Positions 1 to 64,000 of a stretch of DNA of 64,000 nt are shown here, in pieces. Under the pieces are notes generated by a model. That model made no database searches and was not told the origin of the DNA. It worked only from the letters and a program-made list of their open reading frames with translations. The stretch's first letter is position 1; the number at the start of each line of letters is the position of its first letter. The stretch lies in contig JAJYUT010000001.1 in the NCBI GenBank assembly GCA_021792365.1, positions 248,001 through 312,000 on the forward strand, in the 5' to 3' direction. The position numbers and the translations under genes were made by a program. Source of the DNA: Pseudomonadota bacterium (GTDB lineage Bacteria > Pseudomonadota > Alphaproteobacteria > Dongiales > Dongiaceae).

Positions 1-1
1 C

Positions 2-1165
2 CGAAGAAAGCCGAACCCCGACGCACCAACCGTATTGCATCTGGTCAGCCGGCTGGATGGCGGCGGCGGGGCGCGGCTGGCGATCGACCTTTCCAGCGGC
101 GTGGTGGAATCCGGCGGGCGCGCGCTGATCGCCTATGATGGAGAGGCCTCGACCTACGAGTTGACGCGCCACCGGATCACGCCGATCGCGGAGGCGCTGA
201 CCAGCCGCAATCCCATTTCCGGCTACACGCTCACGCGGCGCCTCGCGCAGGTGATCCGCGAGCAGAAGGTCGACTTGGTGCATGCGCAGAACGCGACGCT
301 GGCGGCGGTCGGCGAGGCCGCAGCGCGCAAGGCCGGCGCGAAGATGATCACCACCTTCTGCGACGGTCCGGGCGAGATCGCCACGCTGTCGAAGAAGACG
401 CGCACGGCGCTGATCAATTCCGACCACGTGCTGACGCTCTCCTACCTCACCGCCAACCAGCTTGCGGACGCGCTGCCGGAATTGCGAGAGCGGGTGACCG
501 TGGTACCCTATGGCGTCGATCTCACGCGCTTCGATCCGCAGCGTGTCACGCCGCAGCGCGTGATCCAGATGGCGCAGGCCTGGCGCGTGCCCGACGACAA
601 GCCGATCGTCATGCTGCCGGCGCGCTACGTGCCGCAGAAGGGTCATGCGCTGCTGCTGGAAGCGCTGGCCGAGGTCAAGGACATCAGCCTGCGCTGCCTC
701 ATGGTCGGCCCTTCGGCGGATGGCGGTGCCTATCGCGACCAGCTCGAGAAGCTGGTCAATATGATGGGGCTGGACGATCGCGTGCTGCTGGCGGACGAGT
801 GCCGCGACATGCCGGCGGCGCTTATGCTGGCGGATCTGGTGGTGGCGCCGGACCTGACGCCCTCGACCTACAACCGCGTGGTGATCGAGGCCCAGGCACT
901 CGGCCGGCCGCTGGTGGTCAGCGATTTCCCCTGTGCGCGCGAACTGGTGGAAGGCAGCTCCATGGCCTGGCTGGTGCCGCCCAACGATGCGCAGTCACTG
1001 GCCTGGGCGATCCGCGATGCGCTCGCCTTGCCCTCGGAAGAGCGGCAGGCGCGCACGACACAGGTGATCGAGAACCTGCAGCGCCGGTCCGACCGCGACT
1101 GGATGCGCCAGCGCGTGCTCGGCATGTATTGGGACCTTTCCGGCAAGCCGGGCGCGCCGTTCTAG
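2..1165 (+). CDS. Glycosyltransferase family 4 protein, 5' end outside the window
   Basis: The reading frame is open from base 2, and the residues before the first possible start (TTG at 35) already look like the family, so the gene begins upstream of the window. The visible 387 residues show a GT-B fold: an N-terminal half with VLHLVSRLDGGGG, then PYGVDLTRFDP at the domain hinge and a C-terminal nucleotide-sugar half with RYVPQKGHALLLEAL and a late VVIEAQALGRPLV. It probably transfers a sugar from a nucleotide sugar to a cell-surface glycan at the cytoplasmic membrane. In the usual E-x7-E motif the second Glu is present (VVIEAQ) but the first position is Ser (STYNRVVIE). This may alter sugar choice or simply reflect family variation. 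The acceptor cannot be deduced. Confidence 0.85.
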   Translation, partial: RRKPNPDAPTVLHLVSRLDGGGGARLAIDLSSGVVESGGRALIAYDGEASTYELTRHRITPIAEALTSRNPISGYTLTRRLAQVIREQKVDLVHAQNATLAAVGEAAARKAGAKMITTFCDGPGEIATLSKKTRTALINSDHVLTLSYLTANQLADALPELRERVTVVPYGVDLTRFDPQRVTPQRVIQMAQAWRVPDDKPIVMLPARYVPQKGHALLLEALAEVKDISLRCLMVGPSADGGAYRDQLEKLVNMMGLDDRVLLADECRDMPAALMLADLVVAPDLTPSTYNRVVIEAQALGRPLVVSDFPCARELVEGSSMAWLVPPNDAQSLAWAIRDALALPSEERQARTTQVIENLQRRSDRDWMRQRVLGMYWDLSGKPGAPF

Positions 1166-1268
1166 CGGCGCGGCGCCGGGAACCGGGCGCCCTTGTTCCT
1201 GTTAGGGCTGGGACCGCGGTGCAGATCGCCCTGCGAGCCGCCGCTGACCCCTCAGGAAGGAGCCGACG

Positions 1269-1463
1269 ATGATCCGCAAGGTGAGCTTCAACGCCTATTG
1301 CCTCCACCCCGGGACGGTCGCCCGGAACTTCGGCGGCTGGGAGGCGGGCCCCTATCGCGAGCGCGCCGCCAACGCCGACCGCGCGAAGGCGATGCAGGTC
1401 TTCAAGCGCAAGCGGGCGCCCGTTCCGCTGAATCCCAAGCAACGGCGCGCCGACGCGTGGTAG
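1269..1463 (+). CDS. Small hypothetical protein (64 aa)
   Basis: I do not recognise the family. The ATG is preceded by AGGAAGGAG at a good distance (CCGACG spacer), which supports translation. The product is basic, rich in Arg and Lys, with no signal peptide or membrane segment. The C-terminal half (KAMQVFKRKRAPVPLNPKQRR) looks disordered and could bind nucleic acid, but that is inference. Its stop codon overlaps the probable GTG start of the broken DUF3175 gene that follows, so the two may have been one transcription unit. Confidence 0.55.
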   Translation: MIRKVSFNAYCLHPGTVARNFGGWEAGPYRERAANADRAKAMQVFKRKRAPVPLNPKQRRADAW

Positions 1464-1796
1464 CACGCCGGACAGCCGCCAGCCGGCGCGCCCCAGGCGG
1501 CCGCAGGGCGGGCGCCGGGAAAAGCCGCCCCTGGTCCGGCCAGGTCACGCGCCGGAGCAACGCCCTGGACCTCGAACCGGCGGTCTTCCGATCGGGCGAC
1601 CCGCACAAGATCGCCCTTTCCCTCAAACGCTCGGCCGAGCCCAGCAGGCGGCGCAAGAGCGCGCCCTACCGCTCCGCGGTGTCGATGCTGACCTTGTTAT
1701 ATCAACCGGGCTGGCCGGACCCTGCCCCGGCGGCAGGTCCGCGTCCTGGAACGAGCCAAGGGGGAGCTGCGCAAGGTGTTCGGCCGCCGCATGTGA
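1457..1796 (+). pseudogene. DUF3175 protein gene, single-base frameshift
   Basis: From a GTG at 1457 the frame reads a good DUF3175-type protein: WSGQVTRRSNALDLEPAVF, then SLKRSAEPSRRRKSAPYRSA and SMLT. At 1694-1697 one extra base (ttgt where the family needs a single Phe codon) throws it out of frame. Reading on from 1698 restores the family ending, YINRAGRTLPRRQVRVLERA followed by KGELRKVFGRRM and a TGA at 1794. The two halves join perfectly if one base is removed. The gene is therefore either recently broken or carries a sequencing error. The function of DUF3175 proteins is not known to me. The start could also lie elsewhere, since no strong ribosome binding site precedes 1457. Confidence 0.8.
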
Positions 1797-1878
1797 TCGC
1801 GTCAGGCTCCAGGCGGTTTTTCCCGAATATTACGACCTGCTCACAACAGATATGACAGTTTTGCGATAACCTGCCGGG

Positions 1879-2589
1879 ATGAGCGGGTGGCTTTCCAAGT
1901 TCGCGGGGACACGGCCCGTGAAGCCGCCCGTTGAACTCCGCGAAAGGCCTGCGCGGCTTGTCCGCGAGGCGGTCGCCGGCCAGCGACAGCAGGCCCTTCC
2001 TTGGGCGCTCCTGGCGCTGACAGTGGCAGGGACGCTCTTGGGCATGGGGTCCTATGTCCTTGCCGTGACCGGTCAGCCGCTCGGTGTCCTGGTGCGGGAT
2101 GCCAACGCCATCGCCGGGCAGCCCAACTATTTCGGTGCCCTGGAGCATGCCGGAATTCTCCTGACGAGCGGCGCCGGGTGGATCGCGGCCTTCAGCGCCC
2201 TGTTCTGCCGCGGACAGGCGGCGCGATTTCTGCTTCTGGGAGGCTCGCTTTCCCTCCTCCTCGCCGCAGACGATCTCTATATGCTCCATGAAAGCGGCCC
2301 GCGCTTTGGCATCGCGGAAACCTTCGTCTTTGCCTTCTATGCCTTGCTCCTGGTGGCGCTGGTCGTCACCAGCCTTCGGCATTTCCTCAGTACACCCTTC
2401 GTGCTGCTCGGGGCGGCTATGGCGCTGTTCGCGATTGCCGTATTCTTTGATGCGACCCGTTACACGCCGTTCGGCCTGCCTTCGGGTGCCGAGGATTGCC
2501 TGGAGCTGGTCGGGATCTGTTTCTGGACGGTCTATTTCGTCAAGTGCAGCCGGGACGCGTTGTTGGACCGCGGGCGCGACCCTCTCTAG
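1879..2589 (+). CDS. Hypothetical multi-pass membrane protein (236 aa)
   Basis: I do not recognise a named family. After about 38 cytoplasmic residues rich in Arg there are roughly six hydrophobic segments: residues 40-62, 90-108, 113-130, 147-165, 171-190 and about 205-222. A charged motif, DDLYMLHE, lies at the end of the third segment. Paired acidic residues followed by His-Glu at a membrane boundary could form a metal or catalytic site, but that is inference. The ATG is the first in the frame and there is only a weak purine stretch upstream. It stands alone between the DUF3175 relic and rpmI and shares no obvious pathway with either. Confidence 0.75.
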   Translation: MSGWLSKFAGTRPVKPPVELRERPARLVREAVAGQRQQALPWALLALTVAGTLLGMGSYVLAVTGQPLGVLVRDANAIAGQPNYFGALEHAGILLTSGAGWIAAFSALFCRGQAARFLLLGGSLSLLLAADDLYMLHESGPRFGIAETFVFAFYALLLVALVVTSLRHFLSTPFVLLGAAMALFAIAVFFDATRYTPFGLPSGAEDCLELVGICFWTVYFVKCSRDALLDRGRDPL

Positions 2590-2616
2590 AGGGCATTTCC
2601 CACTGGTCCTGTCGGC

Positions 2617-2645
2617 TTGCCAAGCCGGGGACCCGTCTGTATAAC
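2617..2645 (+). promoter_or_regulatory. Predicted sigma-70-type promoter of rpmI-rplT
   Basis: A -35 hexamer TTGCCA (2617-2622) and a -10 hexamer TATAAC (2640-2645) are separated by 17 bases, each matching five of six consensus positions. Transcription would start near 2652 and give a leader of about 80 bases before the L35 start. The leader contains a GGCGG-aag-CCGCC hairpin that could take part in ribosomal-protein feedback, though no known L20 leader structure is recognised. Confidence 0.6.
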
Positions 2646-2732
2646 CGCGCGTCCGGCGGAAGCCGCCTCTGGGCCATGAATGGGCATGCCCACGCGCCAT
2701 CGCCGTATCTAACCAGTTGAAGGAACATGAAA

Positions 2733-2936
2733 ATGCCCAAGATGAAGACCAAGAGCAGCGCCAAAAAGCGCTTCAAGCTCACCGCCTCCGGCAAGGTGAA
2801 GTTCAAGCCCGCCAACAAGCGCCACGGCCTCGTCAACCGGCCGACGCAGATGAAGCGGCAGAGCCGTCGCAATGCAGTGATGTTCGAGGGCGATGCGAAG
2901 AAGGTGATTCGCTTCTTCCTACCCAACGGCCTCTAA
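2733..2936 (+). CDS. rpmI: 50S ribosomal protein L35
   Basis: The 67-residue product begins [14 protein letters not shown] and is very basic, matching L35 along its length. L35 is a small protein of the large ribosomal subunit. There are two in-frame ATGs six bases apart. The second (2733) is chosen because GAAGGA at 2719-2724 lies eight bases before it, whereas the first is only two bases away, and because L35 proteins normally start MPK. It is cotranscribed with rplT 24 bases downstream. The usual upstream partner infC is not present here. Confidence 0.97.
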
Positions 2937-2960
2937 CCCCCAGCGCGACGGAGAGACACC

Positions 2961-3323
2961 ATGGCACGTACTAAACGCGGCGTTACCTCGCACGCGCGGC
3001 ACAAGAAGGTCCTCGACATGGCCAAGGGCTATGTCGGGCGGGCCAACAACAACTATCGCATCGCGCTGGAAAAGGTCGAAAAGGGCCTGCAATACGCGTA
3101 TCGCGACCGGCGCAACCGGAAGCGCGACTTCCGCGGCCTGTGGATCCAGCGCATCAATGCCGGTGCGCGCGAGCACGGCTTGACCTATTCTCAGTTCATC
3201 AATGGCGTGAAGCGCGCCGGGATTGAACTGGACCGCAAGGTTCTGTCGGATCTGGCGATCCGCGAGCCGGCGGCCTTCGCGGCCATTGCCAAGCAGGCGC
3301 AAGAGGCACTCAAAAAGGCTTAG
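2961..3323 (+). CDS. rplT: 50S ribosomal protein L20
   Basis: The 120-residue protein begins [18 protein letters not shown] and contains [13 protein letters not shown] and [20 protein letters not shown], which are signatures of L20. L20 is needed early in 50S assembly and in many bacteria also represses its own operon. The length is normal and the ATG is preceded by GGAGAG. It is the second gene of the rpmI-rplT unit, and the lipoprotein gene that follows starts only six bases after its stop. Confidence 0.98.
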
Positions 3324-3329
3324 GAGCCG

Positions 3330-3746
3330 ATGGCTGGCGGCTGGGTTCGGCGCTCGATCCTGATACTTCCGCTGGCCGGCGCCTTGGCCCTGGTGGGGTG
3401 CGATAGCTACGAATCCGACATTGCCGCCGTGAAGCGCGCCAAGACCGTGCCCGGCCAGACCAACGAGGAACTCGTGATGGATCTGGCCGGCGCCCGCGCC
3501 TCCATCGAATGGACCGCCGAGCGGTCCCAGGTCTATGACAATGACGACATCATTGCCGTGATCGCCACCATCCACCGCCTGGGGCAGCAGGGCCGGCGCA
3601 GCAAGGTGGACCTGGTCTATATCCACAACCGGCAGACCCAGAAGATCTCCTTTGAGGAGCTCCGCCTGAACGGCCAGCGGCAGGATCTGCTGTCGGGCGC
3701 GCTCAACCTCTTCCTGCTGGACCAGTTTAAGCTGCAACTGCAATAG
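3330..3746 (+). CDS. Small predicted lipoprotein of unknown function
   Basis: A basic start followed by a hydrophobic stretch ends in a lipobox, LVGC, with Cys at about residue 24. The 138-residue product should therefore be lipidated and anchored in the envelope. The mature part ([19 protein letters not shown], then a region ending [14 protein letters not shown]) is not one I can assign. Its AGGAG ribosome binding site overlaps the rplT stop codon, which suggests cotranscription with the ribosomal protein genes. A hairpin follows before pheS. Placement between rplT and pheS is the only clue to role and is weak. Confidence 0.8.
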
Positions 3747-3770
3747 CAAGCCGGCCAGACACGTTTTGGA

Positions 3771-3800
3771 GGGGAGGCCGGACTTGCTCCGGGCCTCCCC
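3771..3800 (+). terminator. Hairpin between the lipoprotein gene and pheS
   Basis: GGGGAGGCCGG pairs with CCGGGCCTCCCC around a short loop, with one unpaired C. Only a weak pyrimidine stretch (ttctcg) follows, so it is either a weak terminator or an attenuator in front of pheST. No Phe-rich leader peptide is visible. Confidence 0.45.
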
Positions 3801-3840
3801 TTCTCGTATCTGGTTGGCGCGAAAGTTTAGGATGGCATCG

Positions 3841-4920
3841 ATGCAACATCTGGACGGGCTCAAGGATAAGTGGCTGGCGGCGATCGCCGGCGCGGGAGCC
3901 CTGGATCAACTGGAGAGCCTGCGGGTCGAAGCCCTGGGCAAGAAGGGCGAGGTCACGGGCCTGATGAAGACCCTGGGCAGCCTGTCGCCCGAGGAGCGCA
4001 AGAGCGCAGGCCAGTCGCTGAACCAGCTCAAGGACGCGCTGGCCGAAGCGATCGAGGCGCGCAAGGCCGCGCTCGAGGAAGGGGCGCTGAACCAGCGCCT
4101 GAAGCGCGAGACGCTCGACCTCAGCTTGCCGGCACGGCCGGAGCTGGACGGGCGCCTGCACCCGATCAGCCAGACCATCGACGAGATCGTCGCGATCTTC
4201 GGCGAGATGGGCTTCGGGGTCGCCGAAGGGCCGGATATCGAGGACGATTTCAAGAACTTCACCGCGCTCAACATCCCGCCGGACCACCCGGCGCGCCAGA
4301 TGCAGGACACCTTTTACCTGCCGAAGAAGCCCGGCGAGAAGGAGGCGATGGTGCTGCGCACCCATACCTCGCCGGTGCAGATCCGCACCATGATGTCGAA
4401 GAAGCCGCCGATCCGCGTGATCTGCCCGGGCCGTACCTACCGCTCGGATTCGGACATGACGCATACGCCGATGTTCCACCAGGTCGAGGGACTCGTGGTG
4501 GACGAGACGACGCATATGGGGCACCTCAAGGGCTGCCTGATCGATTTCGTGCGCGCATTCTTCGGCATCGACGATCTGCCGGTCCGGTTCCGCAACAGCT
4601 TCTTCCCCTTCACCGAGCCTTCGGCGGAGGTCGATATCGGCTGCGACCGCTCGGGCGGCGAATTGAAGCTCGGCCAAGGCAAGGATTGGCTGGAGATTCT
4701 GGGCTGCGGCATGGTTCACCCGAAGGTGCTCGCCAATTGCGGCATCGATCCCGCCAAATACCAGGGCTTCGCCTTCGGCATGGGGATCGAGCGCATCGCC
4801 ATGCTGAAATACGGCATCCCCGACCTGCGCACCTTTTTCGACGCCGATCTGCGCTGGCTCAAGCATTACGGATTCGTGCCGCTGGACGTGCCCTCCATGA
4901 CCGGGGGGCTGACGCGATGA
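3841..4920 (+). CDS. pheS: Phenylalanine-tRNA ligase alpha subunit
   Basis: This is the catalytic alpha subunit of the alpha2-beta2 enzyme that charges tRNA-Phe with phenylalanine in the cytoplasm. The N-terminal coiled-coil arm (about residues 1-90) is followed by the class II core. Motif 2 lies around [26 protein letters not shown], cited here only in part as [18 protein letters not shown], and motif 3 is [17 protein letters not shown]. The 359-residue length is normal. ATG 3841 is preferred over 3832 because AGGA at 3829-3832 lies eight bases before it. The stop overlaps the start of pheT (ATGA), so the subunits are translationally coupled. Confidence 0.97.
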
Positions 4921-7319
4921 AGTTCACGTTGAAGTGGCTCAAGGAGCATCTCGATACGGATGCGGATGTCGCGACGATCGCGCGCACGCTCACCATGATC
5001 GGCCTCGAGGTCGAGCATATCGAGGACCGCGCCAGCGACCTCGCCCCCTTTACCATCGGCTACGTGGTCGAGGCGGTGCAGCACCCGAACGCCGACAAGC
5101 TGCGCGTCTGCAAGGTCGACACCGGCAAGGAGATCGTGCAGGTGGTGTGCGGCGCGCCCAATGCGCGCACCGGCATGAAGGGCGTGTTCGCGCCGGTCGG
5201 CAGCTTCATTCCCGGCACCAGACTCGATCTCAAGAAGGGCGTGATCCGCGGCGTTGAATCCAACGGCATGCTCTGCTCCATGCGCGAAATGGGACTGGGG
5301 CAGGATCATGACGGCATCATCGACCTTGCCGCCGATGCGCCGGTGGGGCAGAGCTTCGCCGCCTACATGGGCTATGGCGACCCGGTGTTCGAGATCAAGC
5401 TGACGCCGGACCGCGCCGATTGCCTCGGCGTCCATGGCATCGCGCGCGATCTGGCTGCGGCCGGCCTTGGCACGCTGAAGCCGTTCGAGCAGAAGCGGAT
5501 CGAGGGCACGTTCGAGAGCCCGCTCAAATGGCAGCGCGCGGATGTGGGCGATGCCTGCCCGCTCGCGGTCGGGCGCTATTTCCGCAACGTGACGAACGGC
5601 CCCAGCCCGCAATGGCTGCAGGAGCGGCTGATCGCCATCGGCCTGCGCCCCATTTCGGCGCTGGTCGACATCACCAATTTTGTCACTTATGACCTCAACC
5701 GGCCGCTGCACGTGTTCGATGCGGACAAGGTGAAGGGCCATCCCACCATGCGCATGGCCAAGGCCGGCGAGAACGTCCTGGCGCTCGACGGCATCGAATA
5801 CGCGCTCGAACCCGGCATGGTGGTGATCGCCGACGACAATCGAGTCGAGGCGATCGGCGGCGTCATGGGCGGCGAGCTGTCGGGCGTCACGCCCGAGACG
5901 CGCAACGTGTTCCTGGAATCGGCCCTGTTCGACGCCGTGAACACCGCCCGCACCGGCCGCAAGCTCGGCATCAATTCCGACGCGCGCTACCGCTTCGAAC
6001 GCGGGGTCGACCCGGAATCGGCCGATTGGGGCATCGAGGTCGGCACCAGGCTGATCCTGGAGCTGTGCGGCGGAGAGGCGAGCCACGTCACGCGCGCCGG
6101 CGAACGGCCGGAATGGCACCGCACCATCGCGTTCCGGCCGGAGCGGGTCCGGACCCTCGGTGGCGTCGAGGTGCCGGCGGAACGGCAACGCGACATTCTC
6201 TCCAAGCTCGGCTTCGGCGTGGAGGAAGAGAGCGCCGCGCGCTGGAGCGTGACGCCGCCTTCCTGGCGCGCTGACATCGAGGGCGAAGCTGACCTGGTCG
6301 AGGAAGTCATCCGCATCAACGACTACGACAACATCCCCGTGGTCTCGATGCCGAAGCTCTCGGCATTGCCGCATCCGGCGATCACGCCGCAGCAGCGCCG
6401 CGTGCCGCTGGCCAAGCGCCTGCTGGCGAGCCGTGGCCTGCTCGAAGCCGTCACCTTCAGCTTCATGCCGAGCGCGATTGCCAAGCTGTTCCAGCCGAAG
6501 GGTGCGAACGCGCCGCTGGTCATGCTGGCGAACCCGATCAGCGCCGATCTCGACGCCATGCGGCCATCGATTCTGGGCAACCTGCTGCTGGCGGCTGCGC
6601 GCAACGCGGCGCGCGGCTATCCCGATGTCGCCTTGTTCGAAGTCGGCCCCTCCTATCTCGACGAGACGGAGAAGGGCCAGATCCTCAGCGCGACCGGCGT
6701 GCGCGTCGGGCTTCATCGCCCACGCCACTGGGAGGGGAAGCCGCGCAACGCCGATGCGTTCGACGCCAAGGCCGATGCGCTGGCGCTGCTGCAGATGTTC
6801 GGCGCGCCGGTAGACAACCTGCAGGTCCTGCCCGAAGCGCCCGGCTACTACCACCCCGGCCGCTCGGCCGTGCTGCGCCTCGGCCCCACGATCCTGGCGC
6901 AATTCGGCGAATTGCACCCCAACGTGCTCAAGGCCTGCGACCTCAAAGGGCCGGCCGTCGGATTCGAAGTGTTCCTCGATCGCCTGCCGACGACGCGCGC
7001 CAAAGGCACCGCACGACCGCTGCTCAACGCCTCGCCGTTCCAGCCGCTGGAGCGCGACTTCGCGTTCCTGGTGGATGCGGGGGTGGCGGCCGACAAGTTG
7101 ATCCGGGCGGCGAAGAGTGCGGACAAGGCGCTGATCACCGAGGCCAAGGTGTTCGACCTGTTCCAGGGCGGCGCGCTGCCCGAGGGCAAGAAGTCGATCG
7201 CCTTCTCCGTCACGATCCAGCCGCGCGAGCGCACGCTCACGGACCAGGAGATCGAAGCGCTGAGCGCCAAGATCGTCGCAGCGGTGAACAAGGCGACGGG
7301 CGGAGAGTTGCGCAAGTAG
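4917..7319 (+). CDS. pheT: Phenylalanine-tRNA ligase beta subunit
   Basis: The 800-residue protein starts [18 protein letters not shown]. It carries the EMAP-like tRNA-binding domain (about residues 40-150, with [17 protein letters not shown]), the B3/B4 editing region, the B5 domain (about 400-475), the inactive synthetase-like core and a C-terminal anticodon-binding domain ([11 protein letters not shown], about 705-800). It recognises tRNA-Phe and edits mischarged tyrosine. The ATG overlaps the pheS stop. A longer open frame runs upstream through pheS in the wrong phase and is not part of this gene. The next gene is convergent, 23 bases away. Confidence 0.98.
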
Positions 7320-7342
7320 CGCGTTAGCCGATGGCGAGCGGC

Positions 7343-7861
7343 TTAGGGCCGCGCCGACAGGTTCTCTGCGATGAGATCCTCGGCCAGGAACTGTCCCGCC
7401 CGCGTCCATGCCTGCTCGTTGTCGCCGCGGAAGGAGATGGTGCGATCGAACACGACCTGGTCCGTCGTGAGATCGACGACCTGAGCCTTTCCGAACTGGA
7501 TCAATGTGCTCATCTTGTGGATGCCGCCATAGAGCAGCAGGCGGGCGCCGGATTGCCGCGCGGCTTCCGTCAGGGACTCCGCATCCATCGCGCCGGCCGA
7601 GCATGGCGGCTGCGGGCAGTCCAGCGGGACCACCTGGTATTTCCCGCTCGCCGACAGCTCATCGCGGATGAGGCGCGCGAAGTCCTGGAGACGCCCCGCA
7701 TGCTCCGTCGACTGGTTGCGCACCTCGCCGGAGGAGTCCACGTAGTCGAAATCGGCGACGGCGAGCGCGACCTCGTCGGCAGCGGCCATCGAGGCACTGC
7801 CACAGGAAAACGACAGCGCCGCGATGCCGAGCAGCGCAGGGACCCGGCGCGCGCGCTTCAT
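7343..7861 (-). CDS. Secreted DUF2380-like protein, second of a tandem pair
   Basis: A signal peptide (MKRARRVPALLGIAALSF, cut near AAADE) precedes a soluble domain of about 145 residues with VALAVADFDYVDSSGE, DCPQPPCSAG and ARLLLYGGIHKMSTLIQFG, ending VFDRTISFRGDN. I place it with DUF2380/DUF3280-type periplasmic proteins from memory of the motif style, with moderate certainty. Two conserved Cys may form a disulfide. The start codon overlaps the stop of the paralogous gene at 7858-8406 (ATGA), so the two are coupled. The paralogues share the same order of motifs, so this is a tandem duplication. Confidence 0.75.
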   Translation of the reverse strand: MKRARRVPALLGIAALSFSCGSASMAAADEVALAVADFDYVDSSGEVRNQSTEHAGRLQDFARLIRDELSASGKYQVVPLDCPQPPCSAGAMDAESLTEAARQSGARLLLYGGIHKMSTLIQFGKAQVVDLTTDQVVFDRTISFRGDNEQAWTRAGQFLAEDLIAENLSARP

Positions 7862-8406
7862 CGTGTGGTGACTTCCGCTCTGCCCAGGTTCTCCTTCATG
7901 AGCTCCGCGACCAGGTAATCGGCGGCATAATCCCAGGCTTCCTTGCTGTCGTCGCGGAACACGATGTTGCGGTCGAAGACCAGCCGGTCCGCCTCAAGGT
8001 CCACCGCTTCCGCATTGCCGTATTGGACGACGGTGTTCATCTTCTGGATGCCCCCGAAGATCAGCAGCCGGGCGCCGGCGGCGCGCGCCTTGGCAATCAG
8101 TTCGCCGGCGTCCGTCCGGCCGGCCGAGCAGGGGACGGGCTCGCAGTCCAGGGATACAACGCGATAGCGGCCGCTCTGGGCGAGGCCGTCGCGGACCTGC
8201 TGCACCAGGTTGCGCAGCCGCTCCGTGCTTGCCGGCCCCTGGTCCAGCAGCCCGCCGGAACGTCCGACATAGTCGAACTCGAGCACCGCCACCGCCACCT
8301 GTTCGGCGGCGGCGGATGCGCCGGAGAACGCGGCGAAGGCGGATGCCATCGCGAGGCAGCGCAGCGGGCGCGGGATTGACCGGGATTGCATGATCATCAG
8401 GCCCAT
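7858..8406 (-). CDS. Secreted DUF2380-like protein, first of a tandem pair
   Basis: The 182-residue protein has a signal peptide ending near ASAAAEQ, then VAVAVLEFDYVGRSGG, DCEPVPCSAGRTDAGEL, RLLIFGGIQKMNTVVQYG and VFDRNIVFRDDSKEAWDY. The mature part aligns with the downstream paralogue, including the Cys pair. Three in-frame ATGs lie within the first six codons (8406, 8397, 8391) and none has a clear ribosome binding site, so the exact start is open. It is divergent from the cidA/lrgB genes across about 95 bases. Function is unknown. A ligand-binding or stress-sensing periplasmic role is only a guess. Confidence 0.75.
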   Translation of the reverse strand: MGLMIMQSRSIPRPLRCLAMASAFAAFSGASAAAEQVAVAVLEFDYVGRSGGLLDQGPASTERLRNLVQQVRDGLAQSGRYRVVSLDCEPVPCSAGRTDAGELIAKARAAGARLLIFGGIQKMNTVVQYGNAEAVDLEADRLVFDRNIVFRDDSKEAWDYAADYLVAELMKENLGRAEVTTR

Positions 8407-8500
8407 GTGATCTGTGGATGATTGGCCAATTCGGCGCTCGGCGCGTCCGCGGCGTCAACTTGGCCGAAGGCACAAGATTTGCCCGAAAGGAGCGCCATCC

Positions 8501-8869
8501 ATGATCGAAGCCGGCATCCTTCTGCTGCTCTGCCAGCTCGCGGGCGAGAGCATTGTGCGCGCGCTGGCGGTCCCGGTGCCCGGGCCGGTGCTGGGCGCGC
8601 TGTTCATGCTGGCGTTCCTCGCGCTGCGGCGGGGCGTGCCGGACAATCTGGCCCGCACCAGTCATGACCTGCTGGCGAATTTCTCGCTGCTGTTCGTGCC
8701 GGCGGGGACCGGCATCATCCTGCATGCAGCGCGGCTGGAGGCGGAGGCGCTGGCGCTGATCGCCGCCTTGATCGGCTCAACCGCCCTCACCATCGCGGTC
8801 GCGTCCCTGGCGTTCGTGGGGATGGACCGGCTGCTGGGCGGCACGCAGCCGAAGGAGCAGCAGCCATGA
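8501..8869 (+). CDS. CidA/LrgA family membrane protein
   Basis: The 122-residue protein has four hydrophobic segments and the family features PVPGPVLGALFMLAFLAL and LLFVPAGTGIILH. CidA/LrgA proteins are holin-like membrane proteins linked to murein hydrolase control and, in newer work, to export of small organic acids. The ATG at 8501 is chosen because AAAGGAG lies nine bases upstream. An earlier in-frame start exists but lacks one. The stop overlaps the start of the LrgB-type partner (ATGA), the usual pairing. Confidence 0.9.
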   Translation: MIEAGILLLLCQLAGESIVRALAVPVPGPVLGALFMLAFLALRRGVPDNLARTSHDLLANFSLLFVPAGTGIILHAARLEAEALALIAALIGSTALTIAVASLAFVGMDRLLGGTQPKEQQP

Positions 8870-9579
8870 ACCCCGGACTCGGCCAGCTCTGGGTCTATCT
8901 GCAGGCCGATCCGCTCGGCTGGCTGACCGCCACCCTGATCGCCTACTGGATCGGCGTGCGGGCGCAGCGCGCCGCCGGCGGACGACCCTCTGTCAATCCG
9001 GTCGCCATCGCGGTGGTGTTGCTGGTCGCGCTGCTCGCGGCGACGGGGACGCCCTATCAGACCTATTTCGAGGGCGCGCAGTTCGTTCATTTCCTGCTGG
9101 GCCCGGCGACGGTCGCGCTGGCCATCCCGCTCTATGAGAACTGGCGGGCGGTGAAGCGCAGCCTCGTTCCCATGGTCGCGGCGCTGCTCGCCGGCACCGT
9201 CACGGCCGTCACCTCCGCGGTGGCGATCGCCTGGGCGCTCGGTGCCTCGGCGGAGTCCCTCGTCTCGATCGCGCCCAAATCGGTGACGACACCGGTCGCC
9301 ATGGGCATCGCGGAGAAGCTTGGCGGAATCCCATCCCTCACGGCGGTGCTGGTGATCCTGACCGGCATCATCGGCGCGATCATCGCGACGCCGCTGCTCA
9401 ACGCGCTCGGCCTCAAGGATTGGCGGGCGCGCGGCTTCGCGGTGGGCGTGGCGGCGCACGGGCTCGGCACCGCGCGCGCCTTCCAGGTCAACGACCTCGC
9501 CGGCACCTTCGCCGGCATCGGTATGGCGCTCAATGCCCTTGCCACCGCCATCCTGGTGCCGGTGCTGTGGCATTGGTGA
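8866..9579 (+). CDS. LrgB/CidB family membrane protein
   Basis: The 237-residue protein has about seven membrane segments. It carries the family signatures FLLGPATVALAIPLYENW, SIAPKSVTTPVAMGIAEKLG and AAHGLGTARAF. It pairs with the CidA/LrgA-type protein, whose gene overlaps it by four bases, and the two should act together in the cytoplasmic membrane. Which of Cid or Lrg the pair corresponds to cannot be decided, because no LytSR or CidR regulator is adjacent. The divergent DUF2380-like pair is the only other neighbour. Confidence 0.92.
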   Translation: MNPGLGQLWVYLQADPLGWLTATLIAYWIGVRAQRAAGGRPSVNPVAIAVVLLVALLAATGTPYQTYFEGAQFVHFLLGPATVALAIPLYENWRAVKRSLVPMVAALLAGTVTAVTSAVAIAWALGASAESLVSIAPKSVTTPVAMGIAEKLGGIPSLTAVLVILTGIIGAIIATPLLNALGLKDWRARGFAVGVAAHGLGTARAFQVNDLAGTFAGIGMALNALATAILVPVLWHW

Positions 9580-9617
9580 TTGGGCTAATGCGCTGAAACA
9601 ACGAATAAATCGCCCCG

Positions 9618-9646
9618 TTGATCTTACGCGGTCCAGCCCCTATGGT
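9618..9646 (+). promoter_or_regulatory. Predicted promoter of lepA
   Basis: TTGATC (9618-9623) and TATGGT (9641-9646) are spaced by 17 bases, each matching four of six consensus positions. A start site near 9653 would give a leader of about 25 bases. It is placed correctly in the 99-base gap between lrgB and lepA. Confidence 0.45.
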
Positions 9647-9678
9647 GCGGCGCCTTTACGTTTTCCACAGCCGGCCAA

Positions 9679-11481
<1,803 letters not shown>

Positions 11482-11520
11482 AGCCGGCGCGCCTGTCGCC
11501 CGGCGGCTATCACTTTGCGG

Positions 11521-11796
11521 CTATTCGATCCGCCTGCGGCCAAGCCCGATGCAGATCAGGCCGAGGACGCCCATCACCGCCCAGGCGGGCATCACCAGGA
11601 TGATGTAGAGGCCGTTCCACAGGGCGCTCCAGACGGTGCGCTGGATCCAATACAGGCTGGCCGGAAGGAACTTCAGCCACACCTCATAGAGCGACAGGTT
11701 GGCCCCGACGCCGATCACCCGATACCAAAGGCTCGCGGCCGCGAACAGGACAGCGAGGGCAATCAGTACGAAGCCGATGATGCGCAGAGGCGACAT
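11521..11796 (-). CDS. Small two-TM membrane protein
   Basis: The 91-residue protein has two clear hydrophobic segments, about residues 5-22 (IIGFVLIALAVLFAAASLW) and 60-85 (LYIILVMPAWAVMGVLGLIC), with a short loop holding FLPASLYWIQRTVWSALWNG between them. Such proteins are common near core genes in alphaproteobacteria, but I know no function. The start at 11796 is chosen because the sequence before it in the same frame is antisense to tRNA-Ser and cannot be coding. It is convergent with lepA. Confidence 0.75.
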   Translation of the reverse strand: MSPLRIIGFVLIALAVLFAAASLWYRVIGVGANLSLYEVWLKFLPASLYWIQRTVWSALWNGLYIILVMPAWAVMGVLGLICIGLGRRRIE

Positions 11797-11983
11797 GGCG
11801 CCACTATAGCGCGGATCGCGCGATTCGGCAGCCCTCCATCCGCCGGCGCGGACACGCGCCTTTGAGGAAAATCCGCCGCTTTCAAGCGGTTCGGCGCTGT
11901 CCGGGAAGGTGGGCATTTGACGCAACTTAGGGTGTTGCGTTGGGAGGCCCCGTTGGCTAGGGTCCGCGCCGTTCCGGGGCACC

Positions 11984-12076
11984 GGAGGGATGGCCGAGCG
12001 GTTGAAGGCGCGCGCCTGGAAAGTGCGTATACGGTCAAAAGCCGTATCGTGGGTTCGAATCCCACTCCCTCCGCCA
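11984..12076 (+). tRNA. tRNA-Ser (anticodon GGA)
   Basis: The acceptor stem GGAGGGA (11984-11990) pairs perfectly with TCCCTCC (12066-12072), followed by discriminator G and an encoded CCA. The D arm GGCCGAGCGGTTGAAGGC, anticodon loop CTGGAAA, a long variable arm (TACGGtcaaaagCCGTA) and GGTTCGAATCC in the T arm are typical of a class II serine tRNA. Anticodon GGA reads UCC and UCU. A degraded gene begins about 45 bases beyond its 3' end, and the following 12 kb looks accessory, so this tRNA may have served as an integration target. Confidence 0.97.
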
Positions 12077-12119
12077 TTTGGGCATTCCAAGGACGCCAAC
12101 ACCGTCGAGTGAGTCCCAG

Positions 12120-12599
12120 GAAAGCGCTGCGGCGCAAGCGTCTCCTGCGCTTCTTCCGTCTTGAGACGCCCAACGGCATCCAGCACAATTGCGCGAGACT
12201 CGTGGGTAGGTCCTCGGTTAGCGGCAGGATGCTAAGCTTGACCGCCTGCGGACAATTGATCAGCGCGGCAATAGCGGGGTCCCAGTCTGGGTTTGGCTCC
12301 ACAGCCGGAGCTGTCGCCTGAACGACCTCCACAGGATGGTGCTGACCGGCAGCACGATGGCAAGCAGCTCGTCGGGATAGGGAGCAACAGGCGCCAGGAC
12401 GGCCCACAGCTCTTCGGTCGACAGCAATGGAGCGCGGCGCCTCCCTTTAGGCGACGACCGCGGCATCGTCCTCGATGCCGGCCATCTGTGCCTGCCCGGA
12501 CCGCATTGCGGTTGTCGAGACTGCCGCCAGTATGGCGCAGGCGACGGTGCAGACAGGGCTACGCCGACGTCTCTTTTTCATCATTTTGGCCCGAGCCAT
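12120..12599 (-). pseudogene. Degraded DUF3300-type gene with several frameshifts
   Basis: Reading the minus strand from ATG 12599, one frame gives a signal-peptide-like start (CTVACAILAAVSTTAM) that stops at 12447. A second frame then gives APLLSTEELWAVLAPVAPYP and DELLAIVLPVS. A third gives HPVEVVQA and PDWDPAIAALINCPQAVKL. A further frame gives LDAVGRLKTEEAQETLAP. In this order they match the start of DUF3300 proteins (LSxEELxxLLAPIALYPDxLL, PLEVVxA, WDPSVxALxxFP, DAVQRLR). At least three frame changes and the missing C-terminal half mean it is dead. It ends beside tRNA-Ser. Confidence 0.75.
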
Positions 12600-12741
12600 G
12601 TTGGCCTTTGCCGGAGAATCGGCATACGTCCTCTACCGTCCAGCGGCGGAAGGCCGCTCGACACTGCTCAAATCCGTTCTCGGACGTCTCGGTAGCGGCA
12701 CGTGCTGCGATGACCCGCGACAACGATCATCGATGGAGTGC

Positions 12742-12752
12742 GTTATCGTAAC
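12742..12752. promoter_or_regulatory. Operator-like near-palindrome GTTATCGTAAC
   Basis: This differs by one base from the perfect GTTAC-C-GTAAC sites at 14804 and 15081. It lies 63 bases beyond the 3' end of the TPR regulator-like gene and upstream, on the minus strand, of the DUF3300 relic, so it could once have controlled that gene. Confidence 0.4.
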
Positions 12753-12814
12753 GTCGCCAGCTAGGGCGACGATCTCGTGACAAGATTTCGCCACCGCTGC
12801 GTTGCGGAGCGGTA

Positions 12815-14605
12815 TCAGATATCTTGGCTGAGTATGTTCATCCCGGCCTTGCGGAGACCGTCGACGAGCCCGCGCGTGAGTTCCGGGTGCAGGTTGTGCT
12901 TCTTGAAGAATGCAACCGCATGTTCGTTAAAGGCCGGATCAAGCTCCAGGATCTTGCGGACGGCCTCTTCAGCCTCCGTCCTCTGGCCAAGTTGGCCAGC
13001 CGCGGCGGCGATCGCGATATAACCGTACGAGATGTTCGCCAGGTTGATGCGTTTGGCTTCGGTCAGGGCCTTTCGATAATCCCCGTTGCGATAGGCGTGA
13101 AGATAGGTCGCAACACGATAGAAGTCGCTCAGAGCGGGGTTTCGCGCCATTGCTTCCCTGATCAGCGCGTACCTTTCCCATTGGCCGGCAACGTAGGCGC
13201 GGCCGCCGAGGTCCGCCATCAGCTCCGTGTCATTGGGATTGAGCTCCAGGCCCTGTTCCGCCGCGCGAAGGCTGGAATCGACATCGTTCCGGAGCCAGTA
13301 GATGAGGTGCAGCGCCTGGTAGCCGTGAGCGGAGCGCGGCTCCAGCTCGACGGCCCGGTTGGCAAGTTCGAAGGCCCGCGCCAGGGGATCGAACGAGATC
13401 TTGCCCCGATCGAACCCGTAACGAGCGGCGTCGCAATACAGCAACGCAAGCTTGGAATGCGCCAGCGCGTAGCCAGGATCCTCGACAATCGCATGCTCAA
13501 GGCAGTGGCGAATGCCGCCGAACAGCTGTCGATCGGCCTTTTTCCAGTACTGGAGAAACTGCAGCACGCATTCATATGACGACAAGGAGCTTGGCGCACC
13601 GGCCCTCAATTCCTTGACCTGGTCACCGAAGATGACACCGTAGGGCTGCGCCAGAATCTGGACGATCTCCGTCGCAATCTGGTCTTCGGTTGCAAACAGG
13701 TCCTCCGGCACCAGCCGGCCTCTAAAGGTGCCAGACCAGACATATTGCCCGGTCTCAGCATCGATGAGTGCGACCGAGGCACGGAAGCTCTCGGCAAGTG
13801 CTGTCGTCGTGCCGGTTACCAGATAGTCTGCTCCGAGCTTCGCGGCGGAAGCTCCTACGTCCTGAGAGAGGGGCTGACGGAAACTGGTTTCCGGTCCGAA
13901 AACCATCAGGTCGTTGAAGCGCGTAAGCCCGCTGATGATCTCTCGCGTCAAGCCGGCCGCCACATCGGGACGAGATGATTGACCTTCAGAAGTAAACGGC
14001 AGAACGAGGATTACGGGACCATGCCAAGCTTCAACGGAACTTGGTTCCGGCCGCGAGTAAACGTACGACGCCGCTGCAACTGCAATTCCAACAACGAAGA
14101 TCAGCGCGGCAATGGCCACCAACACAGGCCGGTTTCGAACCGTGATTACCGGGATAGCTGCTGCTTCACGCGAAGCGACACCGTGAAAAGGGTCATGCAC
14201 GATCGAAACCGGACCGGGTCGCGACGGCGCGTTGACCTCAAAAGTGGGAACATACGACCCCTTTGGTATCGTGATGAGGACAGGATCGGTTGCTCCGGAC
14301 GTGAGATAATAGTGATCGAGGGCACGGCGCAAGCGCCCGGCTTCGATGCGAACGATTGGATCGGCCTGTGGATCAAAATCAGCTTCGCGCCCGAACACCG
14401 AGGTTGCGATGCTATAGGCCTTGATCCGGTCGGCATGGCCCTGCAGCTTTTCGCGCACCACATAGGACAGAAAGTTTCGATGGCGGTCCGAAACGTCGAA
14501 TGCGGCGCTCGCAACCATCCGTTCGAGTTGGGCAAGGACCGCCGATGCCGGCACTTGGGCGATGCCCGGCCCCGCACCTTCGCTCTGTAGTTCCACCCCC
14601 ATCAT
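12815..14605 (-). CDS. Membrane-anchored regulator-like protein with wHTH-like head and TPR tail
   Basis: An N-terminal domain (about residues 30-120) holds FLSYVVREKLQG, SVFGREADFDPQADPIVRIE, GRLRRALDHYYL and ITIPKGSYVPTF. This layout resembles the winged-helix domain of transmembrane one-component regulators. One membrane segment follows (PVLVAIAALIFVVGIAVAAA), then a FlgO/CsgG-like segment (ILVLPFTSEG to YVWSGTFRG) and C-terminal tetratricopeptide-like repeats. Related proteins are often misnamed adenylate cyclase, but no cyclase domain is present here. The start is uncertain: ATG 14605 is preferred and a longer frame reaches 14671. It is divergent from the exported-protein cassette, which it could sense or control (inference). 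Confidence 0.8.
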   Translation of the reverse strand: MMGVELQSEGAGPGIAQVPASAVLAQLERMVASAAFDVSDRHRNFLSYVVREKLQGHADRIKAYSIATSVFGREADFDPQADPIVRIEAGRLRRALDHYYLTSGATDPVLITIPKGSYVPTFEVNAPSRPGPVSIVHDPFHGVASREAAAIPVITVRNRPVLVAIAALIFVVGIAVAAASYVYSRPEPSSVEAWHGPVILVLPFTSEGQSSRPDVAAGLTREIISGLTRFNDLMVFGPETSFRQPLSQDVGASAAKLGADYLVTGTTTALAESFRASVALIDAETGQYVWSGTFRGRLVPEDLFATEDQIATEIVQILAQPYGVIFGDQVKELRAGAPSSLSSYECVLQFLQYWKKADRQLFGGIRHCLEHAIVEDPGYALAHSKLALLYCDAARYGFDRGKISFDPLARAFELANRAVELEPRSAHGYQALHLIYWLRNDVDSSLRAAEQGLELNPNDTELMADLGGRAYVAGQWERYALIREAMARNPALSDFYRVATYLHAYRNGDYRKALTEAKRINLANISYGYIAIAAAAGQLGQRTEAEEAVRKILELDPAFNEHAVAFFKKHNLHPELTRGLVDGLRKAGMNILSQDI

Positions 14606-14803
14606 GAAGTCCGGATTCAAGCTAAAGTGAAACCGACTCAATCGCAGATGCAAAAGCACCCACAGGAACATTATCAGGCAGGATGTCGAAGATATAGCGT
14701 CCTTTTGAACGACAATACAATGAGATTGCCAGCCGCGTGACCCGCCATTCCGGCGCGCGCTCCAAGAGATTTCATCATGTATTCAGCGCCGTAGCGCATC
14801 TCC

Positions 14804-14814
14804 GTTACCGTAAC
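14804..14814. promoter_or_regulatory. Operator-like palindrome GTTACCGTAAC
   Basis: A perfect 5+1+5 palindrome about 200 bases upstream of the preferred start of the TPR regulator-like gene. The same 11 bases recur at 15081. A dimeric regulator with a 5-bp half-site would fit, but none can be named. Confidence 0.5.
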
Positions 14815-15080
14815 ACACCGCGTCACTGGCGATCTCGGCGTCAGTCCGGAAAAGAAGCTCATGGAGCGTTACCAGGCCAAGCACGTCCATTCACTGCCTG
14901 TCCTTACCCACTTGACTCTTCCTGATGATTTCACGTGCCGACGGGGGGACCAGGAGTAACAATCTGGAAGCGTCTTCGGGCGACCCGCGTTGCGAATGCC
15001 CCGCTGAATGCTCGCACTCAGCGACGCGACATACGAATGACGCGCACCCCTCCTCGCTGTCGCACGAGCGCCGCCCTGCC

Positions 15081-15091
15081 GTTACCGTAAC
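15081..15091. promoter_or_regulatory. Operator-like palindrome GTTACCGTAAC
   Basis: Identical to the site at 14804 (the shared run is CCGTTACCGTAAC) and 71 bases before the first gene of the exported-protein cassette. This is a plausible operator position for that promoter. Confidence 0.5.
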
Positions 15092-15162
15092 GTACCTCCC
15101 CTTCAGGAGAATTTGCGCCACCCTCCACCTCGAAAGCACGTGCCATCGTTGCGGTCAGTGAT

Positions 15163-15429
15163 GTGGGAGTTCCGGTGTCTGCACTCGCGGCGCACATCGC
15201 CATCGTCACCACCCTGTTTCCAGGCCAGGAGGCGGCAGTCAAAGCGCTTGTGATACGGAGCGAGCGGTTCCGTAGCCTCTGCGAGGACTACGTCTTGGCA
15301 GCGGAGACTTTGGCCATCATGGAAGCGCGAAACCTGCCGCAAGATGGAGAAAAGGTGCTCGAATACCGAAGCCTGGTGATGGAGCTCGCGGGAGAGCTCT
15401 CCGAGGCATTCGCAGAAGCCAGCGAATGA
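15163..15429 (+). CDS. Small helical hypothetical protein (88 aa), first gene of cassette
   Basis: The frame from GTG 15163 gives a mostly helical acidic protein with RSERFRSLCEDYVLAAETL and EYRSLVMELAGELSEAF. Short alpha-helical proteins of this style occur near envelope genes, but I cannot name a family. No good ribosome binding site precedes the GTG, and the open frame continues upstream, so the start is unsure. The stop overlaps the start of the beta-barrel gene (ATGA), which supports real translation and coupling. It has no signal peptide, unlike every other gene of the cassette. Confidence 0.55.
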   Translation: MGVPVSALAAHIAIVTTLFPGQEAAVKALVIRSERFRSLCEDYVLAAETLAIMEARNLPQDGEKVLEYRSLVMELAGELSEAFAEASE

Positions 15430-16211
15430 TTCGTTGCTGGAAGGCACGCTGGCGAATGACCGGTCTCGTACTATTGGCCGTGGCTACATCGGCATCGGCG
15501 GATGACGTTGATCGCAATCGCGCGCCGATCGACGATTGGTCCCTGTCCATTGCGCCCTATGCCTGGGCCGCGGGCATGAAGGGAACGGTAGCGGGCTTGC
15601 CAGGCCTGCGGCCGGTGGGAGTCGACGCCAGCTTTCAAGATCTGCTTGAGAACCTCGACATCGGCATCATGGTGTCCACGGAACTTCGCTATCACCGCTG
15701 GGCTGCGTTCTCGGACATCCTGTACATCAACCTGAGCGCCGATGCGGACACACCGGCGGGCATTCTTTTCGACCATGTTGACGTTGATCAGGAGACCTTC
15801 ATCGGGACCTTTGCTGGCGCCTATCGCGCGTTCGACGACGGCGGCACGTTTATCGACGTGATGGCGGGAGTCCGTGTCTGGTCTGTCGATACCAGGCTCG
15901 CCCTGGACGGCGGCCTGTTGGCCGACCAGGAGCGCGAGCACAACGAGAATTGGCTCGATCCGATGATCGGAGCCAAGGCGCGCTACCAGTTCGAGAACGG
16001 CATCTTCCTTAACGGCGTCGTGCAGATCGGCGGGTTCGGTGCTGCTTCGGACTTCTTCTGGGATGTCTTCAGCGGCGTTGGCTACCAGTTCAACGACAGC
16101 ATCTCCGCCGTCGGTGGGTATCGGCATCTTGAGGAAGACTACGAACACAACGGGTTCGTATTCGACGTGGAAATGTCCGGCCCCGTACTCGGCGCCGTCA
16201 TTCGCTTTTAA
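15426..16211 (+). CDS. Predicted outer-membrane beta-barrel protein
   Basis: A signal peptide (MTGLVLLAVATSASA, cut before DDVDRN) precedes a protein of alternating polar and aromatic strands: WSLSIAPYAWAAGMKG, GIMVSTELRYHRWAAFSDILY, FIDVMAGVRVWSVDT and a terminal strand GPVLGAVIRF ending in Phe, as outer-membrane barrels do. At 261 residues it would form an 8-10 strand barrel. No transported substrate can be deduced. It starts within the stop of the preceding small gene and is followed 19 bases later by the Tat-type exported protein. Confidence 0.8.
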   Translation: MIRCWKARWRMTGLVLLAVATSASADDVDRNRAPIDDWSLSIAPYAWAAGMKGTVAGLPGLRPVGVDASFQDLLENLDIGIMVSTELRYHRWAAFSDILYINLSADADTPAGILFDHVDVDQETFIGTFAGAYRAFDDGGTFIDVMAGVRVWSVDTRLALDGGLLADQEREHNENWLDPMIGAKARYQFENGIFLNGVVQIGGFGAASDFFWDVFSGVGYQFNDSISAVGGYRHLEEDYEHNGFVFDVEMSGPVLGAVIRF

Positions 16212-16230
16212 CCAAAGGGAGGCAGCATAC

Positions 16231-16719
16231 ATGCCTGCAGAAACAAGACACTTGGCAGTTTCCCATGCCGTCGACGGACTGACGCGGCGCCGGTTTACCG
16301 CTGCGACGCTGGCCTGCCTCGGCTTCGCGTCTGCTTGGCCGGCAGCAGCGGCGAATCCGGTTCAGTCGGGCACTGTAACCATCGAACAGGTGCAGATTGC
16401 CTTCATCGGCAGCGGCAATCTGGGTGGCGGGACGCTGGTCGCCGGCGGCAGCAAGTACGGTTTCACCGTCGGCGGATTGGGCGTCGGCGGCTTCGGTGTT
16501 TCGAAGATGGAGGCGACCGGCACCGTGTACAATCTGCACAACCTCGCAGATTTTTCCGGCGCGTATGTCCAGGCGCGCTACGGCCTCGCTGTCGGGTCGC
16601 TCAGTACCGGTGAACTGTGGCTGCAGAACGCGCGTGGCGTGGCGATCCACCTCAAGGCCAAACGAACCGGTCTCGCTCTCTCATTGGGCGGCGATGCCGT
16701 CTACATCGACTTCGATTGA
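16231..16719 (+). CDS. Exported protein with twin-arginine-type signal, glycine-rich
   Basis: AAGGGAGG lies before ATG 16231. The N-terminus carries LTRRRFTAATLACLGF ending AAAANPV, a good twin-arginine signal with Ala-x-Ala cleavage. The mature 125 residues are rich in Gly and beta-prone: VQIAFIGSGNLGGGTL, GFTVGGLGVGGFGVSKMEATG, GAYVQARYGLAVG and RTGLALSLGGDAVYIDFD. The pattern recalls conserved alphaproteobacterial envelope proteins of unknown function. Tat export implies folding or cofactor insertion before export. It lies in the middle of the cassette, 16 bases from the next gene. Confidence 0.75.
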   Translation: MPAETRHLAVSHAVDGLTRRRFTAATLACLGFASAWPAAAANPVQSGTVTIEQVQIAFIGSGNLGGGTLVAGGSKYGFTVGGLGVGGFGVSKMEATGTVYNLHNLADFSGAYVQARYGLAVGSLSTGELWLQNARGVAIHLKAKRTGLALSLGGDAVYIDFD

Positions 16720-16735
16720 ATCAAGGAGACATACC

Positions 16736-17272
16736 ATGAAGTCACGTAAATGCACTGGCTTGTCGGCAATTTTGTTGGGAGCGGCAATTTTGGCGGCGCC
16801 GGCGGCTGCCGAGACCGAGCAGACCATCAAGGCCTTCTCCGCCTGGCAGGGACGTGGTCAGATGTTTGAAACCGGCCCGGACCGCGCGACGTTCGTCGGA
16901 TCATTCACCGGAATGATCTTCGTCGAGAGCGACAAAGGTCCGATCAATGCAGGTTTCATGACTTGCCCGGCCATCGTCGATGTCAACATTCTGGATGGCA
17001 CGCAACAGGCCAAGGGGCGCTGTACGATCACGGCCCAGGACGGCGCTCGCGCCTATGGTGAGATCTCCTGCCAGGGAGTGCACCTGGTCGGCTGCGACGG
17101 CGATTTCAAGTTCACGGCGGGAACCGAGCGCTTCAAGGGAATAACCGGCGGTGGGCCGGTGACTATCCGGAGCGGCCTGAAGGATTTCGCCATGGGTGAC
17201 GGCAATATCGTCCAGGAATCGGCCGGCGGAATCATCGTGTGGCCGAAGCTGATCTACAAGTTGCCAGATTGA
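16736..17272 (+). CDS. Secreted protein of unknown function (178 aa)
   Basis: AAGGAG is seven bases before ATG 16736. A Sec signal peptide (LSAILLGAAILAAPAAAE) precedes a mature domain with AWQGRGQMFETGPDRATFVG, FMTCPAIVDVNI, GRCTITAQDGARAYGEISCQG and GCDGDFKFTAGTERFKGITG. Four Cys (in MTCP, GRCT, SCQG and GCDG) suggest two disulfides in the periplasm. The latter part (FTGGTGxFxGITGxGP style) resembles small beta-barrel secreted proteins, but I cannot name the family. It is part of the exported-protein cassette. Confidence 0.75.
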   Translation: MKSRKCTGLSAILLGAAILAAPAAAETEQTIKAFSAWQGRGQMFETGPDRATFVGSFTGMIFVESDKGPINAGFMTCPAIVDVNILDGTQQAKGRCTITAQDGARAYGEISCQGVHLVGCDGDFKFTAGTERFKGITGGGPVTIRSGLKDFAMGDGNIVQESAGGIIVWPKLIYKLPD

Positions 17273-17294
17273 GCAGGTCCAAGGGAGACGTCGC

Positions 17295-17789
17295 ATGGAC
17301 AGGACATACAGGTTGTTGCGGCCCCGCGGAGCGGTGACCTTGCTCGCTACGGCGCTGCTGTTCGAAGCCTCGGCCGCATTGGCCAATGCACCCATCATTT
17401 ATCCCGCCTCCGGACAAAGCATGGAACAGCAGGCTGCCGATGAGACGCAGTGCCGCGGCTGGGCCCAACAGCAAACCGGCGTCTCGCCCTATTCGACGCC
17501 GCCGGAATACTACAGCAGCGGCTATTCGAGCCCGGGAGTGGTCGGCGGCGCGGCGCGCGGCGCCGCGCTGGGCGCGATCGGCGGAGAGATCATGAACGAT
17601 GATGCCGGCAAAGGCGCTGCTGCCGGTGCGGCCATGGGCGCCACCGCCGGGTTCATGCGCCGCAATCAGGAGCGTCGCCAGCAGGCGCAGAGCAATCAGC
17701 AGGCGCAAGCCCAGTATCAGGCCGAGCTCGCCAACTACAACAGCGCCTTTGCCGCCTGCATGCAAGGCCGTGGCTACGTGGTGAAGTGA
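17295..17789 (+). CDS. Glycine-zipper envelope protein
   Basis: After a signal peptide (LLATALLFEASAALANA) the protein has IIYPASGQSMEQQAADETQC, a motif common in exported glycine-zipper proteins. A Tyr/Ser-rich linker follows, then a zipper region, VVGGAARGAALGAIGGEIM and GKGAAAGAAMGATAGFM, at about residues 80-120. A Gln-rich stretch (RRQQAQSNQQAQAQYQ) and a final short Cys-containing tail, FAACMQGRGYVVK, complete it. Glycine zippers allow tight helix packing in membranes. A role in outer-membrane integrity or oligomer formation is likely but unproven. It sits between the secreted protein and the patatin lipoprotein. Confidence 0.8.
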   Translation: MDRTYRLLRPRGAVTLLATALLFEASAALANAPIIYPASGQSMEQQAADETQCRGWAQQQTGVSPYSTPPEYYSSGYSSPGVVGGAARGAALGAIGGEIMNDDAGKGAAAGAAMGATAGFMRRNQERRQQAQSNQQAQAQYQAELANYNSAFAACMQGRGYVVK

Positions 17790-17844
17790 CGCCTACCGAG
17801 TACAGGACCGTATCGCGATCGCTTGCCATTTGATTGGAGCTGGG

Positions 17845-19083
17845 ATGCGCATGATCTGGATTTTATCCCCCCGTTTTGCGGTTCTTTCGCTCGTCGTTCT
17901 TCTTGCGGGCTGTAGTTCTCTTCTGCGCGACCCAGCGCCATCTGCTCGGATTGCAGACGCAAAGATCGGCACCTTCAGTTCGGTTCGCTATCTGCCGCTG
18001 CAAGACAGCAAGCCGGTCGGGGATGCAATCCGGCAGGCCTTCGTGAACGAAACAACCGAGAACTATGAAACGCTGGCGGATGGAAGCCGGGCCTACAGCT
18101 ACCTGGCCGTCTCCGGTGGCGGATCGGACGGAGCATTCGGCGCCGGACTGCTCAACGGATGGACCGAACACGGCGACCGTCCCCACTTCAAGTTCGTGAC
18201 CGGCGTCAGCACCGGCTCATTGATCGCGCCACTCGCTTTCCTGGGATCTGGGTACGATGCCCAGCTCAAAGAGGCCTATACGACAATCGATGCGGGCCAC
18301 ATCTTCGTCCTGCGCGACATGATCATGCTCCCCTGGGCCGAGGCCCTGGCCGACACCGGTCCGCTGAAGCAGGTCGTGGCAAAATATGTCAGCGAGGACG
18401 TCCTGGACGCGATCGCGGTGGAACATGCCAAGGGCCGCCGGTTGTATGTTGCGACCACCAATCTCGACGAAGAGCAGCCGGTGATCTGGGACATGGGCGC
18501 CATTGCCTCCAGCGACGATCCGGGGCGGCTTGAGTTGTTCCGAAGTGTCTTGGTGGCATCGGCTTCGATCCCGACCTTCTTCCCGCCGGTCCTGATGAAG
18601 GTGGATATCGACGGCAAGGCCTACGATGAAATGCACGTCGATGGCGGCGTGTTCTTCCAAGCCTTCGGCCTCGGCGCTGTCGTCGATCTGCCCGCTGCGA
18701 TCCGGGATGCGCACCCGGACTTCTCAGGCAAACTGGTGCAGCGCCTCTACGTCCTCCGCAATGGACGCATCGATCCCGTGCCGGAGCCTGTCAAGCGCGG
18801 ACTCGGCAGCATTTCGGCCCGCGCAATCGCCACGCTCATCAAGGTGTCCGGAATAAACGACCTTTATCGGCTCTATCTCGGCTCTCTGCAGGACGATGTG
18901 GAGTTTCGCTACATCACGGTTCCGCGTGGCGACACACCGCTGAGCAAGGAGGAGTTCAATCGGGAGGAAATGAACCGGAAGTACGAGATGGGCCGAAAGA
19001 TGGGGGTCGAAGGCATTCCGTGGCAGACGACACCGCCCGGCTATTCCAGGCATGCGGCGCCGACCACCGCTACGTCTGGGTAA
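17845..19083 (+). CDS. Patatin-like phospholipase, predicted lipoprotein
   Basis: A signal with lipobox LLAGC (Cys near residue 23) implies lipid anchoring in the envelope. The patatin fold shows the oxyanion-hole motif GGGSDGAFGAGLL, the nucleophile elbow GVSTG and the catalytic Asp in DGG (EMHVDGGVFF), so the Ser-Asp dyad is intact. It should hydrolyse acyl esters of phospholipids or related lipids, facing the periplasm or outer membrane. ATG 17845 is preferred over TTG 17830 because of the GGAG just upstream. It is the last gene of the cassette. A 207-base gap separates it from the DUF1254 genes. Confidence 0.88.
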   Translation: MRMIWILSPRFAVLSLVVLLAGCSSLLRDPAPSARIADAKIGTFSSVRYLPLQDSKPVGDAIRQAFVNETTENYETLADGSRAYSYLAVSGGGSDGAFGAGLLNGWTEHGDRPHFKFVTGVSTGSLIAPLAFLGSGYDAQLKEAYTTIDAGHIFVLRDMIMLPWAEALADTGPLKQVVAKYVSEDVLDAIAVEHAKGRRLYVATTNLDEEQPVIWDMGAIASSDDPGRLELFRSVLVASASIPTFFPPVLMKVDIDGKAYDEMHVDGGVFFQAFGLGAVVDLPAAIRDAHPDFSGKLVQRLYVLRNGRIDPVPEPVKRGLGSISARAIATLIKVSGINDLYRLYLGSLQDDVEFRYITVPRGDTPLSKEEFNREEMNRKYEMGRKMGVEGIPWQTTPPGYSRHAAPTTATSG

Positions 19084-19290
19084 GTGGATGTAAAGGCTCA
19101 CGCGAGTCGGCCTGCGGAGGACTTGAGGACGGCTGTGATAGGCAGACTTCACATCGGCGCGCAGTAGTGCGCGTGTGCTTGCTTTGCTGATGTCTCTGAT
19201 CTTGGACCGACACTCGCCCAAGAAACGGCCGCTGAAGTCCCACCGCCAAACAGCGCTTATCGACGCGAATAGATATTGGAGGACTAGAAC

Positions 19291-20820
19291 ATGACGAAAA
19301 GATCAATGCGTCTGCGGGCCGCAACCGTTGTTGCATTTCTTCCGCTTCTATTGCTGCCGGCTTCAATTCAGGCGCAGGACGCAAAGCCGAAATACTCCGC
19401 CAACGTACCGCCGTCAATCCAGACACCCGACATTGTCGAGACGCGCATCGGCACACTTCGATTCTTCGACGGGCTGCCCGATGACGAAACTGTCAAGAAA
19501 GTCTACGACAATCTCGATTTCGGACGCGGCGTCGAGGCATTCCTTACCGGCATGCCCGCTGCCTCGCTCTATGGCGTATGCGAAGGCATGAGCGAGGTTG
19601 GCGTCAAGAGAAACAGGGAAATCGGCATCACCGAAGACCTGATGGATGCGCGCTCGCTGTTCCTTACGCCGAACTCCACGACCGTCTACGTCATCATGTG
19701 CCTCGACCTCAACGAGGGGCCGATGGTGCTCGATGTGCCGACGGGCGTGTTGGGACCGATCCAGGATGCCTATTTCCGCTTCGTCTCCGACGTCGGCCTG
19801 ACCGGCCCCGACCAGGGCAAGGGCGGCAAGTACCTTTTGGTGCCTCCCGGCTATGCCGGTGCGCTTCCGAAGGACGGCTATTTCATCACGCATACCAGGA
19901 CGAACAACCATGTCGCGTTCTATCGGGCGTTCGTACAGAACGGCGACATCGCCAGCGCCGTCAGGAACGTGAAGGACAATGCCCGGATGTATTCCCTTGC
20001 GGAGGCCGCAACGCCGCCCGAGCAGAAGTTCGTCAACATCTCGGGCGTGCAGTTCAACACAATCCACGCCAACGACTTTCATTTCTACGAGGAACTCGAC
20101 GCCGCGGTGCAAGCCGAGCCGGCCGACTTCGTCGATGCAGAAACTGTCGGGCTCTTTGCTTCAATCGGCATCAAGAAGGGCAAGCCTTTTGCGCCCGACG
20201 CGCGGATGAAGGCGATCCTGGTCGATGCCGTCGCGGTCGCGAATGCGACGGCGCGCGCCATCGTGTTCGCCTCGCGCAACGAGGCCACGAAGTTCTATCC
20301 GGACCGCCAGTGGTTCTCGGTCTTCGCCGGTGTAAGCCACGAGTTCGCCCACGGCGCCGAGCGTGTGCTCGATGCGCGCACGCTGTTCCACTATTACGCC
20401 ACCGGCGTCACGCCGGCGATGGCTGTCGCCAAGCCCGGCACCGGATCGGCCTATGCCATCGCGGCACGCGACTCCCAGGGCCGGTACCTCGACGGCGGCA
20501 AGACCTACAGGATTACGCTGCCCGCCCCGATTCCGGCCGGAAACTTCTGGTCCTTCACTGTCTATGACGGGCAAACACGATCGATGCTGGAAACTGACCA
20601 GAAGCTCGCCGGGCTCGACAGCACACTGCCCGCCGTGAAGGCCAATGCGGATGGCTCGGTGACAGTCTGGTTCGGTCCAAAAGCGCCGGCCGGGCAGGAA
20701 GGCAACTGGGTGCAGACGACGCCCGGCAAAGGCTGGAACTCGCTGCTGCGGCTCTACGCGCCGCTCGAGCCCTGGTTCGACAGGAGCTGGAAGCCAGATG
20801 ATTTCGAACTGGTCGAATAG
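19291..20820 (+). CDS. Exported DUF1254/DUF1214 domain protein, first paralogue
   Basis: The 509-residue product has a signal peptide ending SIQAQ. It has an N-terminal DUF1254 half (IGTLRFFDGLPDDETVKKVY, LTPNSTTVYVIMCLDL, GKGGKYLLVPPGY) and a C-terminal DUF1214 half (YRITLPAPIPAGNFWSFTVY, then WFGPKAP and LRLYAPLEPWFDRSWKPDD). These are periplasmic proteins whose biochemical role is not established. Length and domain order are standard. GGAGG precedes the ATG. The next gene is a close paralogue 33 bases on, so both are probably cotranscribed. Confidence 0.9.
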   Translation: MTKRSMRLRAATVVAFLPLLLLPASIQAQDAKPKYSANVPPSIQTPDIVETRIGTLRFFDGLPDDETVKKVYDNLDFGRGVEAFLTGMPAASLYGVCEGMSEVGVKRNREIGITEDLMDARSLFLTPNSTTVYVIMCLDLNEGPMVLDVPTGVLGPIQDAYFRFVSDVGLTGPDQGKGGKYLLVPPGYAGALPKDGYFITHTRTNNHVAFYRAFVQNGDIASAVRNVKDNARMYSLAEAATPPEQKFVNISGVQFNTIHANDFHFYEELDAAVQAEPADFVDAETVGLFASIGIKKGKPFAPDARMKAILVDAVAVANATARAIVFASRNEATKFYPDRQWFSVFAGVSHEFAHGAERVLDARTLFHYYATGVTPAMAVAKPGTGSAYAIAARDSQGRYLDGGKTYRITLPAPIPAGNFWSFTVYDGQTRSMLETDQKLAGLDSTLPAVKANADGSVTVWFGPKAPAGQEGNWVQTTPGKGWNSLLRLYAPLEPWFDRSWKPDDFELVE

Positions 20821-20853
20821 TACAGCGCTTCGCTGGGTTGAAGGAGAAGCACC

Positions 20854-22365
20854 ATGAATCTACAGGCACTGCTGCGCGCCGGTATGTCGATGATGTTGGT
20901 TCTCGGTGCCGCTGGCTCGGCAATGGCCCAGGCCAAGCCGAGGATGGCGACCGACATTCCGCCCGAGATTACGACGCCCGATACAGTCGAGACTCGCCTC
21001 GGCACACTGAAATTCTTCGACGGCCTGCCTGACAAGGCGACCGTCGCCAAGATGTACGACAATCTCGATTTCATGCGTGGCGTCGAGGTCTTCCTCAACA
21101 CCATGCCCGGCGCGTCGCTCTACGCGATGCGCGAAGGGCTGCGCAGCGTCGGTGTAGACAACCAGACCGTTGCCGTATTCGAAACGCTGGCTGACTCCAA
21201 GTCGCTGTTCCTGACGCCGAATACCGAAACCGTCTATCTTTTCGGCTGGCTGGACCTCAAGGACGGGCCCATTGTGGTCGAGACGCCGCCGAACATTCTG
21301 GCGTTCGTCGACGATTTCTGGTTCCGGCATGTGACCGACATGGGCAATGCCGGCCCCGATCGCGGCAAAGGGGGAAAGTTCCTGTTCGTGCCGCCCGGTT
21401 TCGCCGGACCCATACCGGAGGGCTATTTCGTCGCGCGGCCTCGGACGTTCGGCAACTGGCTGTTCGCACGCGGGTTCCTGGTCAATGGCGACCCGAAACC
21501 GGCCGTGGAGAGCTTCAAGAAATCATGGCGGCAATATCCGCTGGCGAAGGCAGGCCACCCGCCTGAAACGAAGTTCGTCAACGTATCAGGCAAGGCATTC
21601 AACACCATCCACGCCAACAACTTCAAGTTCTACGAGGAAATCGCGCATCTTGTCGCGGAGGAGCCGACCGAGGCGCTGGATCAGGAGACGCTCGGGCTGC
21701 TCGCTTCGATCGGGATCGAGAAGGGTAAGCCCTTCGCCCCTGACGAAAGGATGAAGGCGATCCTGACCGAAGCAGCGGCCGTCGGCAACGCCACCGCTCG
21801 CTCGATTCTCTTCGACAATCGAGACAAGAACTTCCTTCTTTATCCCGGCAGCCACTGGGAAGTCGGCTTTCTTGGGGGCAGCAGCGAGTTCCTCATCAAT
21901 GGCGCCCGCTATCTCGATGCGCGCACCCGCTTCATGTACTACGCCACTGGCATCACGCCTGCGATGGCGGCCAAGATGGTTGGTGCTGGTTCGCAATACG
22001 CCGTCAACTTTCGCGATTCAAAGGGCGAATACCTCGACGGCGCCAGGACCTATCGCCTCCGCATACCGCCTAATCCGCCGGTGAAGAACTTCTGGTCGTT
22101 CGTCGTCTACGACGGTCAGACTCGTTCCGAACTGCAGACCGACCAGCAATATCCGAGCATCAGCAGCCAGAAGGCCGATCTACAGATCAATTCGGATGGC
22201 TCCGTGGATGTGTTTTTCGGCCCGCGGCCACCCGCCGGCAAAGAGAGCAACTGGATCCAGACAATGCCGGGCAAGAGCTGGAACACGATCCTGCGACTCT
22301 ACGGACCTCTGGAACCCTGGTTCGCCAGGACCTGGCGGCCCGGTGATATCGATCAGATAGATTGA
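20854..22365 (+). CDS. Exported DUF1254/DUF1214 domain protein, second paralogue
   Basis: It has a signal peptide (LVLGAAGSAMAQ) and the same two domains as the gene before it, with parallel motifs LGTLKFFDGLPDKATVAKMY, LTPNTETVYLFGWLDLKDGP, GKGGKFLFVPPGF and FWSFVVYDGQTR, ending PWFARTWRPGDI. The two proteins are similar along their full length but diverged, so the duplication is not recent. AAGGAG lies upstream of the ATG. A small hairpin follows the stop. Paired DUF1254 proteins might form a heteromeric complex, but no evidence is visible. Confidence 0.9.
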   Translation: MNLQALLRAGMSMMLVLGAAGSAMAQAKPRMATDIPPEITTPDTVETRLGTLKFFDGLPDKATVAKMYDNLDFMRGVEVFLNTMPGASLYAMREGLRSVGVDNQTVAVFETLADSKSLFLTPNTETVYLFGWLDLKDGPIVVETPPNILAFVDDFWFRHVTDMGNAGPDRGKGGKFLFVPPGFAGPIPEGYFVARPRTFGNWLFARGFLVNGDPKPAVESFKKSWRQYPLAKAGHPPETKFVNVSGKAFNTIHANNFKFYEEIAHLVAEEPTEALDQETLGLLASIGIEKGKPFAPDERMKAILTEAAAVGNATARSILFDNRDKNFLLYPGSHWEVGFLGGSSEFLINGARYLDARTRFMYYATGITPAMAAKMVGAGSQYAVNFRDSKGEYLDGARTYRLRIPPNPPVKNFWSFVVYDGQTRSELQTDQQYPSISSQKADLQINSDGSVDVFFGPRPPAGKESNWIQTMPGKSWNTILRLYGPLEPWFARTWRPGDIDQID

Positions 22366-22375
22366 GTCGCTTCAT

Positions 22376-22395
22376 ATCGGCTCTGGCCGATCTTT
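22376..22395 (+). terminator. Weak hairpin after the DUF1254 pair
   Basis: ATCGGC and GCCGAT form a 6-bp stem with loop TCTG, followed by CTTTC. It lies ten bases after the stop codon, the right place for a terminator, but stem and T tract are short. Confidence 0.35.
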
Positions 22396-22830
22396 CGCGG
22401 GCGCCCAGGATCGAGGGCGGCTAACCGAACGTCCGCAACCGGTCAAACTCAGCCTTAGCGACGTCGCCGCGGTATGTCTGCTCTTCCGCGAGGAGGAGAC
22501 ATCCGCTGCCGCGGCGGACGTGTCCCCATGATTAGCCGACGTCACCTCTGGCACGGTCAGATCGACGCAGTTTGCGTATCTTGGAAGGCCTCGTACTGCG
22601 ATGACAGATATGGGTGGCGTATGGGTAGGCAGGTCACCCCTTGGCCTGGTCCTTCCCAGAATTGTAGAAGCAGTCCGAACGATGGTCCGCGGACTTCTAT
22701 ACCGCTCGCTTGCATGGCGCTCGGCGGCTGTGTCAATGCGTTGATAGCGGCGGAATAGCGCCCAACGACCGAATTTCTACACATTTCAAGAGGCGCGCCC
22801 ATCAACCGCAAGCAGGCTGCCGCCGGGCCG
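22396..22830. other. Gene-free stretch after the DUF1254 pair
   Basis: About 435 bases with no gene I can support. Short open frames exist on both strands but lack ribosome binding sites, start positions and family resemblance. No tRNA, repeat array or insertion-sequence end is visible. Confidence 0.5.
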
Positions 22831-23001
22831 CTACAGGCCGCCGCCGTCGGGCATCTCGGGGCGATGCACGCACTCGCCGCGCGCCTGTTGTTCCGCTGTC
22901 GCTTGCGTGCAGTCGGGATGCATTTGGTGGGTCCTGCCTCGGTCCGTCGAACAACCGGAAGCGACGGCGGCCAGGAGAATCAGAAGCGCGGCGGATCTCA
23001 T
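22831..23001 (-). CDS. Small lipoprotein (56 aa)
   Basis: From ATG 23001 the frame reads MRSAALLILLAAVASGCSTD, a lipoprotein signal with Cys at residue 17. A short polar tail with two more Cys follows (HPDCTQATAEQQARGECVHR). A GAAAGG lies ten bases upstream of the ATG. The 39-residue mature peptide would be anchored in the envelope. Its function is unknown. Tiny lipoproteins of this kind are often missed, and a longer frame that begins at 23160 does not look coding. It has no close cotranscribed neighbour. Confidence 0.6.
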   Translation of the reverse strand: MRSAALLILLAAVASGCSTDRGRTHQMHPDCTQATAEQQARGECVHRPEMPDGGGL

Positions 23002-23140
23002 CGGATGTGCACCTTTCGTCCATTCTGGAGGATTGAACAAGCCAAGGCCGATTGCATTGCAATTGCGCGAATCGCGCCCGCCCCAACCGCCCGCCGCCAA
23101 ACACCCGCCGCGCGCCGGCGGCTGGCCGATCCGATGCCGG

Positions 23141-23662
23141 TCAATGTTGGGCGTAGCCACGCAGGTGGCTGTAGGTCCGGATCTGCTGGGGCGTCAGCAC
23201 CTCAATCATGGCGAGGTGGTAGCGCAAATGCGCCGCGCGCAACTCTCCCTCGATGCCGCCGGCCGACAACGCCGCCGCCGCGACCGATTGTGGCGTCGCA
23301 CGCTTCTCCGCGAACAGGCGGTCCAGCGCGCGCTCGGCCTCGATCAGCCGCTCCCCGAGCGCGCTGGTCTCCTGCTGCATCGCCTCGAACAGGTCGCGCG
23401 TGCGCCGCTCCTGGTCGGCGGTCAGGCTGAGGTCGCGCGCCAGCTCGAGCACGTGCCGCGGGCCGGGATAGCCGTTCAGCTCCGCCGCCAGCGCCAGGCC
23501 CATGCCGCGGCCGGCCTTTAGATCCGCGATCTGCTCCGGCGAGAGGGCCTTGATCTCCCGAGCCTCGAGACCGGCATAGGGCGCATGCGGCCCGTGATGC
23601 GTGGTATCGGCCGCTGCCGGCACTGCGACCACCAAGGCAAGCAATGCGAAGCGCTTCATCAT
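23141..23662 (-). CDS. Spy/CpxP-like periplasmic protein
   Basis: A signal peptide (RFALLALVVAVPAAADT) precedes an all-helical domain. It contains LSPEQIADLKAGRGMGLALA, LSLTADQERRTRDLFEAM and YHLAMIEVLTPQQIRTYSHL. Repeated L(S/T)xxQ elements and long amphipathic helices are typical of the CpxP/Spy/CnrX family, which binds unfolded proteins or metals in the periplasm. His residues near the N-terminus (THHGPHAPY) could bind metal. The gene directly follows the PPOX-family gene, five bases away on the same strand, so they are likely cotranscribed. Two adjacent ATGs make the exact start uncertain by one codon. Confidence 0.75.
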   Translation of the reverse strand: MMKRFALLALVVAVPAAADTTHHGPHAPYAGLEAREIKALSPEQIADLKAGRGMGLALAAELNGYPGPRHVLELARDLSLTADQERRTRDLFEAMQQETSALGERLIEAERALDRLFAEKRATPQSVAAAALSAGGIEGELRAAHLRYHLAMIEVLTPQQIRTYSHLRGYAQH

Positions 23663-23667
23663 GCACC

Positions 23668-24306
23668 TCAATAGAGCTGTGTCCTGTAGTCCTCCTCGAG
23701 CGCCACGTCGCAGGCGGCGACCTCCTCCTCGCGCGGCGGGGCCTCGGCGGCGGTCTGCTCCAGGATGATCCGCGCGAGCGTGGGCATCACGCTGCGGTCC
23801 ACGATCGCGTCCGGCTGCCACAGGCGCGCGCGGCGGAACGCCTTGGCGCAATGGAAGAATGCCTCCTCCACAGCGACACGGATGACGACCTTCGGCTGCT
23901 TGCGGTCGACGGTGGCGCGCTCCAGGATCGCGGGATCGGCGGTGATCGTCGCCTTGCCGTTGACCCGCAGCGTGTCCTCGAATCCCGGGATCATGAAGAT
24001 CAGGCCGATGTTCGGATTGGCGAGGATGTTCTCCATCGTGTCCAGCCGGTTGTTGCCCGGGCGGTCGGGAACCGCGAGCGATCGATCGTCCAGGACCTGC
24101 ACGAAGCCCGGCCTGTCGCCGCGCGGCGAAACATCCGCGCGGCCGCCGGCACCCGCGGTGGCGATGCACAGGAATGGCGAGCGGGCGATGTAGTCGCGCG
24201 CATGGCGGTCCAGCCTCGGCAGCGACTTCCTTGCCGCCAAGCCATCTGCATGGCCGTAGAGCTGCCGCAATGCCGCCGCACTGGCGATCCGATACCGATC
24301 CGACAT
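23668..24306 (-). CDS. PPOX-class FMN-binding protein (pyridoxamine 5'-phosphate oxidase family)
   Basis: The 212-residue protein shows a split-barrel flavin fold: DYIARSPFLCIATAGAGGRA, DVSPRGDRPGFVQVLDDRSL, GNNRLDTMENILANPNIGLI and FEDTLRVNGKATITAD, then VAVEEAFFHCAKAFRRARLW. This layout belongs to the subgroup of uncharacterised PPOX proteins rather than PdxH. It probably binds FMN or F420 and reduces an unknown substrate in the cytoplasm. A much longer open frame in the same phase runs back across the MFS gene and is an antisense artefact, so the start at 24306 (MSDRYRIASAAAL) is chosen. Confidence 0.85.
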   Translation of the reverse strand: MSDRYRIASAAALRQLYGHADGLAARKSLPRLDRHARDYIARSPFLCIATAGAGGRADVSPRGDRPGFVQVLDDRSLAVPDRPGNNRLDTMENILANPNIGLIFMIPGFEDTLRVNGKATITADPAILERATVDRKQPKVVIRVAVEEAFFHCAKAFRRARLWQPDAIVDRSVMPTLARIILEQTAAEAPPREEEVAACDVALEEDYRTQLY

Positions 24307-24483
24307 CCTGGCCGCTTCCCCTCGATTGCAACCTGGTCGCAACATAGATCGCGGCCCTCTGCCGCCGCAAGATGCGCCCCGCCATTGGGGAGACCTCCGC
24401 ATTTTGCAGGGGTCCATGCACCCCGCATGGTTTGACAGCCGCCATGCATCATGCGAAGGGGACCGCCCTGTAAGGAAAGAACC

Positions 24484-25701
24484 GTGTCTCACGCCGAGGA
24501 AGTCTCCGGCCATCGGGCCAGTTTCGAGTTCATCGCCCTGATGGCGGTGATGACGTCGATCATCGCCTTCTCGATCGACGCCATGCTGCCGGCGCTGCCC
24601 CAGATCGGACGGGAGCTCGGTGTCGCTGACGAGAATGACCGGCAACTGGTCGTCATCGTGCTGTTCATCGGCCTCGCCCTGGCGCAGATCGTCTATGGCC
24701 CGATCTCGGACACGCTGGGGCGCAAGCCCGCCGCCTATATCGGCTTCGCGATCTTCATCGCCGGCAGCGTGCTGTGCGTCTTCGCCTGGTCGTTCGAGGT
24801 CATGCTGACCGGGCGCTTCCTGCAGGGCGTCGGCGCAGCGGGGCCGCGCATCGTCTCGCTGGCCCTGGTGCGCGATCTCTATTCGGGCCGGTCGATGGCG
24901 CGCATCATGTCCATGGTGATGGGCGTCTTCATCATCGTGCCGGTGATCGCTCCGTCCGTGGGGCAGGGCCTGCTGTTCATCGGGGATTGGCGCCTCATCT
25001 TCGTAGCGCTGCTCGCCGAAGGGATCATCGGCCTCGCCTGGTTCGCTTGGCGCCAGCCGGAAACGCTGCCCGCGGATCGCCGCGCCGCCTTCTCGCTCAA
25101 GCGGATCTTCTCCGCTTTTGGCGAGGCGTCCAGCAATCCGGTGACCTTGGGCTACACGGTCGCGGCGGGCCTGGTGTTCGGCGCGTTCGTCGGCTATCTC
25201 GCCTCCACCCAGCAGATCCTCGGCGAGTTGTACGGACTCGGCGCGCAGTTTCCGCTCTATTTCGGCGCCAATGCCCTCGCGTTCGGCGCCGCCTCGATGC
25301 TGAACGCGCGGCTGGTCATGAAGCTCGGGATGCGGCGCCTGGCGGGCGGCGGACTTGCCGCGACCAGCGCCCTTTCGCTCGCCTTCTTCATTGCCGTCCT
25401 GCTGCTGCCGGAGCATCCGCCGCTCTGGTCGCTGATGGGCTATCTGCTGCTCACCTTCTTCTTCGTCGGCGTGCTGTTCGGCAATTTCAACGCGCTGGCG
25501 ATGGAGCCGATGGGACATATCGCCGGCACGGCCGCCGCGGTGGTCGGGTCGCTCGCGACCGTCATTTCGTCAGTGCTGGGCTGGGCCCTGGGCCAAGCCT
25601 ATGACGGGACGGTGCAGCCGATGATCGCCGGATTCGCCGCGCTCACTGTGCTGGCCGGGGTCGCGATGTATCTGGCGGAGCGCTATCGCCGCCATCCCTA
25701 G
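24484..25701 (+). CDS. Bcr/CflA-type MFS drug exporter
   Basis: The 405-residue protein has twelve membrane segments. The first carries SIDAMLPALPQIGRELG, typical of the DHA1 Bcr/CflA group. The loop 2-3 motif YGPISDTLGRKPAAY and RFLQGVGAAGPRIVSLALVRD in helix 4-5 support this. Such pumps use the proton gradient to expel drugs such as bicyclomycin or chloramphenicol, and sometimes export cysteine. GTG 24484 is chosen because AAGGAA lies six bases before it. Its last 59 bases overlap the 3' end of the convergent CDF gene, so expression of the two may interfere. Confidence 0.92.
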   Translation: MSHAEEVSGHRASFEFIALMAVMTSIIAFSIDAMLPALPQIGRELGVADENDRQLVVIVLFIGLALAQIVYGPISDTLGRKPAAYIGFAIFIAGSVLCVFAWSFEVMLTGRFLQGVGAAGPRIVSLALVRDLYSGRSMARIMSMVMGVFIIVPVIAPSVGQGLLFIGDWRLIFVALLAEGIIGLAWFAWRQPETLPADRRAAFSLKRIFSAFGEASSNPVTLGYTVAAGLVFGAFVGYLASTQQILGELYGLGAQFPLYFGANALAFGAASMLNARLVMKLGMRRLAGGGLAATSALSLAFFIAVLLLPEHPPLWSLMGYLLLTFFFVGVLFGNFNALAMEPMGHIAGTAAAVVGSLATVISSVLGWALGQAYDGTVQPMIAGFAALTVLAGVAMYLAERYRRHP

Positions 25702-26674
25702 GGGCGTTCGCCAAAACCTCGACGGTCAGGTGCGCGAGCGGATAACGCTCCCTCAACGCCAGCTTCAATTCGCCGGCATCGGTCGCACGCTGCGTGACGA
25801 TCGCGACGATGGCGGCGAAATGGCCCGGCCCCACCCGCCACACATGCAGGTCGGCCACGTGGTCGCCATCCTTGGATTCGATGTGGCGGCGGATCCGCCC
25901 GGCAAGATCGCCACCCGCCTCCATGTCCAGCAGGATGCCGCCAGTGTCGCGCAGCAGGCCGATCGACCAATGCAGGATGACGGCGGCGCCCACCAGCCCC
26001 ATCACGGGATCGAGCCACACAGCGCCGAACCACAGGCCGGCCAGCAGCGCAACGATCGCCAGCACCGAGGTCAGCGCGTCCGCGACCACGTGCAGGAAGG
26101 CGGCGCGAATATTGTGATCGGCGTGGTGGGCGGGATGGTGCCCAGGCTCATGCCCAGGCTCATGCCCATGCTCATGCTCATGCCCATGCTCATGCCCATG
26201 ACTGTGCTCATGCCCAGGGCTGGACCAGAGCATCCCCGCGCTGACGATGTTGACCGCCAGGCCGAGCACCGCCACCAGGATCGCCTGGTCAAAGGCGATC
26301 GGCACCGGCCGGGCCAGGCGCGTCAGCGATTCCCACGCGATCAGGAGCGCCGCCACCGCCAGGATGATGCCGCTGCTATAAGCCGCGAGGTCGCCGACCT
26401 TGCCGGTGCCGAAGGTGAAGCGCGGATTGCGCGCGTGCCGGCGCGCGAAGCGATAGGCCAGCGCTGAGAGGCCCATCGCGCCGGCATGCGTTGCCATGTG
26501 CCAGCCATCGGCCAGCAGCGCCATCGAGTTGAACACGGTGCCCGCCACGATCTCCGCCACCATGGTGACGGCTGTCAGGGCGACGACCATCCAGGTGCGC
26601 CGCTCGTGCCGCTCGTGCTGGCTGCCGAGGAAATTGTGGGTCTCGAACCAGGATTCGTCCGCGTCGCCGCGCAT
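25643..26674 (-). CDS. CDF family metal cation exporter with His-rich loop (DmeF-like)
   Basis: The 343-residue protein has six membrane segments, with metal-site motifs HMATHAG preceded by LLADGW in segment 2 and HVVADALTSVLAI in segment 5. It also has a large cytoplasmic loop of His, Glu and Gly (about residues 152-185), followed by the C-terminal cation-efflux domain (DLHVWRVGPGHFAAIV). The family exchanges divalent metals for protons. The His-rich loop and HNFLG start resemble the Co/Ni exporter DmeF. ATG 26674 is chosen since the frame upstream is not conserved in style. No DmeR/RcnR-type regulator is adjacent. Confidence 0.92.
   Translation of the reverse strand: MRGDADESWFETHNFLGSQHERHERRTWMVVALTAVTMVAEIVAGTVFNSMALLADGWHMATHAGAMGLSALAYRFARRHARNPRFTFGTGKVGDLAAYSSGIILAVAALLIAWESLTRLARPVPIAFDQAILVAVLGLAVNIVSAGMLWSSPGHEHSHGHEHGHEHEHGHEPGHEPGHHPAHHADHNIRAAFLHVVADALTSVLAIVALLAGLWFGAVWLDPVMGLVGAAVILHWSIGLLRDTGGILLDMEAGGDLAGRIRRHIESKDGDHVADLHVWRVGPGHFAAIVAIVTQRATDAGELKLALRERYPLAHLTVEVLANAPRDGGDSAPPDTSRPRPAQ
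26139..26217. repeat. Degenerate tandem repeat coding for the His-rich loop
   Basis: Units of CATGCCCATGCT and CATGCCCAGGCT repeat about six times. They lie inside the CDF gene and encode the His-Glu-His-Gly loop on the minus strand. Slippage here could change the number of metal-binding His residues without breaking the frame, because the units are multiples of three. Confidence 0.8.
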
Positions 26675-26889
26675 GGGGAAAACCGTTCTCCGCCTTCTCG
26701 CTCCAATCCGATGTAGTCCCGACGTAGCGCCGCGTCGAGTGCATCTTGGTGCGCCAGCCGAGACTCGGGCGGATGACATAACGTAACGAGGCCATTCAAA
26801 TGACCAAGTCGCCAGGGATTCCAAGGTGCCTCGTCTCGCGCTATCCTGGCCTCGGAGCGGCGTGCTGCGGCAGCCGGGGGGAACCTGCA

Positions 26890-29064
26890 ATGAGCATTCT
26901 CAGCGTTCGCGCGTCGGCCCGGCTGCGATCCATGGCCGGCCTGTTGAGCTTCGTACTCCTGCTGGCGGCCGCACCATCCGCGCTGGGGCAGCAGGACGGG
27001 GCACAGGCCGCGGCCGGGTCGCCGCCCAACCAAGTCGAATTGCTGCTGGACCTGCTGCGCGATCCCGTGGTCCAGGAATGGCTGGAGCGCCAGCCCACGG
27101 CCGGCGATGCGGAGGCGACGGCAACCCCGCCCCCGCAGCCGCTATCCGTGACCGGCTATTTCGCGGAGCGGCTGCAGGTGCTCCGTGACAACCTGGCGCT
27201 GCTGGCCGCCGCCCGGCACAAGCTGCCGGCTGAGTTGGAGCGCGCCTGGATCATCCTGTCGCTGGAATTCCAGGAACAGGGACTCCTCGCGGTTCTGCTT
27301 CTGATCGCGATTTTCATCGCGGTCGGCTTCGCCTGCGTCGGGGGCTATTGGTGGCTCGCCACCGGCTTTCGCAACTGGATCATCACGAGCGAGATCAGGA
27401 GCGTCGGGGAGCGGCTGCGCGCCATGATGGCGCGGCTGGCCTTCGCGACCGGCTGGGCGCTCTCCTTCGCCCTGGGCAGCGTCGGCGCATTCCTGGTCTT
27501 CAAATGGCCGCTGCTCCTGCGCGAGATCGTGCTCGGCTACCTGGTTGCGTTCCTGTGCGGCTGGCTGGCGAGAATCGTGGGCGGCTTCCTGTTGGCGCCG
27601 GGCGGCGGCCGTGCGGCGCGCTTCCGCATCATTCCGATGTCCGATGACGCCGCCAGGTTCTGGCACCGCCGCATTATCATCGCGGTCAGCGTGATCGCCT
27701 TCGCCTGGGTCACGCTGAGCCTGCTCCGCACGCTCGGCGTCCTGCCCGCCAGCCTCAAATTGCTGAGCTACAGCGCGGCGCTGTTCCTGCTCGGCCTTGC
27801 TCTGGAAGTGATCTGGCGCCGCCCAGTCGCCGAGACCGCCGGCGCCGTGCCGCGGCGGATCGGCCGGCGCGGACGCTCGATCATCGCCACCATCCTTTTC
27901 CTGGCGCTGTGGCTCTTGTGGGCGCTGCACCTGATGCCGGCCTTCTGGGTGCTGCTGATCGGCAGCGCCTTGCCCTTCCTGCTCTCTGTCAGCCGCTCGG
28001 CCGTCGCGCATCTGCTGCGGCCGGTCGACGGCGCGACCGAGGACCGGGGCGCGCCGATCCTCGCGGCGGTCGCCCTGGAGCGCGGGCTGCGGGCCGCGCT
28101 GGTCATCCTCGCCGCCCTGCTCCTGGCCTATGCGTGGGACATCGACCTGATCGAGCTGACCGCGCGCGATACGGTGGCGACGCGGCTGATCCGCGGCGCC
28201 TTGAGCGGCATCGTCATCATCCTCGTCGCCGACTTCCTCTGGCGGCTGGCCCGTGCCCTGATCGACACCAAGGTCGCCGAGGCGATGCAGGCCGGCGAGA
28301 TCGACAGCGAAGAGGCCCGTCGCCGCGCGCGCCTGCGCACCCTGCTGCCGATCCTGCGCAACATGCTGCTGGTCGTGGTGATCGCCGTGGCGGCGATGAT
28401 GGTGCTCTCGGCCCTCGGGATCGAGATCGGGCCGCTGATCGCCGGCGCCGGCGTGATCGGCGTCGCCGTGGGCTTCGGCGCGCAGACGCTGGTGCGGGAC
28501 ATCATCAGCGGCGTGTTCTACCTGTTCGACGACGCCTTCCGCGTCGGGGAATACATCCAGAGCGGCAGCTACAAAGGGACGGTCGAGTCCTTCTCGCTGC
28601 GCTCGGTCAAGCTGCGGCACCATCGCGGGCCGCTCTACACCGTGCCGTTCGGCGAGCTGGGCGCGGTGCAGAACATGAGCCGCGACTGGGTGATCGACAA
28701 GATGACCATCGGCATCACCTATGACAGTGACCTCGACAAGGCCAAGAAGATCATCAAGCAGGTCGGCAAGGACCTGGCCGCCGACCCGGATTTCGCCCCG
28801 CACATCATCGAGCCCTTGAAGATGCAGGGCGTGGAGCAGTTCGGCGACTACGCCATCCAGATCCGCATGAAGATGATGACCAAGCCTGGCGAGCAGTTCG
28901 TGATCCGGCGCAGGGCCTACGCCTTGATCAAGAAGGCGTTCGACGCGAACGGGATCAGCTTCGCCTTCCCGACGGTGCAGGTCGCGCAGGGCGATGAGGC
29001 GAGCGCGGCCGCCAAGCAGGCAATCGACCTTGCACAGGCGAAGGCCGTGCCGGAAGGAGCGTAG
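26890..29064 (+). CDS. Large MscS-family mechanosensitive channel
   Basis: The 724-residue protein has a signal peptide (LLSFVLLLAAAPSALGQ), a periplasmic region (about residues 35-125), about ten membrane segments and a C-terminal MscS core. In the core the pore-lining helix reads LIAGAGVIGVAVGFGAQTLV with the following DIISGVFYLFDDAFRVGEYI. The beta domain contains GTVESFSLRSVKLRHHRGP and the alpha/beta domain ends near QVGKDL. It should open under membrane tension to release solutes during osmotic downshift. The length places it with the MscK/YbiO-like large members. It is divergent from the CDF exporter and convergent, three bases away, with a decarboxylase gene. Confidence 0.92.
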   Translation: MSILSVRASARLRSMAGLLSFVLLLAAAPSALGQQDGAQAAAGSPPNQVELLLDLLRDPVVQEWLERQPTAGDAEATATPPPQPLSVTGYFAERLQVLRDNLALLAAARHKLPAELERAWIILSLEFQEQGLLAVLLLIAIFIAVGFACVGGYWWLATGFRNWIITSEIRSVGERLRAMMARLAFATGWALSFALGSVGAFLVFKWPLLLREIVLGYLVAFLCGWLARIVGGFLLAPGGGRAARFRIIPMSDDAARFWHRRIIIAVSVIAFAWVTLSLLRTLGVLPASLKLLSYSAALFLLGLALEVIWRRPVAETAGAVPRRIGRRGRSIIATILFLALWLLWALHLMPAFWVLLIGSALPFLLSVSRSAVAHLLRPVDGATEDRGAPILAAVALERGLRAALVILAALLLAYAWDIDLIELTARDTVATRLIRGALSGIVIILVADFLWRLARALIDTKVAEAMQAGEIDSEEARRRARLRTLLPILRNMLLVVVIAVAAMMVLSALGIEIGPLIAGAGVIGVAVGFGAQTLVRDIISGVFYLFDDAFRVGEYIQSGSYKGTVESFSLRSVKLRHHRGPLYTVPFGELGAVQNMSRDWVIDKMTIGITYDSDLDKAKKIIKQVGKDLAADPDFAPHIIEPLKMQGVEQFGDYAIQIRMKMMTKPGEQFVIRRRAYALIKKAFDANGISFAFPTVQVAQGDEASAAAKQAIDLAQAKAVPEGA

Positions 29065-29067
29065 GCG

Positions 29068-30495
29068 CTATCGCGGCAGCCCGCGCGCGATCTGCTGGAT
29101 CACCTCCCACGCGAAGGCGACATCCGCTTCGGCCGTATAGGTCTGGCCGATCACGAAGCGAATCACGAATTCGTCCCGGAAGCGCGTCTGCGTGAGGTAG
29201 ATGCGGCCGTCATCGTTGATCGCCTGGATGAGGCGCGCGTTGAGCGCGTCGAGGTCGCCGGCGCCCGCGGGGCGGTAGCGGAAACTGAGCAAGGAGAGAA
29301 TCGGCGGCGTGACCAGCTCGAAATCCGGCGCCGCCGCGATGCGCGCCGCCAGGTCCTGCGCCCAGCGCACATGATCGCGGATCAGGGCCTGCAACTGCTC
29401 GATGCCGTAGGCGCGGATCACGAACCAGAGCTTCAGCGCGCGGAAGCGGCGGCCCAGCTGCAGCGACCATTCGCTGTAATTGATGATGCCGTCGCGGCCC
29501 ACGGTCGACCCTGGCGTCTTGAGGTACTCGGGGCGGATGCCGAGCGTTTTCACCAGTGCCTCGGGATCGCGCACGAAGAAGGCGGTGCAGTCGAAATTGG
29601 TCAGCAGCCATTTGTGCGGATTGAACACGACGCTGTCCGCCAGCTCCACGCCGTTCCACAGATCGCGGAACTCCGGGCAGATCATGGCGCTGCCGGCCCA
29701 GGCGGCATCGACATGGACGTGGAGGTCGTGGCGGCGCGCGATCTCGCAGATCGCCCGGACGTCGTCGCAAGCGCCGACCGAGGTGCCGCCGACGGACACG
29801 ACAATCGCTGCCGGCAGATGGCCCGCTTCCTTGTCCGCTACAATCGCGCGCTCAAGGGCGGCGGTGTCGACGCCGTAGAGCTTCCCGACCGACGGCAGCT
29901 TCACGAGGTTGTCCTGGCCGATGCCGGAGATCCAGCACGCCTTGTCGACGGAGGAATGGGCCTGCTCCGAGCAATAGACGCGCACGGCTGGCTGACCGCT
30001 GAGGCCCTTGGCATTGCCGCGCCACGCCAGCGCCTTCTCGCGCGCAGTCAGCAGGGCGGAGAGCGTGGCGCTGGACGCGGTATCATGGATGACGCCGTGG
30101 AACCCATCCGGCAGGCCGATCATCTGGCGCAGCCAGTCCATGACCCGCATCTCCAGCTCGGTCGCGGCTGGCGAGGTCTGCCAGAGCATGCATTGCACGC
30201 CGAGGCTGGCGGTCAGGTATTCCGCGAGGACGGAGGGCGGGCTGGAATTGCAGGGAAAATACGCAAAGTGGCGCGGATGCTGCCAGTGTGTGAGGCCCGG
30301 CACGATGACGCGTTCGAAATCGGCGAAGATCGCGGCCAGGTCCTCGCCCTTCCGCGGCGGCGAAGCCGGCAGCGCGTCGAGCGTAACGCCCGGCGCCTGG
30401 GGCGTGCGCACCGGACGGTCACGCACCGTCGAAAGGTAGCGGGCAGCCCAATCGGCGATCCTGGCACCCCAGTGCCGGATCTCCTCGATCCGCAT
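29068..30495 (-). CDS. Group II PLP-dependent (aromatic amino acid type) decarboxylase
   Basis: The 475-residue enzyme matches aromatic-L-amino-acid decarboxylases. LTHWQHPRHFAYFPCNSSPP occurs near the N-terminus, IHDTASSATLSALLTAREKA forms part of the active site, HVDAAWAGSAMICPEFR supplies the Asp that binds the PLP nitrogen, and FNPHKWLLTNFDC holds the PLP lysine. It decarboxylates an amino acid to an amine and CO2 in the cytoplasm. The substrate is not certain: Tyr, Trp, Phe or DOPA would fit the group. It follows the AruI-like gene by four bases on the same strand, so the two form an operon. Confidence 0.9.
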   Translation of the reverse strand: MRIEEIRHWGARIADWAARYLSTVRDRPVRTPQAPGVTLDALPASPPRKGEDLAAIFADFERVIVPGLTHWQHPRHFAYFPCNSSPPSVLAEYLTASLGVQCMLWQTSPAATELEMRVMDWLRQMIGLPDGFHGVIHDTASSATLSALLTAREKALAWRGNAKGLSGQPAVRVYCSEQAHSSVDKACWISGIGQDNLVKLPSVGKLYGVDTAALERAIVADKEAGHLPAAIVVSVGGTSVGACDDVRAICEIARRHDLHVHVDAAWAGSAMICPEFRDLWNGVELADSVVFNPHKWLLTNFDCTAFFVRDPEALVKTLGIRPEYLKTPGSTVGRDGIINYSEWSLQLGRRFRALKLWFVIRAYGIEQLQALIRDHVRWAQDLAARIAAAPDFELVTPPILSLLSFRYRPAGAGDLDALNARLIQAINDDGRIYLTQTRFRDEFVIRFVIGQTYTAEADVAFAWEVIQQIARGLPR

Positions 30496-30499
30496 CGGA

Positions 30500-32107
30500 T
30501 CAGCCCTGGTAGTTCGCGACGTAGTCGTTCTCCTCGATCTCGATGATGGTCGCGGTCTTGCGCGCGGCGGCCTCCCGCAGCAGGCGCGGCAGGTCGCCGG
30601 GATATTTCAGCTGCACGGCCTCGCAGCCGAAGCCCTTGGCGAGCACCTGGAAGTCCGGCGTGAAGATGTCGACGCCGATGGGATGGATCTGGCGCGAGAC
30701 CATGTAGCTCTTGATCTCGCCATAGCCTTTGTTGTTCCAGAGCAGCACGATCACCGGCGTTTCCGCCTCGCGCGCGGAAGCTAGCTCCGCGATCGTGAAT
30801 TGCAAGCCGCCGTCTCCGATCAGGCACACGACCGGCCGCTCCGCCGCCGCGAGTTGCGCACCGATGGCCGCGGGCAGCGCATAACCCAGCGTCCCGTATC
30901 CGGTCGCCGAGCAGAACCAGGAGCGCGGCGCGGCTGACGGATAGTAGATGCAGCCGGCATAGACCGGCTGCGCCGAATCCCCGACCAGGATCGCACCCGG
31001 CAAGGTGTCGCGCACCGTCTCCATGAGGTGCAAAGACGCGCGATAAACGCGGTTGAGGTCTGACAGCACGCCGTTGCGTGCGGCAGCCGCGCGTGCGGCG
31101 CCGTTGCGCTGGGCGGCGCGCAGCAGCGGCGCCAGGGCCGAGGCGGCCTCCGACGCATCGGCGATGATCGGCAGGTCGGGCTGGCGCGAACGCACGATCT
31201 GCTGCGCGTCGATGTCGATGCGGATCGCCTTGCCGTTGAACTTCGCGCCGCCCTGCTCCAGCCAATCGTAATCGGTGGAGCCGAACTCGGCGCCGATCGC
31301 CAGGATGACATCGGCGCTCTCGATCAGGCTCATGGTCGGCGGCATGGACGGGCTGCACGGCACCGCGAGCGGGTGTCCGGGCGGCAGCAGGCCGCGGCCA
31401 TTGACCGACATCACCGTCGGTGCGTCGAGGGTCTCCGCCAGCGAGCGCACGAAAGGTGCGGCATCCTGCGCGCCGCCGCCCACCAGCAGCACGGGCGCGC
31501 TGGCAATGTTCAGCCAGTTCGCGGCCTTCTCCAGCGCACTCGCCGAAGCAGCCGGCGGGGCCGGCGGCACGATGGCGCGGATCGGCGGCAGCTTATCCGC
31601 CGGCGCGGTGATGATGTCGAGCGGCAACTCGATATGCACGGGACGCGGCCGCGCGCCCGCGAACAAGGCGAAGGCGCGTGCCAGCACCTTGGGCAGCTCC
31701 GCCGGTGTCATCACGGTATGGCTGAAGGCCGAGACCTGCCGCGCCAATTGGCGCTGGTCCTGCAACTCATGCAGCCACCCTTCGCCGGAGCCAAGCTGGC
31801 CCAGGGCGTTGACGGCGGAGATCACCAGCATCGGCACGGAATCGGCGTAGGCCTGCGCCATCGCGGTCGCGATGTTGGTCATGCCGGGGCCGGTGATGAT
31901 GAAGCAGACTCCCGGCCGTCCGCTGACCCGCGCATAACCGTCGGCCATGAAGCCGGCGCCCTGCTCATGCCGGGGCGTGACGTGCCGGATCCTGGTGTTC
32001 GGCAGGCCGCGATAGAGCTCCACCGTATGGACGCCCGGAATGCCGAAGATCACTTCGACGCCATAGGCCTCCAGCAACTCGGCCAGATACATGCCGACCG
32101 TCCGCAT
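30500..32107 (-). CDS. aruI: Thiamine-diphosphate enzyme, 5-guanidino-2-oxopentanoate decarboxylase-like
   Basis: The 535-residue ThDP enzyme has the activating Glu in TPRHEQGAGFMADGYARVSG, a central domain (SADVILAIGAEFGSTDY) and the ThDP motif GDGGLQFTIAEL ending WNNKGYGE. The N-terminal FGIPGVHTVELYRGL is typical of AruI, which converts 2-ketoarginine to 4-guanidinobutyraldehyde in the arginine transaminase pathway. Other acetolactate-synthase-like decarboxylases are possible, so the specificity is moderate inference. It is the first gene of a two-gene operon with the PLP decarboxylase. Its GGGGAG ribosome binding site lies inside an inverted repeat (32111-32150). Confidence 0.75.
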   Translation of the reverse strand: MRTVGMYLAELLEAYGVEVIFGIPGVHTVELYRGLPNTRIRHVTPRHEQGAGFMADGYARVSGRPGVCFIITGPGMTNIATAMAQAYADSVPMLVISAVNALGQLGSGEGWLHELQDQRQLARQVSAFSHTVMTPAELPKVLARAFALFAGARPRPVHIELPLDIITAPADKLPPIRAIVPPAPPAASASALEKAANWLNIASAPVLLVGGGAQDAAPFVRSLAETLDAPTVMSVNGRGLLPPGHPLAVPCSPSMPPTMSLIESADVILAIGAEFGSTDYDWLEQGGAKFNGKAIRIDIDAQQIVRSRQPDLPIIADASEAASALAPLLRAAQRNGAARAAAARNGVLSDLNRVYRASLHLMETVRDTLPGAILVGDSAQPVYAGCIYYPSAAPRSWFCSATGYGTLGYALPAAIGAQLAAAERPVVCLIGDGGLQFTIAELASAREAETPVIVLLWNNKGYGEIKSYMVSRQIHPIGVDIFTPDFQVLAKGFGCEAVQLKYPGDLPRLLREAAARKTATIIEIEENDYVANYQG

Positions 32108-32110
32108 AAG

Positions 32111-32150
32111 ACTCCCCGTTCCTGATCTTTTGACGATGCTCCCGGGGAGT
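32111..32150 (-). promoter_or_regulatory. Hairpin occluding the ribosome binding site of the aruI-like gene
   Basis: On the minus strand an ACTCCCCG segment is followed 24 bases later by its perfect complement CGGGGAGT, which contains the GGGGAG ribosome binding site four bases before the ATG at 32107. Folding would hide the binding site, so translation may be controlled by temperature, ligand or protein. Confidence 0.5.
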
Positions 32151-32194
32151 AGAGATAGCGGATATGAACCGCTTTGGCGATGGCCGCGGACCGC

Positions 32195-32533
32195 CTACAG
32201 CACGGCGATCCGCCCCGTCATGTGGCGGTGAAACTTGCAGAGATAGGCGAACTCGCCGGCAATCGGAAAGGCGATCTCCTTGCTCTCATCCTTGCGCAAC
32301 GTGCCGGTATCGAAGGCATCGCCGGTCGCCGTGTGCGGCGCCAGGTCGAGATTGACGAAGGTAACCGTACTGCCCGCGGGGATTTCCAGCTCGGCGGGCG
32401 CGAACTCGAACCGGCTGATCTCCACCGTCGCACTATCCCCGCGCGCGGAGCGGAAGACGGGCAGGACCGAGAGAAGAGCAAGAAGGCAGCGCCGGGTCCA
32501 TACCGCGGAGCCGGCGTCGCCATGAACCGTCAT
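32195..32533 (-). CDS. Small exported cupredoxin
   Basis: The 112-residue protein has a signal region (RRCLLALLSVLPVFRSARG) with a possible twin-arginine start. Its cupredoxin domain runs from VEISRFEFAPAELEIPAGSTV to APHTATGDAF and YLCKFHRHMTGRIAVL. The type 1 copper ligands are visible as His in APHTA and the Cys, His and Met of CKFHRHM. It resembles amicyanin/plastocyanin-like proteins and should carry electrons or copper in the periplasm. It starts two bases after the stop of the DUF4142 gene, so they are cotranscribed. Confidence 0.88.
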   Translation of the reverse strand: MTVHGDAGSAVWTRRCLLALLSVLPVFRSARGDSATVEISRFEFAPAELEIPAGSTVTFVNLDLAPHTATGDAFDTGTLRKDESKEIAFPIAGEFAYLCKFHRHMTGRIAVL

Positions 32534-32535
32534 CG

Positions 32536-33075
32536 TCACGACCCGATGTCCGCCACCATCTTCTCGGCATGTTTCTCGTGCGCCTGAAAGGTGTCGAGCG
32601 CAGAGCCGAGCAGGGTCTTCAGCTCGGCATTCTCCACGTTCGGAATGAAGGCCTCGCTCACCACCTTGTTCACCGTTTGATGATAGGCGAGCTCGTTGGC
32701 GGCGTAGCTCTTGTCGAACGCCGCCCCGCTGAGTTGCGCCATCTTGGTCCAATTGTCGCGCGCGCCCTTCAGTAGGCTCTGGCTGAATGCGTTGTCCTGC
32801 GGCTCCGCCTTCAGCTTCTTCAGCAGGGCGAGAGCAGCGTCATTCACCGCCTCATGATCGCGGATCATCAGTTCCGCGAACTCCCGCACCGCCCGGTCAT
32901 CGGATAGAGCGAGCGCCAGATGCGCATTTCGAATGTCGATGTCGCCGGCGACATAGGCTGCGTGGGCGACTTCCAGGTCGTTGAGCTTGCCGGAATCCTG
33001 GGCGTTGGCCGGGCCGGTGCAGCCGGCGGCCATCATTGCGGCCAGCGCCAGGCTGGCCAGAATGGTGCGTGACAT
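32536..33075 (-). CDS. DUF4142 predicted lipoprotein (ferritin-like four-helix bundle)
   Basis: A lipobox-like AAGC at about residues 16-19 suggests lipidation. The mature region has the DUF4142 pattern: EVAHAAYVAGDIDIRNAHLA, AVREFAELMIRDHEAVNDAA, AFDKSYAANELAYHQTVNKV and a final ALDTFQAHEKHAEKMV. Regularly spaced Glu and His (IRDHE, AHEKHAE) recall ferritin-like metal sites. GGGAGGAG precedes the ATG. These proteins are often found in stress-response units. Here it is the first gene of a pair with a cupredoxin, divergent from an ECF sigma factor, which may control it (inference). Confidence 0.85.
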   Translation of the reverse strand: MSRTILASLALAAMMAAGCTGPANAQDSGKLNDLEVAHAAYVAGDIDIRNAHLALALSDDRAVREFAELMIRDHEAVNDAALALLKKLKAEPQDNAFSQSLLKGARDNWTKMAQLSGAAFDKSYAANELAYHQTVNKVVSEAFIPNVENAELKTLLGSALDTFQAHEKHAEKMVADIGS

Positions 33076-33156
33076 CTCTCTCCTCCCATCGGTTGCGGTG
33101 CCGATTGGATGCCCTCAGGTTGCGCCGAGTTCCCGGTCGGACGTAGATTTCGGCCG

Positions 33157-33170
33157 CGGGAACGTTCCCG
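33157..33170. promoter_or_regulatory. 14-bp palindrome between the ECF sigma and DUF4142 genes
   Basis: CGGGAACGTTCCCG is a perfect palindrome. It places GGAAC, the usual -35 core of ECF-type promoters, on both strands facing each gene. On the plus side a TCTAA follows at 33183. The spacing is slightly long, and no good CGTT -10 of the alphaproteobacterial EcfG type is seen, so this may be an operator instead. Confidence 0.4.
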
Positions 33171-33194
33171 GCAGCCACCGCATCTAATACAACG

Positions 33195-33896
33195 ATGGTT
33201 ATTGCAGGCTCAGGCGCGACACGGGTCGAGGCGGACGAGGCGGCGTTGATCGCGCGTGCCCTGACTCGCGATGCCGTTGCCCTGGCGGAGATCATGCGGC
33301 GCAACAACCGGCGGCTGTACCGGGCGTCCTGGGGCATCCTGCGCGACGAGCAGGAAGCGGAAGACGCGGTGCAGGATTGCTACCTCAAGGCCTTTACCGC
33401 CTTGCCCGGCTTTCGCGGCGAGGCGGCGCTTGCCACTTGGCTCACCCGCATCTGCATCAACGAGGCGCTGATGCGTCGACGCAGGCGCCAGGCCCAAGCG
33501 GCAGCCGTGGGCAACGTCATTCCCCTCAGGCCGGAAGGCAAGCCGGAAGTGGAAGCTGCGGAAGACCCCGCGCTTTCGCCCGAATCCGCTGCCATGCGGA
33601 CACAGTTGCGGCCCTATCTGGAGGAGGCGATCGGAGCATTGCCGGAAGATCAGCGCGCGGTGTTCGTCCTGCGTGCGCTGGAAGAATTGAGCGTCGAGGA
33701 GACCGCGCAGATCCTCGATCTCAATCCCCAGACGGTCCGCACCCGCTTCCTGCGCGCCCGCCGCAAGCTGCAGGAACGGCTGCAGCGCGAATTGAAGCTC
33801 ACATTCGGCGAGATGCTGCCCTTCGCCGGAGCGAGATGCGACCGACTGGTCGAGCGGGTGCTGGCGAGATTGGGCCTGCCTAATCCTTCGGCTTGA
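33195..33896 (+). CDS. ECF-type RNA polymerase sigma factor
   Basis: The 233-residue protein has sigma region 2 (RLYRASWGILRDEQEAEDAV, then FRGEAALATWLTRICINEAL) and region 4 (ALPEDQRAVFVLRALEELSV, ETAQILDLNPQTVRTRFLRA). It should direct RNA polymerase to a limited set of stress promoters. The linker and the 30-residue tail with one Cys are a little longer than average. No anti-sigma gene lies next to it, which is unusual for this class. It is divergent from the DUF4142/cupredoxin pair, which are candidate targets. Its 3' end overlaps msrB by 17 bases. Confidence 0.92.
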   Translation: MVIAGSGATRVEADEAALIARALTRDAVALAEIMRRNNRRLYRASWGILRDEQEAEDAVQDCYLKAFTALPGFRGEAALATWLTRICINEALMRRRRRQAQAAAVGNVIPLRPEGKPEVEAAEDPALSPESAAMRTQLRPYLEEAIGALPEDQRAVFVLRALEELSVEETAQILDLNPQTVRTRFLRARRKLQERLQRELKLTFGEMLPFAGARCDRLVERVLARLGLPNPSA

Positions 33897-34314
33897 ACTC
33901 CAGCGCCGCGCCATTGATGCAGTAGCGCTGGCCGGTCGGCGCCGGACCGTCCTCGAAGACATGGCCTTGATGGGCGCCGCACTTGGCGCAGTGGACCTCG
34001 GTACGCACCATGAACAAGGAGCGGTCGGTCTGGGTCGCCGTCGCGCCTTCGATCGGCGCCACGAAGCTTGGCCAGCCGGTGCCGCTCTCGAACTTCGCCT
34101 CCGTGTCGTAGGCCGGCGTGCCGCAGGCGGCGCATACGAACCTGCCGGGCCGCTTCTCGCGCAGCAGAGGCGAGGAGCCTGGCCGCTCGGTCGCATGCTC
34201 GAACATCACGGCGAACTGCTCCGGGGTGAGCTGCCGGCGCCATTCCTCGTCGCTCTTCACGACCGCGTAGCCTTCGGTCGGGGCGATGTTGCTGCTCTTG
34301 CTAAAGAGTCCCAT
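33880..34314 (-). CDS. msrB: Peptide-methionine (R)-S-oxide reductase
   Basis: MsrB reduces the R form of methionine sulfoxide in proteins. The 144-residue protein has the two zinc Cys pairs (VCAACGTP and HCAKCGAHQGHVF), the substrate motif SGTGWPSF and the catalytic Cys in RYCINGAALEF. A short N-terminal extension (MGLFSKSSNIAPTEGYAVV) is present, without a clear signal peptide. GGGAGG lies eight bases before the ATG. It sits between an ECF sigma factor and a LuxR-type regulator, which fits an oxidative-stress neighbourhood. Confidence 0.96.
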   Translation of the reverse strand: MGLFSKSSNIAPTEGYAVVKSDEEWRRQLTPEQFAVMFEHATERPGSSPLLREKRPGRFVCAACGTPAYDTEAKFESGTGWPSFVAPIEGATATQTDRSLFMVRTEVHCAKCGAHQGHVFEDGPAPTGQRYCINGAALEFKPKD

Positions 34315-34334
34315 TTCGATGCCTCCCTTTCGCT

Positions 34335-35135
34335 CTACGCCCGTCTATCGGACAAGGATGCCAGGAACATGCAGAACAACTCCGCCTGGCTGCCGATGCC
34401 AAGTTTGGCATAGATATTCTTGCGGTGGATCTTGACCGTCCCCGGGGCGATCCGGAGAGCACCGGCGATTGCGTCGGAGGAATGGCCACGCAGCACCATC
34501 GCCACCACCTCGCTCTCGCGTTGGGTCAGGCGGTGCCGCCCGAAGGCGGCGAAGGCCTCGCGCAGGGCCGCCTCTGCCGGAAGGGTTTCCGGCGCGCTGT
34601 CGAAGCGCTGGCCAAGGCCACGCCAGTTGCGTTCCGCCGCCGCGATCACCACCGGCGCAACCGCATGCAGAGCCGTCATCTCCCGTGCGTTGAACGCCTG
34701 GGAATGGCCGTCGCGCATCAGCGAGATGACGACCCGCGCGCCATCGCCGGTGGCAAGGAAGAAGCCGATCTCCTCCGCAAGGCCGGTCTGCTTATAGTAA
34801 GAGCGGTAGTATTCGCTCTGATAGAAGCGGTCCGGCGCCAGCTGCCGCATGCGATAAAGGCCCGGCGGCACCTGGTTGCGGCTGGCGTGGAAGAAGGGGT
34901 CGAGCAGATAGGGCCCGGCCTGGTACATCGTCACGAAGATATCCCGCTTCTCAGGGCCGAAATCGTCGTGGAGGTCGAGCGGCCGCTCCTCGCTCCGATA
35001 ACCGAAGATCACGGTGTAATCGAAGGGCGCGACCTGCCGCAGGGCGCGGGCCAGGGCGGGCGCAAAGCGTGGCCCGTCCAGTTCGCGGATGGCATCCGCC
35101 AGGGCCGGATGCCAATCCAGAGTCCGTTTAAGCAT
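34335..35135 (-). CDS. LuxR-type transcriptional regulator
   Basis: The C-terminal HTH (about residues 195-260) shows LTQRESEVVAMVLRGHSSDA and GTVKIHRKNIYAKLGIGSQA. The N-terminal 170 residues form a sensor-like domain (FDYTVIFGYRSEERPLDL, FYQSEYYRSYYKQTGLAEEI, FLATGDGARVVISLMR). This resembles GAF or autoinducer-type domains, but its ligand is unknown. No luxI-type synthase is nearby. It is divergent from the ABC transporter operon starting at 35299, so it probably regulates uptake of that substrate (inference). Confidence 0.88.
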   Translation of the reverse strand: MLKRTLDWHPALADAIRELDGPRFAPALARALRQVAPFDYTVIFGYRSEERPLDLHDDFGPEKRDIFVTMYQAGPYLLDPFFHASRNQVPPGLYRMRQLAPDRFYQSEYYRSYYKQTGLAEEIGFFLATGDGARVVISLMRDGHSQAFNAREMTALHAVAPVVIAAAERNWRGLGQRFDSAPETLPAEAALREAFAAFGRHRLTQRESEVVAMVLRGHSSDAIAGALRIAPGTVKIHRKNIYAKLGIGSQAELFCMFLASLSDRRA

Positions 35136-35298
35136 CTATCCCCACGATCAGGGGCAACCGGCCTCACCTACCCCTCTGGAGGTATATACAAGAACGGGGG
35201 CTTGTCGCAACCTGAGGCGGAACAAGGAATAGACCTTTGGGCGGTGGCCATTGACGCCACCGAACCCGGGGCGGGGCGGCCAGGGAGTCGAGGTAGGT

Positions 35299-36456
35299 GT
35301 GACCTCATGGAGTGAGCCGAGAGCAGCGGCCGTTGCGCGGACGGCCAGCGCGCCGGTGGACGTGGAGTTTCGCGGCGTGACCAAGCGCTTCGGCGCGGTG
35401 GTGGCGGTCGATGACATTTCGTTCGAGATTCCGCGCGGCTCGTTTCATTCCTTCCTGGGGCCCTCTGGCTGCGGCAAGACCACCAGCCTGCGCCTGATCG
35501 CGGGCTTCGAGCAGCCGGACGCGGGCGAGGTCGCCATCGGAGGCCGATCCATGGTCGGCGTGCCGGCGTATCGCCGCCCGGTCAACATGGTGTTCCAGCA
35601 CTACGCCTTGTTTCCGCACATGAACGTCGCCGACAATGTCGGCTATGGGTTGCGCCAGGCGCGCCCGAAGCTCGATCGCGCGGAGATCGATCGGCGCGTC
35701 GCGGAAACGCTGGACCTGGTCCGCCTGCCCAAGATGGGCGCACGCCGCATCTGGGAATTGTCCGGCGGCCAGCAGCAGCGCGTCGCGCTCGCCCGGGCGC
35801 TGGTCAACCGTCCGACGGTTCTGCTGCTCGATGAGCCGCTGGCGGCCCTGGATCGCAAGCTGCGCCGCGACATGCAGATCGAGTTGCAGAACCTGCAGCG
35901 CGACGTCGGCATCACTTTCATCCTGGTGACGCACGACCAGGAAGAGGCGCTCTCGATGTCCGACACCATCGCGATCATGCGCGACGGCAAGATCGTGCAG
36001 TTCGGCACGCCGCAGCTTCTCTATGACGCGCCCGCCAACCGGTACGTCGCGGACTTCGTGGGCGAATCCAATTTCCTGACCGGCAACGTGACCGCAACGC
36101 ACGCCAACGGCGCGAGCATAGCGCTGTCTCACGGTCCGGTGCTCAAGGCGCGCTGGAGCGCAGCAGGCGATCATCTGTCGGCCGGGGAAGAATGCGTGAT
36201 CGCGGTGCGGCCCGAAGTGATCGGGCTGTGGCCGATCGGCCAAGCGCCTGCGGATCTCGACGTTCGGCGCCAGGGCCAGGTGCGCAATCGCATCTATCTC
36301 GGCGACCACACGGAGTTCAGCCTGCAGGTGCCGGAGCTGGGCGAGCTGATGGTCCGGCTGCCGAAATCGGATCCGCTCGCCATGAGCCTGCAGCCTGGCG
36401 ACGTGGCGGAGATCGGCTGGCGCGCCGACCAGGCGCTGGCGTTGCGCGCCACCTGA
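35299..36456 (+). CDS. ABC transporter ATP-binding protein, polyamine type (PotA-like)
   Basis: The 385-residue ATPase contains Walker A GPSGCGKTT, the signature ELSGGQQQRVALARALVN, Walker B VLLLDEPLAALD and the switch His in LVTHDQEEA. A C-terminal TOBE domain follows (about residues 290-380). It powers import of spermidine, putrescine or a related cation or amino compound. GTG 35299 is chosen because GAGGTAGG lies just upstream and the sequence before it is not conserved in style. It is the first gene of a five-gene operon (ATPase, binding protein, two permeases, dehydrogenase). Confidence 0.9.
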   Translation: MTSWSEPRAAAVARTASAPVDVEFRGVTKRFGAVVAVDDISFEIPRGSFHSFLGPSGCGKTTSLRLIAGFEQPDAGEVAIGGRSMVGVPAYRRPVNMVFQHYALFPHMNVADNVGYGLRQARPKLDRAEIDRRVAETLDLVRLPKMGARRIWELSGGQQQRVALARALVNRPTVLLLDEPLAALDRKLRRDMQIELQNLQRDVGITFILVTHDQEEALSMSDTIAIMRDGKIVQFGTPQLLYDAPANRYVADFVGESNFLTGNVTATHANGASIALSHGPVLKARWSAAGDHLSAGEECVIAVRPEVIGLWPIGQAPADLDVRRQGQVRNRIYLGDHTEFSLQVPELGELMVRLPKSDPLAMSLQPGDVAEIGWRADQALALRAT

Positions 36457-36465
36457 ACGAATCTC

Positions 36466-36499
36466 CGGGCACGAGGCCGGCGACGCGCCTCGATGCCCG
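36466..36499 (+). other. Intra-operon hairpin before the substrate-binding protein gene
   Basis: CGGGCACGAGG pairs with CCTCGATGCCCG, leaving one bulged A and an 11-base loop. There is no T tract, so it is unlikely to terminate. It may protect the downstream mRNA and raise the level of the binding protein relative to the ATPase. Confidence 0.45.
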
Positions 36500-36536
36500 C
36501 AATAACCAAGACGTCGTATGCGCGGAGGAGGCAACC

Positions 36537-37676
36537 ATGGACCGCAAGGACTTCATCAAACAACTACGCCGCTACCAGAAGGGCTCGATCAGCCGGCGGC
36601 ATTTCCTAGGCGTCACCGGCCTCGGCACGGCAACGGCCGTTCTGGCCGCCAGCATGCCGCATCTGATGACAAGCCGGCGCGCTTACGCCCAGGACCTGGG
36701 CGACCAGGTGAACCTGACCACCTGGCCCGACTACCACAATCCGCAGAATTTCGAAGCCTTCACTGAGGCCACCGGCGTGAAGATCAACGTCACCGTCTTC
36801 GGCTCGAACGAGGAGATGTTCGCCAAGTTGAAGGCGGGCGGAACCGGCTGGGACGTGCTGGTGCCGACCAATTACACGATCGAGACCTATGTCGGCGAGG
36901 ACATGTTCGAGCCGCTCGATACGGCACAGCTGCCGAACTACAACCCGGAATTCTACACCGATCCGCGCTTCACCGAGCCGGGCACGATCAGCGGCAAGAC
37001 CTACGCGGTGCACAAGAACTGGGGCACCACCGGCTATGTCATCAATTCCGCCAAGGTGACGGACAAGCCGACCAGCTGGAAGGAGTTCTGGGACCTCACC
37101 AACACCAAGTACCAGGGCCGCACGATGGTGCATGACTACCAGCTCACCACGATCGGCAACGCGCTCAAGTATTTCGGTTATTCCTTCAACTCGAACGACG
37201 AGAAGGAGCTGGCCGAGGCGGAGAAGCTGCTGATTGACTCCAAGCCCAACCTGTTCGCCATCAACAGCGATTACAAGCCGTCGCTGATCAATGGCGATGC
37301 CTATATGTCCGTGTGCTGGACCGGCGACGGCAAGCAGTTGCAGAAGACCGATCCGGCCTTCCAGTACATCCTCGGCAAGGAAGGCGGCGAGATCTGGGCC
37401 GACTTCTATGCCGTGCCGAAGGGCGCGCCGCACCGCAGCGCGGCCTATGCGCTGATCGACTTCCTGCTCGAGCCGAAGGCGAATGCGCTGGAGGTCGAGT
37501 TCCACGGCTATCCGGTTGCGGACAAGCGTGTCATCGACCTGCTGCCGAAGGAGATCATCAATGATCCCATCCTCTATCCGGCGGCCGAGCTGCTGGCGCC
37601 GCTTGAATTCGGCGCGGCGGCGACGCTGACCAACCCGGCGCGCGCCGAGATCATGGCGCGCTTCAAGTCGGCGTGA
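36537..37676 (+). CDS. ABC transporter substrate-binding protein, spermidine/putrescine type (PotD/PotF-like)
   Basis: The 379-residue protein has a twin-arginine signal (SISRRHFLGVTGLGTATAVL, cut after RRAYAQ), so it is probably exported folded by Tat. The mature protein follows the PotD plan: VNLTTWPDYHNPQNFEAFTE, VFGSNEEMFAKLKAGGTGWD, VLVPTNYTIETY and WGTTGYVINSAKVTDKPTSW. It captures the substrate in the periplasm and hands it to the two permeases. ATG 36537 is chosen since the frame upstream overlaps PotA. Polyamines are the typical ligands, but related compounds cannot be excluded. Confidence 0.9.
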   Translation: MDRKDFIKQLRRYQKGSISRRHFLGVTGLGTATAVLAASMPHLMTSRRAYAQDLGDQVNLTTWPDYHNPQNFEAFTEATGVKINVTVFGSNEEMFAKLKAGGTGWDVLVPTNYTIETYVGEDMFEPLDTAQLPNYNPEFYTDPRFTEPGTISGKTYAVHKNWGTTGYVINSAKVTDKPTSWKEFWDLTNTKYQGRTMVHDYQLTTIGNALKYFGYSFNSNDEKELAEAEKLLIDSKPNLFAINSDYKPSLINGDAYMSVCWTGDGKQLQKTDPAFQYILGKEGGEIWADFYAVPKGAPHRSAAYALIDFLLEPKANALEVEFHGYPVADKRVIDLLPKEIINDPILYPAAELLAPLEFGAAATLTNPARAEIMARFKSA

Positions 37677-37689
37677 GTCGGGCCTGCAG

Positions 37690-38589
37690 ATGAGCGCTGG
37701 GGCAGATGCGATCGCGGCACCCGCGACCGCGCAACGCAAGCAGTCGGGGCGGCTTCTCACCGCCCTGCTGCTGGCGCCCAGCGCTCTCTGGTTTTTCGTC
37801 CTGTTGATCCTGCCGCTGGCGGTCGTCCTCATCTACAGCGTCGGCGTGCGGGCGCCGGCGGGCGGCTACCAGGCGGCCTTCACCTTCGACAATTACCTGA
37901 ACCTGCCGGCGCGCTGGACCGCGTTCAAGAACACGCTGACCCTGGCGCCACTCGGCACGCTGATCTGCCTTCTCGCCGGGTATCCGCTGGCCTATTTTCT
38001 GGCGGTCAAGTCGAGCGCACGCTGGCGCGTGCTGCTGCTGATCCTGGTCATCGTGCCGTTCTGGACCAGCTTCCTCATCCGCACCTATGCCTGGATCTTC
38101 ATCCTGGGCGGGCGCGGCATCCCCGCCCTGCTGGACTCGATCGGCATTCCGGACGTGCGCCTCATCAACACGCCTTTCGCCGTCATGTGCGGCATCGTGT
38201 ATGCCTATCTGCCGCTGATGGTGTTCCCGATCTATGTCAGCCTGGAAAAGCTGGACAAGCGGCTGCTCGAGGCCTCGGAGGACCTGGGCGCCGGGCCATT
38301 CGCGACCTTCCGCCAGATCACGTTGCCGTTGTCCGCGCCGGGCATCATCACCGGCTGCATGCTGGTCTTCATCCTGCTGATGGGCGAGTACCTCATTCCC
38401 CAGATGCTGGGCGGCGGCAAGGTCTTCTTCATCGGAAACGCGCTGGTCGACCTGTTCCTGCAGAGTCTGAACTGGCCTTATGGCTCGGCCGTGGCGATGG
38501 CATTGGTCGCCATCATGCTGGTGACCGTCAGCCTCTATCTGCGCGCGACCGCCGCGACTGGCGGGCGACGCGATGCTTCGCTGATCTGA
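37690..38589 (+). CDS. ABC transporter permease (PotB/PotH-like)
   Basis: The 299-residue membrane protein has six segments. The EAA loop reads LEASEDLGAGPFATFRQITL, the contact site for the ATPase. Segment 1 (LLLAPSALWFFVLLILPLAV) and IVPFWTSFLIRTYAWIFILG are typical of the PotB/PotH group. It forms the channel together with the next permease. It lies 13 bases after the binding-protein gene and 9 bases before its partner. Confidence 0.9.
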   Translation: MSAGADAIAAPATAQRKQSGRLLTALLLAPSALWFFVLLILPLAVVLIYSVGVRAPAGGYQAAFTFDNYLNLPARWTAFKNTLTLAPLGTLICLLAGYPLAYFLAVKSSARWRVLLLILVIVPFWTSFLIRTYAWIFILGGRGIPALLDSIGIPDVRLINTPFAVMCGIVYAYLPLMVFPIYVSLEKLDKRLLEASEDLGAGPFATFRQITLPLSAPGIITGCMLVFILLMGEYLIPQMLGGGKVFFIGNALVDLFLQSLNWPYGSAVAMALVAIMLVTVSLYLRATAATGGRRDASLI

Positions 38590-38598
38590 GGCGGCCGC

Positions 38599-39420
38599 AT
38601 GCTTCGCGCCTATTCGGTCCTGGTCTATCTCTTCCTCTATGGGCCGATCGCGCTCATCGTCCTTTTCAGCTTCAATTCCGGCCTCAGCGCAGCCGACTTC
38701 CAGGGCTTCTCGCTGAAGTGGTACGCGAAGGTTGCCGGCAACTCACTGATGCTGGATGCGCTGAGGACCAGCTTCACGGTCGCATTCTCGTCCGCCGCCC
38801 TCGCCACCATCATGGGCACGATGGCCGCATTGGCGCTGCAGCGCGTGAAGGGGCCGGTGCGCGTAATCTTCGACGGGCTGACCTACATCGCCATCATGGT
38901 GCCGGGCATCGTCATCGGGATCGCGACCCTGATCGCTCTCGTCACCACCTTCGAGGCGGCGAATACGATCCTTGCCCAGATCTGGCCGGGCGATGCACCG
39001 CCGCAGCTGCACATGGGCTACGGCTCCATCATCGCCGCGCACACCTTGTTCTCCATGGCGCTGGTGATCGTGATCGTGCGGGCGCGCATGGCCGGCATGG
39101 ACCGCAGCCTGATCGAAGCCTCGATGGATCTCTATGCCGATCCCTGGGCGACCTTCCGCCAGGTAACGCTGCCGCAGCTTGCGCCGGCGATCATGGCGGG
39201 GTTCCTGCTCTGTTTCACCTTCAGCTTCGACGATTTCGTCATCGCCTTCTTCGTGGCCGGGCCGCTCAACACGCTGCCGATCTACGTCTTCTCCTCGATC
39301 CGGCGAGGCGTGACGCCCGAGATCAACGCCATCGGCACGGCCATCATGATGTTCTCGCTGGTCATGCTGTTCAGCGCCCAGGTTCTACTGCGGCGCGCGA
39401 GCGCACCCAGAAAAGCGTAG
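38599..39420 (+). CDS. ABC transporter permease (PotC/PotI-like)
   Basis: The 273-residue protein has six membrane segments. Its start LRAYSVLVYLFLYGPIALIV and NSGLSAADFQGFSLKWYAKV are typical of PotC/PotI, and the EAA loop reads IEASMDLYADPWATFRQVTL. It ends SLVMLFSAQVLLRRA. It pairs with the preceding permease in the cytoplasmic membrane. The dehydrogenase gene follows nine bases after its stop, in the same operon. Confidence 0.9.
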   Translation: MLRAYSVLVYLFLYGPIALIVLFSFNSGLSAADFQGFSLKWYAKVAGNSLMLDALRTSFTVAFSSAALATIMGTMAALALQRVKGPVRVIFDGLTYIAIMVPGIVIGIATLIALVTTFEAANTILAQIWPGDAPPQLHMGYGSIIAAHTLFSMALVIVIVRARMAGMDRSLIEASMDLYADPWATFRQVTLPQLAPAIMAGFLLCFTFSFDDFVIAFFVAGPLNTLPIYVFSSIRRGVTPEINAIGTAIMMFSLVMLFSAQVLLRRASAPRKA

Positions 39421-39429
39421 GAGAAAGGC

Positions 39430-40191
39430 ATGATCCTCAAGGATCGCGTCGCCATCATTACTGCCGCCGGATCGGGCATCGGGCGCGGCGGAGCGGAGAT
39501 CATAGGCCGCGAGGGCGCCATCGTGATCGCCACCGATCTGGTAGCGGAGCGCGCGGAGGAAACGGCCCACCACATCCGCGATTCCGGCGGGCGCGCCGAA
39601 GGGCGAGCGCTCGACGTCACCAGGGACGAGGACATCCAGCGCCTGGTGGACCATGTCGCGAGCTCATATGGCCGAATCGACATCCTGCACAACCATGCGG
39701 GCATTCAGATCGAAGGCACGCTGGAACAGGTGCCGGCGAGCGGGCTGGACGCCAGCTACAACATCAACGTGCGCGCCCACTTCGTCGCGGCCAAGGCGGT
39801 GCTGCCGCATATGAAGCGGCAGGGCAAAGGCGTCATCATCAACACGTCGTCCAATTCCGGGGTGTTCTTCGACAAGGGCATGCTGGCCTACATCACCAGC
39901 AAGACCGCCGTCATCGCCATGACCAAGCAGATGGCGCTGGATTACGGGCCGCACAACATACGGGTCAATGCCCTATGCCCCGGCTGGGTCGATACGCCAT
40001 TCAATGATCCGTACATTCGCCAGATGGGCGGCCGCGGCGCGATTGAGGCCTATGTGAAGGAGAAGATCCCGATGGGCCGCTGGGCCAGCGTGGAGGAGAT
40101 CGCAGAATCGATCCTCTATCTGGCCTCCGACCGGTCCAGCTACATGACGGGCCACGCGCTGGTCGTCGATGGCGGCGAGTGCATTGCGTGA
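39430..40191 (+). CDS. Short-chain dehydrogenase/reductase (SDR)
   Basis: This 253-residue classical SDR has the cofactor loop TAAGSGIGRGGAEIIG, a catalytic Ser in NTSSNSGVFF and the Tyr-x3-Lys in AYITSKTAVIAM. It ends with VDGGECIA. The Asn of the usual NNAG is part of HNHAG. It oxidises or reduces an alcohol or ketone with NAD(P). Its place as the last gene of a polyamine-type importer operon suggests that it acts on the imported compound or a breakdown product, which would be unusual for a plain polyamine system. Confidence 0.9.
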   Translation: MILKDRVAIITAAGSGIGRGGAEIIGREGAIVIATDLVAERAEETAHHIRDSGGRAEGRALDVTRDEDIQRLVDHVASSYGRIDILHNHAGIQIEGTLEQVPASGLDASYNINVRAHFVAAKAVLPHMKRQGKGVIINTSSNSGVFFDKGMLAYITSKTAVIAMTKQMALDYGPHNIRVNALCPGWVDTPFNDPYIRQMGGRGAIEAYVKEKIPMGRWASVEEIAESILYLASDRSSYMTGHALVVDGGECIA

Positions 40192-40477
40192 GCGACCCCA
40201 GGCACGGCTCGCCCCCGACACCTCGCTCAATCGAGCGCATAGATTGCATTGACGAAAACAACCTTTGGGACGATCACGCTGTTCGGCGTCAAATCCTCCA
40301 CGATCCCCTGCGCAGTGGAGGAGCAAACCGATGGCCGGCGATTCAAGCACCAAGCGCCCGACCTTTCGGGCTCGGCCAGCGCACGGCGGCAGAGTAGCGG
40401 CACAAGGGCGGCGGAGTTCTGCTCTCTCGGCTGACCGCCGCTGGCGTCCCGGGACTTCACTCCAGAAATCCTCGGGC
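40192..40477. other. Gene-poor stretch before a strong terminator
   Basis: No gene can be supported. A minus-strand open frame ends in a protein-like tail (SVIVPKVVFVNAIYALD) at 40227, but it has no recognisable start or family, so it may be a remnant or chance. Confidence 0.4.
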
Positions 40478-40513
40478 AAAAGTGCGCGGCGAGTGATCGC
40501 CGCGCACTTTTTT
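40478..40513. terminator. Strong bidirectional intrinsic terminator
   Basis: A perfect 15-bp stem (AAAAGTGCGCGGCGA with TCGCCGCGCACTTTT) closes on a GTGA loop and is followed by T tracts in both directions. It lies between the convergent SDR gene and the membrane protein gene at 40529 and should end transcription from both sides. Confidence 0.9.
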
Positions 40514-40528
40514 GCGTGATCCGGGCAC

Positions 40529-41503
40529 CTACGCCTTGACTACGCTGAGCCAGAGAGCAAAGCCGACTATGACGGAGACGAACGCCCCGATAAACGCCAC
40601 TGCAATGAAACCGGGCCCATCGAACGGCCAAGTGACGCCCGCAAGTGGCGCTGTCGTGGCCAATGCGCGCCAGCATCCACCTGCAAAAGCCGCCCATGTA
40701 GTCCGGCCTCCCTCGCGTCGAAGCTGCGCATACATGTACCACCAGATCGCGGCGAGCGTAACGGCCGCCCAGAAGACGGCCCATGTCATCTGCCCGGCAA
40801 GCCGCTGAAGGAGCCAGCTGCCCACGTCCGGTGTCCCGCTGGTCCAAAGCACGAAATCTGCCGGCGGTGCCGACAAGCGGTGCTCGATAGGCGTCAGCTT
40901 TTCGCCCGAAGCAGCGGCGACGATCGTCATCGTCTCTTGCGGAATCGGAGTGATCTCGTAGGAGTAGCGCAGGTCGTCGTCGCCCTCGCGATAGGCATAG
41001 CCCTTGTCGCAATCCGCCACCCAGCCCGCCCGAGGAACATAGTGGGTGCAAGGCGAGGCCCGATACCAGTCGAACTCCGCCTCCTGGACCAGTCGTGAGT
41101 CAAGTTGCCATCCGGCGAAGGTTGCAGGATCGCTGATCCAGACATGGATGCTTCCCGTCTTCCATCCGCTGCGCCTACCATGCTTGTACCATTCGTGACG
41201 CTCGACGATCATCAGAGCGTTCTCGAACTGCGGATAGGCGGACGGCATCTGAACCGGCTTGGCGCGGATCCGGCCCACCACCGCCACCACCTGGCCAAAG
41301 GGTAGTTCCGCTTCGGGAGCGCCCGACGGTACTACATGCCGTGCCACATAGCGCGTGACCAGGGCGCTGTAAGCCATGAAGATCGATGCAGCCGGCGGCA
41401 CTACCAAGGAGACCATAACGAGCAAGGTCAGCAGCTTGGAAGCGGGGTAATCCCATCGCCTCGCCAACGAGTTCTTGAACCTGCGATGGGAGGATTCATT
41501 CAT
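40529..41503 (-). CDS. Hypothetical membrane protein (324 aa)
   Basis: The layout is one N-terminal membrane segment (LLTLLVMVSLVVPPAASIFM), a long soluble domain (about residues 55-225) and three or four C-terminal membrane segments (WAVFWAAVTLAAIWWYMYAQ and following). The soluble domain has VVAVVGRIRAKPVQMP and ENALMIVERHEWYKH, a distant echo of TMEM43-like (DUF1625) proteins, but this is weak. ATG 41503 is preferred, with GGGAG in the region before it on its strand not evident, so the start is uncertain. Its base composition is slightly lower in G+C than its neighbours. It is divergent from the quinone reductase gene. Confidence 0.65.
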   Translation of the reverse strand: MNESSHRRFKNSLARRWDYPASKLLTLLVMVSLVVPPAASIFMAYSALVTRYVARHVVPSGAPEAELPFGQVVAVVGRIRAKPVQMPSAYPQFENALMIVERHEWYKHGRRSGWKTGSIHVWISDPATFAGWQLDSRLVQEAEFDWYRASPCTHYVPRAGWVADCDKGYAYREGDDDLRYSYEITPIPQETMTIVAAASGEKLTPIEHRLSAPPADFVLWTSGTPDVGSWLLQRLAGQMTWAVFWAAVTLAAIWWYMYAQLRREGGRTTWAAFAGGCWRALATTAPLAGVTWPFDGPGFIAVAFIGAFVSVIVGFALWLSVVKA

Positions 41504-41626
41504 GAAAAGGCTGACGGAGGCTGGTGCAAGCGATAGTCGCAGTCGAGTCGGCTCGGGTTCAAGTCTGGTGTATCGGATCGATTTTGCATAGATTGCCGAT
41601 CGCTTCCCTGGCGTGAGGACTTGCTC

Positions 41627-42610
41627 ATGAAAGCCGCCTTCTACGACTGCAACGGGCCAGCCGACGAGGTGCTGCAGGTTGGCGATGTGCAGATGCCGGC
41701 CGCCGGCCCGGGCGAGGTGCTGGTGCGGGTGAAGACATCCGGCGTCAATCCGTCGGACGTGAAGTCGCGCACGGGCCTGCGCGCGAAGATGAGCTACCCG
41801 CGCGTCATCCCGCACAGCGACGGGGCCGGCGTGATCGAGGCGATCGGCGCAGGGGTCGATCCGGCGCGGGTGGGCGAGCGGGTGTGGCTGTGGAACGGCC
41901 AATGGCAGCGGCCCTTCGGCACGGCTGCAGAATATATCGCCCTGCCCGCCTTCCAGGCGCCGCATCTGCCGGACGCCGTCCCCTACGAAGCGGGGGCGTG
42001 CTTCGGCATCCCGGCGATGACTGCCCATCGCTGCGTCTTTGCCGACGGGCCGGTTGCGGGCCAGACCATCCTGGTGACCGGCGGCGCGGGTGCGGTGGGA
42101 CACTACGCCATCCAGCTTGCGCGCTGGGGCGGCGCCCGGGTGATCGCGACGGTAAGCAGCGCCGACAAGGCCGCCCATGCGAAGACCGCCGGTGCCGATT
42201 ACGTGGTGAACTACAAGAGCGAGGACGTCGAGCAAGCGGTGAAGGACATCACCAAGGGCGAGGGCGCAGATCGCGTGATCGACGTGGAGTTCGGCGGCAA
42301 TCTGCCGACCACGCTCGCCTGCCTCAAGACCAACGGCGTGATCGCGACCTATGCGTCATCGGCGGTCATGGAGCCGAAGCTGCCCTTCTACCCCATGATG
42401 TTCCAGGGCATCACCTTGCGCATGGTGCTGGTCTACATCCTGCCGGAGGCGGCGCGCCGGCAGTCGATCCAGGACATCAACCAGGCGCTGACGCAGGGCG
42501 CGCTGGTGCATGCGATCGCGGAGACCTATCCGCTCGAGCAGGCCGCGCAGGCGCACAAGGCGGTGGAGAGCGGCCAGGCGATCGGCAACGTGGTGGTGAC
42601 GATCGCATGA
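41627..42610 (+). CDS. NADPH:quinone reductase (zinc-free MDR family)
   Basis: The 327-residue protein has the GroES-like N-terminal fold (GEVLVRVKTSGVNPSDVKSR) and a Rossmann domain with VTGGAGAVGHYAIQLARWGG. Catalytic zinc Cys/His ligands are absent, as in QorA-type enzymes. It reduces quinones or other alpha,beta-unsaturated carbonyls with NADPH in the cytoplasm. ATG 41627 is chosen because GAGGA lies seven bases before it. The stop overlaps the start of the fluoride channel gene (ATGA), so the two are coupled. Confidence 0.92.
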   Translation: MKAAFYDCNGPADEVLQVGDVQMPAAGPGEVLVRVKTSGVNPSDVKSRTGLRAKMSYPRVIPHSDGAGVIEAIGAGVDPARVGERVWLWNGQWQRPFGTAAEYIALPAFQAPHLPDAVPYEAGACFGIPAMTAHRCVFADGPVAGQTILVTGGAGAVGHYAIQLARWGGARVIATVSSADKAAHAKTAGADYVVNYKSEDVEQAVKDITKGEGADRVIDVEFGGNLPTTLACLKTNGVIATYASSAVMEPKLPFYPMMFQGITLRMVLVYILPEAARRQSIQDINQALTQGALVHAIAETYPLEQAAQAHKAVESGQAIGNVVVTIA

Positions 42611-43005
42611 TGCTGGCCACGTTCTGGGTGGCGATTGGCGGGGCGGTCGGAAGCGTCTCGCGCTTCTGGCTGACCGAAGCGAGCGCGAAATGGTCGGGCA
42701 CTGAGTTCCCCTGGGGCACGGTGATTGCCAACGTGACCGGCAGCTTCCTGATCGGCTTGATCGCGGCACTGCCTGTGCTGGGGTCGCGCGATGTGCTGGG
42801 CCCGATGGGCCGGCAGTTCCTGATGGTCGGCGTGCTCGGCGGCTATACCACCTTCTCCGCCTTCAGCCTGCAGACCCTGACCATGCTGCAGCACGGTCAT
42901 GTGGCGAAGGCAATGCTGAACGTCGGCGGGTCAGTCGCGCTCTGCCTGGTCGCGGTTGCGATCGGCTATGCGCTGGGTTCGGCCTTCAGCGCCGGCAAGG
43001 CCTGA
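42607..43005 (+). CDS. crcB: Fluoride ion channel CrcB/FluC
   Basis: The 132-residue protein has four membrane segments with the family motifs GGAVGSVSRFWL, GTVIANVTGSFLIG and GVLGGYTTFSAFSLQT. The dual-topology dimer lets fluoride leave the cell, and the Asn and Phe residues of these motifs line the path. Its ATG overlaps the quinone reductase stop. No fluoride riboswitch is visible upstream of the pair. The last 40 bases overlap a convergent gene. Confidence 0.96.
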   Translation: MMLATFWVAIGGAVGSVSRFWLTEASAKWSGTEFPWGTVIANVTGSFLIGLIAALPVLGSRDVLGPMGRQFLMVGVLGGYTTFSAFSLQTLTMLQHGHVAKAMLNVGGSVALCLVAVAIGYALGSAFSAGKA

Positions 43006-43676
43006 GGCTCGGGCGCTCGCGCAGCCTCGTCCTCGGCCATCCATTGCTCGAACGCGCGGCGCCATCCTTCGGCCGCCGGATCGCCGGTACGGAACACAAA
43101 CGCCATTGCGTTCTGCTGGCCTTCATCCGCGCGCACGGTGACGGTGAGACGGAGGGTGTCATCCTCCTTCCTTGGCGGAAGCAGCCACAGCCAGCGCCGC
43201 GGGCCGGGCTGTTCCTCCAACCGAACGCCCGTGATTCTGCCGGCGAGCGGCCCGACCTCCTCGAAGTTGCGGCCGTTCGCATCGACCAGATTGCTGCTGA
43301 TCATGCGAAGGAAGCGGCGGCGCGGATCGATCGCGTAGACCATGCCGCCGGTTGTCGATGGCGTCGGATAATGCGGATCGAAGCTCACGGTCTGACCATC
43401 GGGCAGGCTTTCGTTGCGCAGCGGCCGCTTGATCGTCTGCAACGCGGCATCGACGTCCCGCTGTTTCTGGTGCGCAGCAAGGCGCTCGCTCCACATGAAA
43501 AGCGCGATCGGCGGCCCGAACAGGCCGGCGAACACCAATGCCACCGTCCACCAGGTGTCCGGGAGGTCATAGCTGTCGAGGGTCAACGCCGCTGCACCCC
43601 ACCAAAGCGCGACGAGGAGCTTCCAGCCGAAGGAACCCAAGCCATGGCGCTTGTACCGGAATGTATGGCGCGTCAT
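42966..43676 (-). CDS. Hypothetical protein with two N-terminal TM segments
   Basis: From ATG 43676 the 236-residue protein has two adjacent membrane segments (GWKLLVALWWGAAALTL and WWTVALVFAGLFGPPIALFM). A soluble domain follows with MISSNLVDANGRNFEEVGPL, RRWLWLLPPRKEDDTLRLTV and FRTGDPAAEGWRRAFEQWM. I cannot name a family. A longer frame starts at 43736, but MTRHTFRYKRHGL at 43676 gives a more natural membrane-protein start. Its 3' end overlaps crcB by 40 bases. The upstream neighbour on the same strand is the adenylate cyclase, 56 bases away. Confidence 0.65.
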   Translation of the reverse strand: MTRHTFRYKRHGLGSFGWKLLVALWWGAAALTLDSYDLPDTWWTVALVFAGLFGPPIALFMWSERLAAHQKQRDVDAALQTIKRPLRNESLPDGQTVSFDPHYPTPSTTGGMVYAIDPRRRFLRMISSNLVDANGRNFEEVGPLAGRITGVRLEEQPGPRRWLWLLPPRKEDDTLRLTVTVRADEGQQNAMAFVFRTGDPAAEGWRRAFEQWMAEDEAARAPEPQALPALKAEPSA

Positions 43677-43732
43677 GCCCGCTGATGCCGTTGCGCGATG
43701 CCGAGGTCTGTCGCGCAGCGCCCAGGCACGGT

Positions 43733-44980
43733 TCACCGTTCCGGCAGGCCGTACACTTCCTGAGGCGCGTCAAAGCCGTGCATGGGATAGTGGCCGAGGG
43801 GCACGAGCTTGCTGCCGCAGGGCGAAGCGAAGGCCTTCGAGGCGAGCAGCGGCTGGTTCAAGGGGCGGCACAGCCCGGTGATGCGCGCGGCGAGGTTCAC
43901 CGCCGGGCCGATCACCGTGAAATCGAGGCGCGTCTGCGAGCCGATATTGCCGTAGCTGACCGAGCCCGCATGGAGGCCGATGCCGATATTGAGCGGCGCC
44001 TTGCCCGCGCTGGCGCGCAACTCGTTCACGTCGCGCATCGCCTCCAGCGCCTCCTCCGCCGCCGTCAAGGCGGTGTGGCACTTGGAATCGCGGTCTAGGT
44101 CGTCGTGCATCGGGAAGATCGCGAGCACCGCATCGCCGATGAACTTCAGGATCTCCCCGCCATGCGCCAGCACCGGACGAGTCACCGCGTCGAAATAGTC
44201 GTTGAGGATCGCAAGCACCTCGTCGCGCGGCAACTGGTTGCTCATGGCGGTGAAGTCGCGCAGGTCGCATTGCCAGATCGCGGCGGCAATGGTGACGCTC
44301 TCGCCGCGCCGGATGAGGCCGCCCATGACGCGCCGGCCCGCATCGGCGCCGAGATAGATCTCCAGCAGCGATTTCGCCGTGGAGCGCGTCTCGATCGCCT
44401 CTACGACGAGCGACAGCAGGGGGAGCAGCGAGAGCATGCCGTTGAACTGCTCGTCGCTGAAGCCGCCCGGCGCATCGCTGGCGATCGAGAGGACGGCCAG
44501 CGGCCTGCCGTCGCCGCGCCGCAGGCCGAAGATCGCGTAATCGGTGGCGCCTTCCGCGAGCAGGTCCTCGAGGATCGGGAAATCGAGTCGGAGGCCGGGG
44601 CCGAACAGGCGGCGGCGGATCATCGGCTCGCCGGCATAGATCAGCGCCATCGGGCTGCGCAGGTACTGGTCGCTCTGCCAGATGTCGTGCTCGCGCGTGA
44701 AGGCCTCGACCTCCGGCGTCGCGCGCGACCAGCGATAGGCGATGGAGGCGATCTGCGGATGCAAGGTGGGCTCGGCGAGAAAGGCGCGCATCAAGGGGAA
44801 GCCGCCTTCCGTCAGCTCCCGTCCCAGGCCGCGCAGCAGCTCCCGCCCGGTCGGCTGAACGCGCCCCTCGCGCAGCAGCCAGCGAAACGCGCGGTCGATC
44901 GCCATATTCTCCAGCCGCAATTCCCCATCGATCGCGGGTGGCAGGCTGGTGGCCGGACCTGTGCCAAACGGCTGATTCAT
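43733..44980 (-). CDS. Class III adenylate/guanylate cyclase
   Basis: The catalytic domain occupies the C-terminal 190 residues of this 415-residue protein. The metal-binding Asp residues lie in WQCDLRDFTAMS and KFIGDAVLAIF. The purine-selecting positions fall at ILKFIGD and LDFTVIG, and the transition-state Asn and Arg in GPAVNLAARI, so it should be active. The Lys at the first position favours ATP, giving cAMP. The N-terminal 220 residues form a soluble sensor-like domain (LEDLLAEGATDYAIFGLRRG) of GAF character, with no membrane segment. It faces away from the NifU-like gene. Confidence 0.9.
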   Translation of the reverse strand: MNQPFGTGPATSLPPAIDGELRLENMAIDRAFRWLLREGRVQPTGRELLRGLGRELTEGGFPLMRAFLAEPTLHPQIASIAYRWSRATPEVEAFTREHDIWQSDQYLRSPMALIYAGEPMIRRRLFGPGLRLDFPILEDLLAEGATDYAIFGLRRGDGRPLAVLSIASDAPGGFSDEQFNGMLSLLPLLSLVVEAIETRSTAKSLLEIYLGADAGRRVMGGLIRRGESVTIAAAIWQCDLRDFTAMSNQLPRDEVLAILNDYFDAVTRPVLAHGGEILKFIGDAVLAIFPMHDDLDRDSKCHTALTAAEEALEAMRDVNELRASAGKAPLNIGIGLHAGSVSYGNIGSQTRLDFTVIGPAVNLAARITGLCRPLNQPLLASKAFASPCGSKLVPLGHYPMHGFDAPQEVYGLPER

Positions 44981-45086
44981 AAGCCCATGATGAGTTTGGG
45001 GTTGAAGCGGGTCAAGCCTTCCACCATGTTCCGGTTATGATCTGACATCCGCCGTCCGGATGCTGCCTGTTTTCCCGGAGATCGCC

Positions 45087-45632
45087 ATGTTCATCCAGAC
45101 CGAAGAAACCCCCAATCCGGCCACGCTCAAATTTCTGCCCGGGCGCGCGGTGATTGAGCGCGGCACCGCCGATTTCGACAGCGCGGACAAGGCCGCACGT
45201 TCGCCGCTGGCTGAGAGCTTGTTCCGGATCGATGGCGTCGCACGCATTTTCCTCGGCAGCGATTTCATCACCGTGACCAAGACTGACGAGAAGGACTGGC
45301 CGGTCCTGAAGCCGCAGATCCTCGGGCTCATCATGGAGCATTTCTCCTCGAATCGCCCGGTCATTCTATCCGAGGACAGCGCATCGGCCGCCGCCGAAGA
45401 AGATGACGAGATCGTGGCGCAGATCAAGGAATTGCTGGAAACCCGCGTCCGCCCCGCGGTCGCCCAGGATGGCGGCGACATCGTCTTCCACGCCTTTGAG
45501 GACGGAATCGTGTACCTGCACATGCAGGGGGCATGCTCGGGGTGCCCGTCTTCCACAGCGACGCTGAAGATGGGGATCGAGAACATGCTGCGCCATTACG
45601 TTCCGGAAGTGGTCGAGGTGCGACCGGTCTGA
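45087..45632 (+). CDS. NifU-like Fe-S scaffold/carrier protein (Nfu type)
   Basis: The 181-residue protein begins MFIQTEETPNPATLKFLPG, the Nfu N-terminal domain. It ends with a NifU C-terminal domain carrying Cys150 and Cys153 in GACSGCPSSTATLKMGIE. It delivers 4Fe-4S clusters to target enzymes. The ATG at 45087 is chosen because the Nfu N-terminal domain starts there and GGAG lies a few bases upstream. It is a single gene followed by a good terminator. It closely resembles mitochondrial NFU1. Confidence 0.95.
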   Translation: MFIQTEETPNPATLKFLPGRAVIERGTADFDSADKAARSPLAESLFRIDGVARIFLGSDFITVTKTDEKDWPVLKPQILGLIMEHFSSNRPVILSEDSASAAAEEDDEIVAQIKELLETRVRPAVAQDGGDIVFHAFEDGIVYLHMQGACSGCPSSTATLKMGIENMLRHYVPEVVEVRPV

Positions 45633-45673
45633 CATAGGGGCACCCTTCACCGATTTGAAGGGGCCGTTGATTT

Positions 45674-45706
45674 GAAGGGGCGGGTCATTCCCGCCCCTTC
45701 GCTTTT
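45674..45706 (+). terminator. Intrinsic terminator after the Nfu gene
   Basis: GAAGGGGCGGG and CCCGCCCCTTC form a perfect 11-bp stem with loop TCATT, followed by GCTTTT. The 5' arm lies in a 13-base direct repeat, GATTTGAAGGGGC, that also occurs at 45652-45664, as if part of the terminator had been duplicated. Confidence 0.8.
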
Positions 45707-45792
45707 GCGGGCTTTCGCGCGCAGGTAGCCGCGGAGCGGCACTGCTACGATAGCGAGCATCGCTCGCCCTCGGCTCCCGGCAAGGTTTACCG

Positions 45793-47340
45793 GTGATTAA
45801 TCAATTTGGCTCAGGCTGCAAGCGTCGCATCGTGCATATGAACGATGCCCCTCGGAAGCTGGGCGATATGTTTCGCACTTGGCCGCTGTCAAAGAGATTT
45901 GCCGTCCTCAGCGGTCCGTTGCTGATCGCGGCCGGCGTGCTGATCGCGACCATGATCCACATCTGGTTCATCAACGGTCTCGAGCGCGCGGCGGAGCGCA
46001 ACAACGTGGCGCTGGCCCGCGTGCTGTCGAACGTGGTCTGGCCGGTATTCGAGTCCGACGTACTGCAGCGGGAGAACTCGGCGGAATGGCGCGCGGACCT
46101 CACCCGCGAGCTCGCCTCGCTGGTGCGCCACACCACCATCGTGAAGGTGAAGCTCTATCGGGCCGACGGCTCCCTCGCGTATTCGACCGACCCGACCGAC
46201 GCCGATGGCAAGGAGACCGAGTACGGCTTCGCATCCGCCGTCAGGGGCGTGGTCAGGAGCGAGGTCGGGTTCGAAGCGGAGATCAATGCCTTCGACCGCC
46301 TGTTCAGCGATCGCCACATCGTGGAGAGCTACATCCCCATCTATGGCGCGGACGATCCGCGCAAGGTGGTCGCGGTGTTCGAGATCTACGACGACATCAC
46401 CGGGCTGCTCGAGCAGTTCCACAATGCGGAGACGCGGATCGCCGTGTTCCTGAGCAGCGTGCTGCTGTTCACCTATGCCTGCCTGCTCGCGATGGTCGTG
46501 CGCAGCGAGGCGATCGCCATGCGCCATCAACAGGCCAGGCTGCGTTTGGCCGACGCGGCCGCACGGGCCGACGCCGCGAGCACGGCCAAGAGCGAGTTCC
46601 TCGCCAACATGAGCCACGAGTTGCGCACGCCGCTCAACGCCATCGTCGGCTTCTCCGAGGTGATGAAGCAGGGCCTGCTCGGCCCCGTCACGCCGCGTCC
46701 CTACGCGGAATATGTCCGCCACATCTGGGTGGCGGCCTCGCACCTGACCGATATCATCGGGAACATCCTCGACCTCAGCAAGATCGACGCCGGCAAGGTC
46801 TCCGTGGAGAAGTCGCGCTTGGCGCTGCCTGAGACCATCCTGCTGGTCTGCGGGATGATGCAGGACAAGGCCAGCAAACGCGGCATCGCCCTCACACACG
46901 ACATCGACGCTGGACTCGAGACCATCATCACCGACCCGGTGAAGCTGCGCCAGATCCTGCTGAACCTGCTGTCGAACGCAATCAAGTTCACGCCCGACAA
47001 CGGCCGCGTCATGCTGCATGTCCGGCACGCGGGCAAGGACGTCGCCTTCACGATCCGCGACACCGGCATCGGCATGGATGAGGCGGAAATCAAGATCGCG
47101 ATGAGCCCGTTCGGGCAGATCGAATCGCCCTTCTCGCGCATGCATGAGGGAACCGGCCTCGGCCTGCCGCTGACCCAGCGGCTGGTCAACCTGATCGGCG
47201 GCAACCTGGAGATCAGCAGCAAGAAGGGCGTGGGCACGCTGGTTACGGTCACCCTGCCCTTCGAAACGCGCACCGCCGCGCCGTCACTGCAGACGATGCC
47301 GGATCTCGACCACGCGCCGGCCCGCGCCAAGGCCAGCTAG
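45793..47340 (+). CDS. Membrane-bound sensor histidine kinase
   Basis: Two membrane segments (LLIAAGVLIATMIHIWFI and IAVFLSSVLLFTYACLLAMV) flank a periplasmic domain of about 160 residues. The kinase core follows: H box FLANMSHELRTPLNAIVGF, N box LLNLLSNAIKFTPDN, G1 DTGIGMDEAE and G2 GTGLGLPLTQRL. It autophosphorylates on the His of SHELR in response to an unknown external signal. No response regulator gene is adjacent, so it is an orphan. GTG 45793 has AAGG seven bases before it. ATG 45838 is a possible alternative. Confidence 0.9.
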   Translation: MINQFGSGCKRRIVHMNDAPRKLGDMFRTWPLSKRFAVLSGPLLIAAGVLIATMIHIWFINGLERAAERNNVALARVLSNVVWPVFESDVLQRENSAEWRADLTRELASLVRHTTIVKVKLYRADGSLAYSTDPTDADGKETEYGFASAVRGVVRSEVGFEAEINAFDRLFSDRHIVESYIPIYGADDPRKVVAVFEIYDDITGLLEQFHNAETRIAVFLSSVLLFTYACLLAMVVRSEAIAMRHQQARLRLADAAARADAASTAKSEFLANMSHELRTPLNAIVGFSEVMKQGLLGPVTPRPYAEYVRHIWVAASHLTDIIGNILDLSKIDAGKVSVEKSRLALPETILLVCGMMQDKASKRGIALTHDIDAGLETIITDPVKLRQILLNLLSNAIKFTPDNGRVMLHVRHAGKDVAFTIRDTGIGMDEAEIKIAMSPFGQIESPFSRMHEGTGLGLPLTQRLVNLIGGNLEISSKKGVGTLVTVTLPFETRTAAPSLQTMPDLDHAPARAKAS

Positions 47341-47341
47341 C

Positions 47342-47899
47342 CTAGTCCATGACCGGCTGCGGCAGCTCCGACTGGGGAACCACTGGATAGTCGCCGGCGT
47401 CGAACAGCTGGTAGTGCCACCACTCGTTCGTATAGAACTCGAACCCGGCGGCCGTCATCAGGCCGAGCAGCAGCAGCCGGTTGCGCTGCGCCCCCAGCGA
47501 CACGTCGGTGCGGCCGTGATGCGACAAGGGCGTCAAGGCATCGAAGCCGGTTCCCATGTCGAGCTCTCGTCCCTCTGCATCGACGAGCGTTAGATCGAGC
47601 GCCACGCCGCGATTGTGCGGTCCGCCACTGCGGGGATCGGCGACGAACTCGGGATCCGGAGAGGCGTTCCACAGCGCCCATTGACCCTCCACCGGGCGAT
47701 AGGCGTCGAAGATCTTCAGCCGGTAGCCCAGCGGGCGTGCCAACGCGATCGCGACGCGCAGGCACTCCACCGCCTTGGGGTGCAGATAGGGCCTGGCATC
47801 GGCGCGGTAGAACGGCTTGCCCGTAATGTTGTTGGGAGTGGCATAGGCAAGCGCAACGACCAGGTCGAATTCGGGCGGGCTGATGTCGATGAGGCTCAT
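47342..47899 (-). CDS. D-alanyl-D-alanine dipeptidase (VanX/DdpX family, peptidase M15D)
   Basis: The 185-residue enzyme shows the substrate motif IFDAYRPVEGQWALW, zinc ligands His and Asp in GPHNRGVALDLTLVD, and the catalytic Glu plus third zinc His in NEWWHYQLF. It hydrolyses the D-Ala-D-Ala dipeptide, probably for cell-wall recycling, or confers glycopeptide resistance in VanX systems. No van genes are nearby, so recycling is more likely. ATG 47899 gives the normal length. An upstream start would add a non-conserved extension. No signal peptide is present, so it is cytoplasmic. Confidence 0.9.
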   Translation of the reverse strand: MSLIDISPPEFDLVVALAYATPNNITGKPFYRADARPYLHPKAVECLRVAIALARPLGYRLKIFDAYRPVEGQWALWNASPDPEFVADPRSGGPHNRGVALDLTLVDAEGRELDMGTGFDALTPLSHHGRTDVSLGAQRNRLLLLGLMTAAGFEFYTNEWWHYQLFDAGDYPVVPQSELPQPVMD

Positions 47900-48037
47900 G
47901 CGATCCGCGGCAGGGTGGTGGATTGACGCAAGCTTGTCAGTTCGGCGGGCGAAGGCTACACACGCCCCTGGAACGCCGGCATCCCTAGCAAACCTGCGCA
48001 CGGCCGCAAAGCCCGTCCGTCACATGGCTGACATTCG

Positions 48038-48721
48038 ATGAGCGCCGCTTCGACGTTATCCGCCCTCGCGACTCCTCTGCTGGCGATCGAGACGGCGGGC
48101 TCCGCCTGTTCCGTCGCGCTGCGCCTGGATGCGGACCAGCCGCCGGCGCGCGAGGTCATGGCGACCTCGCACGGTCATGCCACGGCTCTGGCGCCGATGA
48201 TCCAACGGCTCGCCAAGGCCACGGGCATCGAGCTCACGGCGCTGAGGGCGATCGCCGTGTCTTGCGGGCCTGGCGGATTCACCGGCATCCGCGTCGGGCT
48301 CGCCACCGCGCGGGCGATGGCGATGGCGATCGGCTGCCCGGTCATCGGGATCGGCAGCTTCCAGGCGCTTGCCGCCACGGCGGCGCGCTCTGGCGGCAGG
48401 CTCGCCGCGCGCAACCTTGTCGTGCTCGACAGCCGCCGCAGCGACTTGTTCGCCGCCGAGCTTGGCCCCGATCTCCAGCTCCTGGCACCGGCCGCGCTGC
48501 TCACCGCGCAGCAGGTCGAGGCCCGCTGCGCCTCGAGCGGCGTGTCCCTGATTGCCGACGCGGAACTGACGCAATTCGCCGCGCTGAACGGCCTCAGCGC
48601 CAGCGCCGACGCGGTCGCGGTGGTGGAACTGGCGGCGAGCCGGCCCGATCTGCACCTTCCGGCGGAACCGATCTATCTGCGGCCACCCGACGTGTCGCAG
48701 CCCAAGCCGCGCACGCCATGA
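48038..48721 (+). CDS. tsaB: tRNA threonylcarbamoyladenosine biosynthesis protein TsaB
   Basis: The 227-residue ASKHA-fold protein contains PLLAIETAGSACSVAL, GPGGFTGIRVGLATARAMAM and the ending PAEPIYLRPPDV. TsaB lacks the metal-binding site of TsaD and acts with TsaD and TsaE in adding the t6A modification to tRNAs that read ANN codons. Its stop overlaps the start of rimI (ATGA). This tsaB-rimI pairing is very common and supports the call. Confidence 0.95.
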   Translation: MSAASTLSALATPLLAIETAGSACSVALRLDADQPPAREVMATSHGHATALAPMIQRLAKATGIELTALRAIAVSCGPGGFTGIRVGLATARAMAMAIGCPVIGIGSFQALAATAARSGGRLAARNLVVLDSRRSDLFAAELGPDLQLLAPAALLTAQQVEARCASSGVSLIADAELTQFAALNGLSASADAVAVVELAASRPDLHLPAEPIYLRPPDVSQPKPRTP

Positions 48722-49236
48722 CGCCGGACCCTCCCGCTTCCGGGATCGTGCGGCCGGTGACGGCCTTCGACATGACCGTGCTGGCCGAACTGCACGGTGC
48801 GATCTTCCAGGCGCCGTGGGACCAGCCCTGGTCGGCGCAGAGCTTCACGGAGATCCTGGCGATGCCGGGCGCCGGGGGCTGGCTGATGATCGACGGCGAC
48901 AAGCCGATCGGATTCATGCTGGCGCGCTTCACACTGGACGAGGGCGAGATCCTGCTGACCGGGATCGTGCCGGAATCGCGGCGCCATGGTCACGCCGCAC
49001 ATCTGATGCGGGTTCTGATGGACCATGCGCGCGCGTCGGGCGTGCGCACCCTCTTCCTGGAGCACGCCGCGGGCAACGTAGCGGCGGGCATGCTCTATGG
49101 CCGATTCGGCTTTGAGCCGGTCGGGCGCCGACGCGCCTACTACGAGCGGCGCGGCGGCGGGCGCGAGGATGCCATCATACTGCGCTGCGACGTTGCCCCG
49201 GGCGCGGCCGGTCAGGTTTCGGCGTCGCGGTACTAG
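48718..49236 (+). CDS. rimI: Ribosomal protein alanine N-acetyltransferase RimI (GNAT)
   Basis: The 172-residue GNAT protein has the acetyl-CoA loop region ESRRHGHAAHLMRVLMDHAR (usual RxxGxA, with RRHGHA here) and LFLEHAAGNVAAGMLYGRFG, ending RRAYYERRGGGREDAIILR. RimI acetylates the N-terminus of ribosomal protein S18. The ATG lies in the tsaB stop codon. Some RimI-like proteins next to tsaB may have other targets, so the substrate is family knowledge rather than shown here. Confidence 0.92.
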   Translation: MTPDPPASGIVRPVTAFDMTVLAELHGAIFQAPWDQPWSAQSFTEILAMPGAGGWLMIDGDKPIGFMLARFTLDEGEILLTGIVPESRRHGHAAHLMRVLMDHARASGVRTLFLEHAAGNVAAGMLYGRFGFEPVGRRRAYYERRGGGREDAIILRCDVAPGAAGQVSASRY

Positions 49237-49374
49237 AATTGCGGAACCTTTCCGCACGCTAATACATGGTTTTGCCGACAATTATTGCTATCAGCGCCTT
49301 AACATGAAATATACACCTGTGTTCGGGAGCTATCGCGCCCGCAATATTAAACCTGCATTGGGACGGAGAGACAT

Positions 49375-49785
49375 ATGGCCGACGAAGGCAGGAAAAACGG
49401 CGTGCTGTCCATGGTCACCGACATTGTCGCGGCTCATCTGTCCAATAACACCGTGTCCATTGGGGACATTCCGAGGCTGATCCAGGAGGTTTACGGAGCC
49501 CTGACCGGATTGGGCCAGGCGCCGGCCCCGACCGTTGGTCGGCTGGAGCCGGCTGTGCCGGTGAAGAAATCGGTGACGGCCGACTACATCGTATGCCTGG
49601 AAGACGGAAAGAAGCTGAAGATGCTGAAGCGCCACCTGCGCACGGCCTATGGCTTGACGCCGGAGCAGTATCGCGAGAAGTGGGGCCTTCCCCCGGATTA
49701 TCCGATGGTCGCTCCGAATTACGCCAAGAAGCGCAGCACCCTTGCGCGGCAGATCGGACTCGGCACCGGCGGCCGGAAGCGCTGA
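49375..49785 (+). CDS. MucR/Ros-family transcriptional regulator with degenerate zinc site
   Basis: The 136-residue protein has the MucR layout: an N-terminal oligomerisation region (VTDIVAAHLSNNTVSIGDIP) and a C-terminal zinc-finger-type DNA-binding domain ending WGLPPDYPMVAPNYA. In Ros the zinc ligands are Cys, Cys, His, His. Here the positions are Cys74, Asp77 (CLED), His87 (KRHL) and Tyr92 (TAYG), so at most three ligands remain. Some MucR relatives are known to use Asp or no zinc. MucR proteins act as histone-like regulators at AT-rich sites, and the region upstream of this gene is unusually AT-rich, consistent with autoregulation. GGAGAG precedes the ATG. Confidence 0.92.
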   Translation: MADEGRKNGVLSMVTDIVAAHLSNNTVSIGDIPRLIQEVYGALTGLGQAPAPTVGRLEPAVPVKKSVTADYIVCLEDGKKLKMLKRHLRTAYGLTPEQYREKWGLPPDYPMVAPNYAKKRSTLARQIGLGTGGRKR

Positions 49786-49952
49786 AGGCCCGCGACTCGG
49801 GCGCCATCCGGCTCAAAGAGCCGCGTCTGGATCATTCGCGCCCAAATTATTTGCGCGGGCCGCGTTCTGTGGGCACAATATCTCAAAACAGATTGGCGTG
49901 CGGCGCAACCGCGCGCGTTGAGCCGATAGGCTCATGAGAGCGGGGCATCATC

Positions 49953-50390
49953 GTGAGTGTCGTATCGCGACTTGAGAAGCTTTGTCAGGACAAGGGCCTG
50001 AAAATGACCGAGCAGCGGCGCGTCATCGCGCGCGTGCTGTCGGATGCGGACGACCACCCGGATGTCGAGCAGCTTTATCGCCGCGCCTCGAAGATCGACC
50101 CCGGCATTTCGCTGGCCACCGTCTATCGCACCGTGCGCCTGTTCGAGGAGGCCAGCATTCTCGAGCGTCATGATTTCGGCGACGGGCGCGCGCGCTACGA
50201 GGAGGCGCCGGAGAACCACCACGACCACCTGATCGATATCCAGTCCGGCGAGGTGATCGAGTTCAGCAACGACGAAATCGAGAAGCTGCAGCACCGGGTG
50301 GCGGAGCAGCTCGGCTACAAGCTGGTCGGGCATCGCCTGGAACTCTACGCCGTTCCAGCATCGGCACGCAGCGGGGCCAAGAAGAAATGA
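49953..50390 (+). CDS. fur: Fur-family ferric uptake regulator
   Basis: The 145-residue protein has the winged helix (KMTEQRRVIARVL, then GISLATVYRTVRLFEEA) and the metal-binding region HHDHLIDIQSGEVIEF. A C-terminal CxxC pair is absent, as in many alphaproteobacterial Fur/Mur proteins, so manganese or haem-linked roles are possible. Without the genome, Fur, Mur and Irr cannot be fully separated, but the HHDHLID motif favours Fur/Mur. Translation starts at GTG 49953. The stop overlaps the olsB start (ATGA), which ties the regulator to ornithine lipid genes. Confidence 0.9.
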   Translation: MSVVSRLEKLCQDKGLKMTEQRRVIARVLSDADDHPDVEQLYRRASKIDPGISLATVYRTVRLFEEASILERHDFGDGRARYEEAPENHHDHLIDIQSGEVIEFSNDEIEKLQHRVAEQLGYKLVGHRLELYAVPASARSGAKKK

Positions 50391-51223
50391 ATGCTCCCCT
50401 GGCGGAGCAGCAGCGGCCGGTCCATGTCCAGTTGGCCAGCCTCGAACTGCGCGTCGCGGAGAACGCGGCGGAGATCGAGGCGGCGCAGGCGCTGCGCTAC
50501 CGCATCTTCTACGAAGAGCTGAACGCCCGGCCGACGCCGGAAATGTCGGCGCTGCGCCGCGATTTCGACAGCTTCGATCCCTATTGCGACCACCTCGTCA
50601 TCATCGACCGGGACAAGGGCGAGGGCGCCGCCGGCATCATCGCGACCTATCGCCTGATGCGGCGCGAGCAGGCGAGTCGCCGCGGCCAGTTCTATTCGAT
50701 CGACGAGTTCGACATCGCGCCGCTGGTGAACTACCGCGGCGGCATCCTGGAGCTTGGCCGTTCCTGCGTCGATCCGGCCTATCGCACCAAAGCGGCGATG
50801 CAGCTGATGTGGAAGGGCATCGCCGACTACATCCTGCACTACAAGATCGGCGTGTTGTTCGGCTGCGCCTCGTTTCCGGGAACCGATCCTGCGGAGCACA
50901 GGATGGCGCTGTCCTATCTCTATCACCGGCATCTGGCGCCGGTGGAGTACCGCCCGCGCGCGCTGCCTGAGCGCTACGTCTCCATGGACATGGTGCCGAT
51001 CGGCGAGATCAACGAGAAGCGCGCCTTCATGTCCCTGCCGCCGCTGATCAAGGGCTACCTGCGGCTCGGCGGTTTCGTCGGCGACGGCGCCGTGATCGAT
51101 CCGCAATTCGGCACCGTCGATGTCAGCGTCATCGTGGTGCACGACCTGATTGCCGACAAATATACGAAGCACTACCACGATCACTCGGCGGGCAAGACGG
51201 ACGCTTCCAGTCCGGCCGCCTGA
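50387..51223 (+). CDS. olsB: L-ornithine N-alpha-acyltransferase OlsB
   Basis: The 278-residue GNAT-like acyltransferase contains RYRIFYEELNARPTPEM, DPYCDHLVIIDRD, LELGRSCVDPAYRT and GVLFGCASFPGTDP, all features of OlsB. It transfers a 3-hydroxyacyl chain from acyl carrier protein to ornithine, the first step of ornithine lipid synthesis at the inner membrane. It overlaps fur by four bases and is followed seven bases later by the O-acyltransferase OlsA. The C-terminus is a short His/Ser-rich tail. Confidence 0.9.
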   Translation: MNAPLAEQQRPVHVQLASLELRVAENAAEIEAAQALRYRIFYEELNARPTPEMSALRRDFDSFDPYCDHLVIIDRDKGEGAAGIIATYRLMRREQASRRGQFYSIDEFDIAPLVNYRGGILELGRSCVDPAYRTKAAMQLMWKGIADYILHYKIGVLFGCASFPGTDPAEHRMALSYLYHRHLAPVEYRPRALPERYVSMDMVPIGEINEKRAFMSLPPLIKGYLRLGGFVGDGAVIDPQFGTVDVSVIVVHDLIADKYTKHYHDHSAGKTDASSPAA

Positions 51224-51230
51224 TCGCGCC

Positions 51231-52124
51231 ATGCCCCTCGCACCACCGCGCGGCATATCCCAGGAGATCACCGACGATCCGCCATTGTCGCCGGCTGGCG
51301 TCACGCCGTTCGGGTCGAGCTATCTGGGCTTCTTCCGGCTTGCCCTCTACGGCCTCGTCACGCTGGCGCTGACGCCGGTGCAGATTCTGGTGCTGCTGCT
51401 GGCGCGGCGCCTGTGGTGGGCGGTGCCTTACGCCTATCACAAGCTGTGCTGCCGGATCATGGGGCTCAACGTGCGTGTGGTCGGCAAGCCGGCGGAGGCG
51501 CGCCCGGTCCTGTTCGTCAGCAACCACGTCTCCTATCTCGACATCCCCGTGCTGGGCTCGCTGGTCCCGGTCTCCTTCGTCGCCAAGACGGAGGTGGCGC
51601 AGTGGCCGGGCTATGGCCTGCTCGCCAAGCTCCAGCGCACGGTGTTCGTCGACCGCCGCCGCAACACGACGCGCCAGCAGCGCGATTCGATTCATGCCCG
51701 GCTGATGGCGGGCGATGCGCTGGTGCTGTTTCCGGAAGGCACCTCCAACGACGGCAACCGCATCCTGCCGTTCCGCAGCGCCCTGCTGAGCGTGGCGGAA
51801 GCGACGTCGGGGGAGCGGCCGCTGGTGATCCAGCCGGTCTCCATCGCCTATACCAGCGTCAATGGCGTGGCGCTGGGTTGGGGCTTGCGGCCGCTGGTGG
51901 CGTGGTACGGCGGCATGGAACTGAGCGGGCATCTGTGGCGCTTCAGCCGGCTAGGCCGGATCGAGGTGGTTGTTCAGTTCCATGAGGAGGCCCGGCTCGG
52001 CGACTTCCCCTCGCGCAAGGAGTTGACGCGTCATTGCCACGAGGCGGTGGCCGGCGGGGTCGACCGGGCGCTTGGCGGCCGCCTGGCGCCGAACCTCGCG
52101 GTGCCGGAAAAGTATCAATTGTGA
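51231..52124 (+). CDS. olsA: Lyso-ornithine lipid O-acyltransferase OlsA (PlsC family)
   Basis: The 297-residue protein has an N-terminal membrane segment (LALYGLVTLALTPVQILVLL) and a PlsC domain. Motif I is NHVSYLD, where the catalytic His appears in FVSNHVSYLD. FPEGTSND is motif III. It adds the second acyl chain to lyso-ornithine lipid. Relatives also act on lysophosphatidic acid, but the tight link to olsB decides the call. ATG 51231 is chosen, as the longer frame from 51150 overlaps olsB. Confidence 0.9.
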   Translation: MPLAPPRGISQEITDDPPLSPAGVTPFGSSYLGFFRLALYGLVTLALTPVQILVLLLARRLWWAVPYAYHKLCCRIMGLNVRVVGKPAEARPVLFVSNHVSYLDIPVLGSLVPVSFVAKTEVAQWPGYGLLAKLQRTVFVDRRRNTTRQQRDSIHARLMAGDALVLFPEGTSNDGNRILPFRSALLSVAEATSGERPLVIQPVSIAYTSVNGVALGWGLRPLVAWYGGMELSGHLWRFSRLGRIEVVVQFHEEARLGDFPSRKELTRHCHEAVAGGVDRALGGRLAPNLAVPEKYQL

Positions 52125-52257
52125 CAGCGACTTAACACCGCTTGGCGGAACCCGGTAAATCGAGTACAGAGACGCCCCGCGCCGTGCTAGAGTGGGTCGC
52201 GGGCAATCACCCAGACGGAGCGGACAAGGCCGGACCTGACGGCCGGTCGTAACGGCA

Positions 52258-53682
52258 TTGGCGAAGAAGCTTTATATCAAGACCTATGGCTGCCAGATGA
52301 ACGTCTATGATTCCGCCCGCATGGCGGACGTTCTGGCGCCCCTTGGCTATGGCGCGGCCGAAAGCCCGGCCGATGCCGACATGGTCATCCTCAATACCTG
52401 TCACATCCGCGAGCGGGCGTCCGAGAAGGTCTTTTCCGAGCTTGGCCGCCTGCGCCAGGCGCGCGCCGAGCGGCGCGACGAGACCGGCGCGGACATGATC
52501 ATCGCGGTGGCCGGCTGCGTCGCCCAGGCGGAGGGCGCGGAGATCCTGCGCCGCGCCCCGGAAGTCGACATCGTGCTCGGCCCGCAGACTTATCATCGCC
52601 TGCCGGAGATGGTGGCCCGCGCCACCCGCGCCCGCAGCCTGAAGGACGGCAGGAAGCGACGCGGCGCCGGCGTGCTCGACACCGACTTCCCGCCCGAATC
52701 GAAGTTCGATCATTTGCCCGCTCCGGCCCCGGGGCAGGCGGTATCGGCGTTCCTCGCGGTCCAGGAAGGGTGCGACAAGTTCTGCACCTTCTGCGTCGTG
52801 CCCTATACGCGTGGCGCGGAGTTCTCGCGCCCGGTGGCGCAGATCGTCCAGGAGGCGCGCGCCCTGGTCGCCGCCGGCGGGCGCGAGATCACGTTGCTGG
52901 GCCAGAACGTCAACGCCTATCACGGCGAAGCGCCAAATGGATCCGAATGGGGCCTGGGCCGGCTGGTGCGGCACCTAGCCGAGGCGGTCGATGGCTTGCT
53001 GCGCATCCGCTACATGACTTCGCATCCGCGCGACATGGACGATGACCTGATCGCGGCTCATGCCGCGGTGCCGCAACTGATGCCGTTCCTGCATCTGCCC
53101 GTGCAGTCCGGCTCCGACCGCGTGCTCGAAGCCATGAACCGCCAGCACAAGGCGCGGCTGTTCTACCAGATCGTTGAACGCCTGCGCGCGGCGCGGCCGG
53201 ATCTCGCCCTCTCATCGGATTTCATCGTCGGCTTCCCCGGCGAGACCGAAGCCGACTTCGAGGCGACGCTGAAGCTGGTGGAGGAGGTCGGGTTTGCCCA
53301 GGCCTTCTCCTTCAAGTACAGCATCCGGCCCGGCACGCCGGGCGCGGCGATGGACAACCAGGTCGCCGAAGCGGTGAAGGACGAGCGCCTGCAGCGCCTG
53401 CAGGCCGTGTTGAACGCCCAGCAGGTCGCCTTCAACCGCGCGACGGTAGGGCGCGTCCTGCCGGTGCTGCTCGAGAAGCCGGGCCGACGCGCGGGCCAGC
53501 TCGTCGGGCGCTCGCCCCACCTGCAGGCGGTGCACGCGCCGGCGGATCAATCCGAAATCGGCACTGTTGTCGATCTGAGGATCGAGGATATCGGCCATTT
53601 CAGCCTGTCGGGCAGCCGCGTCCCGTCCGAACAAAGAGCAAGTCGTTCCACCTTCGATACCCTGCAAGAGGCCGTCGCTTGA
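52258..53682 (+). CDS. miaB: tRNA-2-methylthio-N6-dimethylallyladenosine synthase MiaB
   Basis: MiaB is a radical-SAM enzyme that adds a methylthio group to i6A37 of tRNAs. The 474-residue protein has three N-terminal cluster Cys (TYGCQMN, NTCHIRE, VAGCVAQ), the radical SAM motif [15 protein letters not shown] and a C-terminal TRAM domain. Translation must start at TTG 52258, since no ATG or GTG is in frame before [24 protein letters not shown] -10-like element at 52184-52193 could be its promoter. The stop overlaps the phoH start. Confidence 0.97.
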
Positions 53683-54746
53683 GCTTTCATCCCCTCGGTC
53701 ACGTCGCCCCGCCGGTCCATCTGCAATTCGACGACAACCGGCTGTTGCCGCTGCTGTTCGGGGAGCATGACCAGCACCTGGCGCGGCTGGAGCGGGAGCT
53801 GGGTGTTTCGATGGTCTCGCGCGGCAACCAGCTCATCATCTCCGGCGCCGAGGACAGCGTCGCGATCGCGCGCCAGATCCTGACCGGCCTCTATCAGCGC
53901 CTGAAGCGCGGCCAGGAGGTCGACAAGCACGACATTGATGCCGCCATCCGCCTGTCGCGGCAGGAGAATGAAGGGCGCGGCGACGACGGCGCGGAGCCGA
54001 ACCTGTTCGGCACCGGCACGGCCAAGGACGGCACGGCGATCAAGACGCAGAAGCGGCTGATCACGCCGCGCTCGCCCGCCCAGGCGCGCTATATCCGCTT
54101 GCTGCACGACCAGGAGCTGGTCTTCGGCATCGGTCCGGCCGGCACCGGCAAGACCTACCTCGCGGTCGCGGTAGCGGTCGCCATGCTGGCGAAGGGCACA
54201 GTGGACCGCATCGTCCTGTCACGGCCCGCGGTCGAGGCGGGCGAGCGCCTGGGCTTCCTGCCCGGCGATCTTCGCGACAAGGTCGACCCCTATCTGCGCC
54301 CGCTCTATGACGCGCTGCACGACATGATGCCGGGCGACCAGGTGATGAAGCGTCTCGCCAGCGGTGAGATCGAAGTGGCGCCGCTCGCCTTCATGCGCGG
54401 CCGCACGCTCGCGAACTCCTTCGTCATCCTGGACGAGGCGCAGAACACCTCGCCCATGCAGATGAAGATGTTTCTGACGCGCCTCGGCGAGAACTCGCGC
54501 ATGGCGGTGACCGGCGACCTGACCCAGATCGACCTGCCGCCGGGCCAGAAATCCGGCCTCAAGGACGCGCTCGAAGCGATCGAACACGTTGAAGGGGTCG
54601 GGACCGTCCGCTTCTCCGAGCGCGACGTCGTGCGCCATCACCTAGTGGCGCGGATCGTCGGCGCCTATGACGCACGCGACCGCAAGAAGTCCCGCCGCCC
54701 CGGCGCCGCGGCCGCCGAGGGTGGAGACAAGGAGGCGGGCGGCTGA
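53679..54746 (+). CDS. ybeZ: PhoH-like ATPase (YbeZ)
   Basis: The 355-residue protein contains an N-terminal KH-like region ([20 protein letters not shown]) and a PhoH ATPase core with Walker [15 protein letters not shown] and Walker [21 protein letters not shown] followed by [20 protein letters not shown]. YbeZ works with YbeY in rRNA processing and ribosome quality control. Translation starts at TTG 53679, overlapping the miaB stop. The order miaB-ybeZ-ybeY-corC-lnt is conserved in many proteobacteria. Confidence 0.95.
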
Positions 54747-54768
54747 CCGCCGCCCGGCGCGCCCAGAA

Positions 54769-55296
54769 ATGGCGGACCGACCTCGCCTCTCCATCGCCGT
54801 CGCGATCGAGGACCCTGGCTGGAGCAAGCTCGCGCCGGATGCCGCGCGCCTGCTGCGCCGGGCCGCGCGCGACGCGCTCGCCGAAGCGAAGGATGACGGC
54901 TGGACCGGCTCGCGCATTGGGCACGAGATCTCCTTCGTGCTGACCGACGACAAGCGCATGCGCGTTCTGAACCGCACCTATCGCGGCAAGGACAAGGCGA
55001 CCAACGTGCTCTCCTTCGCGGCGCTCGACGCTGCCATGTCTGGTTCCATGGGGCCGAAGGCCGGCACGCCCTGGCTGCTGGGCGATGTCGTGCTCGCCTC
55101 CGGCGTGGTCGCGCGCGAGGCGAAGGCGCAGCGCAAGACGATCACGCATCACCTGACGCATCTGGCGGTGCATGGCGTGCTGCACCTGCTGGGCTATGAT
55201 CACGAACACCAGAAGGATGCCGAAGCCATGGAAGCGCTGGAGGTCGCCGCGCTGGCAGGCATGGGCATCGCCAACCCGTATGAGCTGCGGCGATGA
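54769..55296 (+). CDS. ybeY: Endoribonuclease YbeY
   Basis: YbeY matures the 3' end of 16S rRNA and takes part in 70S quality control. The 175-residue protein has the zinc motif HLAVHGVLHLLGYDHEHQ (H-x3-H-x5-H) and FVLTDDKRMRVLNRTYRGKD upstream. ATG 54769 is chosen, since the longer frame from 54667 lies over the end of phoH. The end overlaps the start of the CorC-like gene by four bases. Confidence 0.96.
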   Translation: MADRPRLSIAVAIEDPGWSKLAPDAARLLRRAARDALAEAKDDGWTGSRIGHEISFVLTDDKRMRVLNRTYRGKDKATNVLSFAALDAAMSGSMGPKAGTPWLLGDVVLASGVVAREAKAQRKTITHHLTHLAVHGVLHLLGYDHEHQKDAEAMEALEVAALAGMGIANPYELRR

Positions 55297-56177
55297 GCGA
55301 ACTCACCACCGACGAAAGACAGAAAAGGGGACTGCGCGGGCTGTTCCGATTCCTCAGGCGGCGCAACAGCGAGGAGGCGCTGCGCGAGGCGATCGAGGAA
55401 CTGATCGAGGAGAGCGAAACGACGGATGCCGACCAGCCGGGCGCCGGCGAATCATCGCTGCTTCTCAACATCCTCAAGCTTGGCGAGAAGACCGCCTATG
55501 ACGTGATGACGCCGCGCGTCGACATCCGCGCCGCGCCGGAGGACATCGATTTCCGCGGCCTGATCCAGTTGCTGCGCGAGCACGGCCATTCGCGCGTGCC
55601 GATCTATCGCAATGATCTCGACGAGGTCATCGGCATCGTCCACATCAAGGACGTGCTGCCCTATATCTTCGAGCCGGACAGCTTCCAGCTCCAGAAGATC
55701 ATGCGCGCGCCGATGTTCGTGGCGCCCTCCATCCGCGTGCTCGACCTGCTGCTGCAGATGCGCCTCTCGCGCGCCCATATCGCGCTGGTGGTCGACGAGT
55801 TCGGCGGCATCGACGGTCTGGTCACGATCGAGGACCTGGTCGAGGAGATCATCGGCGAGATCGAGGACGAGCACGACATCGTGCGCGGGCCGAGCCTGGT
55901 GCAGCGCCCGGACGGCACCTGGCTCGCCGATGCGCGCACGACCATCGAGGAGTTCGAGCAGCGGGTGGGCCCGGTCCTGACCGAGGAAGAGCGCATGCAC
56001 GACATCGATACGCTGGGCGGGCTTGTCATGTCGCTGACCGACCGCGTGCCCTCGCGCGGCGAACTGGTGACTCATGCGTCGGGCATCGCCTTCGAGGTAA
56101 TCGACGCCGATCCGCGCCGGATCAAGCGCCTGCGCGTCCGCAACGCCAAGCCGCTCGCGGCGACCGAGCGCGCGTGA
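55293..56177 (+). CDS. corC: CorC/HlyC-type CBS-domain protein
   Basis: The 294-residue soluble protein has two CBS domains (about residues 70-190: YDVMTPRVDIRAAPEDIDFR, then GHSRVPIYRNDLDEVIGIVH and FGGIDGLVTIEDLVEEIIGE) and a C-terminal CorC_HlyC domain (about 205-285). It lacks the N-terminal membrane domain of larger family members. CorC is associated with magnesium and cobalt efflux. The genes on both sides overlap it, so this is part of the miaB-lnt operon. Confidence 0.93.
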   Translation: MSELTTDERQKRGLRGLFRFLRRRNSEEALREAIEELIEESETTDADQPGAGESSLLLNILKLGEKTAYDVMTPRVDIRAAPEDIDFRGLIQLLREHGHSRVPIYRNDLDEVIGIVHIKDVLPYIFEPDSFQLQKIMRAPMFVAPSIRVLDLLLQMRLSRAHIALVVDEFGGIDGLVTIEDLVEEIIGEIEDEHDIVRGPSLVQRPDGTWLADARTTIEEFEQRVGPVLTEEERMHDIDTLGGLVMSLTDRVPSRGELVTHASGIAFEVIDADPRRIKRLRVRNAKPLAATERA

Positions 56178-57787
56178 TGGCGGAAATCGCGTTGAGAGAC
56201 ATCCCGCAGCGCGCTGGCGCTTCGGGCTTCGCGGGCCGTTGCCAAGCCTGGTTCCGGCAACGCGGGCGATGGGCGCGGCGGCTGATCCTGATGACCTGCG
56301 GCGCGCTCGCCGCGCTCGCCTTCCCACCGGTCCATGCGCTGCCGCTGTTCGCGATCGGCTTGGTCGCGCTGATCTGGGCCGCGGAGATCGCGGAGAGCCG
56401 CCGCGCGGCGTTCGCCGCAGGCTGGTGGTGGGGCTTCGGCCATTGCCTTGCGGGATTCTTCTGGATCGCCAACTCGTTCCTGATCGACCCGGTGCGGTTC
56501 GGCTGGATGGTGCCGCCGGTGATCGCGGGCCTCGCCGCCTATATGGCGGTCTATCCCGCGCTGGCGGTGGCCGCGGCCTGGCAGCGCGGCACATCGGCCC
56601 TCGCCCGCGTGCTGCTGCTCGCCGCCACCTGGACCATCGCCGAGTGGCTGCGCGGCCATCTCTTCACGGGGTTTCCGTGGAATCTCGCCGCCTATGTGTG
56701 GAGCCTCGACGTCTCCATGATGCAGTCGGCAGCGCTCTGGGGCGCGTGGGGCCTGAGCTTCGTCACGATTTTGCTGTGCGGCCTGTTATCGCTGATCGGG
56801 CGCGGCGACCGCGGCACCGGCCTGCGTGCGGCGGGAGCATTCGTGGTGATGCTCGGTGCGCTCTATGGCTACGGCACCTTGCGACTGGCCGCCAGCGCGG
56901 CCCCCGATGCGGGCGGTGTCACGCTCCGCCTGGTGCAAGGCAATATCGATCAGTGGGCGAAGCTGACCGGGGCCCATCGCGACCGCGACATCGCGCAGCA
57001 CCTGAGGCTGAGCGTCCTGACGCCGGGCATCGAAAAGGTGCGCGCGGTGATCTGGCCGGAGACAGCGGCCACCATCTTCCTCGATCGCAGCGCTGAGTGG
57101 CGCAGCTATGTCGCCGCGGCCGCGCCGCCGGACGGACTGCTCATCACCGGCACGTTGCGCGGCGATCCGCCGCAAGGCGAGCCCGAGCGCTATTGGAATT
57201 CGCTGGCGGTCATCGATCCTGAAGCGCGGATCGTCGCCACGGCCGACAAGTTCCACTTGGTCCCGCTTGGCGAATACATCCCCATGCGGGATATCCTCGG
57301 TCCATTCATCACCAAGCTGACCGCCGGCGCCGGCGATTTCTCCGCCGGGCCGGGCCCGGTCACCGTGCGCGCGCCGGGTTTGCCATCCTTCAGTCCCCTC
57401 ATCTGCTACGAGGTCATCTTCCCGGGAGCGGTAAGCGATCCGGAGGATCGGCCCGATTGGCTGCTCAATGTGACGAATGACGGATGGTTCGGCCAGTCGC
57501 CGGGACCATATCAGCATTTCGCTACCGCGCGGTTCCGCGCGGTAGAGGAAGGCCTGCCGCTGGCGCGCGCGGCGAATACCGGCATCTCTGGCATGGTGGA
57601 TTCATTCGGCCGCGTCACCGCCGCGCTTCCCCTGGGAACTGAAGGAGCGGTTGATGTGTTGCTCCCAGCGCCGCTTGCCCCAACACTCTTTGCGCGCACC
57701 GGTCTATTGGTGCCAAGCGCACTTGTTCTCGTGGCGTTGGTGGCTGGGGTTGGATTTGTCATGCGCGGAAATCGTCGCCGGGTGTAA
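56174..57787 (+). CDS. lnt: Apolipoprotein N-acyltransferase
   Basis: Lnt adds the third acyl chain to outer-membrane lipoproteins. The 537-residue protein has about six N-terminal membrane segments and a C-terminal nitrilase-like domain. The catalytic Glu lies in VIWPETAATIF, the Lys in ATADKFHLVPLGEYIP and the Cys in LICYEVIFPGA. Translation may begin at GTG 56174 or ATG 56177. The window encodes several lipoproteins that would be its substrates. A final membrane segment (LLVPSALVLVALVAGVGFVM) anchors the C-terminus. Confidence 0.96.
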   Translation: MMAEIALRDIPQRAGASGFAGRCQAWFRQRGRWARRLILMTCGALAALAFPPVHALPLFAIGLVALIWAAEIAESRRAAFAAGWWWGFGHCLAGFFWIANSFLIDPVRFGWMVPPVIAGLAAYMAVYPALAVAAAWQRGTSALARVLLLAATWTIAEWLRGHLFTGFPWNLAAYVWSLDVSMMQSAALWGAWGLSFVTILLCGLLSLIGRGDRGTGLRAAGAFVVMLGALYGYGTLRLAASAAPDAGGVTLRLVQGNIDQWAKLTGAHRDRDIAQHLRLSVLTPGIEKVRAVIWPETAATIFLDRSAEWRSYVAAAAPPDGLLITGTLRGDPPQGEPERYWNSLAVIDPEARIVATADKFHLVPLGEYIPMRDILGPFITKLTAGAGDFSAGPGPVTVRAPGLPSFSPLICYEVIFPGAVSDPEDRPDWLLNVTNDGWFGQSPGPYQHFATARFRAVEEGLPLARAANTGISGMVDSFGRVTAALPLGTEGAVDVLLPAPLAPTLFARTGLLVPSALVLVALVAGVGFVMRGNRRRV

Positions 57788-57878
57788 TCTGGCCGAACCC
57801 AGCCCGCGACGCCGACCGCGGAGCACCATCACCTGGGCGAGACCACCCGGTCCGACTACCTCCTATACTTGTGATGGG

Positions 57879-57907
57879 TTGTTTCGTCCCGAAAAAGCGA
57901 GAATATA
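57879..57907 (+). promoter_or_regulatory. Predicted promoter of the XRE regulator gene
   Basis: TTGTTT (57879-57884) and AATATA (57902-57907) are 17 bases apart. The predicted start site falls at or very near the ATG at 57914, so the mRNA may be leaderless or translation may begin further in. Confidence 0.4.
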
Positions 57908-57913
57908 GAAATC

Positions 57914-58417
57914 ATGCAATCCCTTAAAAATGAGTCGAAAGAGTCCAGAAAAATGGCGCGACCACGCAAATCGTCCGGCCGCATGGCGAGTAAAGGATTC
58001 CCCAATCCGATCGATGTTCACGTCGGTAGTCGCATCCGCCTGCGGCGTACTTTGCTGGGCATGAGCCAGGAGAAGCTGGCCGAAGCCATCGGCCTTACCT
58101 TCCAGCAGGTGCAGAAATACGAGCGTGGCGCGAATCGCGTCGGCTCCAGCCGATTGTTCGATCTGTCGCGCGTGCTGGATGTCCCGGTCTCGTATTTTTT
58201 CGAGGACATGGCACCCGGCGTGCAGGACAAGACGCCGTCCAAGCTCATGGGCCTGGCGCATCCGCCGGCTCCCGATTATGAGCCGGACCCGATGGCCAAG
58301 CGTGAGACTTTGGAGCTCGTGCGGGCCTACTACAAGATTGGCGATCCCGCCGTCCGCAAGCGCATCTTCGAGCTGACCAAGTCGATCGCGAAGTCCTATC
58401 GCGACGATGAGGAGTAA
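57914..58417 (+). CDS. XRE-family transcriptional regulator
   Basis: The 167-residue protein has an HTH_3 domain (about residues 35-95: VGSRIRLRRTLLGMSQEKLA, IGLTFQQVQKYERGANRVGS, then SRLFDLSRVLDVPVSYFFED). A C-terminal helical region ends DPAVRKRIFELTKSIAKSY. A conserved regulator of this type sits upstream of metK in many alphaproteobacteria, suggesting a link to methionine or SAM metabolism, but its targets are not known to me. No ribosome binding site precedes ATG 57914. The start could also be ATG 57953 (MARPRKSSGR). Confidence 0.88.
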   Translation: MQSLKNESKESRKMARPRKSSGRMASKGFPNPIDVHVGSRIRLRRTLLGMSQEKLAEAIGLTFQQVQKYERGANRVGSSRLFDLSRVLDVPVSYFFEDMAPGVQDKTPSKLMGLAHPPAPDYEPDPMAKRETLELVRAYYKIGDPAVRKRIFELTKSIAKSYRDDEE

Positions 58418-58447
58418 TTAACAGCGCCAGCGAGTAATTCAGTGCAA

Positions 58448-58536
58448 CCGGCGCTTGACCGGTCGGTTTCGCTCAACCAATATCCCCGCCACCCGACGCG
58501 CCGGGCTCGCCACAGGGCGGTCCGGCGTGTCGTTTT
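58448..58536 (+). promoter_or_regulatory. Candidate regulated leader of metK (hairpin with T tract and competing pairing)
   Basis: A near-perfect stem (58495-58504 with 58522-58531) contains an inner CGCC/GGCG pairing and is followed by TTTT at 58533-58536, as in an intrinsic terminator. CCGGCGC at 58448-58454 is fully complementary to GCGCCGG at 58498-58504 inside the 5' arm and could act as an antiterminator. A GGTT/AACC hairpin lies between. Alternatively, TTGACC (58455) and CAATAT (58478), 17 bases apart, may be the metK promoter, in which case the hairpin is at the mRNA 5' end. No known SAM riboswitch is recognised. Confidence 0.5.
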
Positions 58537-58569
58537 GCCGTGACATCCCAGAGGTCTAAGGGGCGAGCC

Positions 58570-59739
58570 TTGTCCAAGAAATCCTACCTGTTCACCAGCG
58601 AGAGCGTTTCCGAAGGGCATCCGGACAAGGTCTGCGACCGAATCTCGGATTCGATCGTCGATGCCTTCCTTGCCGCCGATCCCGAGGCGCGAGTCGCGGT
58701 CGAGACGCTCTGCACCACCAATCGCGTGGTGATGGCCGGCGAGGTGCGCGGGCCCAAGAGCGTGACGCACGACGTCATGAGGGAATGCGCGCGCAACGCC
58801 ATCAAGGACATCGGCTACGACCAGGCCGGCTTCAGCTGGAAGACCGCCGAGATCGATTGCTACGTGCATGCGCAATCCGCCGACATCGCGCAGGGCGTCG
58901 ACGCCGCCGGCAACAAGGACGAGGGCGCGGGCGACCAGGGCATCATGTTCGGGCATGCGGTGAACGAGACCGAGCACCTGATGCCGGCGCCGATCTATTT
59001 CGCCCATCGCATCCTGCATCTGCTGTCCGAGGCGCGCCGCTCCGGCAAGGAAAAGGGCCTCGGCCCCGACGCCAAGAGCCAGGTGACCCTGCTCTATGAG
59101 AACGGGAAGCCGGTGAAGGCGACCTCCGTCGTCGTCTCCACGCAGCACGCGGAAGGTCTCGACCAGGCTGCGGTGCGCGAGATCGTGCGCCCCTATGTGA
59201 AGCAGATTCTGCCCGACGGGTGGATGTGCCCCGAGAACGAGTTCTATGTGAACCCCACCGGCCGCTTCGTGATCGGCGGTCCGGACGGCGATGCCGGCCT
59301 CACCGGCCGCAAGATCATCGTCGACACCTATGGCGGCGCGGCGCCGCATGGCGGCGGCGCCTTCTCCGGCAAGGATCCTACCAAGGTGGACCGCTCGGCC
59401 GCCTATGCCGCGCGCTACCTGGCGAAGAACGTGGTCGGCGCCAAGCTGGCCGACAAGTGCACCATCCAGCTCTCCTATGCGATCGGCGTCTCCAAGCCGC
59501 TGTCGGTCTATATCAACACCTACGGCACCGGCCGGGTAGATGAGGAGAAGCTCATCAAGACGCTGACGGAGATGATGGATCTGAGCCCGCGCGGCATCCG
59601 CCAGCATCTGAGGCTCAATCGGCCGATCTATGCGCGCACGGCTGCCTACGGTCACTTCGGCCATGCGCCGGAGGCCGATGGCGGCTTTTCGTGGGAGAGG
59701 CTGGATTTGGTCACCGGGCTGCAATCCGCCTTCAACTGA
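58570..59739 (+). CDS. metK: S-adenosylmethionine synthetase
   Basis: MetK makes SAM from methionine and ATP in the cytoplasm. The 389-residue protein begins at TTG 58570 ([20 protein letters not shown]) with AAGGGG seven bases upstream. Signatures include [12 protein letters not shown] and the P-loop-like [20 protein letters not shown]. Length and motifs are normal. A terminator-like hairpin lies only about 35 bases before the start. trmB follows 20 bases after the stop and is probably cotranscribed. Confidence 0.98.
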
Positions 59740-59759
59740 CAGCGTTCCCCATCGCGCCG

Positions 59760-60476
59760 ATGAAACCGGATCGCACGACGATGCCGGAAGCCAGATGCAT
59801 CGAGGACCGGCGCTTCTATGGACGGCGCAAGGGGCGGCCACTCCGCAAGGGGCAGCAGCACCATGTCGATACGCTGCTGCCGCGCCTCGCCATCGCCTTG
59901 CCCGCCTCCGGCAAGGTCGATCCGCGCTCGCTGTTCGCGCACGCGCCCGAGCATGTCTGGCTCGAGATCGGCTTCGGGGGCGGAGAGCATCTCGCCGAGC
60001 AGGCGCGCGCTCACCCCGAGGCCGGGCTGATCGGCTGCGAGGTGTTCCTGAACGGCATCGCCACCCTGCTGGCGCAGGTCTCCGCGCTGGGCTTGTCGAA
60101 CGTCCGGATCCATCCGGAGGATGCCCGCGACCTGCTGGATGTGCTGCCGGACGCCTCCTTGGACCGCGTGTTCCTGCTCTTTCCCGATCCGTGGCCGAAG
60201 CGGCGCCATGCCGACCGGCGTTTCATCCAGCCAGCCAATCTCGACCTTCTGGCCCGCCTCATGAAACCGGGCGCCGAGTTCCGGGTCGCCAGCGACGACC
60301 CGACCTATATCGGCTGGGCCCTTGCCCATCTGGTGCGTCATCCCGCCTTCGCCTGGACCGCCCGGGGGCCGGGGGATTGGCGCGCAAGACCCGCCGATTG
60401 GCCGGCAACCCGGTATGAATCCAAGGCGCTGCGCGAGGGGCGCCAGCCGGTCTTCATGCGTTTTGCCCGCGTCTAG
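59760..60476 (+). CDS. trmB: tRNA (guanine-N7)-methyltransferase
   Basis: TrmB methylates G46 of tRNAs with SAM. The 238-residue protein shows RFYGRRKGRPLRKGQQ, the SAM loop LEIGFGGGEHL, and the substrate motif LLFPDPWPKRRHADRRFIQP. ATG 59760 is preferred, as the longer frame overlaps metK. It uses the product of the preceding gene (SAM), which fits its place. The length is typical. Confidence 0.96.
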   Translation: MKPDRTTMPEARCIEDRRFYGRRKGRPLRKGQQHHVDTLLPRLAIALPASGKVDPRSLFAHAPEHVWLEIGFGGGEHLAEQARAHPEAGLIGCEVFLNGIATLLAQVSALGLSNVRIHPEDARDLLDVLPDASLDRVFLLFPDPWPKRRHADRRFIQPANLDLLARLMKPGAEFRVASDDPTYIGWALAHLVRHPAFAWTARGPGDWRARPADWPATRYESKALREGRQPVFMRFARV

Positions 60477-60538
60477 AGCTCGCGGCCTTATATCCGGCAC
60501 CTTGAATTGTCGGGGCCGCCACCCGAGACTCTAGGATC

Positions 60539-63004
<2,466 letters not shown>

Positions 63005-63022
63005 GCCTATGGCGTTCGGCGC

Positions 63023-63418
63023 ATGACGGGAGAATCGCTGCGCCTCGACAAGTGGCTGTGGTATGCGCGCTTCGTGAAGACGCGCTCGCTTGCCACCCGG
63101 CTGGTGATCGATGGCCGCATGCGTATCAACGGCGCGCTGACCCGGAAGGCGCATTACGCGATCAAGTCCGGCGATGTACTGACCTTTCCCCTGGGCCCGC
63201 ATATCCGCGTCATTAAGGTGCTGGCCTTGGGAAGCCGGCGCGGACCGGCAACGGAGGCGCAAGCGCTCTACGAGGACCTCGATCCGCCCCGGGCGCCAGC
63301 GTCGCAACACGCTGCCGCGCCGGCAACCTTCGAGCAGCGCAGTCCGGGCGCGGGCCGCCCAAGCAAGCGCGACGGCCGCAAGATCGCGCAACTGAAGTCG
63401 GGTGAGCCGCACGGATGA
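63023..63418 (+). CDS. S4-domain RNA-binding protein (Hsp15-like)
   Basis: The 131-residue protein begins with an S4 domain (SLRLDKWLWYARFVKTRSLA, then GRMRINGALTRKAHYAIKSG). A basic tail with GRPSKRDGRKIAQLK follows. Hsp15/HslR binds stalled 50S subunits that carry nascent chains. It lies 18 bases after the helicase gene and could be cotranscribed with it, suggesting a shared part in RNA or ribosome quality control. The ATG has a weak ribosome binding site. Confidence 0.88.
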   Translation: MTGESLRLDKWLWYARFVKTRSLATRLVIDGRMRINGALTRKAHYAIKSGDVLTFPLGPHIRVIKVLALGSRRGPATEAQALYEDLDPPRAPASQHAAAPATFEQRSPGAGRPSKRDGRKIAQLKSGEPHG

Positions 63419-63578
63419 GATGAGACATGCGAAATGACACATGCGAGGCGCGCCGTAGCGCGGGCTACGCTGTGCGCTCTGGACGCGGTGTTGCATGGCC
63501 CCATCCGGCTGTGCTAACTCCGCGCCGATTGAACGCGGGTGCCAGGTATTTCACACCGCCGAGTGACGGAGTCGATTG

Positions 63579-63914
63579 ATGGCCTATGTCGTGACCGAGG
63601 CTTGCATCAAGTGCAAGTACATGGATTGCGTGGAGGTGTGCCCGGTCGACTGCTTCTACGTCGGCGAGAACATGCTCGTCATCCATCCGGACGAGTGCAT
63701 TGATTGCGGCGTGTGCGAGCCCGAGTGCCCGGCCGACGCCATCCTGCCCGATAGTGAGGGCGGCATGGAGAAGTGGCTGGAGATCAACCGCAAATACGCT
63801 GCGGAGTGGCCCAACATCACGCGCAAGGGCGAGGCGCCGGCGGACGCCGACCAGTGGAAGGGCGTGGCCGATAAATTTGCCGAGCATTTCAGCCCGAATC
63901 CTGGAAAGGTGTAA
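63579..63914 (+). CDS. fdxA: 7Fe ferredoxin FdxA
   Basis: The 111-residue ferredoxin has Cys9, Cys17 and Cys50 for the 3Fe-4S cluster and Cys21, Cys40, Cys43 and Cys46 for the 4Fe-4S cluster ([18 protein letters not shown] and [13 protein letters not shown]). The C-terminal extension with [15 protein letters not shown] is typical of FdxA. It carries electrons at low potential in the cytoplasm. ATG 63579 is used. The frame also has a TTG just before. A TGCTAAC -10-like element lies at 63512-63518. Confidence 0.97.
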
Positions 63915-63969
63915 TCTTTTCAGGGGTTTGGGGGCAATAGAAGGGCCGCCAGCGGGACTCCTCCGGTCC

Positions 63970-63977
63970 GCTAGAAT
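63970..63977 (+). promoter_or_regulatory. Possible -10 element for a gene beyond the window end
   Basis: GCTAGAAT closely resembles the GCTANAWC -10 type used by some alphaproteobacterial housekeeping promoters. A similar GCTAGAGT lies before miaB. No coding start is seen before the window ends, so its gene lies downstream. Confidence 0.3.
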
Positions 63978-64000
63978 GGTTAACTGCGCCTGTTGCATAT

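Follow-up and report, generated by a model that had tools for sequence, protein, structure and literature searches.

The question raised by this locus is whether six adjacent genes, most of whose products are predicted to be exported, form a functional unit, and if they do, what controls the unit and what it does for the cell. The window is a stretch of 64,000 nucleotides from the genome of a soil alphaproteobacterium that we take to be a Dongia, and the genome-wide counts given below cover 5.43 Mb. The features that we consider are the following, in window coordinates.

12818..14671, minus strand: g0, CadC-like, putative membrane-anchored regulator with a TM segment and a periplasmic TPR part; the true start may be at about 14602-14605
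14804..14814, minus strand: operator copy GTTACCGTAAC, weakly oriented towards g0
15081..15094, plus strand: operator GTTACCGTAACGTA, oriented towards g1
15175..15429, plus strand: g1, small cytosolic protein, helical; the start was moved here from 15163 in the light of relatives
15426..16211, plus strand: g2, outer-membrane beta-barrel protein with a Sec signal
16231..16719, plus strand: g3, Tat-type exported protein with a predicted EipA-like fold
16736..17272, plus strand: g4, Sec-exported protein with four invariant Cys and a predicted AOC/dirigent-type 8-strand barrel
17295..17789, plus strand: g5, exported glycine-zipper protein with two invariant Cys
17845..19083, plus strand: g6, predicted patatin-family phospholipase lipoprotein with GGGSDG, GVSTG and DGG intact
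19291..20820, plus strand: g7, exported DUF1254/DUF1214 protein, possible downstream member; also trails the D. deserti cassette
20854..22365, plus strand: g8, exported DUF1254/DUF1214 protein, possible downstream member; also trails the D. deserti cassette

The arrangement is as the earlier sequence-only reading had claimed. Genes g1 to g6 are six open reading frames on the plus strand with tight spacing, in which g1 and g2 overlap by ATGA (15426-15429) and the later gaps are 19 bp (g2-g3), 16 bp (g3-g4), 22 bp (g4-g5) and 55 bp (g5-g6). The GTG at 15175 is a more likely start for g1 than 15163, because relatives start there and GGGAG lies five bases upstream. The unit also takes in the divergent g0 and the 0.5-kb shared promoter region with its operator. 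On the other side, 207 bp separate g6 from g7, the first of the two downstream DUF1254/DUF1214 genes. The neighbours of the window cassette are g0, these DUF1254/1214 genes and a LepA-like gene. A consensus scan of 14600-22600 found no sigma-70-like promoter and no excess of terminator-like sites over shuffles, both of which carry little weight in a GC-rich genome.

Comparison of copies speaks most directly to whether the genes belong together. The cassette is present three times in the Dongia genome in the same order, as the window copy and as two others, one on contig C11 and one on contig C30. On C11 the series g0-g6 is complete and in order, and a DUF4410 gene stands ahead of g6. On C30 the barrel gene g2 is missing, and g0 homologues lie at other positions in the surrounding island. 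Dongia deserti, the nearest named relative of the cassette (g3 is 96% identical) and of the same genus in the kinship list, carries the window copy at 84-99% identity and a C11-type copy as well. Further out, 10 of 17 family genomes contain g3 and the same number contain g4, and a class-wide sample of 385 genomes gave 15 with g4. The two genes are adjacent in about 50 sampled loci, nearly all of them alphaproteobacterial; this count was made on 80 loci retrieved with the g3 query plus local loci, in most of which g4 follows g3, and genes at the sampled loci come from a codon-usage gene caller with rough starts. Bosea, Rhodopila, Acidisoma and two methanotrophs have g3 without g4. The other members are found with the pair less regularly: g5 accompanies it within the family and at a few distant loci, a patatin gene lies near it in Enhydrobacter-type, Vineibacter, Thermohalobaculum and other lineages, and a barrel gene lies near g3 or g4 in several lineages and is missing from several relatives. 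The D. mobilis group has patatin homologues away from the cassette, and in most relatives (Reyranella, other Dongiaceae) g3-g4 is present but g0, the site and the patatin are not. Gene divergence is correlated between loci (r 0.60-0.94, permutation p <= 0.0095), which partly reflects shared species history.

Chance clustering is ruled out by the same-order paralogous copies and the conservation across genera, and we regard the unit as almost certainly real. It is modular, with g3-g4 as a tight core (joined by g5 in the family) and g2, g5 and g6 held more loosely. The proposal of a conserved functional unit thus holds for the same-order copies and the widespread g3-g4 pair, but not for a fixed set of six.

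The products can be described with differing degrees of detail. All but the first are exported, as had been proposed, judging by the signals read from their sequences: Sec for g2, g4 and g5, the twin-arginine motif TRRRF for g3 (frequent among relatives, though not universal) and the lipobox LAGC with Ser at +2 for g6. The description of a cassette of lipidated proteins stands for g6, but the plural was too much because only g6 among the six has a lipobox. The barrel-family match of g2 is far below the Pfam cut-off, and sequence searches against the PDB gave nothing useful for g2, g3 or g4. With g5, two glycine-zipper cut-offs of Pfam are exceeded (PF13488, 27.9 over 25; PF13436, 28.3 over 27). 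The lipid hydrolase claimed for the set is found in g6, a predicted Patatin protein (PF01734, 2e-20, 74.1 bits against a cut-off of 27.7) whose catalytic motifs, the oxyanion GGGSDG, the nucleophile GVSTG and the aspartate DGG, are invariant in 8 relatives. It is like the patatin-like phospholipases in family score and full catalytic motifs, and unlike them in being an exported lipoprotein that is encoded with g3-g5.

A patatin could also be the effector of an anti-phage defence operon, and g6 does score against CBASS phospholipase models (NCBIfam 2e-9, PADLOC 1e-14). However, its 37.2 bits compare with an NCBIfam cut-off of 200, the protein is an exported lipoprotein, and no other cassette protein matches a defence model. 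We therefore rejected a defence island and consider this explanation extremely improbable.

The two proteins of the core have no Pfam family match and were approached through predicted structures. The AlphaFold model of g3 is moderately confident (mean pLDDT 70.8), and its top structural match is Brucella EipA (Foldseek probability 1.0, TM 0.53). Against PDB 5UC0 the model gives Z 9.9 and rmsd 3.3 over 114 residues, which places it in the EipA barrel fold; the next matches are Rhodococcus Vap proteins (Z 6.0-7.4) and the SYLF protein BefA (7RFQ, Z 4.5). At the sequence level EipA is absent from the Pfam matches of 18 g3 members, and PF06577 has no match in any of 17 family genomes. Profile-profile comparison by hhalign gave E 0.003-0.008 at a probability of 5-11%, against controls of E at least 0.17. 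We rejected g3 as an EipA by sequence, since PF06577 is unmatched and the profile comparison is no more than suggestive, and the same fold is the sole claim that we make. The likeness of a predicted fold shows no function. EipA itself is a periplasmic protein with a role in the envelope integrity of Brucella; neither its molecular function nor its partners are known, and an interaction with lipid has been suggested for it from the likeness to a SYLF domain (PMC10787603). What g3 shares with EipA (DUF1134, PF06577, COG5400) is the predicted fold and the status of an exported alphaproteobacterial protein, and what separates them is the want of a family-level sequence match. The settings also differ, since g3 is encoded with a patatin and g4-g5 under a TTACNGTAA site, whereas the EipA gene of Rhizobiales has ctrA/chpT close by and is regulated by CtrA (PMC10787603).

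For g4, where profiles found no PDB relative, the model is confident (87.5) and predicts an 8-strand barrel, with Z 14.3 to 2Q03, about 13 to PloI4 and 11-12 for both dirigents and AOC; comparison with small barrels of the outer membrane likewise gives Z up to 10.6. The predicted 8-strand barrel is what g4 has in common with allene oxide cyclase, dirigent and DUF3224-type barrels. In contrast to these it has no sequence family match, is exported and carries four invariant Cys.

What controls the unit can be addressed through its promoter. The g0-g1 intergenic region contains two GTTACCGTAAC copies, and the palindrome GTTACNGTAAC occurs at exactly four places in the 5.43-Mb genome, all of them cassette promoters: two in the g0-g1 region, one before the C11 g1 and one before the C30 g1. 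A reversed control pattern occurs at eight places, so that GTTACNGTAAC is not rare in itself; it is the placement of all four that is striking. The shorter form TTACNGTAA has 18 places in the genome, of which 16 are in cassette promoters or the C30 island (3 in the C9 and C11 cassette promoters, 13 in the island) and 2 are elsewhere. The 13 island sites span 6 to 57 kb of contig C30, a 51-kb island that makes up less than 1% of the genome. The sites extend to an oriented, asymmetric 14-base consensus, TTACNGTAACGTRC, and 12 of 15 strict sites lie less than 200 bp from a same-strand start, at 75-134 bp. We regard the operator as well supported and the cassette as probably co-regulated.

That the divergent protein is regulator-like had been noted from the sequence alone, and it does look like the regulator of the cassette. 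Of the loci that have a g0 homologue, 9 of 11 carry the site, against 1 of the 73 that have none (Fisher 1.5e-9, for 84 loci that are not fully independent, some being paralogues or near relatives). The density of sites is 15 in 157 kb for the g0 loci against 1 in 937 kb for the others, and control palindromes are few in both. The protein has a cytoplasmic N-terminal part, one TM segment and a periplasmic TPR part, and there are 7 matches to it in its own genome at E <= 1e-40. CadC/ToxR-type proteins sense periplasmic conditions. Like them g0 has this layout, together with a weak match to the CadC equivalog of NCBIfam (25.6 bits, cut-off 400) that aligns over the TM and periplasmic part, and its linked sites share with theirs a linkage to amino-acid deiminase/decarboxylase-type genes. 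Unlike them it gives no match to the winged-helix Trans_reg_C of Pfam up to E 1, its putative operator is TTACNGTAACGTRC, and envelope genes dominate the putative target set.

From the co-occurrence of site and g0 we infer that g0-type proteins bind the site, and g0 is probably the factor that acts there; autoregulation through the operator copy at 14804..14814 is possible. The site could instead be read by another factor, an activator or an alternative sigma factor, with g0 as merely one of the targets. An asymmetric consensus (TTACNGTAACGTRC) at a roughly fixed distance from starts would suit such a factor, as would genomes G012 and G016, which have the site and no g0 homologue at 1e-40. Site and g0 nevertheless occur together across distant loci, including L101 and the Bosea locus L130, and we would give this alternative perhaps one chance in four.

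If g0-type proteins do act at the site, the genes linked to it may tell what they respond to. These include porins, the arginine deiminase pathway with its permease, PPK2 (polyphosphate kinase), MarC, an AI-2E transporter, a Na+/H+ antiporter behind a porin, HlyD-type genes, DUF3300, DUF2950 and outer-membrane-efflux genes, a PLD-like lipoprotein and an MscS-type channel. In one case a g1 gene precedes a molybdopterin oxidoreductase, which we read as a periplasmic nitrate reductase (nap). The C30 island holds arginine deiminase, porin, polyphosphate kinase and nitrate reductase genes, and it may be mobile, because it is flanked by a serine recombinase and, at the opposite end, by an IS110 element, and it repeats its own gene sets. 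In the relative G010 one site separates an Orn/Lys/Arg decarboxylase gene from a divergently oriented porin-arginine deiminase operon and points to the operon. In D. deserti a site precedes DUF3300. In the window a broken remnant of the DUF3300 gene is left, and the site upstream of it has one mismatch. The pathways of the site-linked set are tied to acid and/or oxygen-limitation stress by established knowledge, and the set as we read it speaks for stress of this kind.

The proposal that the cassette builds an outer-membrane structure found no support, and the shared operator points to stress genes instead. Because the operator ties the cassette to such genes, we favour a role in protecting or repairing the envelope, and we see roughly even chances that the cassette is the envelope-protection module of a one-component stress regulon. 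The analysis shows the conserved unit with its copies, the operator and its association with g0 loci, the predicted folds and the intact motifs. That g0 binds the site, that it activates, what it senses and the whole of the biochemistry are inferred, and we would picture them as follows. Located in the inner membrane, g0 would respond to conditions in the periplasm, the likeliest being acid, low oxygen or envelope stress; it would bind TTACNGTAACGTRC at sites that mostly lie 75-135 bp in front of the genes it controls, and activate these. The cassette products would then go to the periplasm and outer membrane, where the g6 lipoprotein would deacylate phospholipid that is damaged or in the wrong place. 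Lipid or lipid products may be bound or transported by g3, which is EipA/SYLF-like, and by the AOC-like barrel g4. The glycine-zipper g5 and the optional barrel g2 may act in the membrane.

The same products could serve nutrient scavenging, in which the barrel imports, the patatin, sulfatase and DUF1254/1214 proteins degrade outside lipid or sulfate ester, and g3 and g4 bind. Sulfatases do lie near the cassette at six loci (L003, L126, L080, L083, L084 and L088), and DUF1254/1214 genes trail the window cassette. However, the cassette showed neither a TonB receptor nor a substrate-specific transporter, many loci have no barrel gene, and the operator ties the cassette to stress-type, not catabolic, genes. 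We consider scavenging unlikely and keep envelope protection as the preferred reading.

In the literature searched we found no description of the cassette or the motif, in line with the earlier statement that no described system with this set is known. New in this analysis are the regulon as defined by its operator and the likeness of the predicted g3 fold to EipA. The regulon brings together genes of unknown function, namely DUF3300, DUF2950, DUF4410 and g1-g5, and comes with a candidate regulator family, the g0-type proteins. Proteins with the predicted EipA fold are here encoded in one conserved operon together with a predicted phospholipase and a ligand-binding-type barrel, which suggests partners and a lipid role. 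More tentatively, somewhat under one chance in three by our estimate, this would be an undescribed alphaproteobacterial envelope-stress regulon in which membrane-anchored g0-type regulators act via GTTACNGTAAC and the dedicated effector is a machine for phospholipid maintenance in the periplasm and outer membrane. Its parts would be a lipid binder of EipA fold, a carrier resembling AOC, a glycine-zipper protein, an optional barrel and a lipoprotein phospholipase. Together, the cassette and the shared site suggest that the envelope is protected under stress in a manner not described so far.

The genes for the Tat-exported protein with a predicted EipA-like fold (g3) and the Cys protein (g4) also occur outside the cassette arrangement. 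In Reyranella (loci L090-L111 and others) the g3-g4 neighbourhood is fixed but different from that of the cassette, with gene families 5 and 3 upstream and families 12, 4 and 7 downstream, and these loci are without the CadC-like regulator (g0), the operator, the patatin and the barrel. At locus L118 (6139-7198), two g3-type genes lie on opposite strands, face to face.

Sulfatase genes are found repeatedly near the cassette (L080, L083, L084, L088, L003 and L126). At the first four of these loci the sulfatase immediately precedes g3-g4, or precedes a barrel gene that itself lies ahead of g3-g4, and in most of the four it is accompanied by a TetR-like gene. Large MscS-type channels turn up repeatedly near g3-g4 in unrelated lineages (L079, L080, L104 and L153).

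The window itself holds a remnant of a DUF3300 gene with an operator-like site upstream of it:

12243-12506, minus strand, DUF3300 gene remnant, with a stop and frameshifts in the sequence
12742-12752, one-mismatch operator GTTATCGTAAC

The region of the remnant has about 81% nucleotide identity to the copy in Dongia deserti, where the gene is intact, as it also is in an island of the window genome, on the contig with the third cassette copy (C30):

C30, 6-57 kb (L155, L156, L045), 51-kb island

Thirteen of the genome's 18 TTACNGTAA sites fall in this island, which contains repeatedly present gene sets and several g0 homologues, and which is bordered by a serine recombinase at one end, with an IS110 element beyond the other. 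One large MscS-type channel gene is found here as well, together with a truncated g3-like fragment (L155, 17660-17818, plus strand) whose beginning is identical to g3 of the C30 cassette. At L156 (5326-10826) an operator is followed by a g1-type (small helical protein) gene and, directly after it, an apparent nap operon, thus g1 is not exclusive to the cassette.
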